A stretch of DNA of 64,000 nt from Stenotrophomonas rhizophila. Its GTDB lineage: Bacteria > Pseudomonadota > Gammaproteobacteria > Xanthomonadales > Xanthomonadaceae. The translations under genes and the position numbers were made by a program. Below the pieces are notes generated by a model that did no database searches, was not told where the DNA came from, and saw only the letters and a list, made by a program, of their open reading frames with translations. The DNA is taken from NCBI RefSeq assembly GCF_000661955.1, contig NZ_CP007597.1:3732318-3796317 (forward strand). Direction: 5' to 3'. Below, in pieces: positions 1 to 64,000 of the stretch; within the stretch, counting starts at the first letter, position 1; each line of letters begins with the position of its first letter.

Positions 1-2
1 TG

Positions 3-89
3 CGGCTGCCGTGGTGCCCCGCCTGCCAGGGCGGCGAAGCCGCAATGGCGCCGCCGCTGTCCTTGCCCTGGGACCTCCAGCGCCCGTGA
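3..89 (+). CDS. C-terminal end of a clipped upstream gene, possibly the E1-like or leader-binding TOMM protein
   Basis: An open frame runs from the window edge to a TGA at 87-89 and encodes 28 residues containing Trp-Cys-Pro-Ala-Cys and ending in Asp-Leu-Gln-Arg-Pro. The gene downstream starts 51 bases later on the same strand and the following genes encode RiPP-modifying enzymes. A Cys-x-x-Cys pair near the end would suit the zinc-binding part of E1-like cyclodehydratase partner proteins of TOMM (thiazole/oxazole-modified microcin) clusters, but too little is visible to assign a family. It could also be chance open frame. Function is inferred from position only. Confidence 0.45.
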   Translation, partial: RLPWCPACQGGEAAMAPPLSLPWDLQRP

Positions 90-140
90 TAATGTGGCTT
101 ACGCGCCGGGCGTTTCCGCCTCGGTCAATGGAGTGACCGT

Positions 141-719
141 ATGTATCGCCTGCCGACCCAGTTCGATGCCAGTGCCTCGCGCCAGGACCTTGCCGCCGCA
201 GGCGGGGGCTCAACCTCGACCACCTGCAGTTCCTGCATCGTGACCCTGCTCGGCACCTCGGTGCTGTCGGCGGTGGTGCTTGGCGGGTTGGAACCGATCG
301 CGCCCGCCGCCGCCGGCAGCGAAACACGCGCCACGGTCGATACCGTCGCAACGGACACCGACCTCCACACCCCGCCACCGCCCTCGCTGCAGCAACCGGC
401 CATCGCCCCGGATCCGGACCTGGCCGCACCCGCCACATCGGCCGCGCCGGTGGTCGGGATGAGCCGCACGGGTCGGATACTGCTGGGGCTGTTCGCCTTG
501 CCGCTGGCAGCTGTCGGTGGCGGCATTTTCATGGGCACCGCCAACCCGATCTTCGGCCTGTTCGTCGCCGTCGGGCTGTACGTCGGCCTGTACGCCTTCG
601 TCTACGAGCGCTCGGGGCGGTCGTTCGGGCGCGGCATCGGCATCGGCATCGGCCTGCTGCTGGGCCTGTTCGCCGTCGGCGCACTCGAGATGATGCTCTG
701 GCTGAGCGTGATGAAATGA
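141..719 (+). CDS. Small membrane protein with a Ser/Thr/Cys-rich segment, in a TOMM-type RiPP operon
   Basis: The 192-residue product is not assigned to a family. A GGAG motif at 130-133 lies seven bases before the ATG, which supports this start. Residues 1-23 form a polar N-terminus ending in three glycines. Residues 24-32 are nine consecutive Ser, Thr or Cys residues (STSTTCSSC). A hydrophobic segment follows at about 33-52, then a Pro/Ala-rich linker at about 60-105, then three further hydrophobic helices at about 112-131, 137-155 and 166-190. The stop overlaps the start of the YcaO gene as ATGA. Ser/Thr/Cys runs after glycines are the sort of core that YcaO enzymes heterocyclise, so this may be an unusual membrane-anchored substrate. 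An accessory or immunity membrane protein is the alternative. Confidence 0.8.
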   Translation: MYRLPTQFDASASRQDLAAAGGGSTSTTCSSCIVTLLGTSVLSAVVLGGLEPIAPAAAGSETRATVDTVATDTDLHTPPPPSLQQPAIAPDPDLAAPATSAAPVVGMSRTGRILLGLFALPLAAVGGGIFMGTANPIFGLFVAVGLYVGLYAFVYERSGRSFGRGIGIGIGLLLGLFAVGALEMMLWLSVMK

Positions 720-2053
720 GCCGCTCCGCCGTCGATGCGGCGGAGCCCGGAACGCCCACGCTGTCTTCGCACCTGCTGCATGGCGCGGCGCGTCCGCGCT
801 GCGGTCTGGTGCGCCCGGCGCAGGCCATCGACGCCAGCGCCTGCGATTGGACCGGCCCGCTGTTCGAGGGACGGCGCGTACACAATGCGGCCACCCCGGC
901 CGACCCGGCCAATCCCTGGCAGGGCGTGTCAGGCGCGGTCGCACTGGATGCCGATGCAGCCGCCGACGGCGCGGTCGCCGAGGCACTGGAGCGGCTGGCA
1001 GCGGCGCAGGCGGGATTCGAGGTGCGCCGCCGGGATGCGCTGACGCCCGCGCAACGCCTGGACGAATCGGCCTTCGCCTTGTTCTCGACACGCCAACGTG
1101 CGACCCCCGGCTTCCCGTGGCCGATGCCCGAACACGACGGCGATCTGTTCGCCGCGGTGCATGCGCTGGATGACAACCGCGAGGCCTGGGTGCCGCAGGA
1201 ACTGGTGGGCCTCGGGCCGCGCAGTGGCGTGGCGCGCGTGCCGTCAACGTCCAGTGGGCTGGCGGCCTGGCGTGATGGTCGCGATGGCGCGTGGCTGGCG
1301 TTGCTGCGCGCGGCCCAGGAGCTGCTGGAGCGCGATGCGCTGGCAGTGACATGGCTCAATGGCGTGGCCGGCCGGCGCATCGCGCTGCCGGCGCACTGGC
1401 ACGCCCATGTGGACGCGCGCGGGGGGGAACTGCAGGCGTTCGACCTGACCCAGCACTGGAACCCGCACCCGGTGATCGCGGTCGCCGGCGGCATGCCGTT
1501 CGACGGCCGCCCCCGCTACGTCCTCGGCATCGCCTGCCGCGCCGATCCGGGCGAGGCACTGCACAAAGCGCTGCTGGAATGGCAGCAGGCACTGACCTTT
1601 GCCGCGCATCTGTGCGGGCGCGAAAGCGCCCGGCTGCCGCGCGATCCCGCCGCCCTGCGCAGCTTCGACGAACATGCCGCCTTCTACACCCTGCGCCCGG
1701 AGCTGTGGCCGCAGCTGCCGCTGCTGCGGGCGGCGGACGACAGCACCTTGAAGCTGCCCCCGCCGGGCGCAGCGGTCCGCCCCGCCGCGCCGCGCGCGAT
1801 TGCCGAGCTGGACATGCTGCGGCGCCGGCTCGGCAGTGCCGGCATTGCGCTGTACTACCGCGAGTTGACCACGACCGATGTGGCCGCGGCCGGACTGCGG
1901 GTGATGCGGGTGCTGTCGCCGCAGCTCAGTGGCCTGCATGCCGACGAGCGTGCACCGTTCCTCGGCGGCCGGTGCCAGGACGTGGCCTGGCGGTACCCCG
2001 GCGTGCCGCACAGCGGCGCGTTCCCCACTCCCTTTCCGCATCCGTTGGGCTGA
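716..2053 (+). CDS. YcaO-family cyclodehydratase (TOMM biosynthesis)
   Basis: The 445-residue protein resembles YcaO enzymes, which use ATP to turn Cys, Ser or Thr residues of a peptide into azoline rings. The acidic helices expected for ATP and magnesium binding appear as AVAEALERLA, AQELLERDAL and EALHKALLEWQQ. The protein ends in a proline-rich tail (PTPFPHPLG), as is common for the TOMM subgroup, where the C-terminus contributes to the active site. The gene overlaps the upstream membrane-protein gene by four bases and the downstream dehydrogenase gene by one base (TGATG), so the three genes are probably translationally coupled. The partner E1-like or leader-binding protein is not complete in this window. 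Family assignment is confident, but the substrate is unknown. Confidence 0.85.
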   Translation: MSRSAVDAAEPGTPTLSSHLLHGAARPRCGLVRPAQAIDASACDWTGPLFEGRRVHNAATPADPANPWQGVSGAVALDADAAADGAVAEALERLAAAQAGFEVRRRDALTPAQRLDESAFALFSTRQRATPGFPWPMPEHDGDLFAAVHALDDNREAWVPQELVGLGPRSGVARVPSTSSGLAAWRDGRDGAWLALLRAAQELLERDALAVTWLNGVAGRRIALPAHWHAHVDARGGELQAFDLTQHWNPHPVIAVAGGMPFDGRPRYVLGIACRADPGEALHKALLEWQQALTFAAHLCGRESARLPRDPAALRSFDEHAAFYTLRPELWPQLPLLRAADDSTLKLPPPGAAVRPAAPRAIAELDMLRRRLGSAGIALYYRELTTTDVAAAGLRVMRVLSPQLSGLHADERAPFLGGRCQDVAWRYPGVPHSGAFPTPFPHPLG

Positions 2054-2814
2054 TGCACGAGGTCCGCATGCCGTCACCGCCCTCCCCCTGGCACGATGCC
2101 CCGCTGTTCCATCTGTTCTGGCACAACGGCGAACTCAATCCAGCGCGCGCCGAGGTGATGCGCACGCGCATCGCCGAAGATGCCGCACGCCCCTGGTCGC
2201 CACCCCGCCCGATGCATGCGGCCGCCGGCATCGCCCTGCCGGACCCGGTGCATCCCGGTGACGCCCTGGCGCAGCGCCACAGTGGCCGCCGCTTCGGTGA
2301 CGCACGCTGGGGCGCGCAGGAGCTGGGCCGCGTGCTCGCCCCGCTGCGGGCCCGACCCGGCGACAGTGACACCCGGCGCCTGCCGTCCGGTGGGGCCAAG
2401 TATCCGATCCAGGCCTATGCCGCGCTGTACGGCGCCGACGATGCGATCGCCGCAGACCAGGGCATCTGCTGGTACGACCCGCTGCAGCATGCGCTGGTGC
2501 CGGTGGCGCCCTGCCCCGCGTGGCCAGCGCTGGCCAGGTTGCTTGGGGTGGACTGGTCGGAGCGGCCGGCGGCCGTGCTGTTCCTGATCGCCGAGCCGGC
2601 CGGCACGCTGACCAAGTACGGCGAGCGCGGTGGCCGCTTCGTGTTGATCGAGGCCGGGGTCTGGTTGGGCGCGCTCGGGCAGCAAGTGGCCGCGATGAAC
2701 GCCGCCGGCTGCGCGATCGGCTCCTTTGAGGATGCCGCGGTGCTGGCCCTGCTCGGGCTCGACCCACAGCGGCATCTGGCCGTGTTGGCCTATGCGTGTG
2801 GTCCGGCGCTTTGA
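2053..2814 (+). CDS. SagB-type nitroreductase-fold dehydrogenase (azoline oxidation)
   Basis: The 253-residue product has hallmarks of the SagB/McbC branch of the nitroreductase fold. Near residue 75 is the Arg-His-Ser-Gly-Arg-Arg-Phe motif, followed by PSGGAKYPIQAY, the FMN-contacting segment, and a C-terminal Ala/Gly-rich helix pair. In TOMM pathways these FMN enzymes oxidise azolines to aromatic thiazoles or oxazoles. The start at 2053 overlaps the YcaO stop. A second ATG at 2068 is possible. Its presence beside a YcaO gene makes a heterocycle-forming RiPP operon likely. No exporter or protease gene follows, and the next gene, dusB, is an unrelated housekeeping gene 172 bases away. Confidence 0.83.
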   Translation: MHEVRMPSPPSPWHDAPLFHLFWHNGELNPARAEVMRTRIAEDAARPWSPPRPMHAAAGIALPDPVHPGDALAQRHSGRRFGDARWGAQELGRVLAPLRARPGDSDTRRLPSGGAKYPIQAYAALYGADDAIAADQGICWYDPLQHALVPVAPCPAWPALARLLGVDWSERPAAVLFLIAEPAGTLTKYGERGGRFVLIEAGVWLGALGQQVAAMNAAGCAIGSFEDAAVLALLGLDPQRHLAVLAYACGPAL

Positions 2815-2986
2815 CCACCGCCGGCGTCGCAGCACCCAACTCCCCAGCATCCCCGTCCACTGGGGGCGGAGGAACCAAGGGTCAAGCATATGCTCATGAC
2901 CGGAGCGCATCAGGCCCTTCCGGATCGGCCTGAACAGGCAGCCCCCGCGCGCGGCCGGCGCGGCCGGGGCGTTCTACAATGCGCGC

Positions 2987-4006
2987 ATGCAGATTGGCCC
3001 CTACAACATCCGGCCCAACGTGGTGCTGGCGCCGATGGCCGGTGTCACCGACAAGCCCTTCCGCCTGCTGTGCAAACGGCTGGGCGCGGGCTTGGCCGCC
3101 TCGGAGATGACCATCTCCGACCCGCGCTTCTGGACCACCCGCAAGTCCCTCCACCGCATGGACCATGCCGGCGAGCCGGACCCGATCAGCGTGCAGATCG
3201 CCGGCACCGAGCCGCAGCAGCTGGCCGACGCGGCGCGCTACAACGTGGACCACGGCGCGCAGATCATCGACATCAACATGGGCTGCCCGGCCAAGAAGGT
3301 CTGCAACGCGTGGGCCGGGTCGGCGCTGATGCGCGATGAAGAACTGGTGGCGCGCATCCTCACTGCCGTGGTGCAGGCGGTGGACGTGCCGGTGACGCTG
3401 AAGATCCGCACCGGCTGGGACTGCGACCATCGCAACGGCCCACGCATCGCGCATATCGCCGAAGACAGCGGCATTGCCGCGCTGGCGGTGCATGGGCGCA
3501 CGCGCGACCAGCACTACACCGGCCAGGCCGAGTACGAAACCATCGCCGCGATCAAGGCCGCGCTGCGCATTCCGGTGCTGGCCAACGGCGATATCGATTC
3601 GCCGCAGAAGGCGGCCCACGTGCTCGCCGTGACCGGGGTGGATGCGGTGATGATCGGCCGCGCCGCGCAGGGCCGGCCCTGGATCTTCCGCGAAGTGGCG
3701 CATTACCTGGCCACCGGTGAACTGCTCGCCCCGCCTTCGCTGGACGAGGTGCGCGACATCCTGCTGGGCCACCTGCACGCGCTGCACGACTTCTACGGCG
3801 AGCCGCAGGGCGTGCGCATCGCGCGCAAGCACCTGGGCTGGTACGCCAAGGACCGGCCGGAAAATGCCGCCTTCCGCGCGGTGGTCAACCGCGCTGACGA
3901 CGCGGCCAGCCAGATCGCGCTGACCACCGACTACTTCAACGCGCTCTCCGCCGGCCTGCCGCTTGCCCACGCCACTACCGACGCGCACGTTGCCGTTGCC
4001 CTTTGA
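2987..4006 (+). CDS. dusB: tRNA-dihydrouridine synthase B
   Basis: The 339-residue protein is an FMN-dependent TIM-barrel enzyme that reduces specific uridines in tRNA to dihydrouridine. The start of the barrel shows PMAGVTDKPFRLLC. The catalytic cysteine lies in NMGCPAKKV near residue 100, and the phosphate-binding end is VLANGDIDSP followed by GVDAVMIGRAAQGRPW. Length and motifs match DusB rather than DusA or DusC. In many gammaproteobacteria dusB precedes fis, but here the next gene encodes a methyltransferase, so no dusB-fis operon is visible. Confidence 0.93.
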   Translation: MQIGPYNIRPNVVLAPMAGVTDKPFRLLCKRLGAGLAASEMTISDPRFWTTRKSLHRMDHAGEPDPISVQIAGTEPQQLADAARYNVDHGAQIIDINMGCPAKKVCNAWAGSALMRDEELVARILTAVVQAVDVPVTLKIRTGWDCDHRNGPRIAHIAEDSGIAALAVHGRTRDQHYTGQAEYETIAAIKAALRIPVLANGDIDSPQKAAHVLAVTGVDAVMIGRAAQGRPWIFREVAHYLATGELLAPPSLDEVRDILLGHLHALHDFYGEPQGVRIARKHLGWYAKDRPENAAFRAVVNRADDAASQIALTTDYFNALSAGLPLAHATTDAHVAVAL

Positions 4007-4045
4007 TCCGCCGAGCCACGCTCGACGCTACGTGACCCTGCTCCC

Positions 4046-4873
4046 ATGACCCCGCCGATCACCGCCCCCACCTACCTGCACGGTTTTTCCGATACCGAGC
4101 AGCACCGCCTGGTCACCCAGGCCCGTCTGTTCGAATCGAGCATCTTCAGCGGCATCGACTACAGCAACGCCCAGCGGCTGCTGGAAGTGGGCAGCGGCGT
4201 CGGCGCGCAGACCGAGATCCTGCTGCGCCGCTTCCCCGAGCTGCACGTCACCGGGGTGGACCTGAGCCAGGCGCAGCTGGATACCGCACGCGCCAACCTG
4301 GAAAAGACCCCGTGGTGCAGCGAGCGGTACACCCTGCAGCAGGCCGATGCCGGCGACCTGCCGTTCGGCCCGCGCCAGTTCGATTCGGCGTTCCTGTGCT
4401 GGGTGCTGGAACATGTGCCGTCACCGGCGCGCGTGCTCAGCGAAGTGCGCCGCGTGCTCGCGCCGGGCTCGCCGGTGTACATCACCGAAGTGATGAACGC
4501 CTCGTTCCTGCTCGACCCGTACTCGCCGCACATCTGGCGCTACTGGATGGCGTTCAATGATTTCCAGTACGACCACGGGGGCGACCCGTTCGTCGGCGCC
4601 AAGCTCGGCAACCTGCTGCTGGCCGGCGGCTTCCGCGACGTGCACACCGAGATCAAGACCATCCACCTGGACAACCGCGAGCCGGCGCGGCGCAAGACCA
4701 TGATCGCGTTCTGGGAACAGCTGCTGCTGTCGGCGGCCGACCCGCTGCTGGAGGCCGGGCTGGTCGATCGCGACACCGTGGACGGCATGCGTCGGGAATT
4801 CAGCCTGGTCCAGAACGACCCCAACGCGGTGTTCTTCTTCTCGTTCGTGCAGGCACGCGCCACCGTTTACTGA
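4046..4873 (+). CDS. Class I SAM-dependent methyltransferase
   Basis: The 275-residue protein has a Rossmann-type methyltransferase fold. Motif I is LLEVGSGVGAQTE near residue 46, the acidic residue after strand beta 2 is in VTGVDLSQAQ, and a post-motif region reads FDSAFLCWVLEHVPSP. This resembles the Methyltransf_11/25 type that acts on small molecules or lipids. The substrate cannot be told from sequence. It lies 39 bases after dusB on the same strand and may be co-transcribed. No signal peptide is present, so it is cytoplasmic. Confidence 0.85.
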   Translation: MTPPITAPTYLHGFSDTEQHRLVTQARLFESSIFSGIDYSNAQRLLEVGSGVGAQTEILLRRFPELHVTGVDLSQAQLDTARANLEKTPWCSERYTLQQADAGDLPFGPRQFDSAFLCWVLEHVPSPARVLSEVRRVLAPGSPVYITEVMNASFLLDPYSPHIWRYWMAFNDFQYDHGGDPFVGAKLGNLLLAGGFRDVHTEIKTIHLDNREPARRKTMIAFWEQLLLSAADPLLEAGLVDRDTVDGMRREFSLVQNDPNAVFFFSFVQARATVY

Positions 4874-5024
4874 CCCACCGCTACGTGGTTCCCTTCTGCT
4901 ATCTGTTTGAGCCAACCGGTTAGAATCGGCCTCAGGTTGGTGCCCAGGAAGGCGCGCGCCAGATCCTCGCCGTGCTGCCACTGCAGTCGTGGTGCACCGA
5001 GCTCTGCGCCCGAAGGGAAGCCAC

Positions 5025-6917
5025 ATGAAAGAACGCACGTTGGCCGGGACTGTCCGGCTCCCACAGCCCGCCCATGACACCGGCCTGTTGAGCGGGCTCG
5101 ATCCGCGCCAGGCGCGTATCTGCATGGCGGTCATCGCGGTGCTGTGCGTGCTCTATGTGGTCTTTGCCCTGACGCCCTCGTCCTACGCGATGGCCAGCGA
5201 GTACCTGGGGCTGGCACCGATCGAGCCGCTGCTGGGCAGGGCGCGCGGCATCCGCATGGACGAATGGATGGTCTACACACCCTACGTGCAGATCGCCGTG
5301 GCCAACGACTTCGGTCCGACCAACGCGTTTTCGCCGTACCACGAGACCCTGCGCTCGTTCCAGGCGTTGCCGCTGCTGGACTGGGGGCTGCCGTTCAAGC
5401 CATACCACTGGGCGTTTTTCGTGCTGCCGCCGGCCAACGCCTATTCCTTCTTCTTCATGTTCATGTCGATGGCCTTCCTGTGCGGCTGGGCCCTGTTCCT
5501 GCGCCAGCTGCGGCTGCCGCCGCTGGCCGCGGTGCTGATCGCGCTCACGCTGTATTTCTCGCCCTATGTGCAGGTCTGGTGGACCAGCAACGCCGGCGCC
5601 TTCGCGCTGGCACCGTGGGCGGCCGTGGCCTGGCTGCGCATCGACACCCGCTGGCTGCGTATCCTGGCCAGTGCCTACGCGCTGGTGGTGTGGCTGCTGG
5701 CCATCGCCTACCCGCCCTTCATCATTTCTGCCCTGCTGACCATGGCCGTGCTGGTGCTGGCATTCCGCCGCGATGCACTGACCCTGCCGCGCCTGTTCGA
5801 TGCCGCGCTGGCCGGTGCACTGGCCCTTGCGGTGTTCGTCGGCTACTTCCACGACGCGATCGAGGTGATCCGCAACACGGTCTACCCCGGGCATCGCGAA
5901 AGTGCCGGCGGTGGCGTCAGCTGGATCACGCTGATGGCCCACCTCTTCCCCAACCTGATGACCCGCGGCTTCTATCCGCTGCCGGCCTTCAACTATTCCA
6001 ACGCCTGCGAAATCGCCGTGCTCGGCAGCCTGTTGCCACTGTTCACCGCGGTACTGGCCGACTGGGCCAAGGTGGTGCGCTGGGCCCGCGCCAACCGCCT
6101 GTCGGTGGCAATGCTGGTCGGTGGCACGCTGCTGATCGCCTGCTGGGTCTTCCTGCCGGTGCCGCTGGCCGTGGGCAAGGTGACCGGCCTGTCCATGGTG
6201 CCGCCCAGCCGCGCCGTGCTGGCGTTTGGCCTGCTTTTGAACATCGGCTGTGCGATCGTGCTGGTACAGGGCGGCACGCGCCTGAGCCGCGGCCGCCTGC
6301 TGCTGCTGGCCGCACTGCTGGTGGTCGGCAGCCTGGCCAAGCTTGCGTTCGGGGACGGCAGTTTCAGCCGGCTGCACGCCACCGCCGATGCCTGGCCGCT
6401 GCTGTGCGTGGGCGTGCTGGCCCTGGCCGCACGGCGGCCGCGGCTGGCCGCGCACCCGGCGGCGCTGGTGCTGGCGGTCGCCATGCTGTGCAACGTGCTG
6501 ATCAACGGCCTGTTCAACCCGGTGCAGTCGGCACAGCCGATCTTCACCATGGACCGCGATGCCGTGCTCGAGTCCATGCAGGCCCGCGGCGGGCAGCGGG
6601 CACCGGACGGTTCGCTGGTCGTGGAAGGGCGATACGGGGCGATGTTCTCCGGCATCGGCATCCCGGCGGTCAACCACACCCTGTACTTCCCGCAGCTGGC
6701 CTACTTCCGCCAACGCTTCCCGCAGATGTCCGAGGAGGCCTTCAACACCACGTTCAACCGCTACCACCACGTGATGGTCAGCGATGTGGTCGAGCCCCGG
6801 TCGATGTATGCCGATCTGGTGGAAGTGCCTGCCGCAGCGATGCTGGCCGAACCCTGCACCCGGAAGGTGCCGGCCGACTGCGCGCCGGCGCCGTTGCCGG
6901 TCGGGGATGCGCCGTGA
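5025..6917 (+). CDS. Large polytopic membrane protein, possible lipid-linked glycosyltransferase partner
   Basis: The start at 5025 is preferred to an upstream GTG at 4989 because a GAAGGGAAG ribosome-binding sequence lies just ahead. The 630-residue product has a cytoplasmic N-terminus, about ten to twelve hydrophobic helices, and a C-terminal soluble region from about residue 500. A loop after the first helix contains RMDEWMVYTPY. This layout (large loops between helices, soluble tail) recalls GT-C type glycosyltransferases and related uncharacterised membrane proteins. The stop overlaps the GTG start of the next gene, a dolichol-phosphate-mannose-synthase-like glycosyltransferase, so the two probably work together in glycan or lipid modification at the inner membrane. 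That role is inference. Confidence 0.72.
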   Translation: MKERTLAGTVRLPQPAHDTGLLSGLDPRQARICMAVIAVLCVLYVVFALTPSSYAMASEYLGLAPIEPLLGRARGIRMDEWMVYTPYVQIAVANDFGPTNAFSPYHETLRSFQALPLLDWGLPFKPYHWAFFVLPPANAYSFFFMFMSMAFLCGWALFLRQLRLPPLAAVLIALTLYFSPYVQVWWTSNAGAFALAPWAAVAWLRIDTRWLRILASAYALVVWLLAIAYPPFIISALLTMAVLVLAFRRDALTLPRLFDAALAGALALAVFVGYFHDAIEVIRNTVYPGHRESAGGGVSWITLMAHLFPNLMTRGFYPLPAFNYSNACEIAVLGSLLPLFTAVLADWAKVVRWARANRLSVAMLVGGTLLIACWVFLPVPLAVGKVTGLSMVPPSRAVLAFGLLLNIGCAIVLVQGGTRLSRGRLLLLAALLVVGSLAKLAFGDGSFSRLHATADAWPLLCVGVLALAARRPRLAAHPAALVLAVAMLCNVLINGLFNPVQSAQPIFTMDRDAVLESMQARGGQRAPDGSLVVEGRYGAMFSGIGIPAVNHTLYFPQLAYFRQRFPQMSEEAFNTTFNRYHHVMVSDVVEPRSMYADLVEVPAAAMLAEPCTRKVPADCAPAPLPVGDAP

Positions 6918-7900
6918 AGATCGCTGTCGTCATCCCCTGCTACAAGGTCACCCGCCATGTCATGGACGTGTTGGCGGCAATCGACGACGCCGTGGCCGCC
7001 ATCTACTGCGTGGACGATGCCTGCCCCGATGGCAGTGGCGCGTTGATCCAGGCCACTTCCACTGACCCGCGCGTCACCGTGCTGTTCCATCCGCACAACC
7101 GCGGTGTCGGCGGGGCGATCAAGACCGGCTACCAGGCCGCCATCGCCGACGGAATGGACATTCTGGTCAAGGTCGACGGCGACGGTCAGATGGATCCGGC
7201 GCTGCTGATGGACTTCGTGGCACCCATTGCCGACGGCACGGCCGACTACACCAAGGGCAACCGTTTCTGGAACCTCAGCCATATCCGGCGCATGCCCCTG
7301 CTGCGGCGGGTGGGCAACCTGATGCTGTCGTTCATGACCAAGGCCTCGTCCGGCTACTGGCAGGTGTTCGACCCCACCAACGGCTACACCGCCATCCATG
7401 CCCGCGTGGCCAGCCATCTGCGCCTGGATGCGGTCAGCGACCGCTACTTCTTCGAGACCGACATGCTGTTCCGGCTCAACACCATCCGGGCCGTCGTCCA
7501 GGACGTCGCCATGGACGCGCGCTACGCCGATGAGACCAGCAACCTGCGCGTGAGCCGCATCCTCGGGGAATTTGCCTTCAAGCATGTGCGCAATACGCTC
7601 AAGCGCATCGGCTACAACTACTTCCTGCGCGACCTGTCCATCGCGTCACTGGAGCTGATTGCCGGCCTTGGCCTGCTCGCGTTCGGCAGCATCTTCGGCC
7701 TGTACCACTGGATCGCGTCGGCATCCGCCGATGTCACCACCCCGGTAGGCACCATCATGATCGTCATGGTCGCCCTCATTTCCGGGCTGCAGTTCCTGCT
7801 GGCCTTCACCGGTTTCGACATCGCCAACGTGCCGCGCCAGGTCCTGCACCGGTCCATCCAGGTCAACCGCGCAGCGCCGCCGGCGGCCCGACCGCGCTAA
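6914..7900 (+). CDS. Family 2 glycosyltransferase, polyprenyl-phosphate type
   Basis: The gene starts with GTG at 6914, overlapping the upstream stop by four bases. The 328-residue protein has a GT-A domain at residues 1-230, beginning VVIPCYKV, with DDACPDGSG for nucleotide binding and VKVDGDGQMD as the metal-binding acidic motif. Two C-terminal transmembrane helices follow at about 245-265 and 280-300. This resembles DPM1, ArnC and GtrB enzymes, which transfer a sugar from a nucleotide donor to polyprenyl phosphate. The coupled membrane protein upstream would be the natural candidate to use the lipid-linked sugar, but donor and acceptor are unknown. Confidence 0.87.
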   Translation: MKIAVVIPCYKVTRHVMDVLAAIDDAVAAIYCVDDACPDGSGALIQATSTDPRVTVLFHPHNRGVGGAIKTGYQAAIADGMDILVKVDGDGQMDPALLMDFVAPIADGTADYTKGNRFWNLSHIRRMPLLRRVGNLMLSFMTKASSGYWQVFDPTNGYTAIHARVASHLRLDAVSDRYFFETDMLFRLNTIRAVVQDVAMDARYADETSNLRVSRILGEFAFKHVRNTLKRIGYNYFLRDLSIASLELIAGLGLLAFGSIFGLYHWIASASADVTTPVGTIMIVMVALISGLQFLLAFTGFDIANVPRQVLHRSIQVNRAAPPAARPR

Positions 7901-7919
7901 CGCGCGGGCCGCCGCCGGA

Positions 7920-9002
7920 TCAGCGCACGGTGTTGGCCGCTGCGCTGTCGGCGGCCGCCGCCTGACCATGCGGCGCCTGCCAGATCCGCGCCCACATCTG
8001 CGCGAACCGCTGCTTCACCCGCGCCCTGCCCTGTTCGCCTTCGTAGGCCGGGCGCAGCTGCTCGGGCACGATGGCGGTCCACTGCCCGCCCTGCGCACGC
8101 GCCACTGCGAAGGTGAAGGTGTAATCCGGCTCCAGGCCCATGCGCAGGTCGCTGAGCAGCAACCGGCCGTCCACCACCTGGGCGCGCATGAAGCCCCGGT
8201 TGAACCACTGCAGCCGCTGCACCGCCGGAATGCCCGCCGCCTCGGCCTGGCGCAGCGCCTGCACGTTGGAGGGATAGCCCTGGAAATGCATCGGGCCGTT
8301 GTCGGCCACCAGCGAGCGCTCGCCGATGACGTAGCCGCTGGGGGTCATCGCCACCACCTGCCAGAGCAGCGTGTTGAACGGGGTGGCCACCGAGAAGCGG
8401 GGCGCATCGCCCAGCCCCATCGCCGCCAGCGCGCGATCGGCCTGCCGCTCGACGCTGTGCTTGGCCAGCAGCGACCAGCCCAGGTAGCCGCAGCTGAGCA
8501 CCAGCCCGGCCACCAGCGCCTTCTGCGCCACCGGGCGGGCGCGGGCGAACCAGGCCACCGCGCAGCCGATCAGCAGCCACACGGTGTACAGCGGGTCGAT
8601 GATGAAGACGCTGGACCACATGGTCGGCGCCGGGGTGAACGGCCACCACAGCTGGGTGCCGTACACGGTGAAGGCGTCCAGCAGCGGGTGGGTCACCAGC
8701 GCCAGCAGGATCGCCCAGAACCAGCGCCCCGGTGCCTGCGCGACCCGGCCATGGCCGAAGCGCTTGAACAGCCACCAGATCAGCGCGGCCACCCAGGGCA
8801 GCACCAGCAGCGAATGGCTATAGCTCCGATGTTCGGTCATCAGCGCCACCGGGTCGGCGGCGGTGAAGGCCAGCAGCAGGGAATCCAGGTCCGGCAGCGT
8901 GCCCAGCGCAGCACCGGCCAGCAGGGCGGCGCGGCGGTGGCCGGCGGGGGCGATGACGGCGGCAACGGCGCCGCCCAGTACGATCTGGCTTAGGGAGTCC
9001 AT
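7920..9002 (-). CDS. Membrane-bound metal-dependent hydrolase (DUF457/YdjM type)
   Basis: The 360-residue protein begins MDSLSQIVLGG and carries the histidine- and aspartate-rich motifs of the YdjM-like inner-membrane hydrolase family: GTLPDLDSL, HRSYSHSLLVLP and THPLLDAFTVYGTQLWWPF. Several hydrophobic helices occupy the first 190 residues, with a soluble C-terminal half of about 160 residues. These motifs probably bind a metal ion, but no substrate has been fixed for the family. The gene converges on the glycosyltransferase gene, with only 19 bases between the two stops and a GC-rich inverted repeat across the junction (7882-7890 with 7905-7913). Confidence 0.82.
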   Translation of the reverse strand: MDSLSQIVLGGAVAAVIAPAGHRRAALLAGAALGTLPDLDSLLLAFTAADPVALMTEHRSYSHSLLVLPWVAALIWWLFKRFGHGRVAQAPGRWFWAILLALVTHPLLDAFTVYGTQLWWPFTPAPTMWSSVFIIDPLYTVWLLIGCAVAWFARARPVAQKALVAGLVLSCGYLGWSLLAKHSVERQADRALAAMGLGDAPRFSVATPFNTLLWQVVAMTPSGYVIGERSLVADNGPMHFQGYPSNVQALRQAEAAGIPAVQRLQWFNRGFMRAQVVDGRLLLSDLRMGLEPDYTFTFAVARAQGGQWTAIVPEQLRPAYEGEQGRARVKQRFAQMWARIWQAPHGQAAAADSAAANTVR

Positions 9003-9227
9003 CGGCCGATGGTATAGGGTGTGAAGGTCGGCGTGGCGGCTTCGTGGCTGTCACGCTGGTGGAACACTGGGCCGCGACGCTGGGGCCCAATCGCGTGTTG
9101 ACGGCCCCTGCGCCGGGCACGCGGGCTTAACCACCGGCAACTCCCCGTGGCGCACAATGCAACGGCGCGACTTGCCGTGTATCATTCGCGCCCATCTTTC
9201 CATCCGAATCAAAGGATATTACGCCTG

Positions 9228-10439
9228 ATGTCCAGCTACCTGTTCACCTCCGAATCGGTCTCCGAAGGCCATCCGGACAAGATTGCCGACCAGATCTCCG
9301 ATGCGGTGCTGGACGCGATCCTTGCCCAGGACCAGCGCGCCCGCGTGGCCTGCGAGACCATGGTCAAGACCGGCGTGGCGATCGTGGCCGGTGAAATCAC
9401 CACCAGCGCCTGGATCGACCTGGAAGCCCTGACCCGCAAGGTGATCCTGGACATCGGCTACGACAGCTCCGACGTCGGCTTCGACGGCGCGACCTGCGGC
9501 GTGCTGAACCTGATCGGCAAGCAGTCCCCGCACATCGCCCAGGGCGTTGACCGCAAGAAGCCCGAAGAAATGGGCGCTGGCGACCAGGGCCTGATGTTCG
9601 GCTATGCCACCAACGAGACCGACAGCTACATGCCGGCCGCGATCCACCTGTCGCACCGTCTGGTCGAGCAGCAGGCCAAGATCCGCAAGAAGAAGAACTC
9701 GCCGCTGTCCTGGCTGCGCCCGGATGCCAAGAGCCAGGTCACCCTGCGCTATGAAAACGGCGCGGTCTCGGCCATCGACGCGGTCGTTCTGTCCACCCAG
9801 CACGCCCCGGGCGTGAAGCAGAAGGACCTCATCGAGGCCGTCCGCGAAGAGATCATCAAGCCGGTGCTGCCGGCCAAGTGGCTGCACAAGGGCACCAAGT
9901 TCCACATCAACCCGACCGGCAAGTTCGAGATCGGTGGCCCGGTGGGCGACTGCGGCCTGACCGGCCGCAAGATCATCGTGGACACCTACGGCGGCTGGGC
10001 CCGTCACGGTGGTGGTGCGTTCTCGGGCAAGGATCCGTCCAAGGTCGACCGTTCGGCCGCTTACGCTGCCCGTTACGTCGCCAAGAACGTGGTGGCTGCC
10101 GGTCTGGCCGACCGTTGCGAAGTGCAGGTCTCCTACGCCATCGGCGTGGCCGAGCCGACCTCGATCTCGGTCACCACCTTCGGCACCGGCAAGATCAGCG
10201 ATGACAAGATCGAGAAGCTGATCCGCAAGCACTTCGACCTGCGCCCGTACGGCATCATCAAGATGCTGGACCTGATCCACCCGATGTACCAGCAGACTGC
10301 CGCCTACGGTCACTTCGGCCGCAAGCCGAAGGACTTCAGCTACCTCAACGCTGCTGGCGAAACCGTCAACGCGACCGCCTTCTCCTGGGAGAAGACCGAT
10401 CGCGCCGCCGCCCTGCGTGCGGATGCGAAGTTGAAATAA
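9228..10439 (+). CDS. metK: S-adenosylmethionine synthetase
   Basis: The 403-residue enzyme makes S-adenosylmethionine from methionine and ATP. It shows [16 protein letters not shown] at the N-terminus, [12 protein letters not shown] for the methionine/ATP site, and the glycine-rich loop [15 protein letters not shown]. The start at 9228 follows an AAAGGA sequence at 9211-9216. An in-frame upstream start at 9147 would add 27 residues unlike the family. The gene stands alone, with a hairpin downstream flanked by two inverted repeats. Together with ahcY and metF in this window it covers much of the methyl cycle. Confidence 0.97.
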
Positions 10440-10446
10440 TCAATCG

Positions 10447-10469
10447 GTAGAGCCGACCGTTGGTCGGCT
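10447..10469 (+). repeat. SMAG (GTAG) palindromic repeat downstream of metK
   Basis: GTAG is followed by an inverted repeat with arms AGCCGACC and GGTCGGCT around a short loop. This matches the SMAG class of REP-like repeats of Stenotrophomonas. It forms an inverted pair with the copy at 10534-10557. Confidence 0.85.
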
Positions 10470-10487
10470 GCCTTTGATCGAAACAAA

Positions 10488-10515
10488 ACGACGGGTCGCG
10501 AAAGCGGCCCGTCGT
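10488..10515 (+). terminator. Hairpin terminator after metK
   Basis: A 12-bp stem (10488-10499 with 10504-10515, one G-T pair) surrounds a GAAA tetraloop. Only a short, interrupted T tract follows, so termination strength is uncertain. It sits 48 bases past the metK stop. Confidence 0.65.
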
Positions 10516-10533
10516 CGTTCGGGCACCCCGCCC

Positions 10534-10557
10534 AGCCGACCAACGGTCGGCTCTACC
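10534..10557 (-). repeat. SMAG repeat, inverted partner, upstream of the thioesterase gene
   Basis: The sequence is the reverse orientation of the copy at 10447-10469, ending in CTACC. The two copies enclose the metK terminator and the second ends 29 bases before the thioesterase start. Confidence 0.85.
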
Positions 10558-10586
10558 GGGCGGGCAACCGGCGCTACACTGCCGCC

Positions 10587-11087
10587 ATGTCCGAATTCAA
10601 ATCCAACCAGCTGTCCATGACGGTGTTGATGTCGCCGGAGATGGCCAATTTCTCCGGCAAGGTCCACGGCGGCGCGATCCTGCGGCTGCTCGACCAGGTC
10701 GCCTATGCCTGCGCCAGCCGCTATGCCGGCCGCTACGTGGTCACCCTCTCGGTGGACCAGGTGATGTTCCGCCAGCCGATCGCGGTCGGCGAGCTGGTCA
10801 CCTTCCTGGCCTCGGTCAACTACACCGGCACCTCGTCGATGGAGATCGGGGTCAAGGTGGTGGCCGAGGACATCCTCAAGCGCAGCGTGCGCCACGCCAA
10901 CAGCTGCTTCTTCACCATGGTCGCGGTGGACGAAGATGGCAAACCCACCGCGGTGCCGCCGCTGCAACTGGAGACCAGCGACGAACGCCGCCGCCACGCC
11001 GCCGCGCTGATCCGCCGGCAGCTGCGCGAAGAGATGGAGCAGCGCCATCTGGAGTTGCTGGCGTCCAACCCGCCGTCGCCGGAGTAA
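10587..11087 (+). CDS. Acyl-CoA thioesterase, hotdog fold (YciA-like)
   Basis: The 166-residue protein has a single hotdog domain. The motif GKVHGGAILRLLDQVAYACA near residue 28 carries the helix of the fold, with the acidic catalytic residue in the LLDQ segment, as in YciA-type thioesterases. A central strand reads VTLSVDQVMFRQPI. These enzymes hydrolyse acyl-CoA to free acid and CoA in the cytoplasm. A charged C-terminal helix, rich in Arg and Glu, extends past the fold. No operon partner is evident because repeat clusters lie on both sides. Confidence 0.88.
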   Translation: MSEFKSNQLSMTVLMSPEMANFSGKVHGGAILRLLDQVAYACASRYAGRYVVTLSVDQVMFRQPIAVGELVTFLASVNYTGTSSMEIGVKVVAEDILKRSVRHANSCFFTMVAVDEDGKPTAVPPLQLETSDERRRHAAALIRRQLREEMEQRHLELLASNPPSPE

Positions 11088-11147
11088 CCCACCGCGGGTA
11101 ATGGCTGTTGGTCGGTATGGGCCGCCTTCATTGCCGGGCATTGCGCG

Positions 11148-11348
11148 CCATGACCAACGGTCATGGCCTACCGGGGTCGGGCATTGCGTGCCATGACCAA
11201 CGGTCATGGCCTACCGGGGTCGGGCATCGCGTGCCATGACCAACGGTCATGGCCTACCGGGGTCGGGCATCGCGTGCCATGACCAACGGTCATGGCCTAC
11301 CGTGCGTGGCGATGGATTTCCCGGTAGGTACCGACCGTTGGTCGGTAC
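11148..11348. repeat. Four 43-bp tandem SMAG units plus one opposing copy
   Basis: Units that begin CCATGACCAACGGTCATGG start at 11148, 11191, 11234 and 11277, an exact 43-base period with almost no divergence. Each ends CCTACC, so the GTAG end lies on the minus strand. A fifth element on the plus strand, with a GTACCGACC stem, lies at 11324-11348, and a degenerate element may lie near 11100-11125. The 274 bases between the thioesterase and ppc hold little else. Confidence 0.88.
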
Positions 11349-11361
11349 GCATTGCCCGCCA

Positions 11362-14073
11362 TCACCCGGTGTTCTGCACGCCCTGCGATACGCCGTTCAC
11401 GCACGCCACCAGCGCGCGCAGGACATCGTCGTCCTCGCCGCCGCTGGCACGCCAGCGGCGCAGCAGGTCCACCTGCAGCACGCTGATCGGGTCGATGTAG
11501 GGGTTGCGCAGGCGGATCGACAGCGCCAGGCGCTGGTCGTGCTGCAGCAGTTCGTCCTGCCCGGTCAGCGCCAGGATCTGCTGGGCGGTCAGGTCCAGCT
11601 CGCGCTGGATCTGCGGGAAGAACGTGCCGTGCAACGGTCCGGACAACTGCGAGAACTGCTCGGCAATGGTGATGTCGCCCTTGCTCAGCACCATCGCGAT
11701 GTCGTCCAGGAAGGTGCTGAAGAACGGCCAGTCGCGCGCCATCTCCTTCAGGGTGTCCGCGTGGCCGGCCTCGATCGCGGCCTGCAGGCCGCTGCCCACG
11801 CCATACCAGCCGGGAATCACCGCGCGCGCCTGGCTCCAGGCGAACACCCACGGAATGGCGCGCAGGTTGGACAGCGCGGCATCCTCGCCCAACCGCCGCG
11901 ACGGGCGCGAGCCCAGCGTCATCCGCTCGATCACGTCGATCGGCGTGGCCTGCCGGAAGTACTGCATGAAGTCTTTCTGGCCCACGAAGGCACGGTAAGC
12001 CTCGGCGCTTTTCTCCGCCACCCGATCCATCACCGGGCGCCACTGTTCCTCGCGCGGTTCTGCTGCACGCGGGCGCAGGCTCGAACGCAGCACCGCACCG
12101 GTGGACTGCTCCAGCGAGCGCAGCGCCAGCGCGCGGATGCCGTACTTGCGATGGATCACTTCGCCCTGCTCGGTCACGCGCAGGCGGCCGTCGATGCTGC
12201 CGCGTGGCGAGGCGTCCACCGCATGGGTGGTCTTGCCGCCCCCGCGGCTGATCGAGCCGCCGCGGCCATGGAAGAACGTCAGGCGGATGCCGTTCTCGGC
12301 GGCCACCTCCAGCAGTTCCACCTGGGCCCGCTGCAGGCCCCAGCGCGAGGCGGCGATGCCGCCGTCCTTGCCACTGTCCGAATAGCCCAGCATCACCATC
12401 TGCACATCCCCGCGCGCGGCCAGGTGCGTGCGGTAGACCGGGTCGGCCAGCAGGTCGCGCAGGGTGTCGGTGCCACGCTTGAGGTCGTCCACCGTTTCGA
12501 ACAGCGGGGCGATATCCAGCGGCACCGCGCCGGCGTCGTCGACCAGCCCGCCCCGACGGGCCAGGGCCAGTACGGCGAGCACGTCGCTGCGGTCGTGCGC
12601 CATCGAAATGATGTAGCTGCCCAGCGCGTCGGCACCGTGGCGGCGGCGTGCATCGGCCAGTGCGGCGAACACCGCGTCCAGGCGCTGACCGCCCTCCTCG
12701 GTGCTCGGCGGCAGCGCCTGCTCGCCGCTGGCGAACGGCGCCAGCCGGGCCGCGCGGGTGACCGCATCGGCCGCGTCCCAAACGTCCTGGCCATCCAGCA
12801 CGCTGGCCAGTGCGCGGCCGTGCACGCTCGACTCCTGGCGCACGTCCAGCCGCGCCAGGTGGAAGCCGAAGGTGCGCACCCGCCACAGCAGGCGACGCAC
12901 CGCGAAGCCGCCGGCATGGTCGCCCTTGTTGGCGTGCAGGCTGTCCAGGATCAACTGGATGTCGTGCTCGAGTTCCTCCGGCGACGCATAGGCGCCGTCG
13001 GCATCGTCCAGGGTGGCCTGCACGCGCGCGCGCATGCGGTCGTTGAGCAGGCGGTACGGCATGTCGGCATGGCGTGGCCGTGACTTCACCTGGGGTAGCA
13101 GCTGTTCGTAGTGCGCCACGCGCGCCTGCAGCGCGGCACTCACCGCGATCCGCTCGGTGGACTGGCTGAGCAGGCTGGCCAGCTGCAGCAGGTCTTTCTG
13201 GTAACGGCCCAGCACCGCCTGGCGCTGCGCGTCCAGGGTATGCCGGATGGTGCCGGCGTCGACGTTGGGGTTGCCGTCCATGTCCCCGCCCACCCACGTG
13301 CCGAAGCGCAGCAGGCGCGGCAGCGGCAGGTCTTCGCCGTAGGTATCCAGCAGCGCCTGCTGCAGCGATTCGTACAGCACCGGAATCACCCGGTACAGCA
13401 CCTGCACCAGATAGAAGCCGACATGCTCGCGCTCGTCGTCCACGGTGGGGCGCACCGGCGAGGAATCGGTGGTCTGCCAGGAGGCGGTAAGCGCCATGCG
13501 GAAGCGCGCGGCGTCGGCGGCGGCTTCACCGGGGGTGCGTTGGCCGTCGAGGTTGTCGACCAGGCTGGCGACCATCAGCTGCTCTTTTTCCAGCAGCGCG
13601 CGGCGCACCGCTTCGGTCGGGTGCGCGGTGAACACCGGCTCGATGTCGATGCGTGGCAGCCACTCGGCCAGCTCGGCCAGGGTCACGCCCTGCGCCTTGA
13701 GGTTGAGCAGCGCATCCTGCAGGCCATCGGGCTGCGGCGCGGCGGTGCCGGCGCGCTGGTAGTCGCGGCGACGGCGGATGCGATGCACGCGCTCGGCGAT
13801 GTTGACCACCTGGAAGTAGGTGCTGAACGCACGCACCATTGCTTCGGCGCGCTCGGGCGGCAGGCCGGTCAGCGCATCGTTGAGGTCGGACAACGGGGCG
13901 TCGCTTTCGCGGCGGGCGATGGCGCGCGTGCGCACCTGTTCCACGTCATCGAAGAACTGCGTGGACACCTGCTCGGCAAGCAGGTCGCCGACCAGTGCGC
14001 CAAGTCGGCGTACGTCGTCGCGCAGGGGAATATCGGGAGTGGCAAAGACGATGCTGCTGCGGTACTCGTTCAT
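11362..14073 (-). CDS. ppc: Phosphoenolpyruvate carboxylase
   Basis: The 903-residue enzyme fixes bicarbonate onto phosphoenolpyruvate to give oxaloacetate and so refills the TCA cycle. Visible signatures are [14 protein letters not shown], with the catalytic histidine, near residue 150, [13 protein letters not shown] near residue 560, [15 protein letters not shown] near residue 600, and the conserved C-terminal QNTG. Length is normal for the bacterial family. It stands alone between two large repeat clusters, the first of which starts just 13 bases after its stop. Confidence 0.97.
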
Positions 14074-14160
14074 CTGCGACGCACTGGCCTCGGGAACGGA
14101 ATCCGCTCAAGCCTAACCCACAATCGGGTCAATGCTGCGTCGCGCAAATAGTTACATCTG

Positions 14161-14443
14161 GTAGTGCCGGCCGCTGGCCGGCTCCATGCATATCTGACAG
14201 GCGCCGGTGCATTGCCGGCCGCTGGCCGGCTCCATGCATATCTGACGGGCGCCGGTGCATTGCCGGCCGCTGGCCGGCTCCACGTGATGTCCAGCATTGC
14301 GAGGAGCCGGCCAGCGGCCGGCACTACCGGTCACCTGCATTGCGGGGAGCCGGCCAGTGGCCGGCATTACCGATTGCGGGAAACGGGCCAGCAGCCGGTA
14401 GGTGCCGATCATTTCAGGTACCGGCCAGCGGCCGGTACCTACC
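14161..14443. repeat. SMAG cluster: three 48-bp direct units and three inverted copies
   Basis: Direct units containing GCCGGCCGCTGGCCGGC start at 14165, 14213 and 14261, an exact 48-base period. They share a spacer with CATGCATATCTGAC and GGCGCCGGTGCAT. Three opposing copies follow at about 14301-14327, 14346-14370 and 14417-14443. The cluster fills most of the 379-base gap between ppc and the S9 peptidase gene. I see no gene in this gap. Confidence 0.88.
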
Positions 14444-14452
14444 GGGTGCTTT

Positions 14453-16978
14453 TCAGCGCTTCTTCTTGATCGGCGTACCCGGGCCGACGGTCTGCTCCAG
14501 CCAGCGCTCGCTTTCGGCCAGCATGGTCATGATCGATTCGCGTGCGCGGTACGCATGCGATTCGTTGGGCAGCATCACCAGACGCGCCGTTCCACCCAGG
14601 CCCTTGACCGCGGCGAACATGCGCTCGCTCTGGATCGGGAAGGTGCCGGAGTTGTTGTCGTCCACGCCATGGATGAAGAGGATCGGGTCCTTGATCTTGT
14701 CGGCGTAGTTGAACGGCGACATCTTCTGGTACACGTCCTGGGCCTGCCAGTAGTTGCGCTCCTCGGCCTGGAAGCCGAACGGGGTCAGCGTGCGGTTGTA
14801 CGCACCGCTGCGGGCGATGCCGGCCTTGAACAGGCGCGTGTGCGCGAGCAGGTTGGCGGTCATGAACGCGCCGTAGGAATGCCCGCCGATGGCGATGTGG
14901 TCGCGATCGGTCACGCCCCGCCGCACCACTTCGTCCACCGCCGCTTCGGCGTTGGCGATCAGCTGTGGCAGGTAGGTGTCGTTGGGTTCCTTGTCACCCT
15001 CGCCGATGATCGGCATCGACGGGCTCACCAGTACCGCGTAGCCCTTGGCCAGGAAGGCCTGCGGGCCCCAGTAGCTGATCGCGTTGAAGCGGTACGGCGA
15101 ATCGGTCACCTGGCTGGCGGCGGCAGCGGTCTTGTACTCGCCCGGGTAGGCCCACATCAGCAGCGGCAGCGGCCCGTCCTTCTTCGGGTTGTAGCCCGGC
15201 GGCAGCATCAGCGTGGCGGTCAGGTCGACGCCGTCGTTGCGCTTGTAGCGGATCTGTTCCTTGCTCACCCCACGCAGCTGCGGCAGCGGGTGGGCGAAGT
15301 GGGTCAGCGCGCGCGGGGCGGCGGTGGCGTCGGCCAGCGACTGCACGTACACGTTGGTGGGCTCATCGGGGGTCTCGCGGGTGATCAGCAGCGAGGTGCC
15401 CTCCTGGTCGAGCAGGGCCACCGGTGCGGCGTAGCCGGGCGCCTGCGAATGGAACAGGCGCGTGGCCTGCTTGCTGTCCAGGTCGAAGCGATCGACGAAC
15501 GGGCGGTCGCCTTCCGGCGAGGCGCCCTGGCCGTACAGGAAGATGCTGCGGCCATCGGCGGTGATCTGCAGGCGCGCGCGCCCGTTGACGTCGCGCACCA
15601 GGCCCGGCCGGCCCGGATCGTTGTAGCGGTCCTGCGAGGACCGCGACGACAGCAGTTGCGGCGCCTGCTCGGCCTGGTCCGGGGCGATGCGCCACTGCTT
15701 CACTTCGCGGCTTTTCCACCACGATTCGTTGAGCAGCGCGAGATCGCCGCGCCCCCACTGGATGCCGGCATAGCGGCTGCCCAGCTGGGCCAGGGTGATC
15801 GGCGGCGTGTCGAACGGGGCGGCCTGCATCAGCACCGCATCGCGCACCTTGGCTGCGCGGTTGGGGTCGCCCCCGTCCTGCGCTTCGGCCCACACCAGCG
15901 TGGCCGGTGCGTCGGCGCGCCAGCTGATGCTGCGCACGCCGGTGGGCACCGCGTCGTTGCCGGTCGGCAGCCCTTCCACCAGCGGCAGCGTGCTCACGGT
16001 GTGCTGCAACGTGCCGTCCACGGCCGACAGCACTTCAATGCGGCGCGGGAAGTCGTCGGCCGGCACCAGGTAGGAGTACGGGCGCAGCACGCGCTCGGCC
16101 AGCAGGAAGCGGCCGTCCGGCGACACGTCCAGGTCCAGGTAGACACCGCTGGAGGACAGCGGCGTGGTCACGCCGTTGAGCGTGACGCGCACCGGCTGCG
16201 CGCTGGCGTAGTAATCGAACAGGCGCGCATCGGCCTCGTTCTTGAGCAGGTCCTGGTAGGTCCGGATCGCACGGACACCCGCATCGGCCTCGGTCTGCTG
16301 GATCGCAGGACCGGCCGGCACGCCACCGGCCGCCGGGGCCGGGCCCTGGCCCTTGCGCTGCTGGGTGACCACCAGGCCGCGGCTGTCGGGCAGCCAGGTG
16401 TAGCCATCGCCCAGCACGGTGTTCAGATCCGACAGCAGGCGCCGGGCCGACCCGGCGGCGATATCGACAATCCACAGCTCGTTGGCGCCGCTGGCCGCAT
16501 GCACCTGGTTGAACGCCAGGTACTGCTGGTCCGGCGACCACGCCATGCCGGCGATCGACAGCGGCTGCGGCAGGCCGGTGATCTGGCGCTCCTTGCCGTC
16601 GGCCACGTTCAGCAGCCACAGCTTGTTGCCGAAGCTGAAACGGCTGGCGGCATGCGTGGCCGGGTTGATGCGCAGGCCGGCCAGTTTCAGCTCGGGCTGG
16701 GCCACCTCGGCAATGGACGGCAGCGACGGGGTCTGCAGCATCGCGGCGATGTCGCGGCGCGGGGACAGGCTCAGCGTGGGCGCACGCGGCGCATCCACCA
16801 CCGCCTGCAGCGCGGCCGAGGGCAGCGCATAGCCCTGCTCGCCCTTGGCGCTGGCCACCGGCGGGGCGGAGGTCTTGCCTGCCGGGGCGGCCAGCGCCAG
16901 CGGGGCTACCGCCAGCAAGGCCATGCCCATCACCAGGCTGCCCCAGCGCGCGCGGCGCCGACGATCATTGCGTGTCAT
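14453..16978 (-). CDS. S9 family serine peptidase, glutamyl-endopeptidase-like
   Basis: The 841-residue protein starts with an Arg-rich segment and a hydrophobic stretch ending in ALAAPA, consistent with a signal peptide of about 30 residues. A long beta-propeller-like region is followed by an alpha/beta hydrolase domain in the last 250 residues. The catalytic serine is in GGHSYGAFMTANLLAHT, the aspartate in FIHGVDDNNSGT, and the histidine in LPNESHAYRARES. The surrounding residues (ARSGAYNRTLTPFGFQ) match the S9D group that includes the plant chloroplast glutamyl endopeptidase, rather than dipeptidyl peptidase IV. It is probably a periplasmic peptidase. Cleavage preference is inferred. Confidence 0.85.
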   Translation of the reverse strand: MTRNDRRRRARWGSLVMGMALLAVAPLALAAPAGKTSAPPVASAKGEQGYALPSAALQAVVDAPRAPTLSLSPRRDIAAMLQTPSLPSIAEVAQPELKLAGLRINPATHAASRFSFGNKLWLLNVADGKERQITGLPQPLSIAGMAWSPDQQYLAFNQVHAASGANELWIVDIAAGSARRLLSDLNTVLGDGYTWLPDSRGLVVTQQRKGQGPAPAAGGVPAGPAIQQTEADAGVRAIRTYQDLLKNEADARLFDYYASAQPVRVTLNGVTTPLSSSGVYLDLDVSPDGRFLLAERVLRPYSYLVPADDFPRRIEVLSAVDGTLQHTVSTLPLVEGLPTGNDAVPTGVRSISWRADAPATLVWAEAQDGGDPNRAAKVRDAVLMQAAPFDTPPITLAQLGSRYAGIQWGRGDLALLNESWWKSREVKQWRIAPDQAEQAPQLLSSRSSQDRYNDPGRPGLVRDVNGRARLQITADGRSIFLYGQGASPEGDRPFVDRFDLDSKQATRLFHSQAPGYAAPVALLDQEGTSLLITRETPDEPTNVYVQSLADATAAPRALTHFAHPLPQLRGVSKEQIRYKRNDGVDLTATLMLPPGYNPKKDGPLPLLMWAYPGEYKTAAAASQVTDSPYRFNAISYWGPQAFLAKGYAVLVSPSMPIIGEGDKEPNDTYLPQLIANAEAAVDEVVRRGVTDRDHIAIGGHSYGAFMTANLLAHTRLFKAGIARSGAYNRTLTPFGFQAEERNYWQAQDVYQKMSPFNYADKIKDPILFIHGVDDNNSGTFPIQSERMFAAVKGLGGTARLVMLPNESHAYRARESIMTMLAESERWLEQTVGPGTPIKKKR

Positions 16979-17089
16979 GTTCGATCCCTGTGCTGATGCA
17001 AACCTTGGACCTTAACAGCCGGGCGCCGATCGCCCCCCTGCCGATGGTTGGGGGCCGCCGCCGATTCATGCCAACGCACCCTGCCGCGA

Positions 17090-17095
17090 TATAAT
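17090..17095 (+). promoter_or_regulatory. -10 element of the ahcY promoter
   Basis: A perfect TATAAT lies 11 bases ahead of the riboswitch, so the transcript would start close to position 17102. No convincing -35 hexamer is seen at the usual distance. Confidence 0.55.
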
Positions 17096-17105
17096 GGGCG
17101 GCCCT

Positions 17106-17184
17106 CCACCGAGGGGCGCTGCGACCGTTCCGGACCCTGTCCGGCCGGCCAGGCTCGGTGGCCAGGATTGTTCCAACGGCGCCC
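17106..17184 (+). ncRNA. SAH riboswitch upstream of ahcY
   Basis: The segment carries the conserved architecture of the S-adenosylhomocysteine riboswitch. An 8-bp P1 stem pairs CCACCGAG (17106-17113) with CTCGGTGG (17154-17161). A pseudoknot pairs GGGCGC (17114-17119) with GCGCCC (17179-17184). A variable hairpin lies at 17130-17144. The conserved GGGGCGCTGCGA, CCAGGCTCGG and AACGGCGCCC blocks are present. SAH binding is known to raise expression of SAH-recycling genes, and ahcY starts 88 bases downstream. All paired regions were checked base by base. Confidence 0.93.
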
Positions 17185-17271
17185 GGCGATTGCGAGTTGT
17201 GCTGTCATGCGGGTGTCTGATTGCCGACATCGCGTCTGACGAGCATGGCTTGTCACTACCGGAGCTTACGA

Positions 17272-18717
<1,446 letters not shown>

Positions 18718-18748
18718 TCGGCCTGCCGATCCTGTTGCGTTGAAATGG

Positions 18749-18776
18749 AACGGGCGCCGAAAGGCGCCCGTTTTTT
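18749..18776 (+). terminator. Intrinsic terminator of ahcY
   Basis: The stem CGGGCGCC (18751-18758) pairs with GGCGCCCG (18763-18770), extended by two A-T pairs, around a GAAA loop. Six T residues follow directly. This is a textbook rho-independent terminator. Confidence 0.93.
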
Positions 18777-18791
18777 GTGGCGGAAGGCCCT

Positions 18792-19619
18792 TCAATCCTG
18801 GCCGAAACAGCTGCGGTCGTCGTTCAGGGCGTCCTGGCACTGCCCCGCGAATTCGGCTTGCCAGCGCGGCAGCGTGAACCCTTCCCTTTCCTGGAAAGAC
18901 ACCGTTTCGCCAGCAAGCACGTAGCAGCGGTTCTGCGACAGTCGCAGCGCCGTCAGGGCGTCACCGGCGGCCCAGCAGTCATCGATGCAGGCCTGCATCA
19001 GCGCGTAGTCCGGATTGGTCTTGACGCCGCCGAAGGCGAAGCCCATCCGCTGCACCAGCGCGATCACCGGGTCGATGCTGGCCGGGGCAGCGCGCAGGAT
19101 GTGCAGCACGCCGGGCGTGGGTATGCCAAACGCCCAGTTGGCAAGCACGGCCGAACGTGCCGCGTCGATCGCCGCATCGCGCTGCCCCTGCCGCATGTAC
19201 TGGCTTGCCAGCAGCGCCCAGCCCTGCTGAAGCTCCGGGAACGCGGCGCATGCGGCGCGCAGCAATTCAATGGCCTGCTCGACCTGCCCCGCCAGCACCT
19301 GCGCACGCGCCTGCTCCAACTGCTCGGTTGGCGAACCGGGATCTTCAACCTCATGCTCGCCATACTCGCCTTCGTTCAGTTCCAGCCAGTGCGAGAACAC
19401 CTGCACCGAGGAATGGCGCAGTTCCATACGCCATTCGTCATGGAACATCTCGCAGACGAAAGGCGCATCTCCTTCACGCCCCAACGGCCAATACAGCCCG
19501 AAACAATCGCCGTTGCCAAGCGCGCCTTCCGCGATCGACACAAACCCCTGAGGGGGATACGGTCCGCGCGCCACATCACTGTCGAAACTGAGCGCATTGA
19601 ATTGACCAGAGAGGCGCAT
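18792..19619 (-). CDS. Hypothetical protein with SUKH-like N-terminus and helical repeats
   Basis: The product, 275 residues from the chosen start, is not firmly recognised. Its N-terminal third (GFVSIAEGALGNGDCFGLYW, then SVQVFSHWLEL) recalls SMI1/KNR4 (SUKH) domains, which often occur in toxin-immunity proteins. Residues from about 95 to 175 look like TPR-type helical repeats (LEQARAQVLAGQVEQAIELL). The start at 19619 has GGAAAG upstream and a GATAAT-like -10 element. An ATG at 19694 would add 25 residues and leave only 17 bases to ybaK. Function is unknown, and no toxin gene is adjacent. Confidence 0.7.
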   Translation of the reverse strand: MRLSGQFNALSFDSDVARGPYPPQGFVSIAEGALGNGDCFGLYWPLGREGDAPFVCEMFHDEWRMELRHSSVQVFSHWLELNEGEYGEHEVEDPGSPTEQLEQARAQVLAGQVEQAIELLRAACAAFPELQQGWALLASQYMRQGQRDAAIDAARSAVLANWAFGIPTPGVLHILRAAPASIDPVIALVQRMGFAFGGVKTNPDYALMQACIDDCWAAGDALTALRLSQNRCYVLAGETVSFQEREGFTLPRWQAEFAGQCQDALNDDRSCFGQD

Positions 19620-19711
19620 GGGATCTTTCCAGACGGGAATGTCACCATTATCGCCGCGGTCGCAGTAGCCTCGGTCAAGGCAGCCGGTCCGCACCGCGCT
19701 ACGATGCCCCT

Positions 19712-20185
19712 ATGACCCCGGCCATCAACCTGCTCAAGAAGCACGGCATCGTTCACAGCGTGCTGTCCTACCCCCACGATCCCGATGCCGCCTCCTACGG
19801 CGGCGAAGCGGTGCAGCAGCTCGGGCTGGACCCGGCGCAGGTGTTCAAGACCCTGCTGGCCAGCACCGAGAAGCACGAACTGCTGGTGGCGATCGTGCCG
19901 GTCAGCGGCACGCTCGACCTGAAGGCGCTGGCCGAGGCCGCCGGCTGCAAGAAGTGCGAGATGGCCGACGTGGAGCAGGCGCAGCGCGCCACCGGCTATC
20001 TGGTCGGCGGCATCAGTCCGCTGGGACAGAAGAAGCGGCACCGCACCTTCCTGGAGGCCAGCGCGCAGGCGCTGCCGGTGGTGCACGTGAGTGCCGGGCG
20101 GCGCGGGCTGGAAGTGGCGCTGGCACCGGCCGACCTGCTGCAGCTCACCGGCGGCGCATACGCACCGATCGGCAAGACGCGATGA
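19712..20185 (+). CDS. ybaK: Cys-tRNA(Pro)/Cys-tRNA(Cys) deacylase YbaK/EbsC
   Basis: The 157-residue protein has the YbaK/aaRS-editing fold. It shows KTLLASTEKHELLVAIVPVSG, with the conserved Lys, and the later GYLVGGISPLGQKKR, which matches the YbaK subgroup. These enzymes hydrolyse mischarged Cys-tRNA(Pro) in the cytoplasm and so guard translation accuracy. The stop overlaps the next start as ATGA, so a small hypothetical protein is co-translated with it. Confidence 0.93.
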   Translation: MTPAINLLKKHGIVHSVLSYPHDPDAASYGGEAVQQLGLDPAQVFKTLLASTEKHELLVAIVPVSGTLDLKALAEAAGCKKCEMADVEQAQRATGYLVGGISPLGQKKRHRTFLEASAQALPVVHVSAGRRGLEVALAPADLLQLTGGAYAPIGKTR

Positions 20186-20691
20186 TCGGCAGCCTGTTCG
20201 AGCGTCTGTTCGGCACGCCCCTGCCGCCGCTGCAGGAAGGCCGCCCCGGCACCGCCCTGCTGCGGGCGCTGGGCAGTGGCGACTACGGCCTGCTGCGCAC
20301 CGCAGCGGCCTCCATCGCCCTCAGCCGCGAGGCGGCCCTGCTGGATGACCTGGCGTTGCAGTTGCCGTACGTGGAGGCAGCCCGGGCACGCTACAACACC
20401 GACCCGCAGTGGATCCGCGAGCACTACGAACTGGACTTCGTGCTGCGCAAACTGCGCCACTGGCGTGATCGCAGTGGCTGCCTGTGCCAACTGTATCCAC
20501 ACTGGATGCATTACGAGCCCGGGCGCGAGATCGCCAACGGCCACGTGACGCCCATCGCGACCGGCGTCGCCGAGGGTGGCTGGGGCGATACGCAGGACGC
20601 CACCTGCACCGTGTGCGGGCGCGGGTGGCGCTGCACCGACCGCGAGTATCACGCGCCGTGGTGGGAGTGGACCCCACTGCCGCATCGCTGA
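20182..20691 (+). CDS. Hypothetical protein with a Cys-x2-Cys motif
   Basis: The 169-residue protein is not recognised. The N-terminal half is helical and Leu/Ala-rich. The C-terminal half holds Trp-rich and Cys-containing segments (GCLCQLYPHWMHYEPG and ATCTVCGRGWRCTDREYHAPW), which could bind zinc. No signal peptide or membrane helix is seen. It overlaps the ybaK stop by four bases, so it may be expressed with YbaK, but no functional link is known. Codon use resembles its neighbours. Confidence 0.68.
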   Translation: MIGSLFERLFGTPLPPLQEGRPGTALLRALGSGDYGLLRTAAASIALSREAALLDDLALQLPYVEAARARYNTDPQWIREHYELDFVLRKLRHWRDRSGCLCQLYPHWMHYEPGREIANGHVTPIATGVAEGGWGDTQDATCTVCGRGWRCTDREYHAPWWEWTPLPHR

Positions 20692-20705
20692 TCGTGACCC
20701 CGGGG

Positions 20706-20728
20706 GTAGAGCCACGCCATGCGTGGCT
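20706..20728 (+). repeat. SMAG repeat
   Basis: GTAG is followed by a GCCACGC/GCGTGGC palindrome, lying between the hypothetical gene and the converging lipoprotein gene. Confidence 0.78.
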
Positions 20729-20771
20729 ACCGAAGCCCGCGCCGGCAAAGACCGCACGTGACGTGGGCTGA

Positions 20772-21440
20772 CTAGTTCAACGTGAAGTTCACCGGCACCC
20801 GGAGCCGGGAAATTTCCGGCTGCTTGCCTCGGGCGTCAAACGTCCAGTCCTGCGCGGCCGCCATTGCTGCCTCATCCAGGTCCGCATGGCCACTGGATCG
20901 CTCCAGCACCGCGCCGAGCGTCCGGTTCTGATCGTCAATCAACATGATCAACACCGCTTCCCCCTGTCGTCCTTCCCGGTAGGCACTGGCAGGGTACCGG
21001 GGAGGATTCATCCGGGTACTGTAGATCGAGACGTCGCTGTCTTCCGGACCCGGCTCTGGCGTGGAGGCCACACCGAATACGCACCGCTTGTGCGGGACGG
21101 GCTGGGTCAACGTCAGGCGCATCCGGACCGGTTGGGTATCGGTGTCGTCACCGGCAAGCGGCTCGCTCTCATCGGTCACCACGACCTCGCCACAACGGCG
21201 TGTCGCCAAGGCGGCCAGCAGGGAGGCCTGCGAACGCGCCGCCGCGGCGCTGGTGGCCACCGCCTCGAAACGGCATCCCGCCGTGCCCTGCTCCAGGTGC
21301 GGCGCCGACATCCGAGAATCGATATAGCCGCTCGAGGGCAACATTCGACACCCTTCCTGTGCCCCCAGATCCGCGGCAGGTGTCGCACAGCCTGTCGAGA
21401 GCGAAGCAGTCAGAAGCAGCAGGGCGCATCGATTGCGCAT
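20772..21440 (-). CDS. Predicted lipoprotein with a TonB-like C-terminal domain
   Basis: The start at 21440 gives a 222-residue protein whose N-terminus is a lipoprotein signal peptide, with the cysteine in LSTGCATP. An upstream ATG at 21659 would bury this signal. Residues from about 145 to the end resemble the TonB C-terminal fold (PRYPASAYREGRQGEAVLIM, then SGHADLDEAAMAAAQDWTF). There is no transmembrane energiser helix of the classic TonB kind, so it is probably an envelope-anchored protein that borrows this fold. The function is unknown. Confidence in the domain is moderate to good. Confidence 0.75.
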   Translation of the reverse strand: MRNRCALLLLTASLSTGCATPAADLGAQEGCRMLPSSGYIDSRMSAPHLEQGTAGCRFEAVATSAAAARSQASLLAALATRRCGEVVVTDESEPLAGDDTDTQPVRMRLTLTQPVPHKRCVFGVASTPEPGPEDSDVSIYSTRMNPPRYPASAYREGRQGEAVLIMLIDDQNRTLGAVLERSSGHADLDEAAMAAAQDWTFDARGKQPEISRLRVPVNFTLN

Positions 21441-21662
21441 GGTCGGTCCTCCGTGAAAGGGCCGGAGTCTAGCAATGCACCCGCGCGCGATCGGGGCCGA
21501 CATCACATACAACGCGTTTGGACGCCTCGTCGTGGGGCCCATCCCAAGGATGGCGGCCCGATCAACTGCAGATATCAAACAATCCGATCGCGGACGCAGT
21601 GTCGGTACCGGCACACAATGCGGGTGCACCCATCCAGCCGGCCGGCCGGCACGATCCAACGG

Positions 21663-22220
21663 TTACGGCCGCCAGTTGGCGTTGCTCTCCCAGAACGCCA
21701 CCGCACGCGCATAGGCCTCGCGGTCGAGCGGCACGCCCGAACCGCCTTCGTCCACACCCAGCGCATTGCGCATCATCGTGATCGGCGCCATCGGCACTTC
21801 GTCCGGCTCGGCGGTGTAGATGCAGCCGACGATGCCCCAGTCGGCGTCGATCGGCGAGCCTTCCTTGGCCAGCTGCTCGGCGCTGTAGAGGATCACCACC
21901 AGGTAGTTCGCGCGCGGCGATTCCACGCCCTCGAACCAGCGCACCAGCACCGGCAGTTCGTTGCGGTTGCGCGCTTCGTACGCACTGTGCAGCTGGTGGC
22001 GGTTGGCGTCGGTGATCGGCACGGTCAGGCAGCGCGTGCTGGTCCAGTTCTCGTACACGAACAGCTTGCAGAACGGCGCGTAGCCGTCGAGCACCTTGAA
22101 CGGCGCATGCGCGTTGAGGTGCGCCTGGAACTGTTCGGCGGTGCAGTCCTGGATGGTGTTGCCGCGTGGGACGCGCGGGAACAGGCGGGGACGGGCGAAT
22201 TCGGTGAGGACGATGGACAT
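21663..22220 (-). CDS. DUF3228 family protein
   Basis: The 185-residue protein begins MSIVLTEFARPRLFPRVPRG. Its pattern (FQAHLNAHAPFKVLDGYAPF, then FCKLFVYENWTST, then DWGIVGCIYTAEPDE and PMAPITMMRNALG) is that of the DUF3228 family of uncharacterised cytoplasmic proteins. The start at 22220 was chosen over a distant upstream ATG at 22484 because family members begin here. A 222-base region between it and the lipoprotein gene contains no gene or clear signal that I can support. Confidence 0.78.
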   Translation of the reverse strand: MSIVLTEFARPRLFPRVPRGNTIQDCTAEQFQAHLNAHAPFKVLDGYAPFCKLFVYENWTSTRCLTVPITDANRHQLHSAYEARNRNELPVLVRWFEGVESPRANYLVVILYSAEQLAKEGSPIDADWGIVGCIYTAEPDEVPMAPITMMRNALGVDEGGSGVPLDREAYARAVAFWESNANWRP

Positions 22221-22384
22221 GGGGCACGCGATGGCTGGCAAGCGCAGAGGGTAACCCAGGGCGTGTGCGTCAACGCGCTTTCCGCGCGCCAGCGGTCGAG
22301 GCCGCGGCACTGGAAAGACGCGCGCATGTGTAGGAATCTCTGGCAACCGGGTCGCGTCGCGCCCCTGTCCAAGGATGAAGCGCC

Positions 22385-23917
22385 ATGCCTGCAGCAAAGG
22401 AAGCAGGACCCACCACCGCGTTGCGCCGCCGGTTACGCGTTGCCCTGCGCGCGGGGATGATCTGCGTAGCGGGCGGGCTCGCACTGTGCGTCCTTTGCCT
22501 GTGGTGGCCCAGCCCGCCGGCCCCGCTTCCGGAGGCTGCCAACAGCCGCCTGATCGTCAATGCGCGCATCATCGACGTGCGCCTTGGCAGCGCGGGTTCG
22601 CCTACCCACGTACTGGTCGAAGCAGGACGGATCGTGCAGGTAGGACCGGCGGTGAAGGCCGACGCAGGCGTGCCGGTGTTCGACGCCGCGGGAGGCTACC
22701 TGCTGCCCGGCTTCTGGGACATGCACACGCATGCCTTCCAGCTGTCGCCCCAGCTGCACTTCCCCGTGTCCGTGGCCAACGGCATCACCGGAACGCGCGA
22801 CATGATGGATTGTCCGCAGGTCCGGGACAGCCTGATCGCCTGCGTGGCCGCCAAACGCCGTTGGACCCGACTGGCCGAAGCCGGTCGCATGACGGCACCG
22901 CGCTTCGTGGAAGTGGCCAGCTTCTACTTCGAGGACCCCGCGATGACCCCGGCGCAGGCGGCAGCGCGTGCGGCGGTCTATCAGGCCAGGGGCGTGGACG
23001 CGTTGAAGGTCTACAACAAGGTCGCGCCAGCCACCTATCTGCGGCTGGCAGCCGAGGCGCGGCGCCTGGACATGCCCTTGGTCGGGCACCTGCCCAAGGC
23101 AATCCGCCTGGACGATGCCCTGCGGCAAGGTCAACACAGCTTCGAACACGCCCATCTGCTCGCCCGTCACTGCTTCCGCGATGCAGACCACTGGCGCAGC
23201 GGTGCGCTGGATCAGCTCGATCCCATCGAGCTGACCGAACGCATGGTGGCCGGGTATGACGCGGCGGCCTGCCAGCGGGGCATCGATGCGATGCGCGCGG
23301 CAGGCAGCTGGTGGGTCCCCACCCACGTCACCCGCGAAGAGGATGCGCGCGCGACGGACCCCTCGTTCCTCGACGACCCACGGCTGGTCTATCTCGACCC
23401 GCTGTCGCGCTGGGCCTACAAGGACGATCTGGCCGCGACGGCGGCGCGATACCCGGGTCCACGTGGCCACGCCGCACTCAACCGCTACTTCGATCACGGC
23501 CTGGCGTTGACCGCCGCGGCGTACCGCGCAGGCGTACCGGTGCTGGTCGGTACGGATACGGCCATTGGGGGCTTCCGCTTCCACGACGAGATGGCGCTGC
23601 TGGTGCGCGCCGGACTGTCGCCGGCCGACGTACTGCGCGCGGCGACACTGGATGCCGCCCGCTACGCGGGGAAGGAACACGAGCATGGTTCGGTGGAGGT
23701 CGGCATGCTCGCCGACATGGTTCTGCTCGATGCAAATCCCCTGGAAGACATCGCCCATACACGCCGGATCCAAGCCGTGTTCATGGGCGGGCGATTGCAC
23801 GACCGGAAACACCTGGACGACCTGTTGGCGTTCGCCCGCGCCCAGGCGCGATCACCCGCGGTGTCGGCCAAGCTGGTGTGGGGTTTCCTGCGCAGCCCGG
23901 TCAGCGCGGAGCTGTGA
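22385..23917 (+). CDS. Amidohydrolase-family protein with an N-terminal membrane anchor
   Basis: The 510-residue protein starts with a basic segment and a hydrophobic helix at residues 22-42, so it is probably exported and anchored. The amidohydrolase barrel follows. The metal-binding motif is LPGFWDMHTHAF near residue 115, a lysine is present in VDALKVYNKV (the carboxylated lysine position), histidines are in LVGHLPK and HSFEHAH, and the catalytic aspartate is in LVGTDTAIGG. This matches the imidazolonepropionase-like branch, often annotated as metal-dependent hydrolase or prolidase-like. The substrate is unknown. It is not clearly in an operon. Confidence 0.82.
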   Translation: MPAAKEAGPTTALRRRLRVALRAGMICVAGGLALCVLCLWWPSPPAPLPEAANSRLIVNARIIDVRLGSAGSPTHVLVEAGRIVQVGPAVKADAGVPVFDAAGGYLLPGFWDMHTHAFQLSPQLHFPVSVANGITGTRDMMDCPQVRDSLIACVAAKRRWTRLAEAGRMTAPRFVEVASFYFEDPAMTPAQAAARAAVYQARGVDALKVYNKVAPATYLRLAAEARRLDMPLVGHLPKAIRLDDALRQGQHSFEHAHLLARHCFRDADHWRSGALDQLDPIELTERMVAGYDAAACQRGIDAMRAAGSWWVPTHVTREEDARATDPSFLDDPRLVYLDPLSRWAYKDDLAATAARYPGPRGHAALNRYFDHGLALTAAAYRAGVPVLVGTDTAIGGFRFHDEMALLVRAGLSPADVLRAATLDAARYAGKEHEHGSVEVGMLADMVLLDANPLEDIAHTRRIQAVFMGGRLHDRKHLDDLLAFARAQARSPAVSAKLVWGFLRSPVSAEL

Positions 23918-23952
23918 TCGTCCAGCCCCGGTCTGCATGACACGCTACGCCA

Positions 23953-24831
23953 TCAGCCCAGGATCGCCTCCAGTGCCTGTTCCAATCTCGGGTGCTTGAA
24001 CACGTAGCCGCCCTCCAGCGCGCGCGCCGGCACCACGTTCTGGCCGGTGAGCAGCAGCCCGGCCATTTCCCCGAACGCCAGCTTCAGCGCGAAGGCCGGC
24101 GTGGTCAGCAGCGCAGGCCGGCCCAGCACCTTGGCCAGCGTGCGCGCGAACTCGGCATTGGTCACCGCCGCCGGTGCAGTGCCGTTGTAGGCGCCGCGGG
24201 CAGTGTCGTTGCTCAGCAGCCACAGGATCAGCCCGACCAGGTCGGCACGATGGATCCAGCTCATCCATTGGTCGCCATCGCCCATCGGCCCGCCCAGGCC
24301 CAGCCGGAACGGCGGCAGCATCCGCGCCAGCGCGCCGCCGTCGCGATCGAGCACGATGCCGGTGCGCACCACGCAGGTGCGTATGCCCAGCGCGTCGGCC
24401 TTGAACGCCTCGGCCTCCCACTGCCGGCACAGCATCGCGGCGAAGTCATGCCCGGGCGAGGCGGCCTCGTCCAGCGGGGTGGCATCCCCCGGCCCGTAGT
24501 AGCCAATCGCCGAACCGGATACCAGCACCTGCGGCGGCGTCGGCAATGCCTGCATCCACGCCAGCAGCGCGCGCGTGGTGCCGATCCGGGAGGCGTGGAA
24601 GGCCTGCTTGCGGGCGTCGGTCCAGCGCCCCTCGGTCAGCGGCTCCCCGGCCAGGTTGACCACCGCCTGCACCGGTCCCACGTCGTCCAGTTGCCCCACG
24701 TACTGCACGCCCGGCGGCGGGGTGCGGCCGGGGGTCCGGGTGAGCACGGTTACCCGATGCCCCTGTTCCAGCAGACGTTCGCATAACTGGCGCCCAATGA
24801 AACCCGTGCCGCCGGTGATCAGGATGTCCAT
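23953..24831 (-). CDS. TIGR01777-type NAD-dependent epimerase/dehydratase (YfcH-like)
   Basis: The 292-residue protein begins MDILITGGTGFIGRQLCERL, the Rossmann dinucleotide-binding loop of the extended short-chain dehydrogenase family. VNLAGEPLTEGRW and a YYGPGDATPLDE segment follow, and the C-terminal half has the DUF1731-like region (GDGDQWMSWIHRADLVGLI). This is the YfcH/TIGR01777 group, whose substrate is not known. The start at 24831 fits the conserved Rossmann start better than 24885. The gene is divergent to metF, with 123 bases between starts. Confidence 0.88.
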   Translation of the reverse strand: MDILITGGTGFIGRQLCERLLEQGHRVTVLTRTPGRTPPPGVQYVGQLDDVGPVQAVVNLAGEPLTEGRWTDARKQAFHASRIGTTRALLAWMQALPTPPQVLVSGSAIGYYGPGDATPLDEAASPGHDFAAMLCRQWEAEAFKADALGIRTCVVRTGIVLDRDGGALARMLPPFRLGLGGPMGDGDQWMSWIHRADLVGLILWLLSNDTARGAYNGTAPAAVTNAEFARTLAKVLGRPALLTTPAFALKLAFGEMAGLLLTGQNVVPARALEGGYVFKHPRLEQALEAILG

Positions 24832-24902
24832 CTTCACTCCGCCCTCTCTGGACAGGCACTGTAATCGACATCGCGTGCAGGTCACGGCAGCACTCTTTTA
24901 CA

Positions 24903-24916
24903 TTCATCGCGATGAA
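24903..24916. promoter_or_regulatory. Palindromic candidate operator upstream of metF
   Basis: A perfect 14-base palindrome, TTCATCGCGATGAA, lies 38 bases before the metF start and is followed by a partly similar GCGATATGATG. Methionine-cycle genes in proteobacteria are often controlled by MetR-, MetJ- or SahR-type repressors that bind such palindromes. Which one would act here cannot be told. Confidence 0.45.
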
Positions 24917-24954
24917 GCGATATGATGGCCGCACACCCGCTGCCGCCGCCGCCC

Positions 24955-25782
24955 ATGACCGCCATCAGCTTCGAGTTCTACCCGCCCAAGACCGATGACC
25001 AGCGCGCCCAGCTCGACCGCACCGCGGCCAAGCTGAAGGCGTTCGCGCCGGAGTATGTGTCGTGTACGTTCGGTGCCGGCGGCTCGACCCTCAGCTACAC
25101 CTCCGAAACCGTGCGCCACCTCAAGCAGCACCACGGGTTCGAGGCCGCACCGCACCTGTCCTGCGTGGGCGGCAGCCGCGAGGAAATCCGTGAACTGCTC
25201 AAGCTGTACCGCGCCATCGGGTGCCGCCGCATCGTCGCCCTGCGCGGCGACCTGCCCTCGGGCATGGGCCACCCCGGCGACCTGCGCTATGCGTCAGACC
25301 TGATCAGCTTCATCCGGGCCGAGCACGGTGATGCGTTCCGCATCGAAGTGGGCGCCTACCCGGAGACGCACCCGCAGGCCAACGACGCGCTGCTGGACCT
25401 GAAGCACTTCAAGACCAAGATCGATGCCGGTGCCGATGCCGCGATCACCCAGTACTTCTTCAACGCCGATGCGTACTTCCATTTCGTCGATGCGGTGCGC
25501 GCGCTCGGGGTCACCGTGCCGATCGTGCCGGGCATCATGCCGATCTCCAACTTCAGCCAGCTGCGCCGCTTCTCCGAGCAGTGCGGCGCGGAGATCCCGC
25601 GCTGGATCGGCAAGAAGATGCAGGCCTACGGCGACGATGCCGAATCGGTGCGCGCGTTCGGTGCGGAAGTGGTCGCCGGGCTGTGCGAACGGCTGGTGGC
25701 CGGCGGCGCGCCGGGGCTGCATTTCTACACCCTCAACCTGGCCAAGCCGACCACCCAGGTGTTGAAGCTGCTCAAGGGCTGA
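24955..25782 (+). CDS. metF: Methylenetetrahydrofolate reductase
   Basis: The 275-residue FAD enzyme reduces methylene-tetrahydrofolate to methyl-tetrahydrofolate, the methyl donor for methionine synthesis. Signatures are SFEFYPPKT at the N-terminus, CTFGAGGSTL near residue 35, RGDLPSG near residue 98, and ITQYFFNADAYF near residue 160. The start at 24955 gives the normal family length, while an ATG at 24922 would add eleven mostly proline residues. No SAH riboswitch is seen directly ahead of it. It is monocistronic here, between a divergent epimerase gene and a small exported-protein gene. Confidence 0.95.
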   Translation: MTAISFEFYPPKTDDQRAQLDRTAAKLKAFAPEYVSCTFGAGGSTLSYTSETVRHLKQHHGFEAAPHLSCVGGSREEIRELLKLYRAIGCRRIVALRGDLPSGMGHPGDLRYASDLISFIRAEHGDAFRIEVGAYPETHPQANDALLDLKHFKTKIDAGADAAITQYFFNADAYFHFVDAVRALGVTVPIVPGIMPISNFSQLRRFSEQCGAEIPRWIGKKMQAYGDDAESVRAFGAEVVAGLCERLVAGGAPGLHFYTLNLAKPTTQVLKLLKG

Positions 25783-25798
25783 CACCGGCGCAAATCGC

Positions 25799-25826
25799 TT
25801 GCAGATAACGCCGGCGCGGCTACTCT
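25799..25826 (+). promoter_or_regulatory. Candidate promoter of the DUF4124-like gene
   Basis: TTGCAG (25799-25804) and TACTCT (25821-25826) are spaced by 16 bases. The ATG follows at 25833, so the leader would be only a few bases long. Confidence 0.35.
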
Positions 25827-25832
25827 GCTGCG

Positions 25833-26417
25833 ATGAAACTGCTTCTGCCGCTCCTGCTGTGCGCGCTGTGCCTGCCTGCCCCGGCATCGGCGCAGGCGCA
25901 GCGCGTGAACCGGTGTACCAACGCGCAGGGCCAGACCGTCTTCACCGACCGTCGCTGCGATGCGCTTGGCGCCACCGAGCGGATGCCGGCCCGCACGCCC
26001 ACCGTGGGCAACACCGGCATCTACCGCGCCGGCTGCGCGCGTCGGCTCAGCGAGTTGACCGGACAGATCCGCGATGCGGTCAGCCTGCAGGACGTGAACC
26101 GGCTGTCGTCCATCTATCTGTGGAACAACGTCTCCAACGCCACTGCCAACCAGATCATCGGGCGGCTGGAATCGGTGGTGCAGCGGCCGCTGGTGGACAT
26201 CGCACCGGTGTATCCGGCCAGCGATGAGAGTGCGGTGGTGGCGCCTGACGCTGCGCCGGTGCTGGGAAGCGATGGACTGCCGCTGGCGGAGGTGGCGCCG
26301 CGGCGGCCGCGCCCGGTGGGGCTGCGGTTGGAGCAGACGCTGGGCAACACCGCGACGCCGGCGCGCACGGTGTTCGGGCTGCGGCGGCAGTACGGGTGTT
26401 TTTGGATCACCCTGTAG
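25833..26417 (+). CDS. Exported protein with an N-terminal DUF4124-like region
   Basis: The 194-residue product has a clear signal peptide (MKLLLPLLLCALCLPAPASA, cleavage near residue 21). The mature N-terminus, RCTNAQGQTVFTDRRC, resembles the short DUF4124 motif found in many Xanthomonadaceae envelope proteins, and the flanking cysteines may form a disulfide. The middle is polar and the C-terminus ends with a Cys in YGCFWITL. No function is known. A promoter very close to the ATG suggests a short or absent leader. The TAG stop is contributed by the GTAG of a repeat. Confidence 0.78.
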   Translation: MKLLLPLLLCALCLPAPASAQAQRVNRCTNAQGQTVFTDRRCDALGATERMPARTPTVGNTGIYRAGCARRLSELTGQIRDAVSLQDVNRLSSIYLWNNVSNATANQIIGRLESVVQRPLVDIAPVYPASDESAVVAPDAAPVLGSDGLPLAEVAPRRPRPVGLRLEQTLGNTATPARTVFGLRRQYGCFWITL

Positions 26418-26525
26418 CGCCGGGCTCTGCCCGGCAGAGGGAATCGCCAGGCATGGCGGCCCGGCGGCATGAAGTGCCGGGCTCTGCCCGGTGGCATGAA
26501 GTGCCGGCCAGCGGCCGGCACTACC
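26414..26525. repeat. SMAG cluster (three palindromes) overlapping a stop codon
   Basis: The first element (26414-26436) starts with the GTAG whose TAG is the stop of the upstream gene. A second GCCGGGCTCTGCCCGG palindrome follows at about 26475-26492, and an opposing copy ending in CACTACC lies at 26501-26525, seven bases before the end of the Nudix-ThiE gene. Confidence 0.85.
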
Positions 26526-26531
26526 GCGGGG

Positions 26532-27485
26532 TCAGGTGGGCCAGAGCGCGCGGATGGCGGCGATGCCCTGGGCGCCGTGTCGGCGGGCCTGTTCGATGTC
26601 GTCCGGGTGCAGGCCACCCAGCGCATACAGCGGCAGCGAGACCTGCTCGCGCAGGGCTTCGAATGCGTCCCAGCCCAGCGGCGTGCCGCCAGGATGGCTG
26701 GCGCTGGGCTGGACCGGGCCGAGCACGGCGAAGTCGCAGCCCAGCCGTTGCGCGGCCTGCAGCTGTTCCAGGTCATGGCAGGAGGCGGCCACCAGCTGGT
26801 CGGCCGGCAGCGGGCGGGTGTCCAGCTGCAGCAGCTGTTCACTGCCCAGGTGCACGCCCACGCCCAGCCGCTGGGCCAGGTCGATGTCGCGGTTGAGCAG
26901 CCACTGCACGCGGCCACGGTGCGTCTGGATGGCCTGTTCGGCCAGCGCCACCCGCGCCGGGCTGGCGGGGGTGCGCAGCTGGATGCGGCTGACCCCTGCG
27001 GCCAGTGCCTGGGCCAGGCGCTGGTGCCAGTCGTGGTGGGCCTGGGCGTGGTCGGCCTCGGGCTCGGGGGTGATCAGGTAGCGGTCGGGCTGGCGCAGCG
27101 CGGCCACCACCGGCAGGTCGGCCGGCGGCATCGAATAGCGCGACAGCTTGTCCGGGGTCACCCAGGTGATGGCCTGGCCCTCACGCCCGCGCGGGCTACC
27201 CTTCCAGCTGCTGATCCGGCGTACTTCCAGCCGCAGCCGCTTGTCGGGGTAGATCTGCGGCACGTCCATGATCCACTCGCCCACCTCCGCTTCGATCCCC
27301 AGTTCCTCGCGCAGTTCGCGCACCAGCGCCTGCTCGGAGCTTTCGCCGGGCTCGCGCTTGCCGCCGGGAAACTCCCAGAGGCCGCCCATGTCGCGGTCTT
27401 CGGTACGGCGGTTGAGCAGGATGCGGCCGCGGGCGTCGGTGATGACGCCGGCCACGACGTGGATCGATCGTTTGGGGGATGGCAT
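26532..27485 (-). CDS. Nudix hydrolase fused to a thiamine-phosphate-synthase-like domain
   Basis: The 317-residue protein joins two domains. Residues 1-130 form a MutT-type Nudix domain with the complete box GGKREPGESSEQALVRELRE (G-x5-E-x7-REUxEExGU). Such domains sanitise 8-oxo-dGTP. Residues from about 140 to the end resemble the ThiE/TenI barrel (GVSRIQLRTP, then FAVLGPVQPSASHPG, then PLYALGGLHPDDI). This fusion is a known gammaproteobacterial arrangement, usually annotated as mutT. Whether the ThiE part is active is unclear, since conserved catalytic residues could not be checked in full. The start at 27485 is chosen over 27563, which lies upstream in repeat sequence. Confidence 0.88.
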   Translation of the reverse strand: MPSPKRSIHVVAGVITDARGRILLNRRTEDRDMGGLWEFPGGKREPGESSEQALVRELREELGIEAEVGEWIMDVPQIYPDKRLRLEVRRISSWKGSPRGREGQAITWVTPDKLSRYSMPPADLPVVAALRQPDRYLITPEPEADHAQAHHDWHQRLAQALAAGVSRIQLRTPASPARVALAEQAIQTHRGRVQWLLNRDIDLAQRLGVGVHLGSEQLLQLDTRPLPADQLVAASCHDLEQLQAAQRLGCDFAVLGPVQPSASHPGGTPLGWDAFEALREQVSLPLYALGGLHPDDIEQARRHGAQGIAAIRALWPT

Positions 27486-27556
27486 GGGGGGAGCATGCCC
27501 AATACCGCGGTGCTGGCGCAATCCCGGAAAGCATCGGCCGGTGCCGGGCCGAGGTG

Positions 27557-27581
27557 CAGCCACGCATGGCGTGGCTCTACC
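27557..27581 (-). repeat. SMAG-like repeat
   Basis: A GCCACGC/GCGTGGC palindrome ends in CTACC, so the GTAG lies on the minus strand. It sits between the Nudix gene start and the secA terminator. Confidence 0.7.
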
Positions 27582-27592
27582 CCCAGATAGCA

Positions 27593-27617
27593 GACGCCCC
27601 GCACTTGGCGGGGCGTC
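27593..27617 (-). terminator. Probable terminator of secA
   Basis: A perfect 10-bp stem (27593-27602 with 27608-27617) encloses the loop ACTTG, seven bases past the secA stop. It lacks a clear U tract on the minus strand. Confidence 0.6.
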
Positions 27618-27623
27618 CTGGGG

Positions 27624-30356
<2,733 letters not shown>

Positions 30357-30428
30357 TGAAGGAACCGGTTGGAATGAGACGCCCCAACGGCCACGCCCTC
30401 CCCGGGGGATGCGTCGGCCGCAAACGAA

Positions 30429-30449
30429 ACAGGGCGCACTGCGCCCTGT
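30429..30449 (-). terminator. Hairpin terminator of the M23 peptidase gene
   Basis: The stem ACAGGGCGC pairs with GCGCCCTGT around ACT. On the minus strand it is followed by TTCGTTTG, a weak U-rich tail, between the M23 stop and the secA start. Confidence 0.6.
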
Positions 30450-30506
30450 CTATGGCAATACCCATTGTAGCTTGGGTCGGCCGTCAGGGGTTTCAACCCC
30501 GTGGCG

Positions 30507-30578
30507 GTAGTGCCGGCCGCTGGCCGGAAGCCGCATTCGGCCACCTCGAAGGCGTGCCGGCCAGCGGCCGGCACCACC
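30507..30578. repeat. Inverted pair of SMAG repeats between the M23 peptidase gene and secA
   Basis: A plus-strand copy (30507-30528, GTAGTGCCGGCC...) faces a minus-strand copy (30554-30578). Together they could form a large cruciform. They lie eight bases beyond the M23 stop. Confidence 0.82.
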
Positions 30579-30586
30579 CGACGGGT

Positions 30587-31537
30587 TCAGCCGCGCGAAA
30601 CGCGCCCGACCGGGGTATTGCCGCCGTCACCGAGGAACTTGCGCGGGTTGACCACCTGGCCACGTTCCCACACCTCGAAGTGCACGTGGGCACCGGTGGA
30701 GCGGCCGGTGGAACCGGCTTTGGCCACTTCCTGGCCGGCCCGCACCAGATCGCCCGGCTTCACCACCAGGCGCGAGTTGTGCGCGTAGCGGGTGACATAG
30801 CCGTTGCCGTGGTCCACATCGACCACGTTGCCGTACCCGCCCTTCACGCCGGCAAAGCTGACCACGCCGTCGGCCACCGACATCACCGGGTCACCGACCT
30901 TGGCGTGGAAGTCCATGCCCTTGTGGGTAGCCGCACCGCGACCGAACGGATCGCTGCGGGTGCCGAAGTTGGAGGTGATGTAGGTGTTGCGGATCGGCAT
31001 GCGGCCGGGCACCGCGTTCTGTTCGAGCTGGTGGTCGAACATCAGCGACTCCATCACCGACAACTGGCGGCCTGAAGCAGCAAAGCGCTGCTCCAGCACC
31101 TGTAAGTCGGCATTGACCGCGCTGACCGGGATGTCCTGGGTCGGGCCGGGCTCGCCTTCACCGAGGCCGGGGGTCTCGTTGAAGTCGAATTCGCCGTCTT
31201 CCAGCTTGCCCATCTGGGTCAGTCGTTCGCCCAGGGCGTTGAGACGGGTGGCCTGCGCCTGCAGTTCACCCATCCGCGCTGCCAGCGCGTTCACCTGGGT
31301 CTGGGCGTCTTTCTGGGCCTGCGCCAGCTCGCGTTCCTGCTGGGCGACCTTGGCGTGGAGCCGGGAATCATTGAACATGCTGCCGCCGATGCCGGCACCG
31401 AAGCCGATCAGGCAGCCAACCCCCAGCACGCTGCCCAGCAGGGCCCGGGGTGAATCTTCGAAGTAGAAACGCAAACGCGCCAGGGGCGTCTTGGCCTTTC
31501 CTTCACGCGTTTTGATTACGATCTTTTTGAATGCCAT
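30587..31537 (-). CDS. M23 family metallopeptidase (LytM/NlpD-type) with membrane anchor
   Basis: The 316-residue protein has a basic N-terminus, one transmembrane helix at residues 33-55, a coiled coil at about 60-110, and a C-terminal LytM domain. The zinc ligands are in ATHKGMDFHAKVGDP (His and Asp) and GAHVHFEVWERG (His-x-His). Such enzymes cut peptidoglycan cross-links, or activate amidases if degenerate. Here the ligands are present. The start at 31537 gives MAFKKIVIKTREG. It is head-to-head with dciA, with only 12 bases between the start codons. Its place beside the dcw cluster fits a role in cell division. Confidence 0.9.
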   Translation of the reverse strand: MAFKKIVIKTREGKAKTPLARLRFYFEDSPRALLGSVLGVGCLIGFGAGIGGSMFNDSRLHAKVAQQERELAQAQKDAQTQVNALAARMGELQAQATRLNALGERLTQMGKLEDGEFDFNETPGLGEGEPGPTQDIPVSAVNADLQVLEQRFAASGRQLSVMESLMFDHQLEQNAVPGRMPIRNTYITSNFGTRSDPFGRGAATHKGMDFHAKVGDPVMSVADGVVSFAGVKGGYGNVVDVDHGNGYVTRYAHNSRLVVKPGDLVRAGQEVAKAGSTGRSTGAHVHFEVWERGQVVNPRKFLGDGGNTPVGRVSRG

Positions 31538-31549
31538 CAGTGAGTTTTC

Positions 31550-31990
31550 ATGTCTGAGCCGAAATCCAGTGCGCGATCCCCATCCACGCCGAAGCCGGCG
31601 CTGGATGCGGTGATGGCGGACAAAGCCGGTAACCCGCTGCGCCGAGCCTTGTGGCTGGACGCACTGGACCGTCAATTGCGCCCCCATTTACCGCCTGCAC
31701 TGGCCACCCGTTGCCGGCTGGCGAATGTAAACGGCGAGCACCTCGTTTTTCTCGTCGATTCCCCCGTGTGGCACGCCAAGCTGAGGCTTGCCGAAGCACA
31801 GTTGATCGACGCGGCCCGGTCCATCGGGCTGAAGGTCACCAAGGTGACCGTCAAAACTGCGGCTGCCCCTCCTCCACGCTCCCCAGCGATCGATAACAGG
31901 AATGGCCCCCACGCAGTTTCAGCCGCCACGCACAAAGGGCTACGCGACGCGTTGGCCTGCCTGAAGGATATGGACTTCACCAAATCCTGA
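31550..31990 (+). CDS. dciA: DciA-like DUF721 protein (replicative helicase loader)
   Basis: The 146-residue protein carries the DUF721/DciA domain. Residues 26-100 (NPLRRALWLDALDRQLRPHL and RLANVNGEHLVFLVDSPVWH) match the conserved N-terminal domain. DciA is the ancestral loader of the DnaB helicase in bacteria that lack DnaC. The C-terminal 40 residues are polar and probably disordered. The gene runs opposite to its neighbours and its start is 12 bases from that of the M23 peptidase, so each promoter must lie in the other gene's 5' region. Confidence 0.85.
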   Translation: MSEPKSSARSPSTPKPALDAVMADKAGNPLRRALWLDALDRQLRPHLPPALATRCRLANVNGEHLVFLVDSPVWHAKLRLAEAQLIDAARSIGLKVTKVTVKTAAAPPPRSPAIDNRNGPHAVSAATHKGLRDALACLKDMDFTKS

Positions 31991-32214
31991 AGGCATCGGG
32001 GCATCCGTCCCCTTCCCCGACGCGTCACGAGCACGTGAACTTGTCAGGGAACCGGCCAGCATCGTAGCCGTGGAACGTCGCCCAGTCGTTAGTCTTTTAT
32101 TAAAATTGCGTTAAATTCAGCAAGAACCTCGATCAGGTTCACAATTCCGTGACCTGTGCACGTCCACGGTTCATTGACATCAAGATCACCCCGCGGTGAT
32201 CCCGAAAACGCAAA

Positions 32215-32240
32215 ACGGCGCCCTGGGCGCCGTCTGTTTT
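32215..32240. terminator. Bidirectional terminator between dciA and lpxC
   Basis: ACGGCGCC (32215-32222) pairs with GGCGCCGT (32226-32233). On the plus strand CTGTTTTT follows, and on the minus strand TTTTGCGTTTT follows, so it can end both transcripts. Confidence 0.82.
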
Positions 32241-32269
32241 TCAATGAAATCAATGCGATACCCGGCCGG

Positions 32270-32290
32270 CAGAGCCACCCCATGGGTGGC
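32270..32290 (+). repeat. SMAG-like repeat downstream of lpxC
   Basis: A GAGCCACCC/GGGTGGC palindrome around CAT resembles the copies at 51734-51846. Its leading tetranucleotide is degenerate. Confidence 0.6.
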
Positions 32291-32308
32291 TGCCACGTAA
32301 GTCCCACA

Positions 32309-33220
32309 TCAGGCGTAAGCCGGCACCCCATAGACCACCGGAGCCGTAGCGGCCGCGGCGTCATAGCTCACCCACTCCCACGCCGTGGCGTCGGCCATCA
32401 GCGCGCGCACCAGCTTGTTGTTGAGCGCATGGCCGGACTTGAAGCCTTCGTAGGCCCCCAGCACCTGGCCGCCGGCCAGGTACAGGTCGCCGATCGCGTC
32501 GAGGATCTTGTGCCGCACGAACTCGTCGGCGTAGCGCAGGCCGTCGTCGTTGAGCACGCGGAATTCGTCGAGCACGATGGCATTGTCCATCGAACCGCCC
32601 AGGCCCAGGTTGCGCTCGCGCATGTACTCCAGGTCACGCATGAACCCGAAGGTGCGCGCGCGGGAGATTTCCTTGGTGTAGGCGGCCGTGGAGAACTCGA
32701 TCTCGGCGCGCGACTGCTTGGCCGGGATCATCGGGTGATCGAACTGGATGGTGAAACCGAGCTTGTAGCCCTCGTAGGGCTCGAAGCGGGCGACCTTGTC
32801 GCCTTCGGTCACTTCCACCGTCTTGAGAATGCGGATGAAGCGCTTGGGGGCGTCCTGCTCGGCGATGCCCGCCGATTGCAGCAGGAACACGAACGGCCCG
32901 GAGGAACCATCCATGATCGGCAGTTCGGCCGAGGACAGCTCCACGATGATGTTGTCCACGCCCAGGCCGGCCAGTGCCGACATGAGGTGTTCGACGGTCT
33001 GGATCTTGGCCTCGTGGTAGGTCAGCCCGGTGCACAGGGTGACTTCGGTGACCAGGTCCGCGCGCGCGGGCACTTCCACAACCGGCTCCAGATCGACCCG
33101 ACGGAACACGATGCCATGGTTGACCGGGGCCGGGCGCAGGGTCATGTAGACCTTGTCACCGCTGTGCAGGCCAACGCCGGTGGCGCGGATCGTGTTCTTG
33201 AGGGTGCGTTGCGGAATCAT
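32309..33220 (-). CDS. lpxC: UDP-3-O-acyl-N-acetylglucosamine deacetylase
   Basis: The 303-residue zinc amidase performs the committed step of lipid A synthesis. The zinc ligands are in [15 protein letters not shown] (His near residue 79) and in [15 protein letters not shown] (His and Asp near 238-242), with [12 protein letters not shown] near residue 265. It begins with [16 protein letters not shown]. Length is normal. It follows ftsZ in the usual gammaproteobacterial order, separated by 179 bases that hold a hairpin. Confidence 0.97.
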
Positions 33221-33321
33221 GGGGAGCAGGACCGGGAGAGCGCGCAGTCAGCGCGACGGTGACAAACAAGAATAACACGCAGTACCACCACCCCTTTCTG
33301 AACCGAAAGACGGGCGGCAGA

Positions 33322-33347
33322 CTGCCGGGCCACTCCGGGCCCGGCAG
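33322..33347 (-). terminator. GC-rich hairpin between ftsZ and lpxC
   Basis: A perfect 10-bp stem (33322-33331 with 33338-33347) encloses ACTCCG. There is no adjacent U tract, so it may attenuate or stabilise the ftsZ transcript rather than end it. Confidence 0.45.
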
Positions 33348-33399
33348 CAAGGGACATGGAGGCGCCTACCGGGGAGGACAAGGCCCCGGCATGCAATCC

Positions 33400-34632
33400 T
33401 CAGTCCGCCTGGCGGCGCAGGAACGCCGGGATGTCCAGGTAATCGTTGGGCAGTTCAGCAGCCGCCGGGCCGGACGACGACGGGGCCGACGACGCCGGGG
33501 TGTCGGCGCTCGGACGACGCAGGCCCATGCCCATGCCCATCCCGCCCACTGCCTTGGAAACTGCATCGCCGCCGGTGTCGAACTCGCCGAACTCCGGCTG
33601 GCCGGTGGTGGCGTTGCGGACCAGCTTGATCGGCGCGCGCTCGCCCGGACGCTGGGTCTTGGACGCCACGACACGGTTCAGGCCGGTGGCCACCACGGTC
33701 ACGCGGACTTCGTCCTGCATGTCCGGGTCCAGCACCGTACCGACCACCACGGTGGCATCTTCGGAGGCGAAGCCATCGATGGTGCGGCCGATCTCGTCGA
33801 ACTCGGCCATGGTGAAGTCGGCGCCGGCGGTGATGTTGACCAGGATGCCGTTGGCACCGGCCAGGTTCACATCGTCCAGCAGCGGGTTCTGGATGGCCGC
33901 TTCAGCGGCGGCCTGGGCGCGGTCATCGCCGCGGGCGGTGCCGGTACCCATCATCGCCAGGCCCATTTCGGACATGACGGTGCGCACGTCGGCGAAGTCG
34001 ACGTTGATCAGGCCCGGACGCACGATCAGGTCGGCGATGCCCTGCACGGCGCCCTGCAGCACGTCGTTGGCGGCACGGAAGGCCTGGATCATGGTGGCGT
34101 TGCGGCCCAGCACGGTGATCAGCTTTTCGTTCGGGATGGTGATCAGCGAATCGCAATGCTGGCTCAGTTCCTCGATGCCCTTCAGCGCCACCTGCATGCG
34201 GCGACGGCCTTCGAACGGGAACGGTTTGGTGACCACGGCGACGGTCAGGATGCCCATCTCCTTGGCCAGCTGTGCCACCACCGGTGCTGCACCGGTGCCG
34301 GTGCCGCCGCCCATGCCGGCGGTGATGAACACCATGTCCGCACCCTGCAGCGCGTCCATGATGCGCTCGCGGTCTTCCAGCGCGGCCTGGCGGCCGACTT
34401 CCGGGTTCGCGCCTGCGCCCAGGCCCTTGGTGACGTTGGTACCCAGCTGCAGCTGCAGCTTGGCACCGCAATTCTTGATGGCCTGCGAGTCGGTGTTGGC
34501 GGTGATGAATTCCACGCCGTCCACACTGGTGCTGACCATGTGCGCCACGGCGTTACCGCCGCCGCCGCCCACGCCGATCACCTTGATCACCGCATTGGGT
34601 GCCATCTTTTCAATCAGTTCGAAATGCGCCAT
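33400..34632 (-). CDS. ftsZ: Cell division GTPase FtsZ
   Basis: The 410-residue tubulin homologue forms the division ring. The nucleotide-binding signature [10 protein letters not shown] is near residue 107 and the T7-loop region [15 protein letters not shown] near 210. A Ser/Pro/Ala-rich linker leads to the conserved C-terminal tail [14 protein letters not shown], which binds FtsA and ZipA. A 196-base gap separates it from ftsA and contains a SMAG repeat, so an ftsZ promoter probably lies in or near this gap. Confidence 0.97.
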
Positions 34633-34794
34633 GTCCGTGTCCTCGTTGTATCCGCTTTCGGTGGCATGGGCGGTCAGGCCTCCTGCCTTTCGCGCGTCAT
34701 GTTGCCGTTGCGGCTGTGTGGGTTGTGTGTTGCCGGTGCTGCCGTGTTGCGGTGGTGCGTTGCGTTGCAGTGGTGCCGGGGGTGCAGGTGATGC

Positions 34795-34818
34795 AGCCGA
34801 CCAACGGTCGGCTCTACC
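34795..34818 (-). repeat. SMAG repeat between ftsA and ftsZ
   Basis: AGCCGACC and GGTCGGCT arms end in CTACC, identical in type to the copies next to metK. It is the only SMAG repeat recognised inside the dcw cluster. Confidence 0.85.
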
Positions 34819-34828
34819 GCGGGCCGCG

Positions 34829-36064
34829 TCAGAATTCGCCGCGGAACCAGGTCTTGAGTTTTTTGAACATGCTGCCCGCGCGCCCGGTGGGCAGCGACGG
34901 ACGGCGCGGGTGTTCGATCTGGCTGCCCATCAGCAGCAGGCCAACGCCGGTGGCGTGCACCGGATTGCCCACCACTTCGCCCAGGCCGGTGACGTGCTGC
35001 GGAATGCCCACGCGCACCGGCATCTGCAGCATTTCCTCGGCCAGTTCGACCACGCCTTCCATCTTCGAGGCACCGCCGGTGAGCACCATGCCGGCGCGCA
35101 CCAGTTCCTCGAAACCGGAGCGACGCAGTTCGGCCTGCACCATCTCGAAAATTTCTTCGTAGCGGCCCTGCACGGCCTGGGCGAGTGCGTGGCGCGGCAT
35201 CCGGCGCGGCGGACGATCGCCGACGCTGGGTACCTGGATGCTTTCCTCGGCGGTGGCCAGCTGGGCCAGCGCGCAGGCATAACGCACCTTGATCTGCTCC
35301 GCTTCCGGGGTGGGCGTGCGCAGCATGTGGGCGATGTCGTTGGTGACGTGGTCACCGGCGATCGGCAGCGAGGCGGTATGGCAGATGGCGCCCTGCACGA
35401 ACACGGCCAGGTCGGTGGTGCCGGCGCCCATGTCGACCAGGACCACGCCCAGCTCGCGCTCGTCGGCGGTGAGCACCGCCACGCTGGAGGCCAGCGAGGA
35501 CAGCACCAGGTCGTCCACCTGCAGGCCGCAGCGCTGCACGCACTTGCTGATGTTGGCCGCGGCCGACTGCGCGCACACCACCAGGTGCGCATGCACCTCC
35601 AGGCGCACGCCGGTCATGCCGACCGGGTTGCGGATGCCTTCCTGCGAATCGTCCAGCACGTACTCGCGCGGAATGGCGTGCAGGATCTTCTGGTCGGCCG
35701 GGATCGCCACCGCCTTGGCCGCGTCGAGTACCCGGTCCAGGTCGCCCCAGGTCACTTCACCGTCGCGGATCGGCACGATGCCGGGGGAGTTCTTGCACTG
35801 CACGTGGTTGCCCGAGATCGAGGCATACACCGAGCGGATCTCGCAGCCGGCCATCAGCTCGGCCTCTTCCACCGCGCGCTGGATCGACTGCACGGTGGAT
35901 TCGATGTCCACCACCACGCCGCGCTTGAGCCCGCGCGATTCGTGCGAGCCGATGCCGATGACCTCGATCGGGTTGCCCGGCGAATACTCGCCGACCAGCG
36001 CCACCACCTTGGAGGTGCCGATATCCAGGCCAACGATCAGTGATTTGTCACCCTTGCGATTCAT
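34829..36064 (-). CDS. ftsA: Cell division protein FtsA
   Basis: The 411-residue actin-like protein links FtsZ to the membrane. It begins with [19 protein letters not shown] (phosphate 1 motif), contains [14 protein letters not shown] (phosphate 2) and [11 protein letters not shown] (adenosine motif), and ends in a basic amphipathic helix ([12 protein letters not shown]), the membrane-targeting sequence. Its start overlaps the ftsQ stop by four bases. Confidence 0.97.
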
Positions 36065-36792
36065 GTCCTGTCCTGCGCCGGCTTTGGCGCGGTTGCGGCC
36101 GGGGTACCCCAGCTCAGCGTGAAACCATTGGTATATCGGAGGTCGGCGCGTTCGATCGGCGCCGCCTGGTTGCTCAGCTGCGGCAGCACGCGCACGAAAC
36201 GCTGCAGGCGCGAACGTGCGTCATCGCGGCCCACCACCACTTCGGTGCCATTGCTGAGCAGCAGCGACCAGCTGCCGCGCGCGTCCATGCTGACCCGCTT
36301 GACGTCCACCCCGGCCGGCGCGAACAGCGCCCGGGCATCGTTGTAGAGCGCCACCACTTCCTCGGTCTGGCTGTCCGGGCCATCCAGGTCGGGCAGTGCC
36401 AGGTCCTGCAGCTTCTTGGGCGTGGCGAAGAGCTTGCCCTGCTCGGACAGCAGGCGGTCGTTGCCCCAGCGCGCGAACGGCTTGTGCTCGACCAGGCTGA
36501 TTTCCAGCACGTCGGGCCACTGCTTGCGCACCTGCGCGCTTTCCACCCACGGCAGCTGCTCGATGGCGTCCTGCGCATCCTGCAGCTTGACCGCGAAGAA
36601 CCCGGCCTTGGCGTACGGCAGTACCACCTGCTGCAGCTGTTCGGCCGGCACCCGCTTGAACTCGGCGTGCACGCGCAGCTTGGCCAACGGCCAGCGTTCG
36701 GCACCGACCCAGCCGTTGAGCACCGCCACCACGGGCAGCGCTACGACCGACAGGGCCAGCAACCAGACGAAGATGCGCAGCACCGCGTTCAT
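36061..36792 (-). CDS. ftsQ: Cell division protein FtsQ
   Basis: The 243-residue bitopic protein has one N-terminal transmembrane helix (residues 5-27), a POTRA domain at about 35-105 ([19 protein letters not shown], then [19 protein letters not shown]), and the FtsQ beta domain. FtsQ recruits FtsB and FtsL to the divisome. It overlaps both ddl and ftsA as ATGA junctions. Confidence 0.95.
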
Positions 36793-37781
36793 GCGTGGGC
36801 ACGCTCCCTGTCCAGGTCCTGCAGGTGGGTCGGCAGGGTCTGTTCCAGCACGCGCCAGACCAGTTCCTCGAAGCCGATGCCGGCCTGCGCGGCAGCCTTG
36901 GGCACCAGCGAATGGCTGGTCATGCCCGGCGCGGTGTTCACTTCCAGCAGGTAGAAGCGGCCGCTGTCGCGGTCGCGCATGACGTCCACCCGGCCCCAGC
37001 CGTGGCAGCCGGCCGCCTGGAAGGCAGCCAGCGCGATGCGGCGGATCTCGGCTTCGTCATCGCCGTCCAGGCCGGGGCACAGGTACTGGGTGTCCTCGGC
37101 GATGTACTTGGCGTTGTAGTCGTACCACTGGCCCTTGGGCACGATGCGGATCGACGGCAGCGCCTGGTCGCCCAGGATCGCCACGGTGAGCTCGTCGCCC
37201 ACCACCATCTGTTCCATCAGCAGCTGGCCGTCGTAGCGCGCGGCCAGGGCCACGGCGTCGTCCAGGCCGGCGTCATCGCTGACCCGACTGATGCCCACGC
37301 TGGAGCCTTCGTTGGCCGGCTTGACCACCACCGGCAGGCCCAGCTCGGCGGCGGCGGCGTGCACCTCCACGCCCTCCACCAGCTTGACGTAGCGCGGCGT
37401 AGGCAGGCCCAGCGACAACCACACCTGCTTGGTGCGGATCTTGTCCATGCTCAGCGCCGAGCCGAGCACCTTGGAGCCGGTGTACGGCACGCCGAAGGCG
37501 TCCATCAGCCCCTGCACGATGCCGTCCTCACCGCCGCCGTTGTGGCCGTGCAGGATGTTGAACACGCGGTCGAAACGCTTTTCGACCAGTGCCAGCGCCA
37601 GCGCCGGAATGCCGTCCACGGCCACCGCGTCGACGCCGCGCGCGCGCAGCGCGGCGATCACGTTGCGGCCCGAATCCAGCGACACCTCGCGTTCGCTGGA
37701 GGTACCGCCCAGCAGCACCGCGACGCGGCCGAACACGGCCGGGTCGGTGACGCGCAGCGACGGGAAGAAGATCGGGTTCAT
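36789..37781 (-). CDS. ddl: D-alanine--D-alanine ligase
   Basis: The 330-residue ATP-grasp ligase makes the D-Ala-D-Ala dipeptide for peptidoglycan. It shows [17 protein letters not shown] near the start, [16 protein letters not shown], and [20 protein letters not shown] at the C-terminal ATP/Mg site. Its place between murC and ftsQ identifies it as the DdlB-type copy. It overlaps both neighbours by four bases. Confidence 0.96.
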
Positions 37782-39214
37782 GCTGCCGGGGTCTCCGTGA
37801 AACCTTCGGTTGCGATCAGCTGGGCCACGTGGCCGATATCGCCGGCGCCCATCAGCAACAGCAGGTCGCCGTCCTGCAGCACGTCGGGCAGCACGTGCGA
37901 CAGCTCGGCGGTATGGCCGACCACGACCGGCTCGCTGCGGCCGCGCGCACGGATGGCGCGCGCCAGCGAACGCGAGTCGGCGCCCGGGATCGGCGCTTCG
38001 CCGGCCGGGTAGACCTCGCTCAGCACCAGCGCATCCACTTCGGACAGCACGGCGGCAAAGGCATCGAACTGGTCGCGGGTACGGCTGTAGCGGTGCGGCT
38101 GGAACGCCACCACCAGGCGCTGGTCCGGCCAGCCGCCACGGGCGGCCGCGAACACCGCGGCCAGCTCGCGCGGGTGGTGACCGTAGTCGTCGATCAGGCG
38201 TACCCGCGCACCGGTGTGGGTGGTGACGATGCCCAGATCATTGAAGCGGCGACCGATGCCGGCAAAGCTTTCCAGCGCGCGGGCGATGGCGTCCGGGGCG
38301 ACGCCCAGCTGCCAGCCCACGGCGGCGGCGGCCAGCGCGTTGAGTACGTTGTGCGCACCCGGCAGGGCCAGCGTGACCGGGTAGCTGCTGCCTTCGGGCA
38401 GGCGCAGGGTGAAGCGCATGCGCGGGCCGTCCTGGACCACGTCCTCGGCGCGCACGTCGGCGTTGCTGCTCATGCCGTAGCTCATCACGTGACGCGGGGT
38501 CTGCGCGGCCAGCGCGGCCACTTCCGGGTCATCGATGCACAGCACGGCCAGGCCGTAGAACGGCAGGCGCTGCAGGAATTCGGCGAAGGCGGCCTGGACC
38601 CGGGCGAAATCGTTGCCGTAGTTCTCCAGGTGGTCCGAATCGATGTTGGTGATCACCGACACCAGCGGGTTCAGGCGCAGGAAGCTGCCATCGCTTTCGT
38701 CGGCTTCGGCCACCAGCCACTGGCCGCTGCCGAGCTTGGCGTTCGCGCCGGCCGCCAGCAGCTGGCCGCCGATCACGAAGGTCGGGTCCAGCCCGCCTTC
38801 GCTCAGCACCGCCGCAGTCAGGCTGGTGGTGGTGGTCTTGCCGTGCGTGCCGGCCACCGCGATGCCGCGGCGGAAGCGCATCAGCTCGGCCAGCATCGCC
38901 GCGCGCGGCATGATCGGAATGCGCTGGCTGCGCGCTTCCATCAGCTCGGGGTTGTCGTCGCGGATCGCGCTGGACACCACCACGCAATCGGTGCCCAGCA
39001 CGTTGGCGGCCGAATGGCCGCGCATCACGCGCGCGCCCAGGCTGGCCAGGCGGCGGGTGGCGGTGTTGTCGGCGTTGTCCGACCCGGACACTTCATAGCC
39101 CAGGGTCAGCATCACTTCGGCGATGCCGCTCATGCCGGTGCCGCCGATGCCGACGAAGTGCACGCGCGGGAAAGCGCGCACCAGGTCGTTGGTGTCGTGC
39201 AGGCGGCGGATCAT
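37778..39214 (-). CDS. murC: UDP-N-acetylmuramate--L-alanine ligase
   Basis: The 478-residue Mur ligase adds L-Ala to UDP-MurNAc. The N-terminal UDP-binding motif is [10 protein letters not shown], and the ATP-binding loop is [11 protein letters not shown] near residue 125. Central and C-terminal ligase domains follow. The start at 39214 gives the family N-terminus, while upstream in-frame starts read into the murG end. A gap of 43 bases separates it from murG, one of the few gaps in the cluster. Confidence 0.96.
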
Positions 39215-39257
39215 GCGCGGCCCCGCGTCGGGCAGGCGCGTTGGCGCGTGGCGGTCT

Positions 39258-40349
39258 TCATTTGGATTCCTCGAGGATGATGTCGGCGATGCGCTCTGCG
39301 GCATCGACCTTGGCCAGGGCACGCGCGGCATTCGCCATCTGCATGCGACGGGCGGAATTTTCGGACAAATCGCGCAGCACGCCTTCCAGGTGCGTGGCCA
39401 GCGTTTCATCCTGCTTCAGCAATACGGCCGCGCCACGGTCGACCAGGTACTCCGCGTTGCGGGTCTGGTGGTCATCCACGGCAGCGGCGAAGGGCACCAG
39501 CACGCTGCCCACGCCCACCGCGCACAGCTCGGCCAGGGTCGAGGCGCCGGCACGGCACACCACCAGGTCGGCCCAGGCGAATGCCTCGGCCATGTCGGCG
39601 ATGAACGCATCCACGCGCGCGGTGACACCGGCGGCCTGGTAGGCGCTGACGGCTTCCCCATGCAGCTTCTCGCCGCTCTGGTGGCGGACGTCGATGGCGA
39701 CAGCGCTGCCCAGTGCGGCCAGCGCCTTCGGCACGGCGTTGTTGAGTACGCGCGCGCCCTGGCTGCCGCCGAGCACCAGCAGGCGCAGCGGCCCCTGGCG
39801 GTGGGCCAGGCGCACGTCGGGCGGCGCGATCGCGGCGATCTCGGCACGTACCGGGTTGCCCACGGCCTCTTCGCGCTGGGCGAAGCTGCCCGGGAAGCCG
39901 GTCAGCACGCGGCGCGCGAAGCGCGACAGCACGCGGTTGGTCAGGCCCGGCGCGCGGTTCTGTTCGTGCACCAGCAGCGGCAGCCCGTGCAGGCGCGCGG
40001 CCAGGCCACCAGGACCGGACGCAAAGCCGCCAAAGGACACCACCGCACGCGGCTGGCGGTCGCGGATCAGGAAGCCGGCCGCGCGCACCGCGCGCAACAG
40101 GCGGCCCGGCGCGCCGAGCAGGGCCAGCTTGCCCTTGCCGCGCAGGCCGCTGATGGCCAGCGTGTCGATGTGGATGTCGTGCTGCGGCACCAGGCGTGTT
40201 TCCATGCCGCCGTCACTGCCCAGCCAGGTCACCGGAATGCCGCGCGCACGCAGCACCTTGGCCACGGCCAGGCCGGGGAAGATGTGGCCGCCGGTACCGC
40301 CGGCCATGATCATCACCGGGCGCTCGGAGGAAGTGGGTTGAGTGTTCAT
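39258..40349 (-). CDS. murG: UDP-GlcNAc--lipid I N-acetylglucosaminyltransferase
   Basis: The 363-residue GT28 enzyme turns lipid I into lipid II at the inner face of the membrane. It has the glycine-rich loop [19 protein letters not shown] near the N-terminus, [17 protein letters not shown] near residue 125, and a C-terminal UDP-GlcNAc site ([15 protein letters not shown]). It overlaps ftsW by four bases. Confidence 0.96.
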
Positions 40350-41692
40350 CCCATCCTCCCCAGGGTTGGTTCGATGCGCTGCTGCATGCGGCTGGTGCCA
40401 CGCGAGGCGCTGTCACGCGGCAGGCCATCACGCGGGCTGCCGTCATGGGCCTTGGTGTCCTGCATGGCGGCGGCCACGGACGAGGCACTGGCGCCCCTGC
40501 CCGGCTCGGCGTCCATCGGTTCGTCGCCTTCGGCCGCGCCCATGCGCACCGCCTGGCGGCGCTCGGCGCGATCCAGTTCGTAGGACACGCGCAGCAGCAG
40601 TCCCATCGCCACGCAGGTCATCAGCACGCTGGAGCCACCGGAGGAAATCAGCGGCAGGGTCAGGCCCTTGGTCGGCAGGATGCCCAGGTTGACCCCGATC
40701 GAGACGAAGCTCTGCATGCTGATCCACAGGCCGATGCCGAAGGCGATGTAGCCGGAGAAGTGGCGCTTCATCTCCACGCAGCGCATGCCCAGCCAGAAGG
40801 TGCGGCCCACCAGCAGTGCGTACAGCGCGATGATCAGGCAGGTGCCGATGAAGCCCAGCTCCTCGGCGGTGACCGAGAAGATGAAGTCGGTATGCGCTTC
40901 GGGCAGGTAGTACAGCTTCTGCACCGAGTTGCCCAGGCCCACGCCGGTCCACTCGCCGCGGCCCACGGCCATCAGCGCGTTGGACAGCTGGTAGCCGTCG
41001 CCCTGCTGGTCGGCCCACGGGTCCAGGAAGGAGGTGATGCGGCGCATGCGGTAGGGTTCGATGATCGCCAGCGCGCTCATGCCCACCATGCCGATGATCA
41101 CCGGCATGGACATGCGCGGCATGTTGACGCCGCCCAGCACCAGCATGCCGGCGGTGATGGCCAGCAGCAGCGTGGACGAACCGAAGTCGGGCTGCAGCAG
41201 CAGCAGCACCACCAGCGCGCCGGCCACGCCGAGCGGCTTGAGCATCGCCGGCCATGTGGCGTTGACCTCGTCGCGGAAGCGCACCAGGTAGCTGGACAAC
41301 CACACGATGTAGAGCACCTTGACCGCTTCAACGGTCTGGAACTTGGAGATGCCCAGGTTGATCCAGCGCCGGGCGCCGTTGACGCTGCTGCCCAGGCCGG
41401 GCACGAACACCACCACCAGCAGCGCGAAGCAGCCCAGCAGCAGCACCTGGTTGTACTGCTCGATGCTCTTGAGCTCGGTGCGCATGGCGATGCCCGCCAG
41501 CACGATGCCGATGGCCAGGAAGATCAGGTGGCGGTTGAGGTAGTAGAACGGACTGCTCATCAAGGCGATCGAGCTCGACGCGACCATCACCACGCCCAGC
41601 CCGGTGAGCGCGATGATCGCGCCCAGCAGCCACTTGTCGAAGTGGCCTCCGATGGCTTCAAGGCGGGTTGCCTGGCGCGACAGGTCGTTCAT
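40346..41692 (-). CDS. ftsW: Peptidoglycan glycosyltransferase FtsW
   Basis: The 448-residue SEDS-family protein polymerises glycan strands at the septum together with FtsI. About ten transmembrane helices are visible between residues 18 and 385, with the SEDS signature [15 protein letters not shown] near the C-terminal end. A polar tail of about 60 residues, rich in charged residues and Ser/Ala, extends beyond the usual E. coli end. The stop of mraY overlaps its start by one base, with no murD in between. Confidence 0.95.
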
Positions 41693-42777
41693 CAGCGGAC
41701 CTTCAACGTGGCCAGGCCGATCAGCACCAGCACCACCGAGATGATCCAGAAGCGCACGATCACGCGCGGCTCGGGCCAGCCCTTCAGCTCGAAGTGGTGG
41801 TGGATGGGCGCCATCTTGAACACGCGCTTGCCGGTCAGCTTGAACGAGGCGACCTGGATCATCACCGACAGCGTTTCAATCACGAACACGCCGCCCATGA
41901 TCACCAGCACCAGCTCCTGGCGGGTGATCACCGCGATGGTGCCCAGCACCGCACCCAGCGCCAGGGCGCCGATGTCGCCCATGAACACCATGGCCGGGTA
42001 GGTGTTGAACCACAGGAAGCCCAGGCCCGCACCGGCAATGGCCGCGCAGATGATGACCAGTTCACCGGCCCCGGGAATCTGCGGAATCTGCAGGTAGTTG
42101 GAGAACACCACGTTGCCCGACGCATAGGCGAACACGCCCAGCGCGCAGGCCACCAGCACGGTCGGCATGATCGCCAGGCCGTCCAGGCCGTCGGTCAGGT
42201 TGACCGCGTTGGAGAAGCCGACGATCCAGAAGTAGGCAATGGCCACGAAGCTGATCCCGGCCAGCGGCAGCGCCACCGACTTGAACATCGGGATGTAGAA
42301 GGTCAGCGCGGCCGGCACGTCGGCGGTGTAGAACAGGAACAGACCGGCGGCCAGGCCGAAAATGGACTGCAGCAGGTACTTCCAGCGCGACTTCAGGCCG
42401 TTCGGGTCGCGCCGCACGATCTTGATCCAGTCGTCGTACCAGCCGATGGCGCCGAAGCACAGCATCACTGCCAGCACCACCCACACGTAGCGGTTGCGCA
42501 GGTCGGCCCACAGCAGCACCGACAAGGTGATGGTGAGCAGGATCAGCGAGCCGCCCATGGTCGGCGTGCCGGCCTTGGAGAAGTGGGTCTGCGGGCCGTC
42601 GGTGCGGATCGGCTGGCCGCCCTTGAACTGGGCCAGCTTGCGGATCATCGCCGGGCCCAGCCACAGCGACAGGAACAGCGCGGTCAGCGCGGCAAGAATG
42701 CCGCGCAGCGTCAGATAGCCGAACAGCCCGAACAGGCTCTCCAATTGCTGCAACCATCGGGCCAGTTCAAGCAACAT
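41692..42777 (-). CDS. mraY: Phospho-N-acetylmuramoyl-pentapeptide-transferase
   Basis: The 361-residue integral membrane enzyme attaches UDP-MurNAc-pentapeptide to undecaprenyl phosphate to make lipid I. Family signatures are GTPTMGG near residue 73, [10 protein letters not shown] near 112, [10 protein letters not shown] near 192, and [14 protein letters not shown] near the end. Ten helices are expected. It overlaps murF by 11 bases and ftsW by one base. Confidence 0.97.
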
Positions 42778-44209
42778 GGGGGGTTTCCTCTCCTCGCGCC
42801 AACAGCGCTTTCACAATTTTGTCCATGGCGCTGCCGCGCGAGCCCTTGACCAGGCAGCGCACGCCAGCATGCAGGTCGGAGGCAAGCACGGCGGCCAGCG
42901 TGTCGTGGTCCTGGAAGTGCCGGCCGCCGTCGCCGAAGGCGCTCGATGCGGCGGCGCTCAGCGGCCCCAGCGTGTACAGGCGCTTGATCCCGGCATCGCG
43001 TGCGCGGCGACCGGCCTGGGCATGCAGCGCCTGGCCGTCCGGGCCCAGTTCGCGCATGTCGCCCAGCACCAGCCAGCCTTCGTCCTTGCCGCCGGCCAGC
43101 GCGTCGATCGCCGCGGCCAGCGAGCCGGGATTGGCGTTGTAACTGTCATCGATCAGCACCGCGCCGTTGGGCAGCTGGTGCGCAACCTGGCGGCCCGGCA
43201 CCGGTTCGGCGCGGGCCAGGCCCAGCGCGATCTGGTCCAGGCCGATGCCGGCGGCCAGCGCCAGCGAAGCGGCGGCCAGCGCGTTGCTGATGTTGTGGCG
43301 ACCCGGCAGGGCCAGCGCGATTTCCACCTGGTGCTCCATCGCATCCTGCGACCGCACCACTTGCGCATCCATGCGCGGCGCGGGCTTCACCGTGAGCAGG
43401 AACTGGCTCCCGGTGGCGCTCGGACGGATGGCCAGCGCGCTCACGTCGGCGCTGTGGTCCAGGCCGTAGCGCAGCACGCGGCAGCGCGGCGGCTGGCCCA
43501 CGATGTGCTGCTCGAACCAGATGCCGAAGGCGTCGTCGGCGTTGATCACCGCCACGCCATCGGCCGGCAGCGCCGCGTAGATCGCACCCTTGGTGGTGGC
43601 CACGCCCTGCAGGCTGCCCATCCGCTCCAGGTGGGCCGGGGCGATGTTGTTCACCAGCGCGTACCGCGGGCGCACGATGTCGGTCAGGTAGGCAATGTCG
43701 CCCGGCTTGCCGGCGCCCATCTCGTAGACGGCGAAATCGGCGTCTTCGGGGGCATCCAGCACCGCCAGCGGCAGGCCGATCTCGTTGTTGAGATTGCCCG
43801 GGTTGGCGTACACCACCTTGTGTTCTTCGCGTGCGACCTGCTGCAGGATCGCCAGCAGCAGCGTCTTGACGCTGGTCTTGCCGTTGCTGCCGGTGATGGC
43901 GAACACACCGGCGGCGCGGTCGCGCTGCATGCCATGGGCGATGCGGCCCAGCGCGTGCTGGGTGTCGGCCACCAGGATCTGCGGCAGCGCCACGTCCAGC
44001 AGGCGCTCGACCAGCATCGCCGAGGCACCGCGCGCGACGGCATCGGCGGCGAAATCATGGCCGTCGAAACGGTCGCCACGCAGCGCCACGTACAGGCTGC
44101 CCGGGGCGAGCGTGCGGGTGTCCTTGCTGATGGCGTCGATGGCGGTGTCGTCGCCATGGATCTCGCCACCGGCCCAATGTGCGATCAGCGACAGCGGGGT
44201 GCGCTTCAT
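42767..44209 (-). CDS. murF: UDP-MurNAc-tripeptide--D-alanyl-D-alanine ligase
   Basis: The 480-residue Mur ligase adds D-Ala-D-Ala to the precursor. The N-terminal domain reads [19 protein letters not shown]. The ATP loop is [15 protein letters not shown] near residue 107, with [18 protein letters not shown] (the conserved His) near 190. Length is slightly above E. coli MurF. It overlaps murE by four bases. Confidence 0.96.
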
Positions 44210-45693
44210 TCTGCGACCTCCTGCGCGGCACGCGCGGCCAGCACGCGGCCGGCCACCTCGGTGTCGTCGAAGGCGTGCCGGATACCGTGCACTTCCTGGT
44301 AGGGCTCGTGGCCCTTGCCGGCAATCAGCACGATGTCGCCGGCACCGGCCAGGCCGATCGCGGTGGCGATGGCGGCGGCGCGGTCGCGCTGCACGAGGGC
44401 GGCAGCGGGATTGGACAGCCCGGCCACGATGTCGGCCACGATCACGTCGCCGTCTTCGCCGCGCGGGTTGTCGTCGGTGACGATCACCACGTTGGCGCCG
44501 CGCTCGGCAATGGCGGCCATCTGCGGCCGCTTGCCGGTGTCACGCTCGCCGCCGCAGCCGAACACGCAGACCAGGCGCCCGGCCAGGTGATCGTGCAGGC
44601 TGGCCAGCGCCTGTTCCAGCGCGTCGGGGGTGTGGGCGTAGTCGACCACCACGGTGGGCAGGCCGTGCTCGCCGCCGAGCCGGTTCATGCGCCCGGCAAT
44701 CGGCTGCAGCTGCGACAGCAGCGCGGCGATCGCGGCCGGTGCATGGTCCAGCGCATACAGTGCGCCAGCCACGGCCAGCAGGTTGTCCACGTTGAAGCGG
44801 CCCAGCAGCGGCGACTGCACCGGGTAGCGCGCGCCATCGACCACCAGGTCGAAGGCGATGCCGCGGCCGTCCAGCATCAGCGAATCAGCGCGCAGGGTGG
44901 CCTGCTGTGCGCCGCGCGAGCTCAGCCCGATCTGGCGTACCGAGGCACCGACAGTGCGCAGCAGTTCGCTGCCGAAGCTGTCGTCCAGGTTGACCACCGC
45001 GGCCTTGAGGCCATCGCGGTGGAACAGCTTGGCCTTGGCCGCGCCGTACTGCGCCATGTCGCCGTGGTAATCGAGATGATCGCGGGTGAGGTTGGTGAAC
45101 ACCGCCACGTCGTAGTGCACGGCATCCACGCGGCCCTGGTCCAGCGCGTGCGAGCTGACTTCCATTGCCACCGCGCGCGCGCCATCGTCGCGCAGCTGCG
45201 CGAGCACTTCATGCATCTGCAGCACCAGCGGCGTGGTGAAGCCGGTTGGCACCACGTGGCCATACAGACCCACGCCGAGGGTGCCGATACTGCCACTGGC
45301 GGTGCCGAGCAGGTGCCAGGCCTGGGCCAGCAGCTGCACGGTGGAGGTTTTGCCGTTGGTGCCGGTCACGCCCACCATCGTCATCGCGCGCGACGGATGG
45401 CCGTGGAACTGGTCGGCCATCGCGCCCATGCGCGTACGCAGGCCGGGCACGGCGATGGCGTCGGCCGGGGCCGGCAGCTCGGCCGGTGCTGGCGGCTCGA
45501 ACAGGATCGCGCCGGCGCCATTGGCCTGCGCCTGTGCGACGAAGCCCAGGCCATGCGCGCCGAAGCCGGCGATCGCCACGAAGGCATCGCCCGGGCGCAC
45601 GGCGCGGCTGTCCAGCACCAGGCCGGTGATGGACGGGTCGTGGCTCAGCGCCACATCGGGGATCAACTGCGAAAGCAACATCGTCTGGCTCAT
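44206..45693 (-). CDS. murE: UDP-MurNAc-L-Ala-D-Glu--meso-diaminopimelate ligase
   Basis: The 495-residue Mur ligase adds the third stem amino acid. The ATP loop is [16 protein letters not shown] near residue 110 and the substrate-specifying motif is TDDNPRGED near residue 410. DNPR is the motif of meso-diaminopimelate ligases, so the stem is of the Gram-negative type. The start at 45693 gives an ATGA overlap with ftsI, while upstream starts would read deep into ftsI. Confidence 0.96.
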
Positions 45694-47534
45694 TGGGTGC
45701 CTCCCTGCGCGGGCGGCACCGTGGCGTGCGCGCTGGGCAGCGCGGCATCGAATTCGGCGGCGGCATCCGGGGCGATCACCGTTTCCGGCGGCGGCACCGG
45801 CAACGACGAGGTGGTATGCCCCAGCTTTCCGGACTGCTGCGCCGCCAGCCACGACTCGATGTCGTCCGGCGGCACGTCCATCAGGCGCAGCGCGCCTTCC
45901 ATCACGTTGTGGAACACCGGCGCGGACACCAGGCCGCCGTAGTACTTGCCGGCCTGCGGGTCGTTGATCACGATCACCGTGGCAAAGCGCGGATTGGTCG
46001 CCGGCACCACGCCGGCGAAAAGCGCGTTGTAATGCCCGCGCTCGTAACCGCCGGGGCCCGCCTTGCGCGCGGTACCGGTCTTGCCGGCCACGTGGTAACC
46101 CAGCACGGCCGCCTGCTTGGCGCCGCCCTGGGTGACCACCGTTTCCATCATCGCCACCACATCCTTGGCAATGTTGGGGTCGATGATCTGCTTGCCTTCG
46201 TTGCGCTGGCCCTTGACGAAGGTCGGCGCGATCAGACGGCCGCCGTTGCCCAGCGCCGAATACGCGGTGGCGATCTGCAGCGGCGTGACATTCAGACCAT
46301 AGCCGTAGGACATGGTGGTCTTGGTGGCACCGTCCCAGCGGCCAGGCCGCTTCAGCACGCCGGCCGACTCACCGGGAAAACCGCTGTGCGGGGACACGCC
46401 ATAGCCGAAGCTGTGGACGTGGTCGTAGAACACCTGGTCGGGCATCTTGGCGGCGATCTTGGCCGCGCCGATGTTCGAACTGCGGGTGATCACGCCGGTG
46501 ACATTGAGCACGCCGTTGTTGCGCGGCACGTCCTTGATGGTGAACCGGCCCACGGCCATGTAGCCCGGGTTGGTATCCACCGTGGTGTCCTTGGTGACCA
46601 CGCCGGACTGTAGCGCCGAGGCGATGGTCAGCGGCTTCATGGTCGAGCCGGGCTCGACCAGGTCGGTCACCGCGCGGTTGCGGCGGGTGTCCGGGGCAGC
46701 GCCGCCGACCGAATTGGGGTTGTAGGTAGGCAGGTTGACCATGGCCAGGATCTCGCCGGTGGCCACGTCCATGATCACCATCGAACCGCCGGCCGCCTTG
46801 TTGGCGATCAGCGCGTTGCGCAGTTCCTTGAAGGCCAGGAACTGGATGCGGCGGTCGATGCTGAGGGTGAGGTCCTTGCCCGGCTCGGCGGCGCGCAGCA
46901 GATCGCTCTCCACCGTGTCGCCCTTGCGGTTGCGGATCACCCGCTTGGCGCCGGCCTTGCCGCGCAGCCATTCGTCGAAGGCCAGCTCCAGCCCTTCCTG
47001 GCCGCGGTCGTCGATGTTGGTGAAGCCCAGCACGTGCGCCATCGCCTCACCCTGCGGGTAGAAGCGGCGGAACTCGCGCTGCGAGGCCACGCCCGGGATC
47101 TTCAGGGCCACCACCTTCTCCGCGTCGTCCGGGTTGATCCGGCGGCGCAGGTACATGAATTCCTTGTCCGACTTCTGCGACAGCTTGGAGGTCAGCTCAT
47201 CCAGCGGCATGCCCAGCGCGGTGGCCAGCTCCGGAATGCGGTCGGGCGCGCGCAGCAGTTCCTGCGGGTTGACCCAGATCGAGGCGACCGGGGTGGACAC
47301 CGCCACCGGCTCGCCGTTGCGGTCGGTGATCATGCCGCGCGAGGTGTTGATCGGCAGCTCGCGCAGGTACCGGGCTTCGCCCTGGCGCTGGTAGAAATCG
47401 CTGTTGATGATCTGCACGTAGGCGGCACGGCCGACCAGCGAGACCGAGCACAGCCCAAGCGCCAGACCCACCCACTTCAGGCGCTGGCGCAGGTTGAAAC
47501 TGTTGCGGGTGCGGTTGCGACCGGATTTATTCAT
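45690..47534 (-). CDS. ftsI: Penicillin-binding protein 3 (septal transpeptidase FtsI)
   Basis: The 614-residue protein has a short basic N-terminus, one transmembrane helix (residues 20-40), a PBP dimerisation domain and a transpeptidase domain. Active-site motifs are PGSTMKP (Ser-x-x-Lys) near residue 300, SSN near 355, and KTGTARK near 490. FtsI cross-links peptidoglycan at the septum in complex with FtsW. It overlaps both neighbours by four bases. Confidence 0.97.
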
Positions 47535-47794
47535 GGCCGGATCACCACCACGTCCGCCGCTTCCGGGAACTTCATACCCAGCTTCTCGCGGGCCACGCGG
47601 TCAACCCGGGTGGCCTCGGCCAGGGTCGCCTGCTCCAGCTGCAGGCGGCCGAATTCAATGTTGAGCTCATCACGCGCACGCTCGACCTTGGACAGCTCGA
47701 TGAAGGTCTGGCGGTGGCGGTGGCGCATGAACACCACCCCGATCGCCGAGGCGACGGTGCAGGCCAGCAGCACGATGAGCAGCAGGCGACTCAC
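47531..47794 (-). CDS. ftsL: Cell division protein FtsL
   Basis: The 87-residue protein has one N-terminal transmembrane helix (residues 3-22) followed by a coiled coil ([20 protein letters not shown]) and a short tail. It fits FtsL, which pairs with FtsB and FtsQ. Identity rests on size, topology and its position between rsmH and ftsI, since sequence conservation in this family is low. Confidence 0.92.
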
Positions 47795-48777
47795 CCGGCC
47801 ACCTCGCGCTTTTCGGCAACGCGCAGCACGGCGCTGCGCGAGCGCGGGTTGACCGCCAGCTCGTCGTCCTCGGCCTTGATGGCGCCGCCGTGCAGGTCCA
47901 GGGTCGGCACGAACGCGGCCAGCTCGGGCAGCCGGCGATTGCTCGGCGGGGCCTTGGCGTGGCGGTTCATGAACTGCTTGACGATGCGGTCTTCCAGCGA
48001 ATGGAAGCTGATCACCGCCAGCCGGCCACCGGGCTTGAGCCGCGCCATCGCCGCGTCCAGGCCCGCCTCAAGGTCGGCCAGTTCACGGTTGATGTGGATG
48101 CGGATGGCCTGGAAGCTGCGCGTGGCCGGGTGGATCTTGTCCTTGCCACGCGGCATCACCGAGGCGATCAGCTCGGCCAGTTCGGCGGTGCGGGTGAAGG
48201 GCTGCTTGTCGCGGCGAGCCACGATGGCCTTGGCGATGCGGCGGCCCTGGCGCTCTTCGCCGTAGGTCCACAACACGTCCATCAGCTCGCGTTCTTCAAC
48301 ACGGTTGAGCCACTGCGCCGCGCTTTCGCCGCTGTCCGGGTCCATGCGCATGTCCAGCGGGCCGTCCTTGCCGAAGCTGAAACCACGCTCGGCCACGTCC
48401 AGCTGCGGCGAGGACACGCCCAGGTCGAACAGCACGCCATCCAGGCCGTCGGCGGTGGCGTCCCAGTGCAGCAGGTCGGCGAAGCTGCCCCGGAAGATCG
48501 AGACGCGCGGGTCCGGCGCGAAATCGCGCTCGGCTACCGCAATCGCTTCAGGATCCTTGTCCATGACCAGCAGCCGGCCTCCGGGACCGAGTTGCTCGAG
48601 CACGCCGCGGGCGTGACCGCCACGACCAAACGTGCCATCGAGATACGTACCGTTTTCGATCACCCTCAGGCCGTCCAGGACCTGCGTGTACAGAACCGGC
48701 AGGTGCCCCGCCGGCGACTGCGACACCGGAAGGTGACCGGTCTGCGCTGCTCCGCGCATCCGGGCACCCCGGCTCAC
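47791..48777 (-). CDS. rsmH: 16S rRNA (cytosine1402-N4)-methyltransferase
   Basis: The 328-residue enzyme (formerly MraW) methylates C1402 of 16S rRNA. The SAM-binding loop is [19 protein letters not shown] near residue 43, with [19 protein letters not shown] near 113 and [15 protein letters not shown] near 255. The first 20 residues are longer than in E. coli. rsmI, also in this window, modifies the same nucleotide. It overlaps mraZ and ftsL by four bases each. Confidence 0.96.
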
Positions 48778-49220
48778 AACTTCAGGTCGAGCAACCCATC
48801 GCCCAGATCCCCGTCAGACAACGTCTGCTGGATCAACGCGCGATGTGCCTGCTCGCTCCACAATTCAAATTTGTCGCCCATGCCGAGCAGAACCGCCTTC
48901 TTTTCAATGCCAACGGCACCGCGGTGGCTGGCAGGAATACTGATGCGGCCGTTGCCGTCCAGCTCCAGATGCGCGGCCGAACCGACCAGCTTCTGTTGCA
49001 GCAGACGCACGACGCGCTGTGTGTTGGGTTTGGCCATGACGTCGTCGCGGACCCGTTCCCACTCGGTTTCGGCATACAGCCACAGGCAGCCGGACTCGAA
49101 GGGGTTGTAGGTCAGGACCAGGCGGTTGTTGCTCACACGCGCGACAAGGTCACGATGCGCGGTGGGAACCGCCATGCGTCCTTTATCGTCAACCGTGATG
49201 GCCGTCTCGCCCTGAAACAC
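48774..49220 (-). CDS. mraZ: Transcriptional regulator MraZ
   Basis: The 148-residue protein carries two SpoVT/AbrB-type domains. The first reads [20 protein letters not shown], the second [16 protein letters not shown]. MraZ forms rings and represses the dcw promoter, so this first gene probably regulates the cluster. GTGG boxes at 10-base spacing lie upstream in the leader. Confidence 0.95.
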
Positions 49221-49545
49221 GACGCGTGCACCTTTCCTTCGCCCGGATGAAACATTGAACCACGAAAAACCACAAAAAACCCGGTTTTGCCTCTGTTGCC
49301 CACCTTAGCAGTGCCGATTGGGTTGTCAACAACTTTGCGAGCGGGAAATCACTTTGAACATCAAGGGCTTGCAGCAATGTTTAGAGACTTGTTCAAGGCT
49401 TATCCACAAGTTGCTGTTTCGTCTCATTTTTTGAGATTGGGGCGAAGTTCAGGCCCGTGTAGAGGGCGTGAAACATAGGCGCGTATTCATGCCAACGCCC
49501 GTCGCCATTGGCCTGGCCTTGCGCAAACCCGGCACAATGCCGGCC
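49221..49545. promoter_or_regulatory. Divergent intergenic region upstream of mraZ: promoter, GTGG boxes and a DnaA box
   Basis: On the minus strand a -35 TTGACA (49324-49329) and extended -10 TGCTAAGGT (hexamer 49302-49307) are spaced by 16 bases. Boxes of GTGG start at a 10-base period at 49260 and 49270 (and 49300), similar in spacing to known MraZ sites. A perfect DnaA box, TTATCCACA, lies at 49400-49408 on the plus strand. All assignments are sequence-based candidates. Confidence 0.55.
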
Positions 49546-50322
49546 ATGTGCCTGCTTGCCCTTGCTTGGAAGACCCACCCCCGCTGGCAGCTGCTGATGG
49601 CCGGCAACCGCGACGAGTTCCACGCCCGCCCCACCGCCGCGCTGGCGGCCTGGCCGGCGCCCGACCACGGGCTGCTGGCCGGACGCGACCTGCGCTCGGG
49701 CGGCACCTGGGCCGGGGTCGGACCCGGCGGCCGCATGGCGGTGGTGACCAACGTGCGCGACCCGCTGGCCCGCCAGACCGGCCCCTCCCGCGGCGCACTG
49801 GTGGCCGACTATCTGCGTGACACCGCCCCGGCCGCCCGCTTCGCCGATGCGCTGGCCGCCCGCGCCGCCACCTTCGCCCCGTTCAATCTGCTGCTGGCCG
49901 ACCGCGACAGCTGCGAGTTCCTGGGCAACCACCCGGCGGGCCGGCAGGCGTTGGCGCCCGGCGTGCACGGCATGTCCAACGGGCCGCTGGATGCGCCGTG
50001 GCCCAAGACCGCGCGTTTGAACGCCGCCGTGCAGGGCTGGATCGCCAGCGGCAGCGACGACCTGGCCCCACTGTGGGCGGCGCTGGCCGATGAAACCCGG
50101 GCCGACGACAGCGCCCTGCCCGACACCGGCATCGGCCTGGAGCGCGAGCGCTGGCTGAGCGCGGCATTCATCCGCAGCCCCGAGTACGGCACCCGCGCCA
50201 GCACGCTGATCGCGTTGGATGCCGACGGCGAGGGCTTCATCCACGAGCGCCGGTTCGGGCCGGACGGCAGCTGCATCGGCGAGACGCGGCTGGCGGTTAC
50301 GGCGCCAGCTGCGGGGATATGA
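49546..50322 (+). CDS. NRDE family protein (TANGO2 homologue)
   Basis: The 258-residue protein starts at the second residue set MCLLALAWKTHPRWQLL and has the family-defining AGNRDEFHARPT near residue 20, followed by LRSGGTWAGV. NRDE (TANGO2) proteins are widespread, and recent work links them to heme handling, but a defined activity is not established. The start at 49546 was chosen because the Cys after Met is conserved and would be the N-terminal nucleophile. It is divergent from mraZ. Confidence 0.87.
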   Translation: MCLLALAWKTHPRWQLLMAGNRDEFHARPTAALAAWPAPDHGLLAGRDLRSGGTWAGVGPGGRMAVVTNVRDPLARQTGPSRGALVADYLRDTAPAARFADALAARAATFAPFNLLLADRDSCEFLGNHPAGRQALAPGVHGMSNGPLDAPWPKTARLNAAVQGWIASGSDDLAPLWAALADETRADDSALPDTGIGLERERWLSAAFIRSPEYGTRASTLIALDADGEGFIHERRFGPDGSCIGETRLAVTAPAAGI

Positions 50323-50559
50323 CGCGACGAGCCCGTTTTCGCCGGTGTGCGACGGGGCACTTCAGCCGCGATTGAAGGTGTTCACCGAAGTTTAACGCGT
50401 TGCGCCGCAAGGGTTTTCAGGCCATGACGCCGGGCTGGGCCCGGGCGGGCGTCGGCCATGGCCGGAACCGGCATCGACCGTGGCTTGACCCTGCGCATCC
50501 CGCAATGAGGATGGGGCGGACGGCACCTTCGCCGCGCCCTCTTCGGACCCGAGCCCCGC

Positions 50560-51039
50560 ATGCGACGCATCCTCTTTCTATTGGCCAGCCATCTGCTGGT
50601 CCTTGCCGTGGGCTTCGGCCTGGGCGTGTACTTCCTGCCGATCCTGACCGCTCCCGACGATCCGCCGGTGCAACAGGTACAGGCCGCGATGGAGCAGGCC
50701 CGCTACCACGCCACCTTCCACCGCGACCAGAAGGGCAGCGATGCGCTGCACTGGGCCGATGGCGCGCTGAGCGTGAGCGCCACCCAGGTCGCCTTCACCG
50801 GCAAGATCGCCCCGGGCCCGGATTACAAGGTGTACCTGACCCGCGAGTTCGTCGACACCAAGGCCGGGTTTGAACGGATCAAGGCCGATGCGGTTCGCAT
50901 TGGCGAGGTGAAGACGTTCAACCGGTTCCTGGTCGAGGTGCCACCGGGCGTGGACGTGGAGGAATTCACCACCGTGGTGGTGTGGTGCGAGCGCTTCGCG
51001 CAGTTCATCTCGGCCGGGCAATACCGAACGCCGGGGTGA
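50560..51039 (+). CDS. Membrane-anchored DM13-domain protein
   Basis: The 159-residue protein begins with one hydrophobic helix (residues 3-27), probably an uncleaved anchor, followed by a DM13-type domain (HWADGALSVSATQVAFTGKI, then PDYKVYLTREFVDT, then TVVVWCERFAQFISAGQY). The DM13 domain contains a conserved cysteine and has been proposed to take part in redox or oxidation reactions. The function here is unknown. The 237 bases upstream hold no recognised gene. Confidence 0.8.
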   Translation: MRRILFLLASHLLVLAVGFGLGVYFLPILTAPDDPPVQQVQAAMEQARYHATFHRDQKGSDALHWADGALSVSATQVAFTGKIAPGPDYKVYLTREFVDTKAGFERIKADAVRIGEVKTFNRFLVEVPPGVDVEEFTTVVVWCERFAQFISAGQYRTPG

Positions 51040-51080
51040 TCGCCCGCCCTCCGCACGCCGGGATGTGGGACAATGCGCGC

Positions 51081-51433
51081 GGCGGAGTCGGCCAGACAGT
51101 CGCGTCATCCCTTGCGGATGCCGAGGAAAGTCCGGGCTCCATAGGGCAAGGTGCCAGGTAACGCCTGGGCGGCGCAAGCCGACGGAAAGTGCAACAGAAA
51201 GATACCGCCTACGTTTCCTTCGGGAAGCCGGTAAGGGTGAAATGGTGCGGTAAGAGCGCACCGCGAGTCTGGCAACAGACCGGCACGGCAAACCCCACCT
51301 GGAGCAAGACCAAATAGGGACCTAATGGCGTGGCCCGCGTCGGGTCCGGGTAGGTTGCTTGAGCGCTGCGGTGACGTAGCGCCTAGAGGAATGACTGTCC
51401 ACGACAAAACCCGGCTTATCGGCCGGCTCCGCC
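51081..51433 (+). ncRNA. rnpB: RNase P RNA (type A)
   Basis: The segment contains the hallmark GAGGAAAGTCCGGGC (51123-51137). The P1 stem pairs GGCGGAGTCGGCC at the start with GGCCGGCTCCGCC at the end. The 3' region has the CGGCTTATC motif before P1. The length of about 353 bases is that of bacterial type A RNase P RNA, which trims the 5' ends of pre-tRNAs with the RnpA protein. Confidence 0.96.
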
Positions 51434-51486
51434 GCTTTTTTCGTCATGACGAAAAAAGCCCCAAGGTTTGCAGCGCAAACCTTGGG
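51434..51486. terminator. rnpB terminator and two further palindromes
   Basis: The P1 stem of rnpB is followed by a six-T run (51436-51441), which acts as a terminator tail. The run is part of a perfect 26-base palindrome (51434-51459), and a second hairpin with a 12-bp stem and three-base loop lies at 51460-51486. The remaining bases up to 51660 show no gene. Confidence 0.68.
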
Positions 51487-51665
51487 CCCCGGGCCACCAG
51501 CGCCCAATTCCCCGCGGCTGTACGCCCGCCGTCCTGGCGGGCGCCCTCCGGGCCGTTGCGATTCAACGTTAGGAATCGCTCCTGCGATTCCTTTCGCCGC
51601 GCCCCATTTACTAAAGGGGGCTACATGACGTCATGCAGATGCATGTCCTTGATCGAAGACGGCCC

Positions 51666-51846
51666 GTAGAGCCGGGCTCTGCCCGGCTGCTGTGAACCGC
51701 GCGCCTGCGCGGCGTGCTTGGCCTGCACATCCGGTAGAGCCACCCCATGGGTGGCTGCGTTACGTTTTGGCACCGCGTGCAGCCACCCGTGGGGTGGCTC
51801 TACCTTTTCCGGCAGCACGTGCAGCCACCCATGGGGTGGCTCCACC
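51666..51846. repeat. SMAG cluster of four palindromes at the rsmI 3' end
   Basis: Elements lie at 51666-51688 (plus), 51734-51757 (plus), 51781-51804 (minus) and 51823-51846 (minus). The last three share the AGCCACCC/GGGTGGCT stem. The cluster ends 17 bases from the rsmI stop. Confidence 0.85.
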
Positions 51847-51862
51847 CGCCCACGTGGGGCGA

Positions 51863-52684
51863 TCAACTGCCGTACAACGCCTTTCTGGGGGCACCGGTTA
51901 TCTCGGCGGCGAGCTTGGCTGCGGTCGACGGCGGGAGGTGTTCGCTGAGCTTGGCGTACAGGCGGCGGCCGGCGGCCAGCTGGGCCTGCTCGTCGTCGGC
52001 GGCGCCCTGGACCATCACCACGAACTCGCCCTTGCGCTGGTTGTCGTCGGCTTCCACCTGCTGCAGCAGCGAAGCCAAGGTGCCGTCGAGCACGGTTTCA
52101 AACAGCTTGGTCAGTTCGCGCGCCAGCACCGCCGGGCGCTCGGCGCCGAAGGTGGCCACCATGTCGGCCAGCGATTCGGTGATGCGGTGCGAGGATTCGT
52201 AGAACACCAGCGTGCGGGTTTCCGCGGCCAGGCCCTGCAGGCGCTCGCGGCGGCCCGAGCCCTTGGCCGGCAGGAAGCCTTCAAAGGTGAAACGGTCGCT
52301 GGGCAGGCCAGCCACGCTCAACGCGGCAATGGCCGCGCAGGCGCCCGGCACCGGGCTGACCCGGATGCCGGCCTCGCGGGCGGCGCGCACCAGGCGGTAG
52401 CCCGGGTCACTCACCAGCGGGGTGCCGGCATCGCTGACCAGCGCCAGCGATTCGCCGGCCTGCAGGCGGGCCACGATGCGCTGCGCCAACGCTTCTTCAT
52501 TGTGGTCGTGCAGGGCCACCAGCGGTTGCTGGATGCCGAAGTGGGCCAGCAACTGGCCGCTGCGGCGGGTGTCTTCGGCGCAGATCGCCGCCACCGAGCG
52601 CAGCACGTCCTGCGCCCGCGGTGTCAGGTCGGCCAGGTTGCCGATCGGGGTGGCAACGACATACAGCGTGGGGACAGCACTCAT
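51863..52684 (-). CDS. rsmI: 16S rRNA (cytidine1402-2'-O)-methyltransferase
   Basis: The 273-residue enzyme belongs to the tetrapyrrole-methylase-like fold. It has LYVVATPIGNLADLTPRAQ at the N-terminus, AEDTRRSGQLL and LVSDAGTPLVSDPGYRLV near residue 80, and VFYESSHRITESL near 155. It methylates the ribose of C1402, the same nucleotide targeted by RsmH, which is encoded about 3 kb away. It diverges from lpoA, an arrangement seen in many gammaproteobacteria. Confidence 0.95.
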   Translation of the reverse strand: MSAVPTLYVVATPIGNLADLTPRAQDVLRSVAAICAEDTRRSGQLLAHFGIQQPLVALHDHNEEALAQRIVARLQAGESLALVSDAGTPLVSDPGYRLVRAAREAGIRVSPVPGACAAIAALSVAGLPSDRFTFEGFLPAKGSGRRERLQGLAAETRTLVFYESSHRITESLADMVATFGAERPAVLARELTKLFETVLDGTLASLLQQVEADDNQRKGEFVVMVQGAADDEQAQLAAGRRLYAKLSEHLPPSTAAKLAAEITGAPRKALYGS

Positions 52685-52764
52685 CGCAACGGCACTCGTG
52701 GGTCAAGGGTAGAATCGTACCGTTCCCCGGCCACGGCCGCTGCCCCCATCGAATGGACCTGATC

Positions 52765-54486
52765 ATGAACAAGCCCGTCGCACGGATCTCCGCCCTGTCG
52801 TTGTCGCTGCTGCTGCTTGCCGGCTGCGCCACGACGAGCCTGACCAGCGCGCCCGAATCGCCGGCGCAGGCCCAGGCGTTGGCATTGATCGATCAAGGCA
52901 AACCGCGCGATGCGGCCGTGCAGCTGGAAGCGCTGGCCAACACGCTCAAGGGCGCCGCCCGCGCCGCCGCACTGGCCGACGCCGCGTTCGCCTGGCACGA
53001 AGCCGGCGACGCCGCCCGCGCACGCACCCTGCTGGCACAGATCACCCCGCGCCAGCTCAACGGCGCCAGCCTGCAGCGCTACCACCTCACCAGTGCCGAA
53101 CTGGCGCTGGCCGACAAGCAGCCGGCGCAGGCACTGGCGCTGCTGAAGGAATCGGCCGACAACGTCGCCCCGCCGTTGCGCACCCGCTGGCAGCTGGCCC
53201 GCGCCAACGCGCTGCAGGCCACCGGCGACCTGTTCGGCGCCGCGCAGGAACGCGCCCGCGCGCATGCCGCGCTCACCGGCCAGGCCCGCATCGACAACCA
53301 GCAGGCCATCGCCAGCGTGCTGGGCACGCTCGACGATGCCACCCTGCGCGCCCGCGCCGCCGCGCTGCCGGCCAACGAGCCGCTGTACAACTTCGCCGGC
53401 CGCGCCCTGATCGCGCGTGGCCTGCCGCTGCCGCGTCCGTTCGATCGCGAACAGGCCCTGCAGTTTGACACCAGCAAACGCCCGCCGGCCATGAGCGATG
53501 GCTACCGCCCGCCGGTGAAGATGGCCGTGCTGCTGCCGCTCAGCGGCCGCTTGGCCACGGCCGCGCAGCCGGTGCGCGACGGCCTGCTCAGTGGCTACTA
53601 CGGTGAAAGCCGCCGCCGCCCGGACATCCAGTTCATCGATACCGCCGGCACTGCCGCCGGTGCCGTAGCCGCCTACGACAAGGCGGTCAATGCCGGGGTC
53701 GATTTCGTGGTCGGCCCGCTGGGCCGCGACGAAGTGGACGCGGTGTTCGGCCGCGCCCAGCTGCCGGTGCCGGTGCTGGCGCTGAACCGCGGCAAGAGCA
53801 GCCCGCCGGCCGGCAGCGCCGGTTTCTCGCTGGCCCCGGAAGACGACGGCATCATCGCCGCCGAATACCTGCGTGGCCGCGAGCGCAGCAAGGTGCTGGT
53901 GGTGCACAGCAATGACGACAACGGCCGCCGTGCCGCCGCCGCGTTCCGCGAGCGCTTCGCCCAGCGTGGCGGCCAGGTGGTGGCCAGCATCGGCGTGGGC
54001 GAGACCGTGGGCAACATCGACGCGCAGATCCGCAATGCCGGCGCCGTCGATGGCGTGCTGCTGGCGGTGAAGGCCCCGCAGGCGCGCGCGCTGGCCCCGC
54101 AGCTGGCACTGGCCGGCGCCGGTGGCGCCACCCGCGTGGGCACCTCGCAGCTCACCGTGGGCGCCGGCAAGGCCGAAGAAGACATGGCCCTGGACGGCAT
54201 CGTGTACCCCAACGAAGCGTGGAACGTGCGTGGCGTGCCGGGCCTGCCGTCGGCCAGCACCGCCGGGCAGATTCTGCCCACCGCGCGTGGCGCGGCCGGC
54301 CGCCTGTTCGCGTTCGGGTTCGATGCGTGGAAGATCAGCGCCTACCTGGACAAGATGGCCAACGAAGGCGGCCTGCCCGGCGCCACCGGCACGCTGTTCC
54401 TGGACAGCAACGGCAACGTGCTGCGCGTGCCGGCCTGGTCGACCTTCAGCGGCGGCCGGCCGATGCCGATCGCCAGCGCCAACTAA
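52765..54486 (+). CDS. lpoA: Penicillin-binding protein activator LpoA
   Basis: The product from 52765 is a 573-residue lipoprotein (lipobox cysteine in [10 protein letters not shown]). Residues 30-230 are helical TPR-like repeats, and from about 250 onward a periplasmic-binding-protein-like domain follows ([22 protein letters not shown], then [14 protein letters not shown]). LpoA spans the periplasm from the outer membrane and activates PBP1a. An ATG at 52753 would add four residues. The order rsmI-lpoA-yraN matches E. coli, which supports the assignment. Confidence 0.93.
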
Positions 54487-54491
54487 GCCCC

Positions 54492-54860
54492 ATGCCAACC
54501 GCGCGGGCACAGCGGGGCGCGGCGGTGGAAGCTGCCGCGCAGGCGTACCTGTGCAACGCCGGGTTGCAGCCGATCAGCGCCAACGCGCGCTATCGCGGCG
54601 GTGAACTGGACCTGGTCATGCGCGACGGCGACACCACGGTGTTCGTGGAAGTGCGCTACCGCGCGAGTGCCGGGTTTGGCGGCGGCGCGGCATCGGTGGA
54701 CCTGCGCAAACGGCGCAAGCTGGTGCTGGCCGCGCAGCTGTTTCTGTCGTCTCACCCGGCCCTGGCGACGCGGCCTTGCCGGTTCGATGTGATCGATGCC
54801 TGGGGGGAACCGCCGCAGTTGAACTGGCTGCGCGATGCATTCCGGCTGGAGGATTGCTGA
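54492..54860 (+). CDS. yraN: UPF0102 protein YraN, nuclease-like fold
   Basis: The 122-residue protein has the YraN/UPF0102 pattern: [21 protein letters not shown], with the Asp and Glu plus a basic residue that resemble a restriction-endonuclease-like active site, then [19 protein letters not shown]. The function is not established. The start is five bases past the lpoA stop, so co-expression is likely. Confidence 0.92.
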
Positions 54861-54898
54861 TGGATCGGTGGGATGTGCGTGATTCGGGGATGGCGTGC

Positions 54899-54980
54899 AG
54901 CCGGGCAGAGCCCGGCGCTACGGGGCGGTGGGATGTGGGTGACTCCGGCATTGCCTTGCGCCGGCCAGCGGCCGGGGGCG
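54899..54980. repeat. SMAG-type repeats between yraN and the hydrolase gene
   Basis: A minus-strand copy (54899-54921, GCCGGGCAGAGCCCGGC core) and a degenerate GCCGGCCAGCGGCCGG copy (about 54958-54980) lie just ahead of the hydrolase start. Confidence 0.7.
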
Positions 54981-54986
54981 TGGCGC

Positions 54987-55526
54987 ATGCCTAGTGTGTT
55001 CACGCATGCGGCAATTCCGTTGGCGCTGTGGTGTGCGTCCGATCGCGGGCGCATCTCTGCGCCGTTGCTGGCCGCCGGCGTGATCGCAGCGATGCTGCCG
55101 GACGCCGATGTGCTGGCCTTCGCGCTGCACATTCCCTATGCCGACAGCTTTGGTCATCGTGGGGCCAGTCATTCGATCGTGTTCGCTGCGGTGCTGGCCG
55201 TGCTCGCTGCGGTACTGCACACGCGCCTGCGCGCCAGTGCAGTACAGGCCGCCGCGTTCGTTGGCATCAGTGCGCTGTCGCACCCGCTGCTGGACGCGTT
55301 CACCTCCGGCGGGCTGGGTGTTGCCCTGTGGTGGCCATGGAGTGGCGAGCGGTTGTTCGCGCCGTGGCGCCCGATCCGTGTGTCGCCGTTCGCCGCGCAG
55401 TTCTTCAGCGCGCGCGGCCTGGCCACTGTTGTGTCTGAACTGCGTTGGGTGTGGTTGCCGCTGGCCGCCGCCGTGATCGGCTGGAGGCTGATCCAACGCG
55501 CCCCTGTGAATTCCCGGAACGCCTGA
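54987..55526 (+). CDS. Membrane-bound metal-dependent hydrolase (DUF457/YdjM type)
   Basis: The 179-residue protein is a shorter relative of the 360-residue hydrolase at 7920-9002. Shared motifs are LPDADVLAF, HRGASHSIVF and SHPLLDAFTSGG followed by ALWWPW. It has several membrane helices and lacks the large C-terminal region. The start at 54987 fits the family N-terminus (MPSVFTHAAIPLAL). Its stop overlaps the next start as TGATG. The substrate is unknown. Confidence 0.82.
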   Translation: MPSVFTHAAIPLALWCASDRGRISAPLLAAGVIAAMLPDADVLAFALHIPYADSFGHRGASHSIVFAAVLAVLAAVLHTRLRASAVQAAAFVGISALSHPLLDAFTSGGLGVALWWPWSGERLFAPWRPIRVSPFAAQFFSARGLATVVSELRWVWLPLAAAVIGWRLIQRAPVNSRNA

Positions 55527-56917
55527 TGTCGACCACCCCCGCCCTGCCCGCTGCCTTTCTGTCCACCGTGCATGCCCTGCTGGGCGACGACGGCTGGCGC
55601 ACCGATGACGCGGTGCTGGCCGCCCACGCGCAGGACAACTCCTGGCGCAGCCAGCTGCCGCTCGGCGTGGCGTTTCCGCGTGACCGCGAGCAGGTGGTGG
55701 CGCTGGTCCGCGCCTGCCGCACGCACCATGTGGCCGTGGTGGCGCGCGGCGCGGGCACCGGCACCACCGGCGCGGCGGTACCGGTCAACGGCAGCATCGT
55801 GCTGTCGTTCGCGCGCATGGCGCGCATCGTCGACATCCAGCCCGGCAACCGCTGCGCGGTGGTCGAACCGGGTGTGCTCAACGGCGACCTGCAGCAGGCG
55901 CTGATGCCGCACGGCCTGTTCTGGGCACCGGACCCGTCCAGCGCCGACATCTGCAGCATCGGCGGCAACCTGGCGTGCAACGCCGGTGGCCCGCGCGCGG
56001 TGAAGTACGGCACCAGCCGCGACAACGTGCTCGGCCTGGTGGCGGTCACCGGCGCAGGCGACCTCATCCATTGCGGCGGCGCCTACACCAAGGACGCCAC
56101 CGGCTACGACCTCACCCACCTGCTGGTGGGCAGCGAAGGCACGCTGGCGCTGATCGTGGAAGCCACACTCAAGCTCACCCCGCTGCCGGTCACCCAGGCC
56201 GGGCTGCGCGTGCTGTACCGCGATGCCGATGCCGCAGCCGCAGCCGTGTCGCGCCTGATGGCACAACCGGTGGTGCCCACGCGGCTGGAATTCATGGACG
56301 CGCGCAGCCTGGCGCTGCTGCGTCGCAATGGCGCCGACGTGCCCGAGGCCGGCGCAATGCTGCTGGTGGAAGCCGACGGCGACCACGACACCCTGCCCTA
56401 CCTGCTGCAGGCACTGGCCACCGCCGCCGAGGGCGACGGCCTGCTGGCGCTGGACGTGGCCATGGAAGGGGCCGCACGCGAGAAACTGTGGGCCGCGCGC
56501 AAGGCGCTGTCGCCCGCGCTGCGCAGCATCGCCCCGGGCAAGATCAACGAAGACGTGGTGGTGCCGGTGTCGCGCATCCCCGACCTGGTGGCCGGTGTGC
56601 AGGCGCTGGCGCGCGATTACACGCTGACCATCGTCACCTTCGGCCATGCGGGCAACGGCAACCTGCACGTCAACATCCTGTACCACCCCGACGACGCCGA
56701 CGAAAACGCACGCGCGCATGCCGCGCTGCCGAAGATCTTTGAGCTGACCTTGGCGCTCGGCGGCACGTTGTCCGGCGAGCACGGCATCGGGCTGGCCAAG
56801 CGCGATTTCATGGCGCAGGCCTTTTCACCGGCCACGCTGGAAGCGATGCGGGCGATCAAGCACGCGCTGGACCCCGATGGCATCCTCAACCCGGGCAAGG
56901 TGCTGCCGCCGGTGTGA
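55526..56917 (+). CDS. FAD-linked oxidase, D-lactate/glycolate-dehydrogenase-like
   Basis: The 463-residue flavoprotein begins with an FAD-binding domain (RGAGTGTTGAAVPVNG near residue 75, VEPGVLNGDLQ near 113, GGNLACNAGGPR near 150) and ends with an FAD-linked oxidase domain (TFGHAGNGNLHVNI and LSGEHGIGLAKR). This is the GlcD/DLD family, which oxidises 2-hydroxy acids and passes electrons to the respiratory chain. Neither glcE nor glcF is adjacent, so D-lactate dehydrogenase is the more likely role. Confidence 0.87.
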   Translation: MSTTPALPAAFLSTVHALLGDDGWRTDDAVLAAHAQDNSWRSQLPLGVAFPRDREQVVALVRACRTHHVAVVARGAGTGTTGAAVPVNGSIVLSFARMARIVDIQPGNRCAVVEPGVLNGDLQQALMPHGLFWAPDPSSADICSIGGNLACNAGGPRAVKYGTSRDNVLGLVAVTGAGDLIHCGGAYTKDATGYDLTHLLVGSEGTLALIVEATLKLTPLPVTQAGLRVLYRDADAAAAAVSRLMAQPVVPTRLEFMDARSLALLRRNGADVPEAGAMLLVEADGDHDTLPYLLQALATAAEGDGLLALDVAMEGAAREKLWAARKALSPALRSIAPGKINEDVVVPVSRIPDLVAGVQALARDYTLTIVTFGHAGNGNLHVNILYHPDDADENARAHAALPKIFELTLALGGTLSGEHGIGLAKRDFMAQAFSPATLEAMRAIKHALDPDGILNPGKVLPPV

Positions 56918-56990
56918 ACCTGCACGGCCGACCCCAGCGCGGCTCCCGCACCTACCCGCTATGGCAGCACCATGTCGCGGCGGCGCGCCT

Positions 56991-58010
56991 TCATCGGTAG
57001 GTCGCTGTCAGCACCGCCTCGCCAATGATCGTCCCGGGTTGCAGGGCATCGGCCGTGCGCCTGTAGCGCGCGGTGAAGGGAACGTCCTGGCTGCCCTTGC
57101 TGGACCAGCCGTGCTGCCAACGCTGTCCGAACTGCACCGGGTTGCCTGCGCGCAGCATCTCCAGCCGCACGCCACCTGCGTCGGACCCGCCCGCAGGCGT
57201 CAGCAGGCTGCCAGCATTGCCGGCGTCGTTGGCATCGGTCAGCACCATCTCCACATCCACGTTTGCACTCGGGCAGGTCATGGCCACTGCCACCGCCTTT
57301 TCCCCTGCCGTACTGCCCGCAGCCGCCAGAAGATCGGCCGACACCGGATCCAGCGATTGCGAACTGTCGGCCAGCGTACAGGTCAGCGTGGGCACGTTCA
57401 CCTCGAGGCTCACGTGGTGCTGGATGCTCTGCGAAGGATCGTTCTCGTCCCACGAGGTCGCCGTGCCCAGCGATGTCAACGGAATGCTCTCCATGGCCCC
57501 ACCGCGGAAGAACAGCACGACGGCGAGGTTGACCGAGACCCCTTCAGTTGCGGGCGACACGAAGCCGGGATTGCGATGACGCCTGCCCACGGGCACCGAG
57601 TCTTGGCTGCGGCCACCGTTAGAGTCAACTGCGTCCACCAAATGCACGAAGCCGATCAGCGGCGAGCGCGGCCCAAGGCTATACACGCTGTAGGTCCTCC
57701 CGGCGTCCGTAATCTCTCGCTCGTACGTCAATCCGCTGAACGGCAGCTCAGTGAGAAACGCGTTCTGCCCACTGTCGCACTGATACCCCCCCGTCACAAA
57801 GCCGCTGTTGACCACCGCCAATCGCCTGTCCGGCAGATCCAGGTTCGGCATCGTGAGGCTGACGGTGAGGTCCTGGTCGCCGGGAGCAAGCCGGATGCAG
57901 CCGGCAGAGGCTAGCGGGGAGAGTGACAACAGCGCCACCACCAGCGCGGCGCCGTTGCGGACGCGCCGCTTGGCACAAGCTGTCGGCTGACGGACACTGG
58001 CAGCGCTCAT
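56991..58010 (-). CDS. Fimbrial tip adhesin or minor pilin of a chaperone-usher system
   Basis: The 339-residue product has a signal peptide (about 35 residues, ending LASAGC), a first Cys pair, and a C-terminal pilin-like domain (TLTCTLADSSQSLDPVSADL and MTCPSANVDVEMVL) with two conserved cysteines. Two-domain organisation, a longer N-terminal part and position at the end of the usher operon fit a tip adhesin. The start overlaps the pilin stop as ATGA. The ligand is unknown. Confidence 0.83.
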   Translation of the reverse strand: MSAASVRQPTACAKRRVRNGAALVVALLSLSPLASAGCIRLAPGDQDLTVSLTMPNLDLPDRRLAVVNSGFVTGGYQCDSGQNAFLTELPFSGLTYEREITDAGRTYSVYSLGPRSPLIGFVHLVDAVDSNGGRSQDSVPVGRRHRNPGFVSPATEGVSVNLAVVLFFRGGAMESIPLTSLGTATSWDENDPSQSIQHHVSLEVNVPTLTCTLADSSQSLDPVSADLLAAAGSTAGEKAVAVAMTCPSANVDVEMVLTDANDAGNAGSLLTPAGGSDAGGVRLEMLRAGNPVQFGQRWQHGWSSKGSQDVPFTARYRRTADALQPGTIIGEAVLTATYR

Positions 58011-58534
58011 CAGTCGTAGGCCGCCGTCACCGTGATCTCGGTCTGCACCGCGCCGGCGGTCAGCCCCCCCAGCACCGGCAGGTAGTAGCCGGCGCGCAGC
58101 GCATAGCTGGCGGTCGCACCGGTGACCGGCACCACGATGCCGCTGTCGCCGCGCTTCAGGTACGTGGTGCCCGTTGCACCGGCCAACAATGCGACCGACA
58201 CGCCATCGGCGGGACCGGTACTGGCGGTGTTCTTCCAGCGCTCGGCATCGCCATCGGCGGCGGTGCCGTCGAACGACAGCGTGGCCCGGGTGACGCCTAC
58301 GCAGCCCGCGAAGTTGAGTGCCCCGGCCTTGACCTGGTTGTCGCCCTGGACAAGATCGTTGGCCCTGACCGGATCCAATGTGATCGCAGGCGCTGTCAGC
58401 GTGCAGGTGCCGGGCAGTACGCGGCCGTTGATGGTCAGCGTGGCGGTGTCTGCAAATGCCGATGGCGCGCTGGCAAGCAATGCGCCCCACACAACCAGGT
58501 GGGCGACGGAACGGATGGGAAGCGAACGGAACAT
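58010..58534 (-). CDS. Minor fimbrial subunit
   Basis: The 174-residue pilin has a signal peptide (MFRSLPIRSVAHLVVWGALL, cleavage near SAFA) and the pilin pattern: TLTINGRVLPGTCTL with the first cysteine, then GALNFAGCVGV with the second, and a C-terminal strand QTEITVTAAYD, typical of donor-strand complementation. The start at 58534 has GAGG seven bases upstream. An upstream ATG at 58564 overlaps the usher stop as ATGA and would add ten residues. Confidence 0.87.
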   Translation of the reverse strand: MFRSLPIRSVAHLVVWGALLASAPSAFADTATLTINGRVLPGTCTLTAPAITLDPVRANDLVQGDNQVKAGALNFAGCVGVTRATLSFDGTAADGDAERWKNTASTGPADGVSVALLAGATGTTYLKRGDSGIVVPVTGATASYALRAGYYLPVLGGLTAGAVQTEITVTAAYD

Positions 58535-58563
58535 ACGGAAACCTCGTGGGTGCGTGGAAGACA

Positions 58564-61137
58564 TCAGCGGTGGGACACATCGGGAGTGGTCATGCCGGTC
58601 TGGCTGGCGTCAGCAGATGCGGACAACACATCCCTGTCACCGGCTTCCGGCACGGCCAGCGCCGCGCGCAGCCCGGGTGACAGGCGCGGCTGTGGCTGGC
58701 ATATCGCCTGGGTCCAGGACAGGCCATAGGCGTCGGGTGCTTCGGGGCTGCGATACTCCAGCCGGCAGCGGTGCGGGCCATTGGGGTCGACGATCAGCGT
58801 GCCGCTGTCCTGCGCGCCGCGCAGCTGGATGACCCCGCCCTGCCCGACCGCGCCCATGGTGCGCCCGTCGTCGCCCTCCACCCGCGCCGCGAACGGCAGC
58901 GGCTGCCCAAGGGCGTCGGTGGCGTCGATGAACAACGTGCGCTCGCGGCGCGCGGTGAACGCCACCCGCACGATGCTGCCCGCGGTGGGCGCCACGCGCT
59001 GGGAGGTCTGCAGCAGCTCCACTTCCAGCGGCAGGCCGGACGGGTCCAGGTCGATCTGGTTCCAGCGATAGGGGCTGACATGCGGCAACAACGCGTAGCC
59101 ATTGCCGGCCACACGGATCGGGTCGCCATAGCCCACTTTCGCCCCTTCGGCGCCCTCGGCCTGGACCAGCACGAAGCCCTCGCCCACCGCGGGACCGAAG
59201 TTGATGCCACCCGCGTGCAGCGCCACGCTGCCAGCCGCCCCCAGGTTGAGGCTGCGGTAGCGTTGGGCCTGGCTGTAGCCCGCGTTCAACGCAACGGTGC
59301 CGCCCTGGTAAGCAACATAGGTGTCAACGCTGCCCGACTCGGCGGCCGACCGGCTGGCCGTGGCGCTGTAGGTCAGTGCGCGTGATTCGCCCAGCGCACC
59401 TGCGACCCCCAGCTGAAGCTTGCCACCCTGGCCGGAATGGCCCACCTGGGTGGTCGCACGTGGCGCACTCGGGCTTCGCCCCAATGGCACGCCGAAGGTG
59501 AAGGTGTAGCGGGTGTCCTGGCGACCGTCACCGAGGCGATAACGCATTGCCGACAGGCTGTAGTTGGCGCGGCCCAACGTGCTCTGGAAGCCGAGCTGAA
59601 AGTCGTTCTGCCGCTGCGTGCTGTCCCAGTAAGCCACATGGCCGCCGCTGAGGTACACCGAGCTGCGCGCGCCAAGCCGCTGGGTGAAATTGACCTGGTA
59701 GCGCTGTCGCGCACGCGTGCTGTAGCCCCACGCATCGTCGTGCGCGCGCGCGGCATCGTTGAGGGTGAGGTAGCCGCGCGTGCTGTAGCGATAGGCGGCA
59801 AGACCGACGTTGGTGCCTGTTTGTGCAACGTAGCGCTGAAAGTTCAAGCGGATGCTGTTGCCGGTCACCGCATCGTCTCCGCGCAGACGCGCGCGCGAGT
59901 GGGTCACATCGGCACCGAAGGCGCCGATCGCGGTGTTGATGGCTGCACCGGCCAGCACCGACTGGTACGCCTCACCCGCCTGCGCACCGCCGAGCAGAGT
60001 CAGGCGGTTGCTGATGCCACGCGCGTAGGTGCCTTCGGCAAACCGCAGGGGCTCCACGTTGCCGCCGGCGTCGCGCAGCACGCCAGCCGTGGCACTGAAG
60101 CGGGAAGAGCCGACCCGCAGTGCCTGTGGCACCGCAGAAAAGCTGACCGAGAACCGCTGTTCGCGGCCGTCGGCTTCGGTCACGGTGACAACCAGGTCGC
60201 CACCGAAGTTGGTCGGGTACAGGTCTTCGATCAGGAACGGACCCGGCGCGACGTTGGCCTCGTGGATGATGTTGCCGTTCTGGTGAATGCGCACCACTGC
60301 ATTGCCTTCGGCGATGCCGCGTACCGCCGGTGCATAGCCGCGCAGTGAATCGGGCAGCATGCGCTCGTCGGTGGCCATGCGCACGCCGGTGAACGCCACG
60401 CTGTCGAACAGTTCGCCACCGGTATTGCCCTGTCCGAGCAGCAGCTGGCTGTTCCAGTCTGGCAGGTCGCGTTGCAGGTGGCTGCTGATCACGTCGTGAT
60501 GGGTACCGCGCTCGCCTTGGTTCACCGATGCACGATGGCGCAACCGCCACGCGCCCAGGTTGAGGCCGGCACGCAGGCCCAGGTAGCGGTTGTCGCGCCC
60601 ATCGCTGCGGTGCTGGTTGAAACTGTAGTCAATGAACCCGGCGTTGATGCCGCGGTCGCGCTGCGCCGGGGCGACATACCCGCGCGCATGCTGTGCCTGG
60701 GCGGCCTGCGGCACGCTGATATCCAGCTGCAGGATGCTGCTGTCGAAGGCCACGGTTGCGCCTTCAACCAGTGCCGGCAGATCCATACAGGTGGCGTCCT
60801 GTGCTGCCAATGCGTCCAGATAGGCCGGCTTCAACGACAGATGGCCTACCAGCTCGGCGGGCAGACAGGCCGTGGCGATGTGCGGGTCACTGGAGGCGAC
60901 GAAGGAGATGTCGCGTGCCAGCAGAAACTGGCCATTGACGTTCACTTCCACCGCGTAGTCACCGGCGGGCAGTGGATTGCCATTGGCATAGCGTGACATG
61001 TCGATGGCGTCGCCACCGAGCAGGAAGCCCTCGCTGAACTCGATGGCCGGCGCGGGCGCTGCCCATGCAGGTGCGGTCAACACCAGTGCAATGGCTGCCG
61101 ACAGGGTGCGAAGCGGGGCGGAAACAGACAGGTGCAT
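58564..61137 (-). CDS. Outer-membrane usher protein (PapC/FimD type)
   Basis: The 857-residue usher has a signal peptide (cleavage near APAWA), an N-terminal periplasmic domain (IEFSEGFLLGGDAIDMSRYANG), the beta-barrel with a plug, and C-terminal domains (GNGYALLPHVSPYRWNQIDLD). It forms the outer-membrane pore through which pilin-chaperone complexes pass. The start at 61137 matches the signal peptide, whereas an ATG at 61437 would lie inside the divergent promoter region. The chaperone gene is divergent, not in the same operon. Confidence 0.93.
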   Translation of the reverse strand: MHLSVSAPLRTLSAAIALVLTAPAWAAPAPAIEFSEGFLLGGDAIDMSRYANGNPLPAGDYAVEVNVNGQFLLARDISFVASSDPHIATACLPAELVGHLSLKPAYLDALAAQDATCMDLPALVEGATVAFDSSILQLDISVPQAAQAQHARGYVAPAQRDRGINAGFIDYSFNQHRSDGRDNRYLGLRAGLNLGAWRLRHRASVNQGERGTHHDVISSHLQRDLPDWNSQLLLGQGNTGGELFDSVAFTGVRMATDERMLPDSLRGYAPAVRGIAEGNAVVRIHQNGNIIHEANVAPGPFLIEDLYPTNFGGDLVVTVTEADGREQRFSVSFSAVPQALRVGSSRFSATAGVLRDAGGNVEPLRFAEGTYARGISNRLTLLGGAQAGEAYQSVLAGAAINTAIGAFGADVTHSRARLRGDDAVTGNSIRLNFQRYVAQTGTNVGLAAYRYSTRGYLTLNDAARAHDDAWGYSTRARQRYQVNFTQRLGARSSVYLSGGHVAYWDSTQRQNDFQLGFQSTLGRANYSLSAMRYRLGDGRQDTRYTFTFGVPLGRSPSAPRATTQVGHSGQGGKLQLGVAGALGESRALTYSATASRSAAESGSVDTYVAYQGGTVALNAGYSQAQRYRSLNLGAAGSVALHAGGINFGPAVGEGFVLVQAEGAEGAKVGYGDPIRVAGNGYALLPHVSPYRWNQIDLDPSGLPLEVELLQTSQRVAPTAGSIVRVAFTARRERTLFIDATDALGQPLPFAARVEGDDGRTMGAVGQGGVIQLRGAQDSGTLIVDPNGPHRCRLEYRSPEAPDAYGLSWTQAICQPQPRLSPGLRAALAVPEAGDRDVLSASADASQTGMTTPDVSHR

Positions 61138-61448
61138 GGCAATGCCCGGCTGAACCCGGACGTCGTGCAATGGGGAGAAGTGGGAGGCTAGGCCTGCGAT
61201 GCCACCCAGGCCATGCAACTTATTGCAAACGATGGGCGACGCAACTTGTCCTAGCCCAACCGGTTGAACACGTCGAAATGCCTGGTCCGGCCGTGCGACA
61301 TGCAGAAACGTCGCCTTCGGAATGATTTCAAAGCCATCGTCGCCCAGGGTCTTTTGCAACTTCTTGCATGTCCGCAGTACCGGGTTTCGCAGACACTGCC
61401 GCCGTTCGCCTCTGGGTGACGCCCTTTCCATCAACACGAGATACCTTC
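61138..61448. promoter_or_regulatory. Divergent fimbrial control region with paired inverted repeats
   Basis: The 311-base gap between the usher start and the major pilin start holds two copies of TGCAACTT-N-TTGCA, at 61214-61227 and 61355-61368. Each copy is an inverted repeat TGCAA-N4-TTGCA. A third partial copy, GCAACTTG, lies at 61241-61248. The copies are 141 bases apart. They look like operator sites for a regulator of both operons, but the regulator is not visible in this window. Confidence 0.6.
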
Positions 61449-61961
61449 ATGAATCCGAAGATCCGCCTGCTTGCACTGTCGCTGCTGGCCGCCGTCGCTG
61501 CTCCTGCCTTCGCCGAGAATCTGGAAATCACCGGTGAACTGCTCACCTCCACCTGTGCCGTGCAATCCACCGGCGGCACGATCACCGTGGCGATGGGTCA
61601 GGTCGACCTCGCATCGGTGAACGCTGCAACGCGGGCGGGCCAGAAGAACTTCAGCATCAGCCTGGATTGCACCGGTTCGGGCGCCTCGCAGGACGTGGGC
61701 GTACGCTTCGGCGGTACGCCGGATGGCAGCACCGGCAATCTGAAATTGACTGCGGCGTCCACCGCGCGCCAGGTCGGCGTCGCGCTGTATGACGCCGCCG
61801 GCGTCCAGCAGAAGATCGGTGAGGACCCCACCCAGTGGGTGACCATCGCCGCCAATGGCAGCGGCCAGCTTGACTACTCCGCGTGGTACGCGTCGCCGGG
61901 ACAGGATGCTACGGCCGGCATCGCCAATGCATCCGGTGACTTCGTGGTGCTTTACCGCTGA
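61449..61961 (+). CDS. Major fimbrial subunit (FimA-like pilin)
   Basis: The 170-residue pilin has a signal peptide (MNPKIRLLALSLLAAVAAPA, cleavage near AFAEN) and the chaperone-usher pilin pattern: first cysteine in LLTSTCAVQSTGG, second in SLDCTGSGASQ, and a C-terminal strand ending FVVLYR. The start at 61449 gives the expected signal peptide. The 57 bases downstream lead straight to the chaperone gene. It probably forms the fimbrial shaft. Confidence 0.9.
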   Translation: MNPKIRLLALSLLAAVAAPAFAENLEITGELLTSTCAVQSTGGTITVAMGQVDLASVNAATRAGQKNFSISLDCTGSGASQDVGVRFGGTPDGSTGNLKLTAASTARQVGVALYDAAGVQQKIGEDPTQWVTIAANGSGQLDYSAWYASPGQDATAGIANASGDFVVLYR

Positions 61962-62018
61962 GCCGCCCCGGGATGGCTGGCGTCACCGCTGGTCATCCCT
62001 TCCATCGAGAGGTGACAT

Positions 62019-62744
62019 ATGAAACCCCGTGCATCGACTGGGGCCTTCGCGCTGGCCGTCTTCCTGGCGTCCCTGCCCGCGTCGGCAGCGGTAACCCTGC
62101 AGGGCACCCGCATTGTCCATGACGCCCAGAAAGGCCGCGACGTCACGATCAAGGCCAGCAATACCGGCGGGCAACCGGCAATGACCCAGGTCTGGATCGA
62201 CGATGGTGACAGCCAGGCGCGTCCAGAGAACGTGCGAACCCCCTTCCGGCTGACGCCAGCCGAGCCGCGCCTGCTGAATGCCCACCAGGGCCAGGCCTAC
62301 CGCATTACGTATGCGCCGCGTCCGTCGGAACCGGCGCTGCCGACCGACCGCGAATCGGTGTTCTATTTCAACCTGCTGGATATCCCACCCAAACCGGCCG
62401 ATGCCGCGGGCAAGAACCTGCTGCAGTTCGCGGTGCGCACGCGGGTGAAGCTGTTCCACCGGCCTGCGGGTCTGCCAGGAGCAGCGCGTGATGCCGCTGC
62501 AGCACTGGTATGGTCCAGTGCAGACAATGCGTTGCAGGTCACCAACCCCACTGCCTACCACGTGACGCTGAGCACGCTGACGCTGGCTGACGGCCGCAAG
62601 GTGGACGTGGACATGATCGCCCCGGGCCAGCAGGTGCACTATGCGCTGCCGACGGGTGCATCGATGCCGAACCAGGTGACGTTCCAGTGGCTGGATGATT
62701 ACGGCACCCCGCGCGACCAACAGGCCACTGTAGGCGCCCCGTAA
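62019..62744 (+). CDS. Periplasmic pilus chaperone (PapD/FimC type)
   Basis: The 241-residue protein has a signal peptide (cleavage near PASAA) and a PapD-like immunoglobulin fold: VTLQGTRIVHDAQKGRDVTI, then RESVFYFNLLDIPPKP (the chaperone signature), then KLFHRPAGLPG. It binds pilins in the periplasm and passes them to the usher. It follows the pilin gene on the plus strand, opposite to the usher and adhesin genes. In most known operons all four are colinear. Confidence 0.93.
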   Translation: MKPRASTGAFALAVFLASLPASAAVTLQGTRIVHDAQKGRDVTIKASNTGGQPAMTQVWIDDGDSQARPENVRTPFRLTPAEPRLLNAHQGQAYRITYAPRPSEPALPTDRESVFYFNLLDIPPKPADAAGKNLLQFAVRTRVKLFHRPAGLPGAARDAAAALVWSSADNALQVTNPTAYHVTLSTLTLADGRKVDVDMIAPGQQVHYALPTGASMPNQVTFQWLDDYGTPRDQQATVGAP

Positions 62745-62762
62745 CACCCCGCATTGCGCGCT

Positions 62763-62785
62763 GTAGAGCCGGGCTCTGCCCGGCT
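62763..62785 (+). repeat. SMAG repeat between the chaperone gene and thiL
   Basis: GTAG is followed by a GAGCCGGGC/GCCCGGC palindrome, 18 bases past the chaperone stop and 8 bases before the thiL end. Confidence 0.82.
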
Positions 62786-62792
62786 GCTCAAC

Positions 62793-63758
62793 TCACTCCG
62801 CGAAGTGCTGGTACCCGCCGGGGCCGGTTTCGCCTTCGCAGTGCACGCCCTGCCCTTCCACGATGCGGCCGATGCGGGTGAGCGGCAGGCGCAGCGATTC
62901 GGCCACGGCATGCAGCGCCTCGCGCTGGTCGGCGGCGGCGGTGAAGCACAGTTCGTAATCGTCGCCGCCGCGCAGGGCACACGCCCGCGCGGCATCGCGG
63001 CCAAGGACCGCACGCAGGGCCGGTGACAGCGGCACGGCGTCGGCATCCACCTCAGCACGCACGCCACTGCGCGTGGTGATGTGGCCCAGGTCGGCCAGCA
63101 GGCCGTCGGAGATATCCACCGCGGCATGCGCGAAGGCGCGCAGGCGCAGGCCCAGCGTCACCCGCGGGGTGGGCCGCAGCAGGCGCAGGCGCAGTGTTTC
63201 GTAGTCGCCCAGCACGGTGGCGGTGGCGATGTTCAACTCGCCGCGCTGCCACAACTGCAGCGCACCGGCGGCATCGCCGAGCGTGCCACTGACCCAGATG
63301 TCGTCGCCTACCTGGGCGCGGTCGCGGCGCAGCGCCTGGCCGCGTGCCACCTGCCCCATCGCCGTGACCGACAGCGACAGCGGGCCACGCGTGGTGTCGC
63401 CGCCGATCAGCGCAATGGCGTGTTCGTCGGCCAGTGCGAAGAAGCCGTCGGCGAAGGACTCGATCCAGTCCGGGTGCGCGTCGGGCAGCGACAGCGCCAG
63501 CGTGCACCAGGCCGGGCGTGCGCCCATGGCGGCCAGGTCGGACAGGTTGACCGCCAGGGTCTTCCAGCCGATGTCGAAGGGCATGGTCTCGGCCGGGAAA
63601 TGCACGCCGCTGTTGAGCGTATCGGCGGTGACCACCAGCTGTTCGTTCGGTCGCGGCTGCAGCAGCGCGGCGTCATCGCCGATGCCGAGCACCACGTCGT
63701 CGCGCTCGGCGGTGCGGGCACGGATGCGGTCGATCAGGGCGAATTCGGCAAGGGACAT
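62793..63758 (-). CDS. thiL: Thiamine-monophosphate kinase
   Basis: The 321-residue enzyme makes thiamine pyrophosphate from thiamine monophosphate and ATP. It shows GIGDDAALLQP near residue 26, VVTADTLNSGVHF near 43, LIGGDTTRGPLSLSV near 118, and AVDISDGLLADLGHI near 213, as in ThiL. Full length. The nusB-ribE genes often found beside thiL would lie beyond the right edge of the window. Confidence 0.96.
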   Translation of the reverse strand: MSLAEFALIDRIRARTAERDDVVLGIGDDAALLQPRPNEQLVVTADTLNSGVHFPAETMPFDIGWKTLAVNLSDLAAMGARPAWCTLALSLPDAHPDWIESFADGFFALADEHAIALIGGDTTRGPLSLSVTAMGQVARGQALRRDRAQVGDDIWVSGTLGDAAGALQLWQRGELNIATATVLGDYETLRLRLLRPTPRVTLGLRLRAFAHAAVDISDGLLADLGHITTRSGVRAEVDADAVPLSPALRAVLGRDAARACALRGGDDYELCFTAAADQREALHAVAESLRLPLTRIGRIVEGQGVHCEGETGPGGYQHFAE

Positions 63759-63771
63759 GGGGCGCTCCCGC

Positions 63772-63980
63772 GGTTGTACGTGCCGCGCAATGCGCGGTGG
63801 GCGGTTGTACGTGCCGCGCGGCGCGCGGTTGTCGGTTGTACCTGCCGCGCTGCGCGCGATGGGCGGTTGTGCCTGCCGCGCTGCGCGCGGTGGGCGGTAG
63901 TGCCTGCCGCGCTGCGCGCGGTTGTCGGTTGTACCTGCCGCGCTGCGCGCGGTTGTCGGTAGTGCCGGCCGCTGGCCGGC
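63772..63980 (+). repeat. Six 31-bp tandem repeat units followed by a SMAG element
   Basis: Units beginning GGTTGT or GGTAGT start at 63772, 63803, 63834, 63865, 63896 and 63927, exactly 31 bases apart, each with a CCGCGC-core palindrome. At 63958 the next unit is replaced by a standard SMAG element (GTAGTGCCGGCC...). The array starts 14 bases from the thiL start, so it may overlap that gene's promoter. The remaining bases to 64000 show no gene. Confidence 0.9.
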
Positions 63981-64000
63981 AACCTCAGCGTCCCGGCGGT

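Follow-up and report, generated by a model that had tools for sequence, protein, structure and literature searches.

Known azole-containing RiPPs derive either from short precursors or from precursors in which a long leader is followed by the core. YcaO and SagB enzymes make azoles from Cys, Ser and Thr, and an E1-like partner, a SagB dehydrogenase and a C-terminal PxPxP tail, which has a role in azoline-forming YcaOs, together constitute the azole set. The precursors of LAP / TOMM systems are usually short with the core at the C-terminal end, although this is not strictly defining. Precursors of the cytolysin group are defined by a run of at least 10 heterocyclisable residues after Gly, and an ABC transporter and a CaaX-like protease are present in all cytolysin clusters identified in PMC4603692.

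The locus described here lies in a 64,000 nt stretch of Stenotrophomonas rhizophila DNA (the window; NZ_CP007597.1 of GCF_000661955.1, positions 3,732,318-3,796,317 of the forward strand). The window opens inside an operon, its first 89 bases belonging to the 3' end of an E1-like gene; the order of the complete cassette is divergent PAP2 phosphatase, E1-like protein, 192-aa protein, YcaO and SagB (Table 1). An earlier note on the window had described the 192-aa reading frame, the YcaO gene and the SagB-type gene as translationally coupled, and had pointed to three glycines followed by nine Ser/Thr/Cys residues in the membrane protein. These observations are borne out, as an ATGA overlap joins the 192-aa gene to YcaO, YcaO and SagB overlap by one base, and residues 21-23 are GGG and residues 24-32 STSTTCSSC (residues 21-32 together being nt 201-236). 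The alternative raised in the same note, that the precursor lies upstream of the window, finds no support in the adjoining DNA. No short precursor gene is located directly upstream, and the leader-binding E1-like gene occupies this position instead, ending 51 bp before the 192-aa gene (10-54 bp across 15 loci). These 51 bp contain no short precursor, and no S/T/C-rich frame is found in the ~270-320 bp gap between the precursor and YcaO genes of locus L015. The 192-aa protein is very probably the precursor itself, with a leader (residues 1-20), a Gly hinge and a core (residues 24-32), after which come a linker and a membrane domain with three predicted helices. The locus as a whole is viewed, with high confidence, as a linear azol(in)e-type RiPP cassette with a membrane protein as precursor that operates by the mechanism proposed below.

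Table 1. Features of the cassette, in window coordinates except where locus L002 is given; functional names are predictions.
Feature	Position	Strand	Basis or remark
PAP2_3 gene, divergent, outside the window	L002:6514-7155	-	
Whole E1-like gene	L002:7175-8089		Start codon uncertain
3' end of E1-like leader-binding gene	1..89	+	TIGR03882, model, Foldseek
Putative gene for the 192-aa precursor (its parts are given in the next six rows)	141..719	+	
Predicted leader, residues 1-20 (MYRLP.QF...AA)	141..200	+	Selection in nine Stenotrophomonas genes
GGG, residues 21-23	201..209	+	Family alignment
Predicted core, residues 24-32, nine Ser/Thr/Cys	210..236	+	S/T/C-only exchange, selection
Post-core hydrophobic or amphipathic segment, residues 33-50	237..290	+	Hydropathy, model helix 25-48
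Pro/Ala-rich variable linker, residues 51-108	291..464	+	pN/pS, conservation
Three-helix membrane domain, residues 109-192	465..716	+	Predicted structure
YcaO cyclodehydratase (D protein)	716..2053	+	PF02624, TIGR03604
C-terminal PxPxP tail of YcaO (FPTPFPHPLG)	2021..2050	+	
SagB-type FMN dehydrogenase (B protein)	2053..2814	+	Nitroreductase family, TIGR03605

The enzyme assignments rest on family profiles and structural comparison. The YcaO protein scores 102.3 bits for PF02624 (cut-off 25.7, E 4.5e-29), while its match to the SagD family TIGR03604 (1e-37, 130 bits) lies below the cut-off of 219.25. A profile search of the PDB recovers only McbD, and this marginally (E 0.0085); a single-sequence search of the PDB found nothing. 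The C terminus of YcaO carries PxPxPHPLG in 10/10 aligned sequences. SagB scores 34.5 against a cut-off of 23.5 for the Pfam nitroreductase family and 59.6 (2.6e-16) for TIGR03605, below the cut-off of 78.4; its PDB relatives are CyaGox (4.6e-8) and McbC (6.4e-7), and the motif KYGERGGR is present in 9/9 full sequences aligned. The E1-like protein matches TIGR03882 at E 1e-7 (32.3 bits, below the cut-off of 36.9), as well as TruD (2.8e-5) and LynD (0.001) by profile, and its CxxC...CxxC pattern is invariant (15 rows). An AlphaFold2 model of the orthologue from locus L003 (pLDDT 80.9) was matched by Foldseek to TruD, LynD, MccB and one McbBCD chain at E 1e-11 to 1e-7, although with TM scores of only ~0.3-0.4 by query length and a high rmsd. 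The NCBIfam scores below cut-off for all three enzymes, the marginal PDB result for YcaO and these low TM scores weigh against the azole-cassette reading. The cassette appears to contain the constituents of a LAP / TOMM system: an E1-like C protein with a leader-binding domain predicted from the model, a YcaO (D) protein and, as judged from sequence, an enzyme-linked precursor with an N-terminal leader and a Cys/Ser/Thr core. The precursor departs from the usual form in its length of 192 aa, in the position of the core at residues 24-32 and in the membrane domain that comes afterwards.

The pattern of conservation in the 192-aa protein centers on the predicted core. At least nine consecutive Ser/Thr/Cys residues follow (G/A/S)GG in 114/115 homologues, with substitutions confined to S, T and C, and the sole exception begins downstream of the Ser/Thr/Cys stretch. 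The run is nine residues long in nearly all homologues and ten in two, and the preceding GGG, found in most representatives, is AGG in one group and SGG in the second copy of G437. In this genome the precursor is duplicated in tandem, and the core is altered only within S/T/C while the C-terminal domain has diverged. Pairwise comparison of nine Stenotrophomonas genes gives 71 synonymous versus 0 non-synonymous differences in residues 21-32 and a pN/pS of 0.03 at leader residues 2-20, compared with 0.70 in the linker. In the family alignment the mean share of the commonest residue is 0.24 in the linker, and the C-terminal domain is conserved less than the leader and core. The alignment figures are derived from 56 representatives of 111 homologues, after removal of P0022, which has no core, and of the short sequences P0113-P0115. 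The earlier note had suggested checking whether residues 21-33 are best conserved; in the homologue alignment and the pN/pS values, the predicted core is the best-conserved part of the family. The window contains a single match to a degenerate DNA pattern for GG and nine Ser/Thr/Cys-type codons, a pattern that also lets in some other codons, and 0/100 shuffles contain one. The Ser/Thr/Cys stretch is under strong purifying selection and is therefore more than a product of chance. Together with the E1-like gene and the lack of a short precursor directly upstream, the selection and the S/T/C-only exchange support the proposal of the earlier note that the 192-residue protein is itself the substrate of YcaO and SagB.

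The structure predicted for the precursor contains helices at residues 25-48, 109-133, 136-157 and 162-191, with a pLDDT of 90 or more over most of the membrane-domain block. A fold search of the PDB with the model gave no match at E 0.001 or below (best 6.6). In 17/19 homologues examined (a hand-chosen hydropathy set) the prediction shows three C-terminal helices, and G165, E183 and W187 are invariant in a 52-row alignment. The earlier note had placed a first hydrophobic helix right after the core. A hydrophobic or amphipathic segment is indeed located there, but its assignment as a membrane helix does not extend across the family: residues 33-50 do not pass the hydropathy threshold in 4/19 proteins examined, and R, K or H is present within 24 residues after the core in 13/19, so that the homologues do not clearly point to a membrane helix. 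No Pfam or NCBIfam family matches the precursor above cut-off, and an NHLP or Nif11 leader is thus not recognized. The names 'DUF4190' and 'DMT-like permease', each attached to one homologue in the source records, are unsupported by family scans of the window's own protein.

The five-gene cassette is present in 15/15 named loci; these were found via a core-derived pattern, so that the core is present in them by construction and they cannot serve as a test for homologues lacking the run. A core-independent search for the YcaO family was made in 91 genomes of the genus Stenotrophomonas and gave matches in 16. All 11 genomes with the orthologous YcaO contain the 192-aa gene with intact core, which is the co-occurrence that the earlier note had proposed to look for, and no homologue lacking the Ser/Thr/Cys run was seen beside an orthologous YcaO. 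The cassette is found in each of these 11 carriers, the fetched stretch reaching only the start of SagB in three. The other five genomes contain YcaO loci without a match to the cassette YcaO, E1 and SagB, or with a weak match in one (L025), and for this reason are not counted as counter-examples. The protein searches are seeded by 5-residue words in common, and one of them assigned scores to just the 7999 candidates with the most such words; with these searches and the core-derived pattern, core-less homologues could be missed. The selection result in Stenotrophomonas is unaffected by this sampling bias. A YcaO search in 399 genomes of the order of G437 gave a match in G437 only, which, being the already known center of the sample, provides no independent case. 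The precursor profile also matches weakly in G435 (E 5e-4, confined to model positions 75-170), and this is taken as membrane-helix similarity. Plasmid carriage was set aside, as no YcaO match was found in the plasmid collection at E 1e-10. The cassette is carried by few bacteria.

When ORFs of at least 60 aa were compared across nine of the 15 named loci, no gene family beyond the five was common to three or more loci, and the common genes included no protease or exporter. The flanking genes downstream (tRNA-dihydrouridine synthase and methyltransferase, named by eye) and upstream (ribokinase-like) were rejected as members of the system because they are found in eight Stenotrophomonas loci and absent from the seven others. 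A role in anti-phage defence was likewise set aside, as five proteins gave no PADLOC match. The distribution of the divergent PAP2 gene matches that of the cassette: an orthologue (87% identity or more) is present in exactly the 11/91 genus genomes that carry it. The cassette PAP2 shares 36% identity with the PAP2 half of its larger own-genome paralogue (L033), a 444-aa ORF elsewhere in the genome that is presumably a PAP2/dual-specificity phosphatase; the cassette protein is without the second domain. YcaO has only one match in its own genome. The PAP2 protein is predicted to be a lipid phosphatase or phosphotransferase.

The proposed mechanism would begin with binding of the N-terminal leader (MYRLP.QF) by the E1-like protein. 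YcaO would then use ATP for the cyclodehydration of Cys, Ser and Thr in residues 24-32, with the Gly hinge directly before the core and near the N terminus, and SagB would oxidize some of the azolines to azoles. The three-helix membrane domain, beyond the variable linker, would keep the substrate at the membrane, and PAP2 may serve as a partner or in self-protection. The product would be a polyazole head, either retained on the membrane protein or cut off. With somewhat less than even odds, the mature product would itself be a membrane-resident protein that bears a rigid polyazole head close to the N terminus and that, unreleased, acts with PAP2, perhaps as a tethered ligand or in the handling of lipid phosphates; if true, natural-product enzymes would here make a resident protein, not a released toxin. 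Within the same overall reading it is also quite conceivable, if short of an even chance, that the N-terminal part is modified and then cut after the leader and in the linker, which would free a short, hydrophobic polyazole resembling cytolysins and other LAPs and leave the membrane domain as only a carrier, immunity or export part. Gly precedes a contiguous S/T/C run in cytolysin precursors as well (PMC4603692), the linker is so nearly unconstrained that it could be cut anywhere, and the lower conservation of the C-terminal domain relative to the leader and core points the same way. Cleavage and release are nevertheless at odds with the lack of a protease or exporter among the genes common to the nine compared loci, and with the retention of the three C-terminal helices and of the invariant Gly, Glu and Trp residues within them.

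Two further alternatives concern the chemistry and the identity of the substrate. Formation of a thioamide or amidine on the Ser/Thr/Cys stretch, YcaO roles of a kind reported in PMC5589413 and PMC8442711, is improbable given that the E1-like partner, the SagB dehydrogenase and the PxPxP tail make up the azole set and that the nine-locus comparison leaves no further shared gene, and so no TfuA-type gene. Slightly less probable still is an accessory or immunity role for the 192-aa protein with the true precursor elsewhere in the genome: some TOMM families, heterocycloanthracin among them, do encode the precursor far from the enzymes (PMC4603692), but the leader and core features, the S/T/C-only exchange, the zero non-synonymous change in nine genes and the tandem duplication all oppose it, and a scan of the ORFs of the 15 loci for Gly followed by at least seven S/T/C residues recovered the precursor and just one other frame, which has 46 codons and lies at the far edge of L011.

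The preferred reading, azole formation on the 192-aa protein, has consequences beyond this locus. Modification of the protein would mean either that resident membrane proteins are substrates of azole chemistry or that a precursor can come with a membrane carrier of its own. Being compact, of the same order in the loci seen and present in S. rhizophila, a plant-associated non-pathogen, the cassette is directly testable.

When compared to known systems, the cassette shares with the standard azole set the E1-like C, YcaO D and SagB-type B proteins, the leader, the Gly and the Ser/Thr/Cys core. It differs in its membrane-protein precursor, in which a 160-residue C-terminal extension follows the core, in its conserved divergent PAP2 gene and in that the genes common to the nine compared loci include neither an exporter nor a protease. 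The cytolysin (streptolysin S) group likewise has Gly followed by a contiguous heterocyclisable run and separate C, D and B proteins; the run in the cassette is nine, not at least 10, in nearly all homologues, a membrane domain is fused to it, and the ABC transporter and CaaX-like protease characteristic of the group are not among the genes common to the nine loci. TIGR04222 multi-helix membrane proteins encoded beside MNIO enzymes offer another parallel, a membrane protein whose Cys-rich segment is proposed as the substrate of a RiPP-type enzyme; as presented in PMC12452194, they differ in the enzyme class, in the C-terminal location of the segment and in having no azole set. NHLP / proteusin azole precursors are also long and modified by an azoline-forming YcaO, but there (PMC12455567) the leader is the long part and the core comes after it, whereas the cassette precursor has a predicted leader of only ~20 residues and is long in the part beyond the core. 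A membrane-protein substrate for azole enzymes would appear to be a new form of a known modified-peptide class.

The window (G000:C1:3732318-3796317) lies within a single contig of 4.65 Mb, and ORF calls and family scans recover the three genes described in the earlier note, namely the 192-residue ORF, the YcaO gene and the SagB-type gene. The first two overlap by ATGA, and YcaO and SagB by one base. The 8 kb upstream of the window (fetched as L002), where the earlier note had suggested seeking a leader-binding gene, contain an E1-like gene of this kind directly before the 192-residue gene, as well as a PAP2_3 membrane phosphatase gene. Because the called starts of PAP2_3 and the E1-like gene are only ~19 bp apart, at least one of them was probably called too far upstream. 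The G+C content of the cassette (window:1-2814 with L002:6514-8000) is 71%, compared to 67% in the flanks.

Coordinates of the cassette genes and of the PAP2 paralogue (L002, 8 kb upstream; L033, a stretch of the same genome)
Feature	Location	Remarks
192-residue ORF	141-719	
YcaO	716-2053	
SagB	2053-2814	
E1-like gene	L002:7175-8089	51 bp gap to 192-residue gene; TIGR03882
PAP2_3 membrane phosphatase	L002:6514-7155	minus strand, divergent to E1-like gene; 29.4 bits, cut-off 27
PAP2 paralogue, own genome	L033:1892-3226	444-aa ORF with further C-terminal part

Residues 21-32 of the 192-residue protein are GGG-STSTTCSSC, and a degenerate DNA pattern for GG plus nine Ser/Thr/Cys-type codons matches once in the 64 kb and in 0 of 100 shuffles. 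Two protein searches yielded 115 distinct homologues, the nearest named one being P0012 from Stenotrophomonas rhizophila (97% identical). In 114 of these, (G/A/S)GG precedes an unbroken run of nine or more Ser/Thr/Cys residues, and the exception, P0022, has an annotated start downstream of the stretch. The core is STSTTCSSC in 94 of the 114; the others are STSTTCSCC (9), STTTTCCCT (3), STSTSCCSC (2) and, once each, STSSCCCSC, STTTTCSSC, STTTSCCCC, STCTTCSCC, STSTTCTSC and STSTTCSSS, such that variation is confined to Ser, Thr and Cys. In the alignment of the homologues, a check proposed in the earlier note, this segment is the most conserved: the most frequent residue has a mean share (56 representatives at <80% identity out of 111 aligned rows) of 0.96 in the GGG and 0.95 in the core, followed by 0.69 in the leader, 0.58 in residues 33-50, 0.47 in the C-terminal domain and 0.24 in the linker. 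The codon comparison counts pairwise differences, which are non-independent events; across nine Stenotrophomonas genes residues 21-32 have 71 synonymous and 0 non-synonymous differences (pN/pS 0.00), with 0.03 for leader residues 2-20, 0.41 for 33-50, 0.70 for the linker and 0.33 for the C-terminal domain. Residues 21-32 also have the lowest pN/pS (0.15 vs 0.48-0.85 elsewhere) in seven genes outside the genus, which were themselves found by their core. Genome G437 (L029/L031) carries two tandem precursor genes with nearly alike leaders, diverged C-terminal membrane domains, and the cores STTTTCCCT and CTTTTCSCT.

The E1-like gene matches TIGR03882, 'TOMM precursor leader peptide-binding protein' (1e-7), at 32.3 bits, which is under the cut-off of 36.9. 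A profile of 15 orthologues matches TruD (2.8e-5) and LynD (0.001) in the PDB. The L003 orthologue was modelled (pLDDT 80.9, 15 rows), and Foldseek matched it to TruD, LynD, MccB and McbBCD-complex chains, which we take to be McbB, at E values of 1e-11 to 1e-7, with TM-scores of ~0.3-0.4 by query length and a high full-length rmsd. The CxxC...CxxC cysteines are invariant in the alignment. The PxPxP tail, which has a role in azoline-forming YcaOs, is kept in 10/10 aligned YcaO sequences; the YcaO profile matches McbD marginally (0.0085), and a single-sequence search of the PDB gave no match. SagB matches CyaGox and McbC in the PDB, and KYGERGGR is kept in nine full sequences. Together, YcaO, SagB and the E1-like protein make up the azole set.

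All 15 named loci, eight from Stenotrophomonas and seven from Candidimonas, two Bordetella genomospecies, Aromatoleum, Variovorax, Verticiella and one unclassified Pseudomonadota, share the order PAP2, E1, 192-residue gene, YcaO, SagB, and the eight Stenotrophomonas loci also share the flanking genes of the window, which, with the nearest named homologue, makes the host a Stenotrophomonas. An all-against-all comparison of nine loci (ORFs of at least 60 aa) found no further gene family common to at least three, the remaining groups being, by position, overlapping shadow frames of cassette genes. Within the genus, 11 of 91 genomes carry the 192-residue gene, all 11 with the other four genes and identical core residues (in L018, L019 and L021 the fetched stretch ends inside SagB and PAP2); several of these assemblies are already among the named loci, and the two counts are not additive. 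The cassette PAP2 (87-100% identical) occurs in exactly these 11 genomes, and its PSLH and QH...D residues, presumably the catalytic motifs, are invariant in 10 rows. A paralogue at 35-40% identity occurs in 53 of the 91 genomes; the 444-aa copy of the own genome, probably of the PAP2/dual-specificity phosphatase type, overlaps an upstream ORF at that ORF's end, and the upstream ORF is hydrolase/methyltransferase-like by eye. In a phylum sample, 3 of 398 genomes matched, of which G437 is the one clear new case because the others are the own genome and a weak, partial match (G435). Class (1/369) and order (1/399, YcaO search) samples around G437 returned only G437 itself. The cassette is rare outside the genus in the genomes sampled. 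Another YcaO locus of the genus (L025, genome G074), with weak E1-like and SagB-like matches, is possibly a different azole cluster, and YcaO loci of four other genus genomes (L022, L023, L024, L026, L027, L028) show no match to the cassette YcaO.

The AlphaFold2 model of the 192-residue protein (pLDDT 77.8) places one helix at 25-48 and three more, predicted with confidence, at 109-133, 136-157 and 162-191; it matched no fold in the PDB. In 19 homologous proteins that we picked, hydropathy calls the three C-terminal helices in 17 and places the post-core segment over threshold in 15, and 13 have Arg, Lys or His among the 24 residues after the core. Positively charged loops lie on the cytoplasmic side (positive-inside rule); since a mostly positive loop joins the final two helices, the end of the linker would be cytoplasmic. 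Consequently, residues 33-50 could form a surface helix and leave the core in the cytoplasm, where the modifying enzymes would be expected, or they could cross the membrane and place the core outside.

The 192-residue protein is very probably an azole-RiPP precursor, with azole chemistry predicted, and the proposal of the earlier note that it is the enzymes' substrate is well supported by sequence. Retention of the product as a membrane protein and release of a cleaved peptide are both tentative readings, each at somewhat under an even chance. The cassette is filed with the LAP/TOMM kind, as a variant of it. In the available part of PMC4603692 the cytolysin group is alike in core style, whereas the cassette differs in transporter, protease and length; no membrane-protein precursor is among the families described there, and Stenotrophomonas, Bordetella and 'membrane' are absent from its main text. 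The available parts of PMC10676384, PMC7136475 and PMC7470986 do not mention Stenotrophomonas or Bordetella. Among the open-licence papers listed, no title or abstract start points to a cassette with a membrane-protein precursor, which may be described elsewhere. Long structured leaders occur with azoline-forming YcaO in the accessible text of PMC12455567. The nearest precedent found for a membrane substrate, in the accessible text of PMC12452194, is the proposal that multi-helix TIGR04222 proteins are MNIO substrates.
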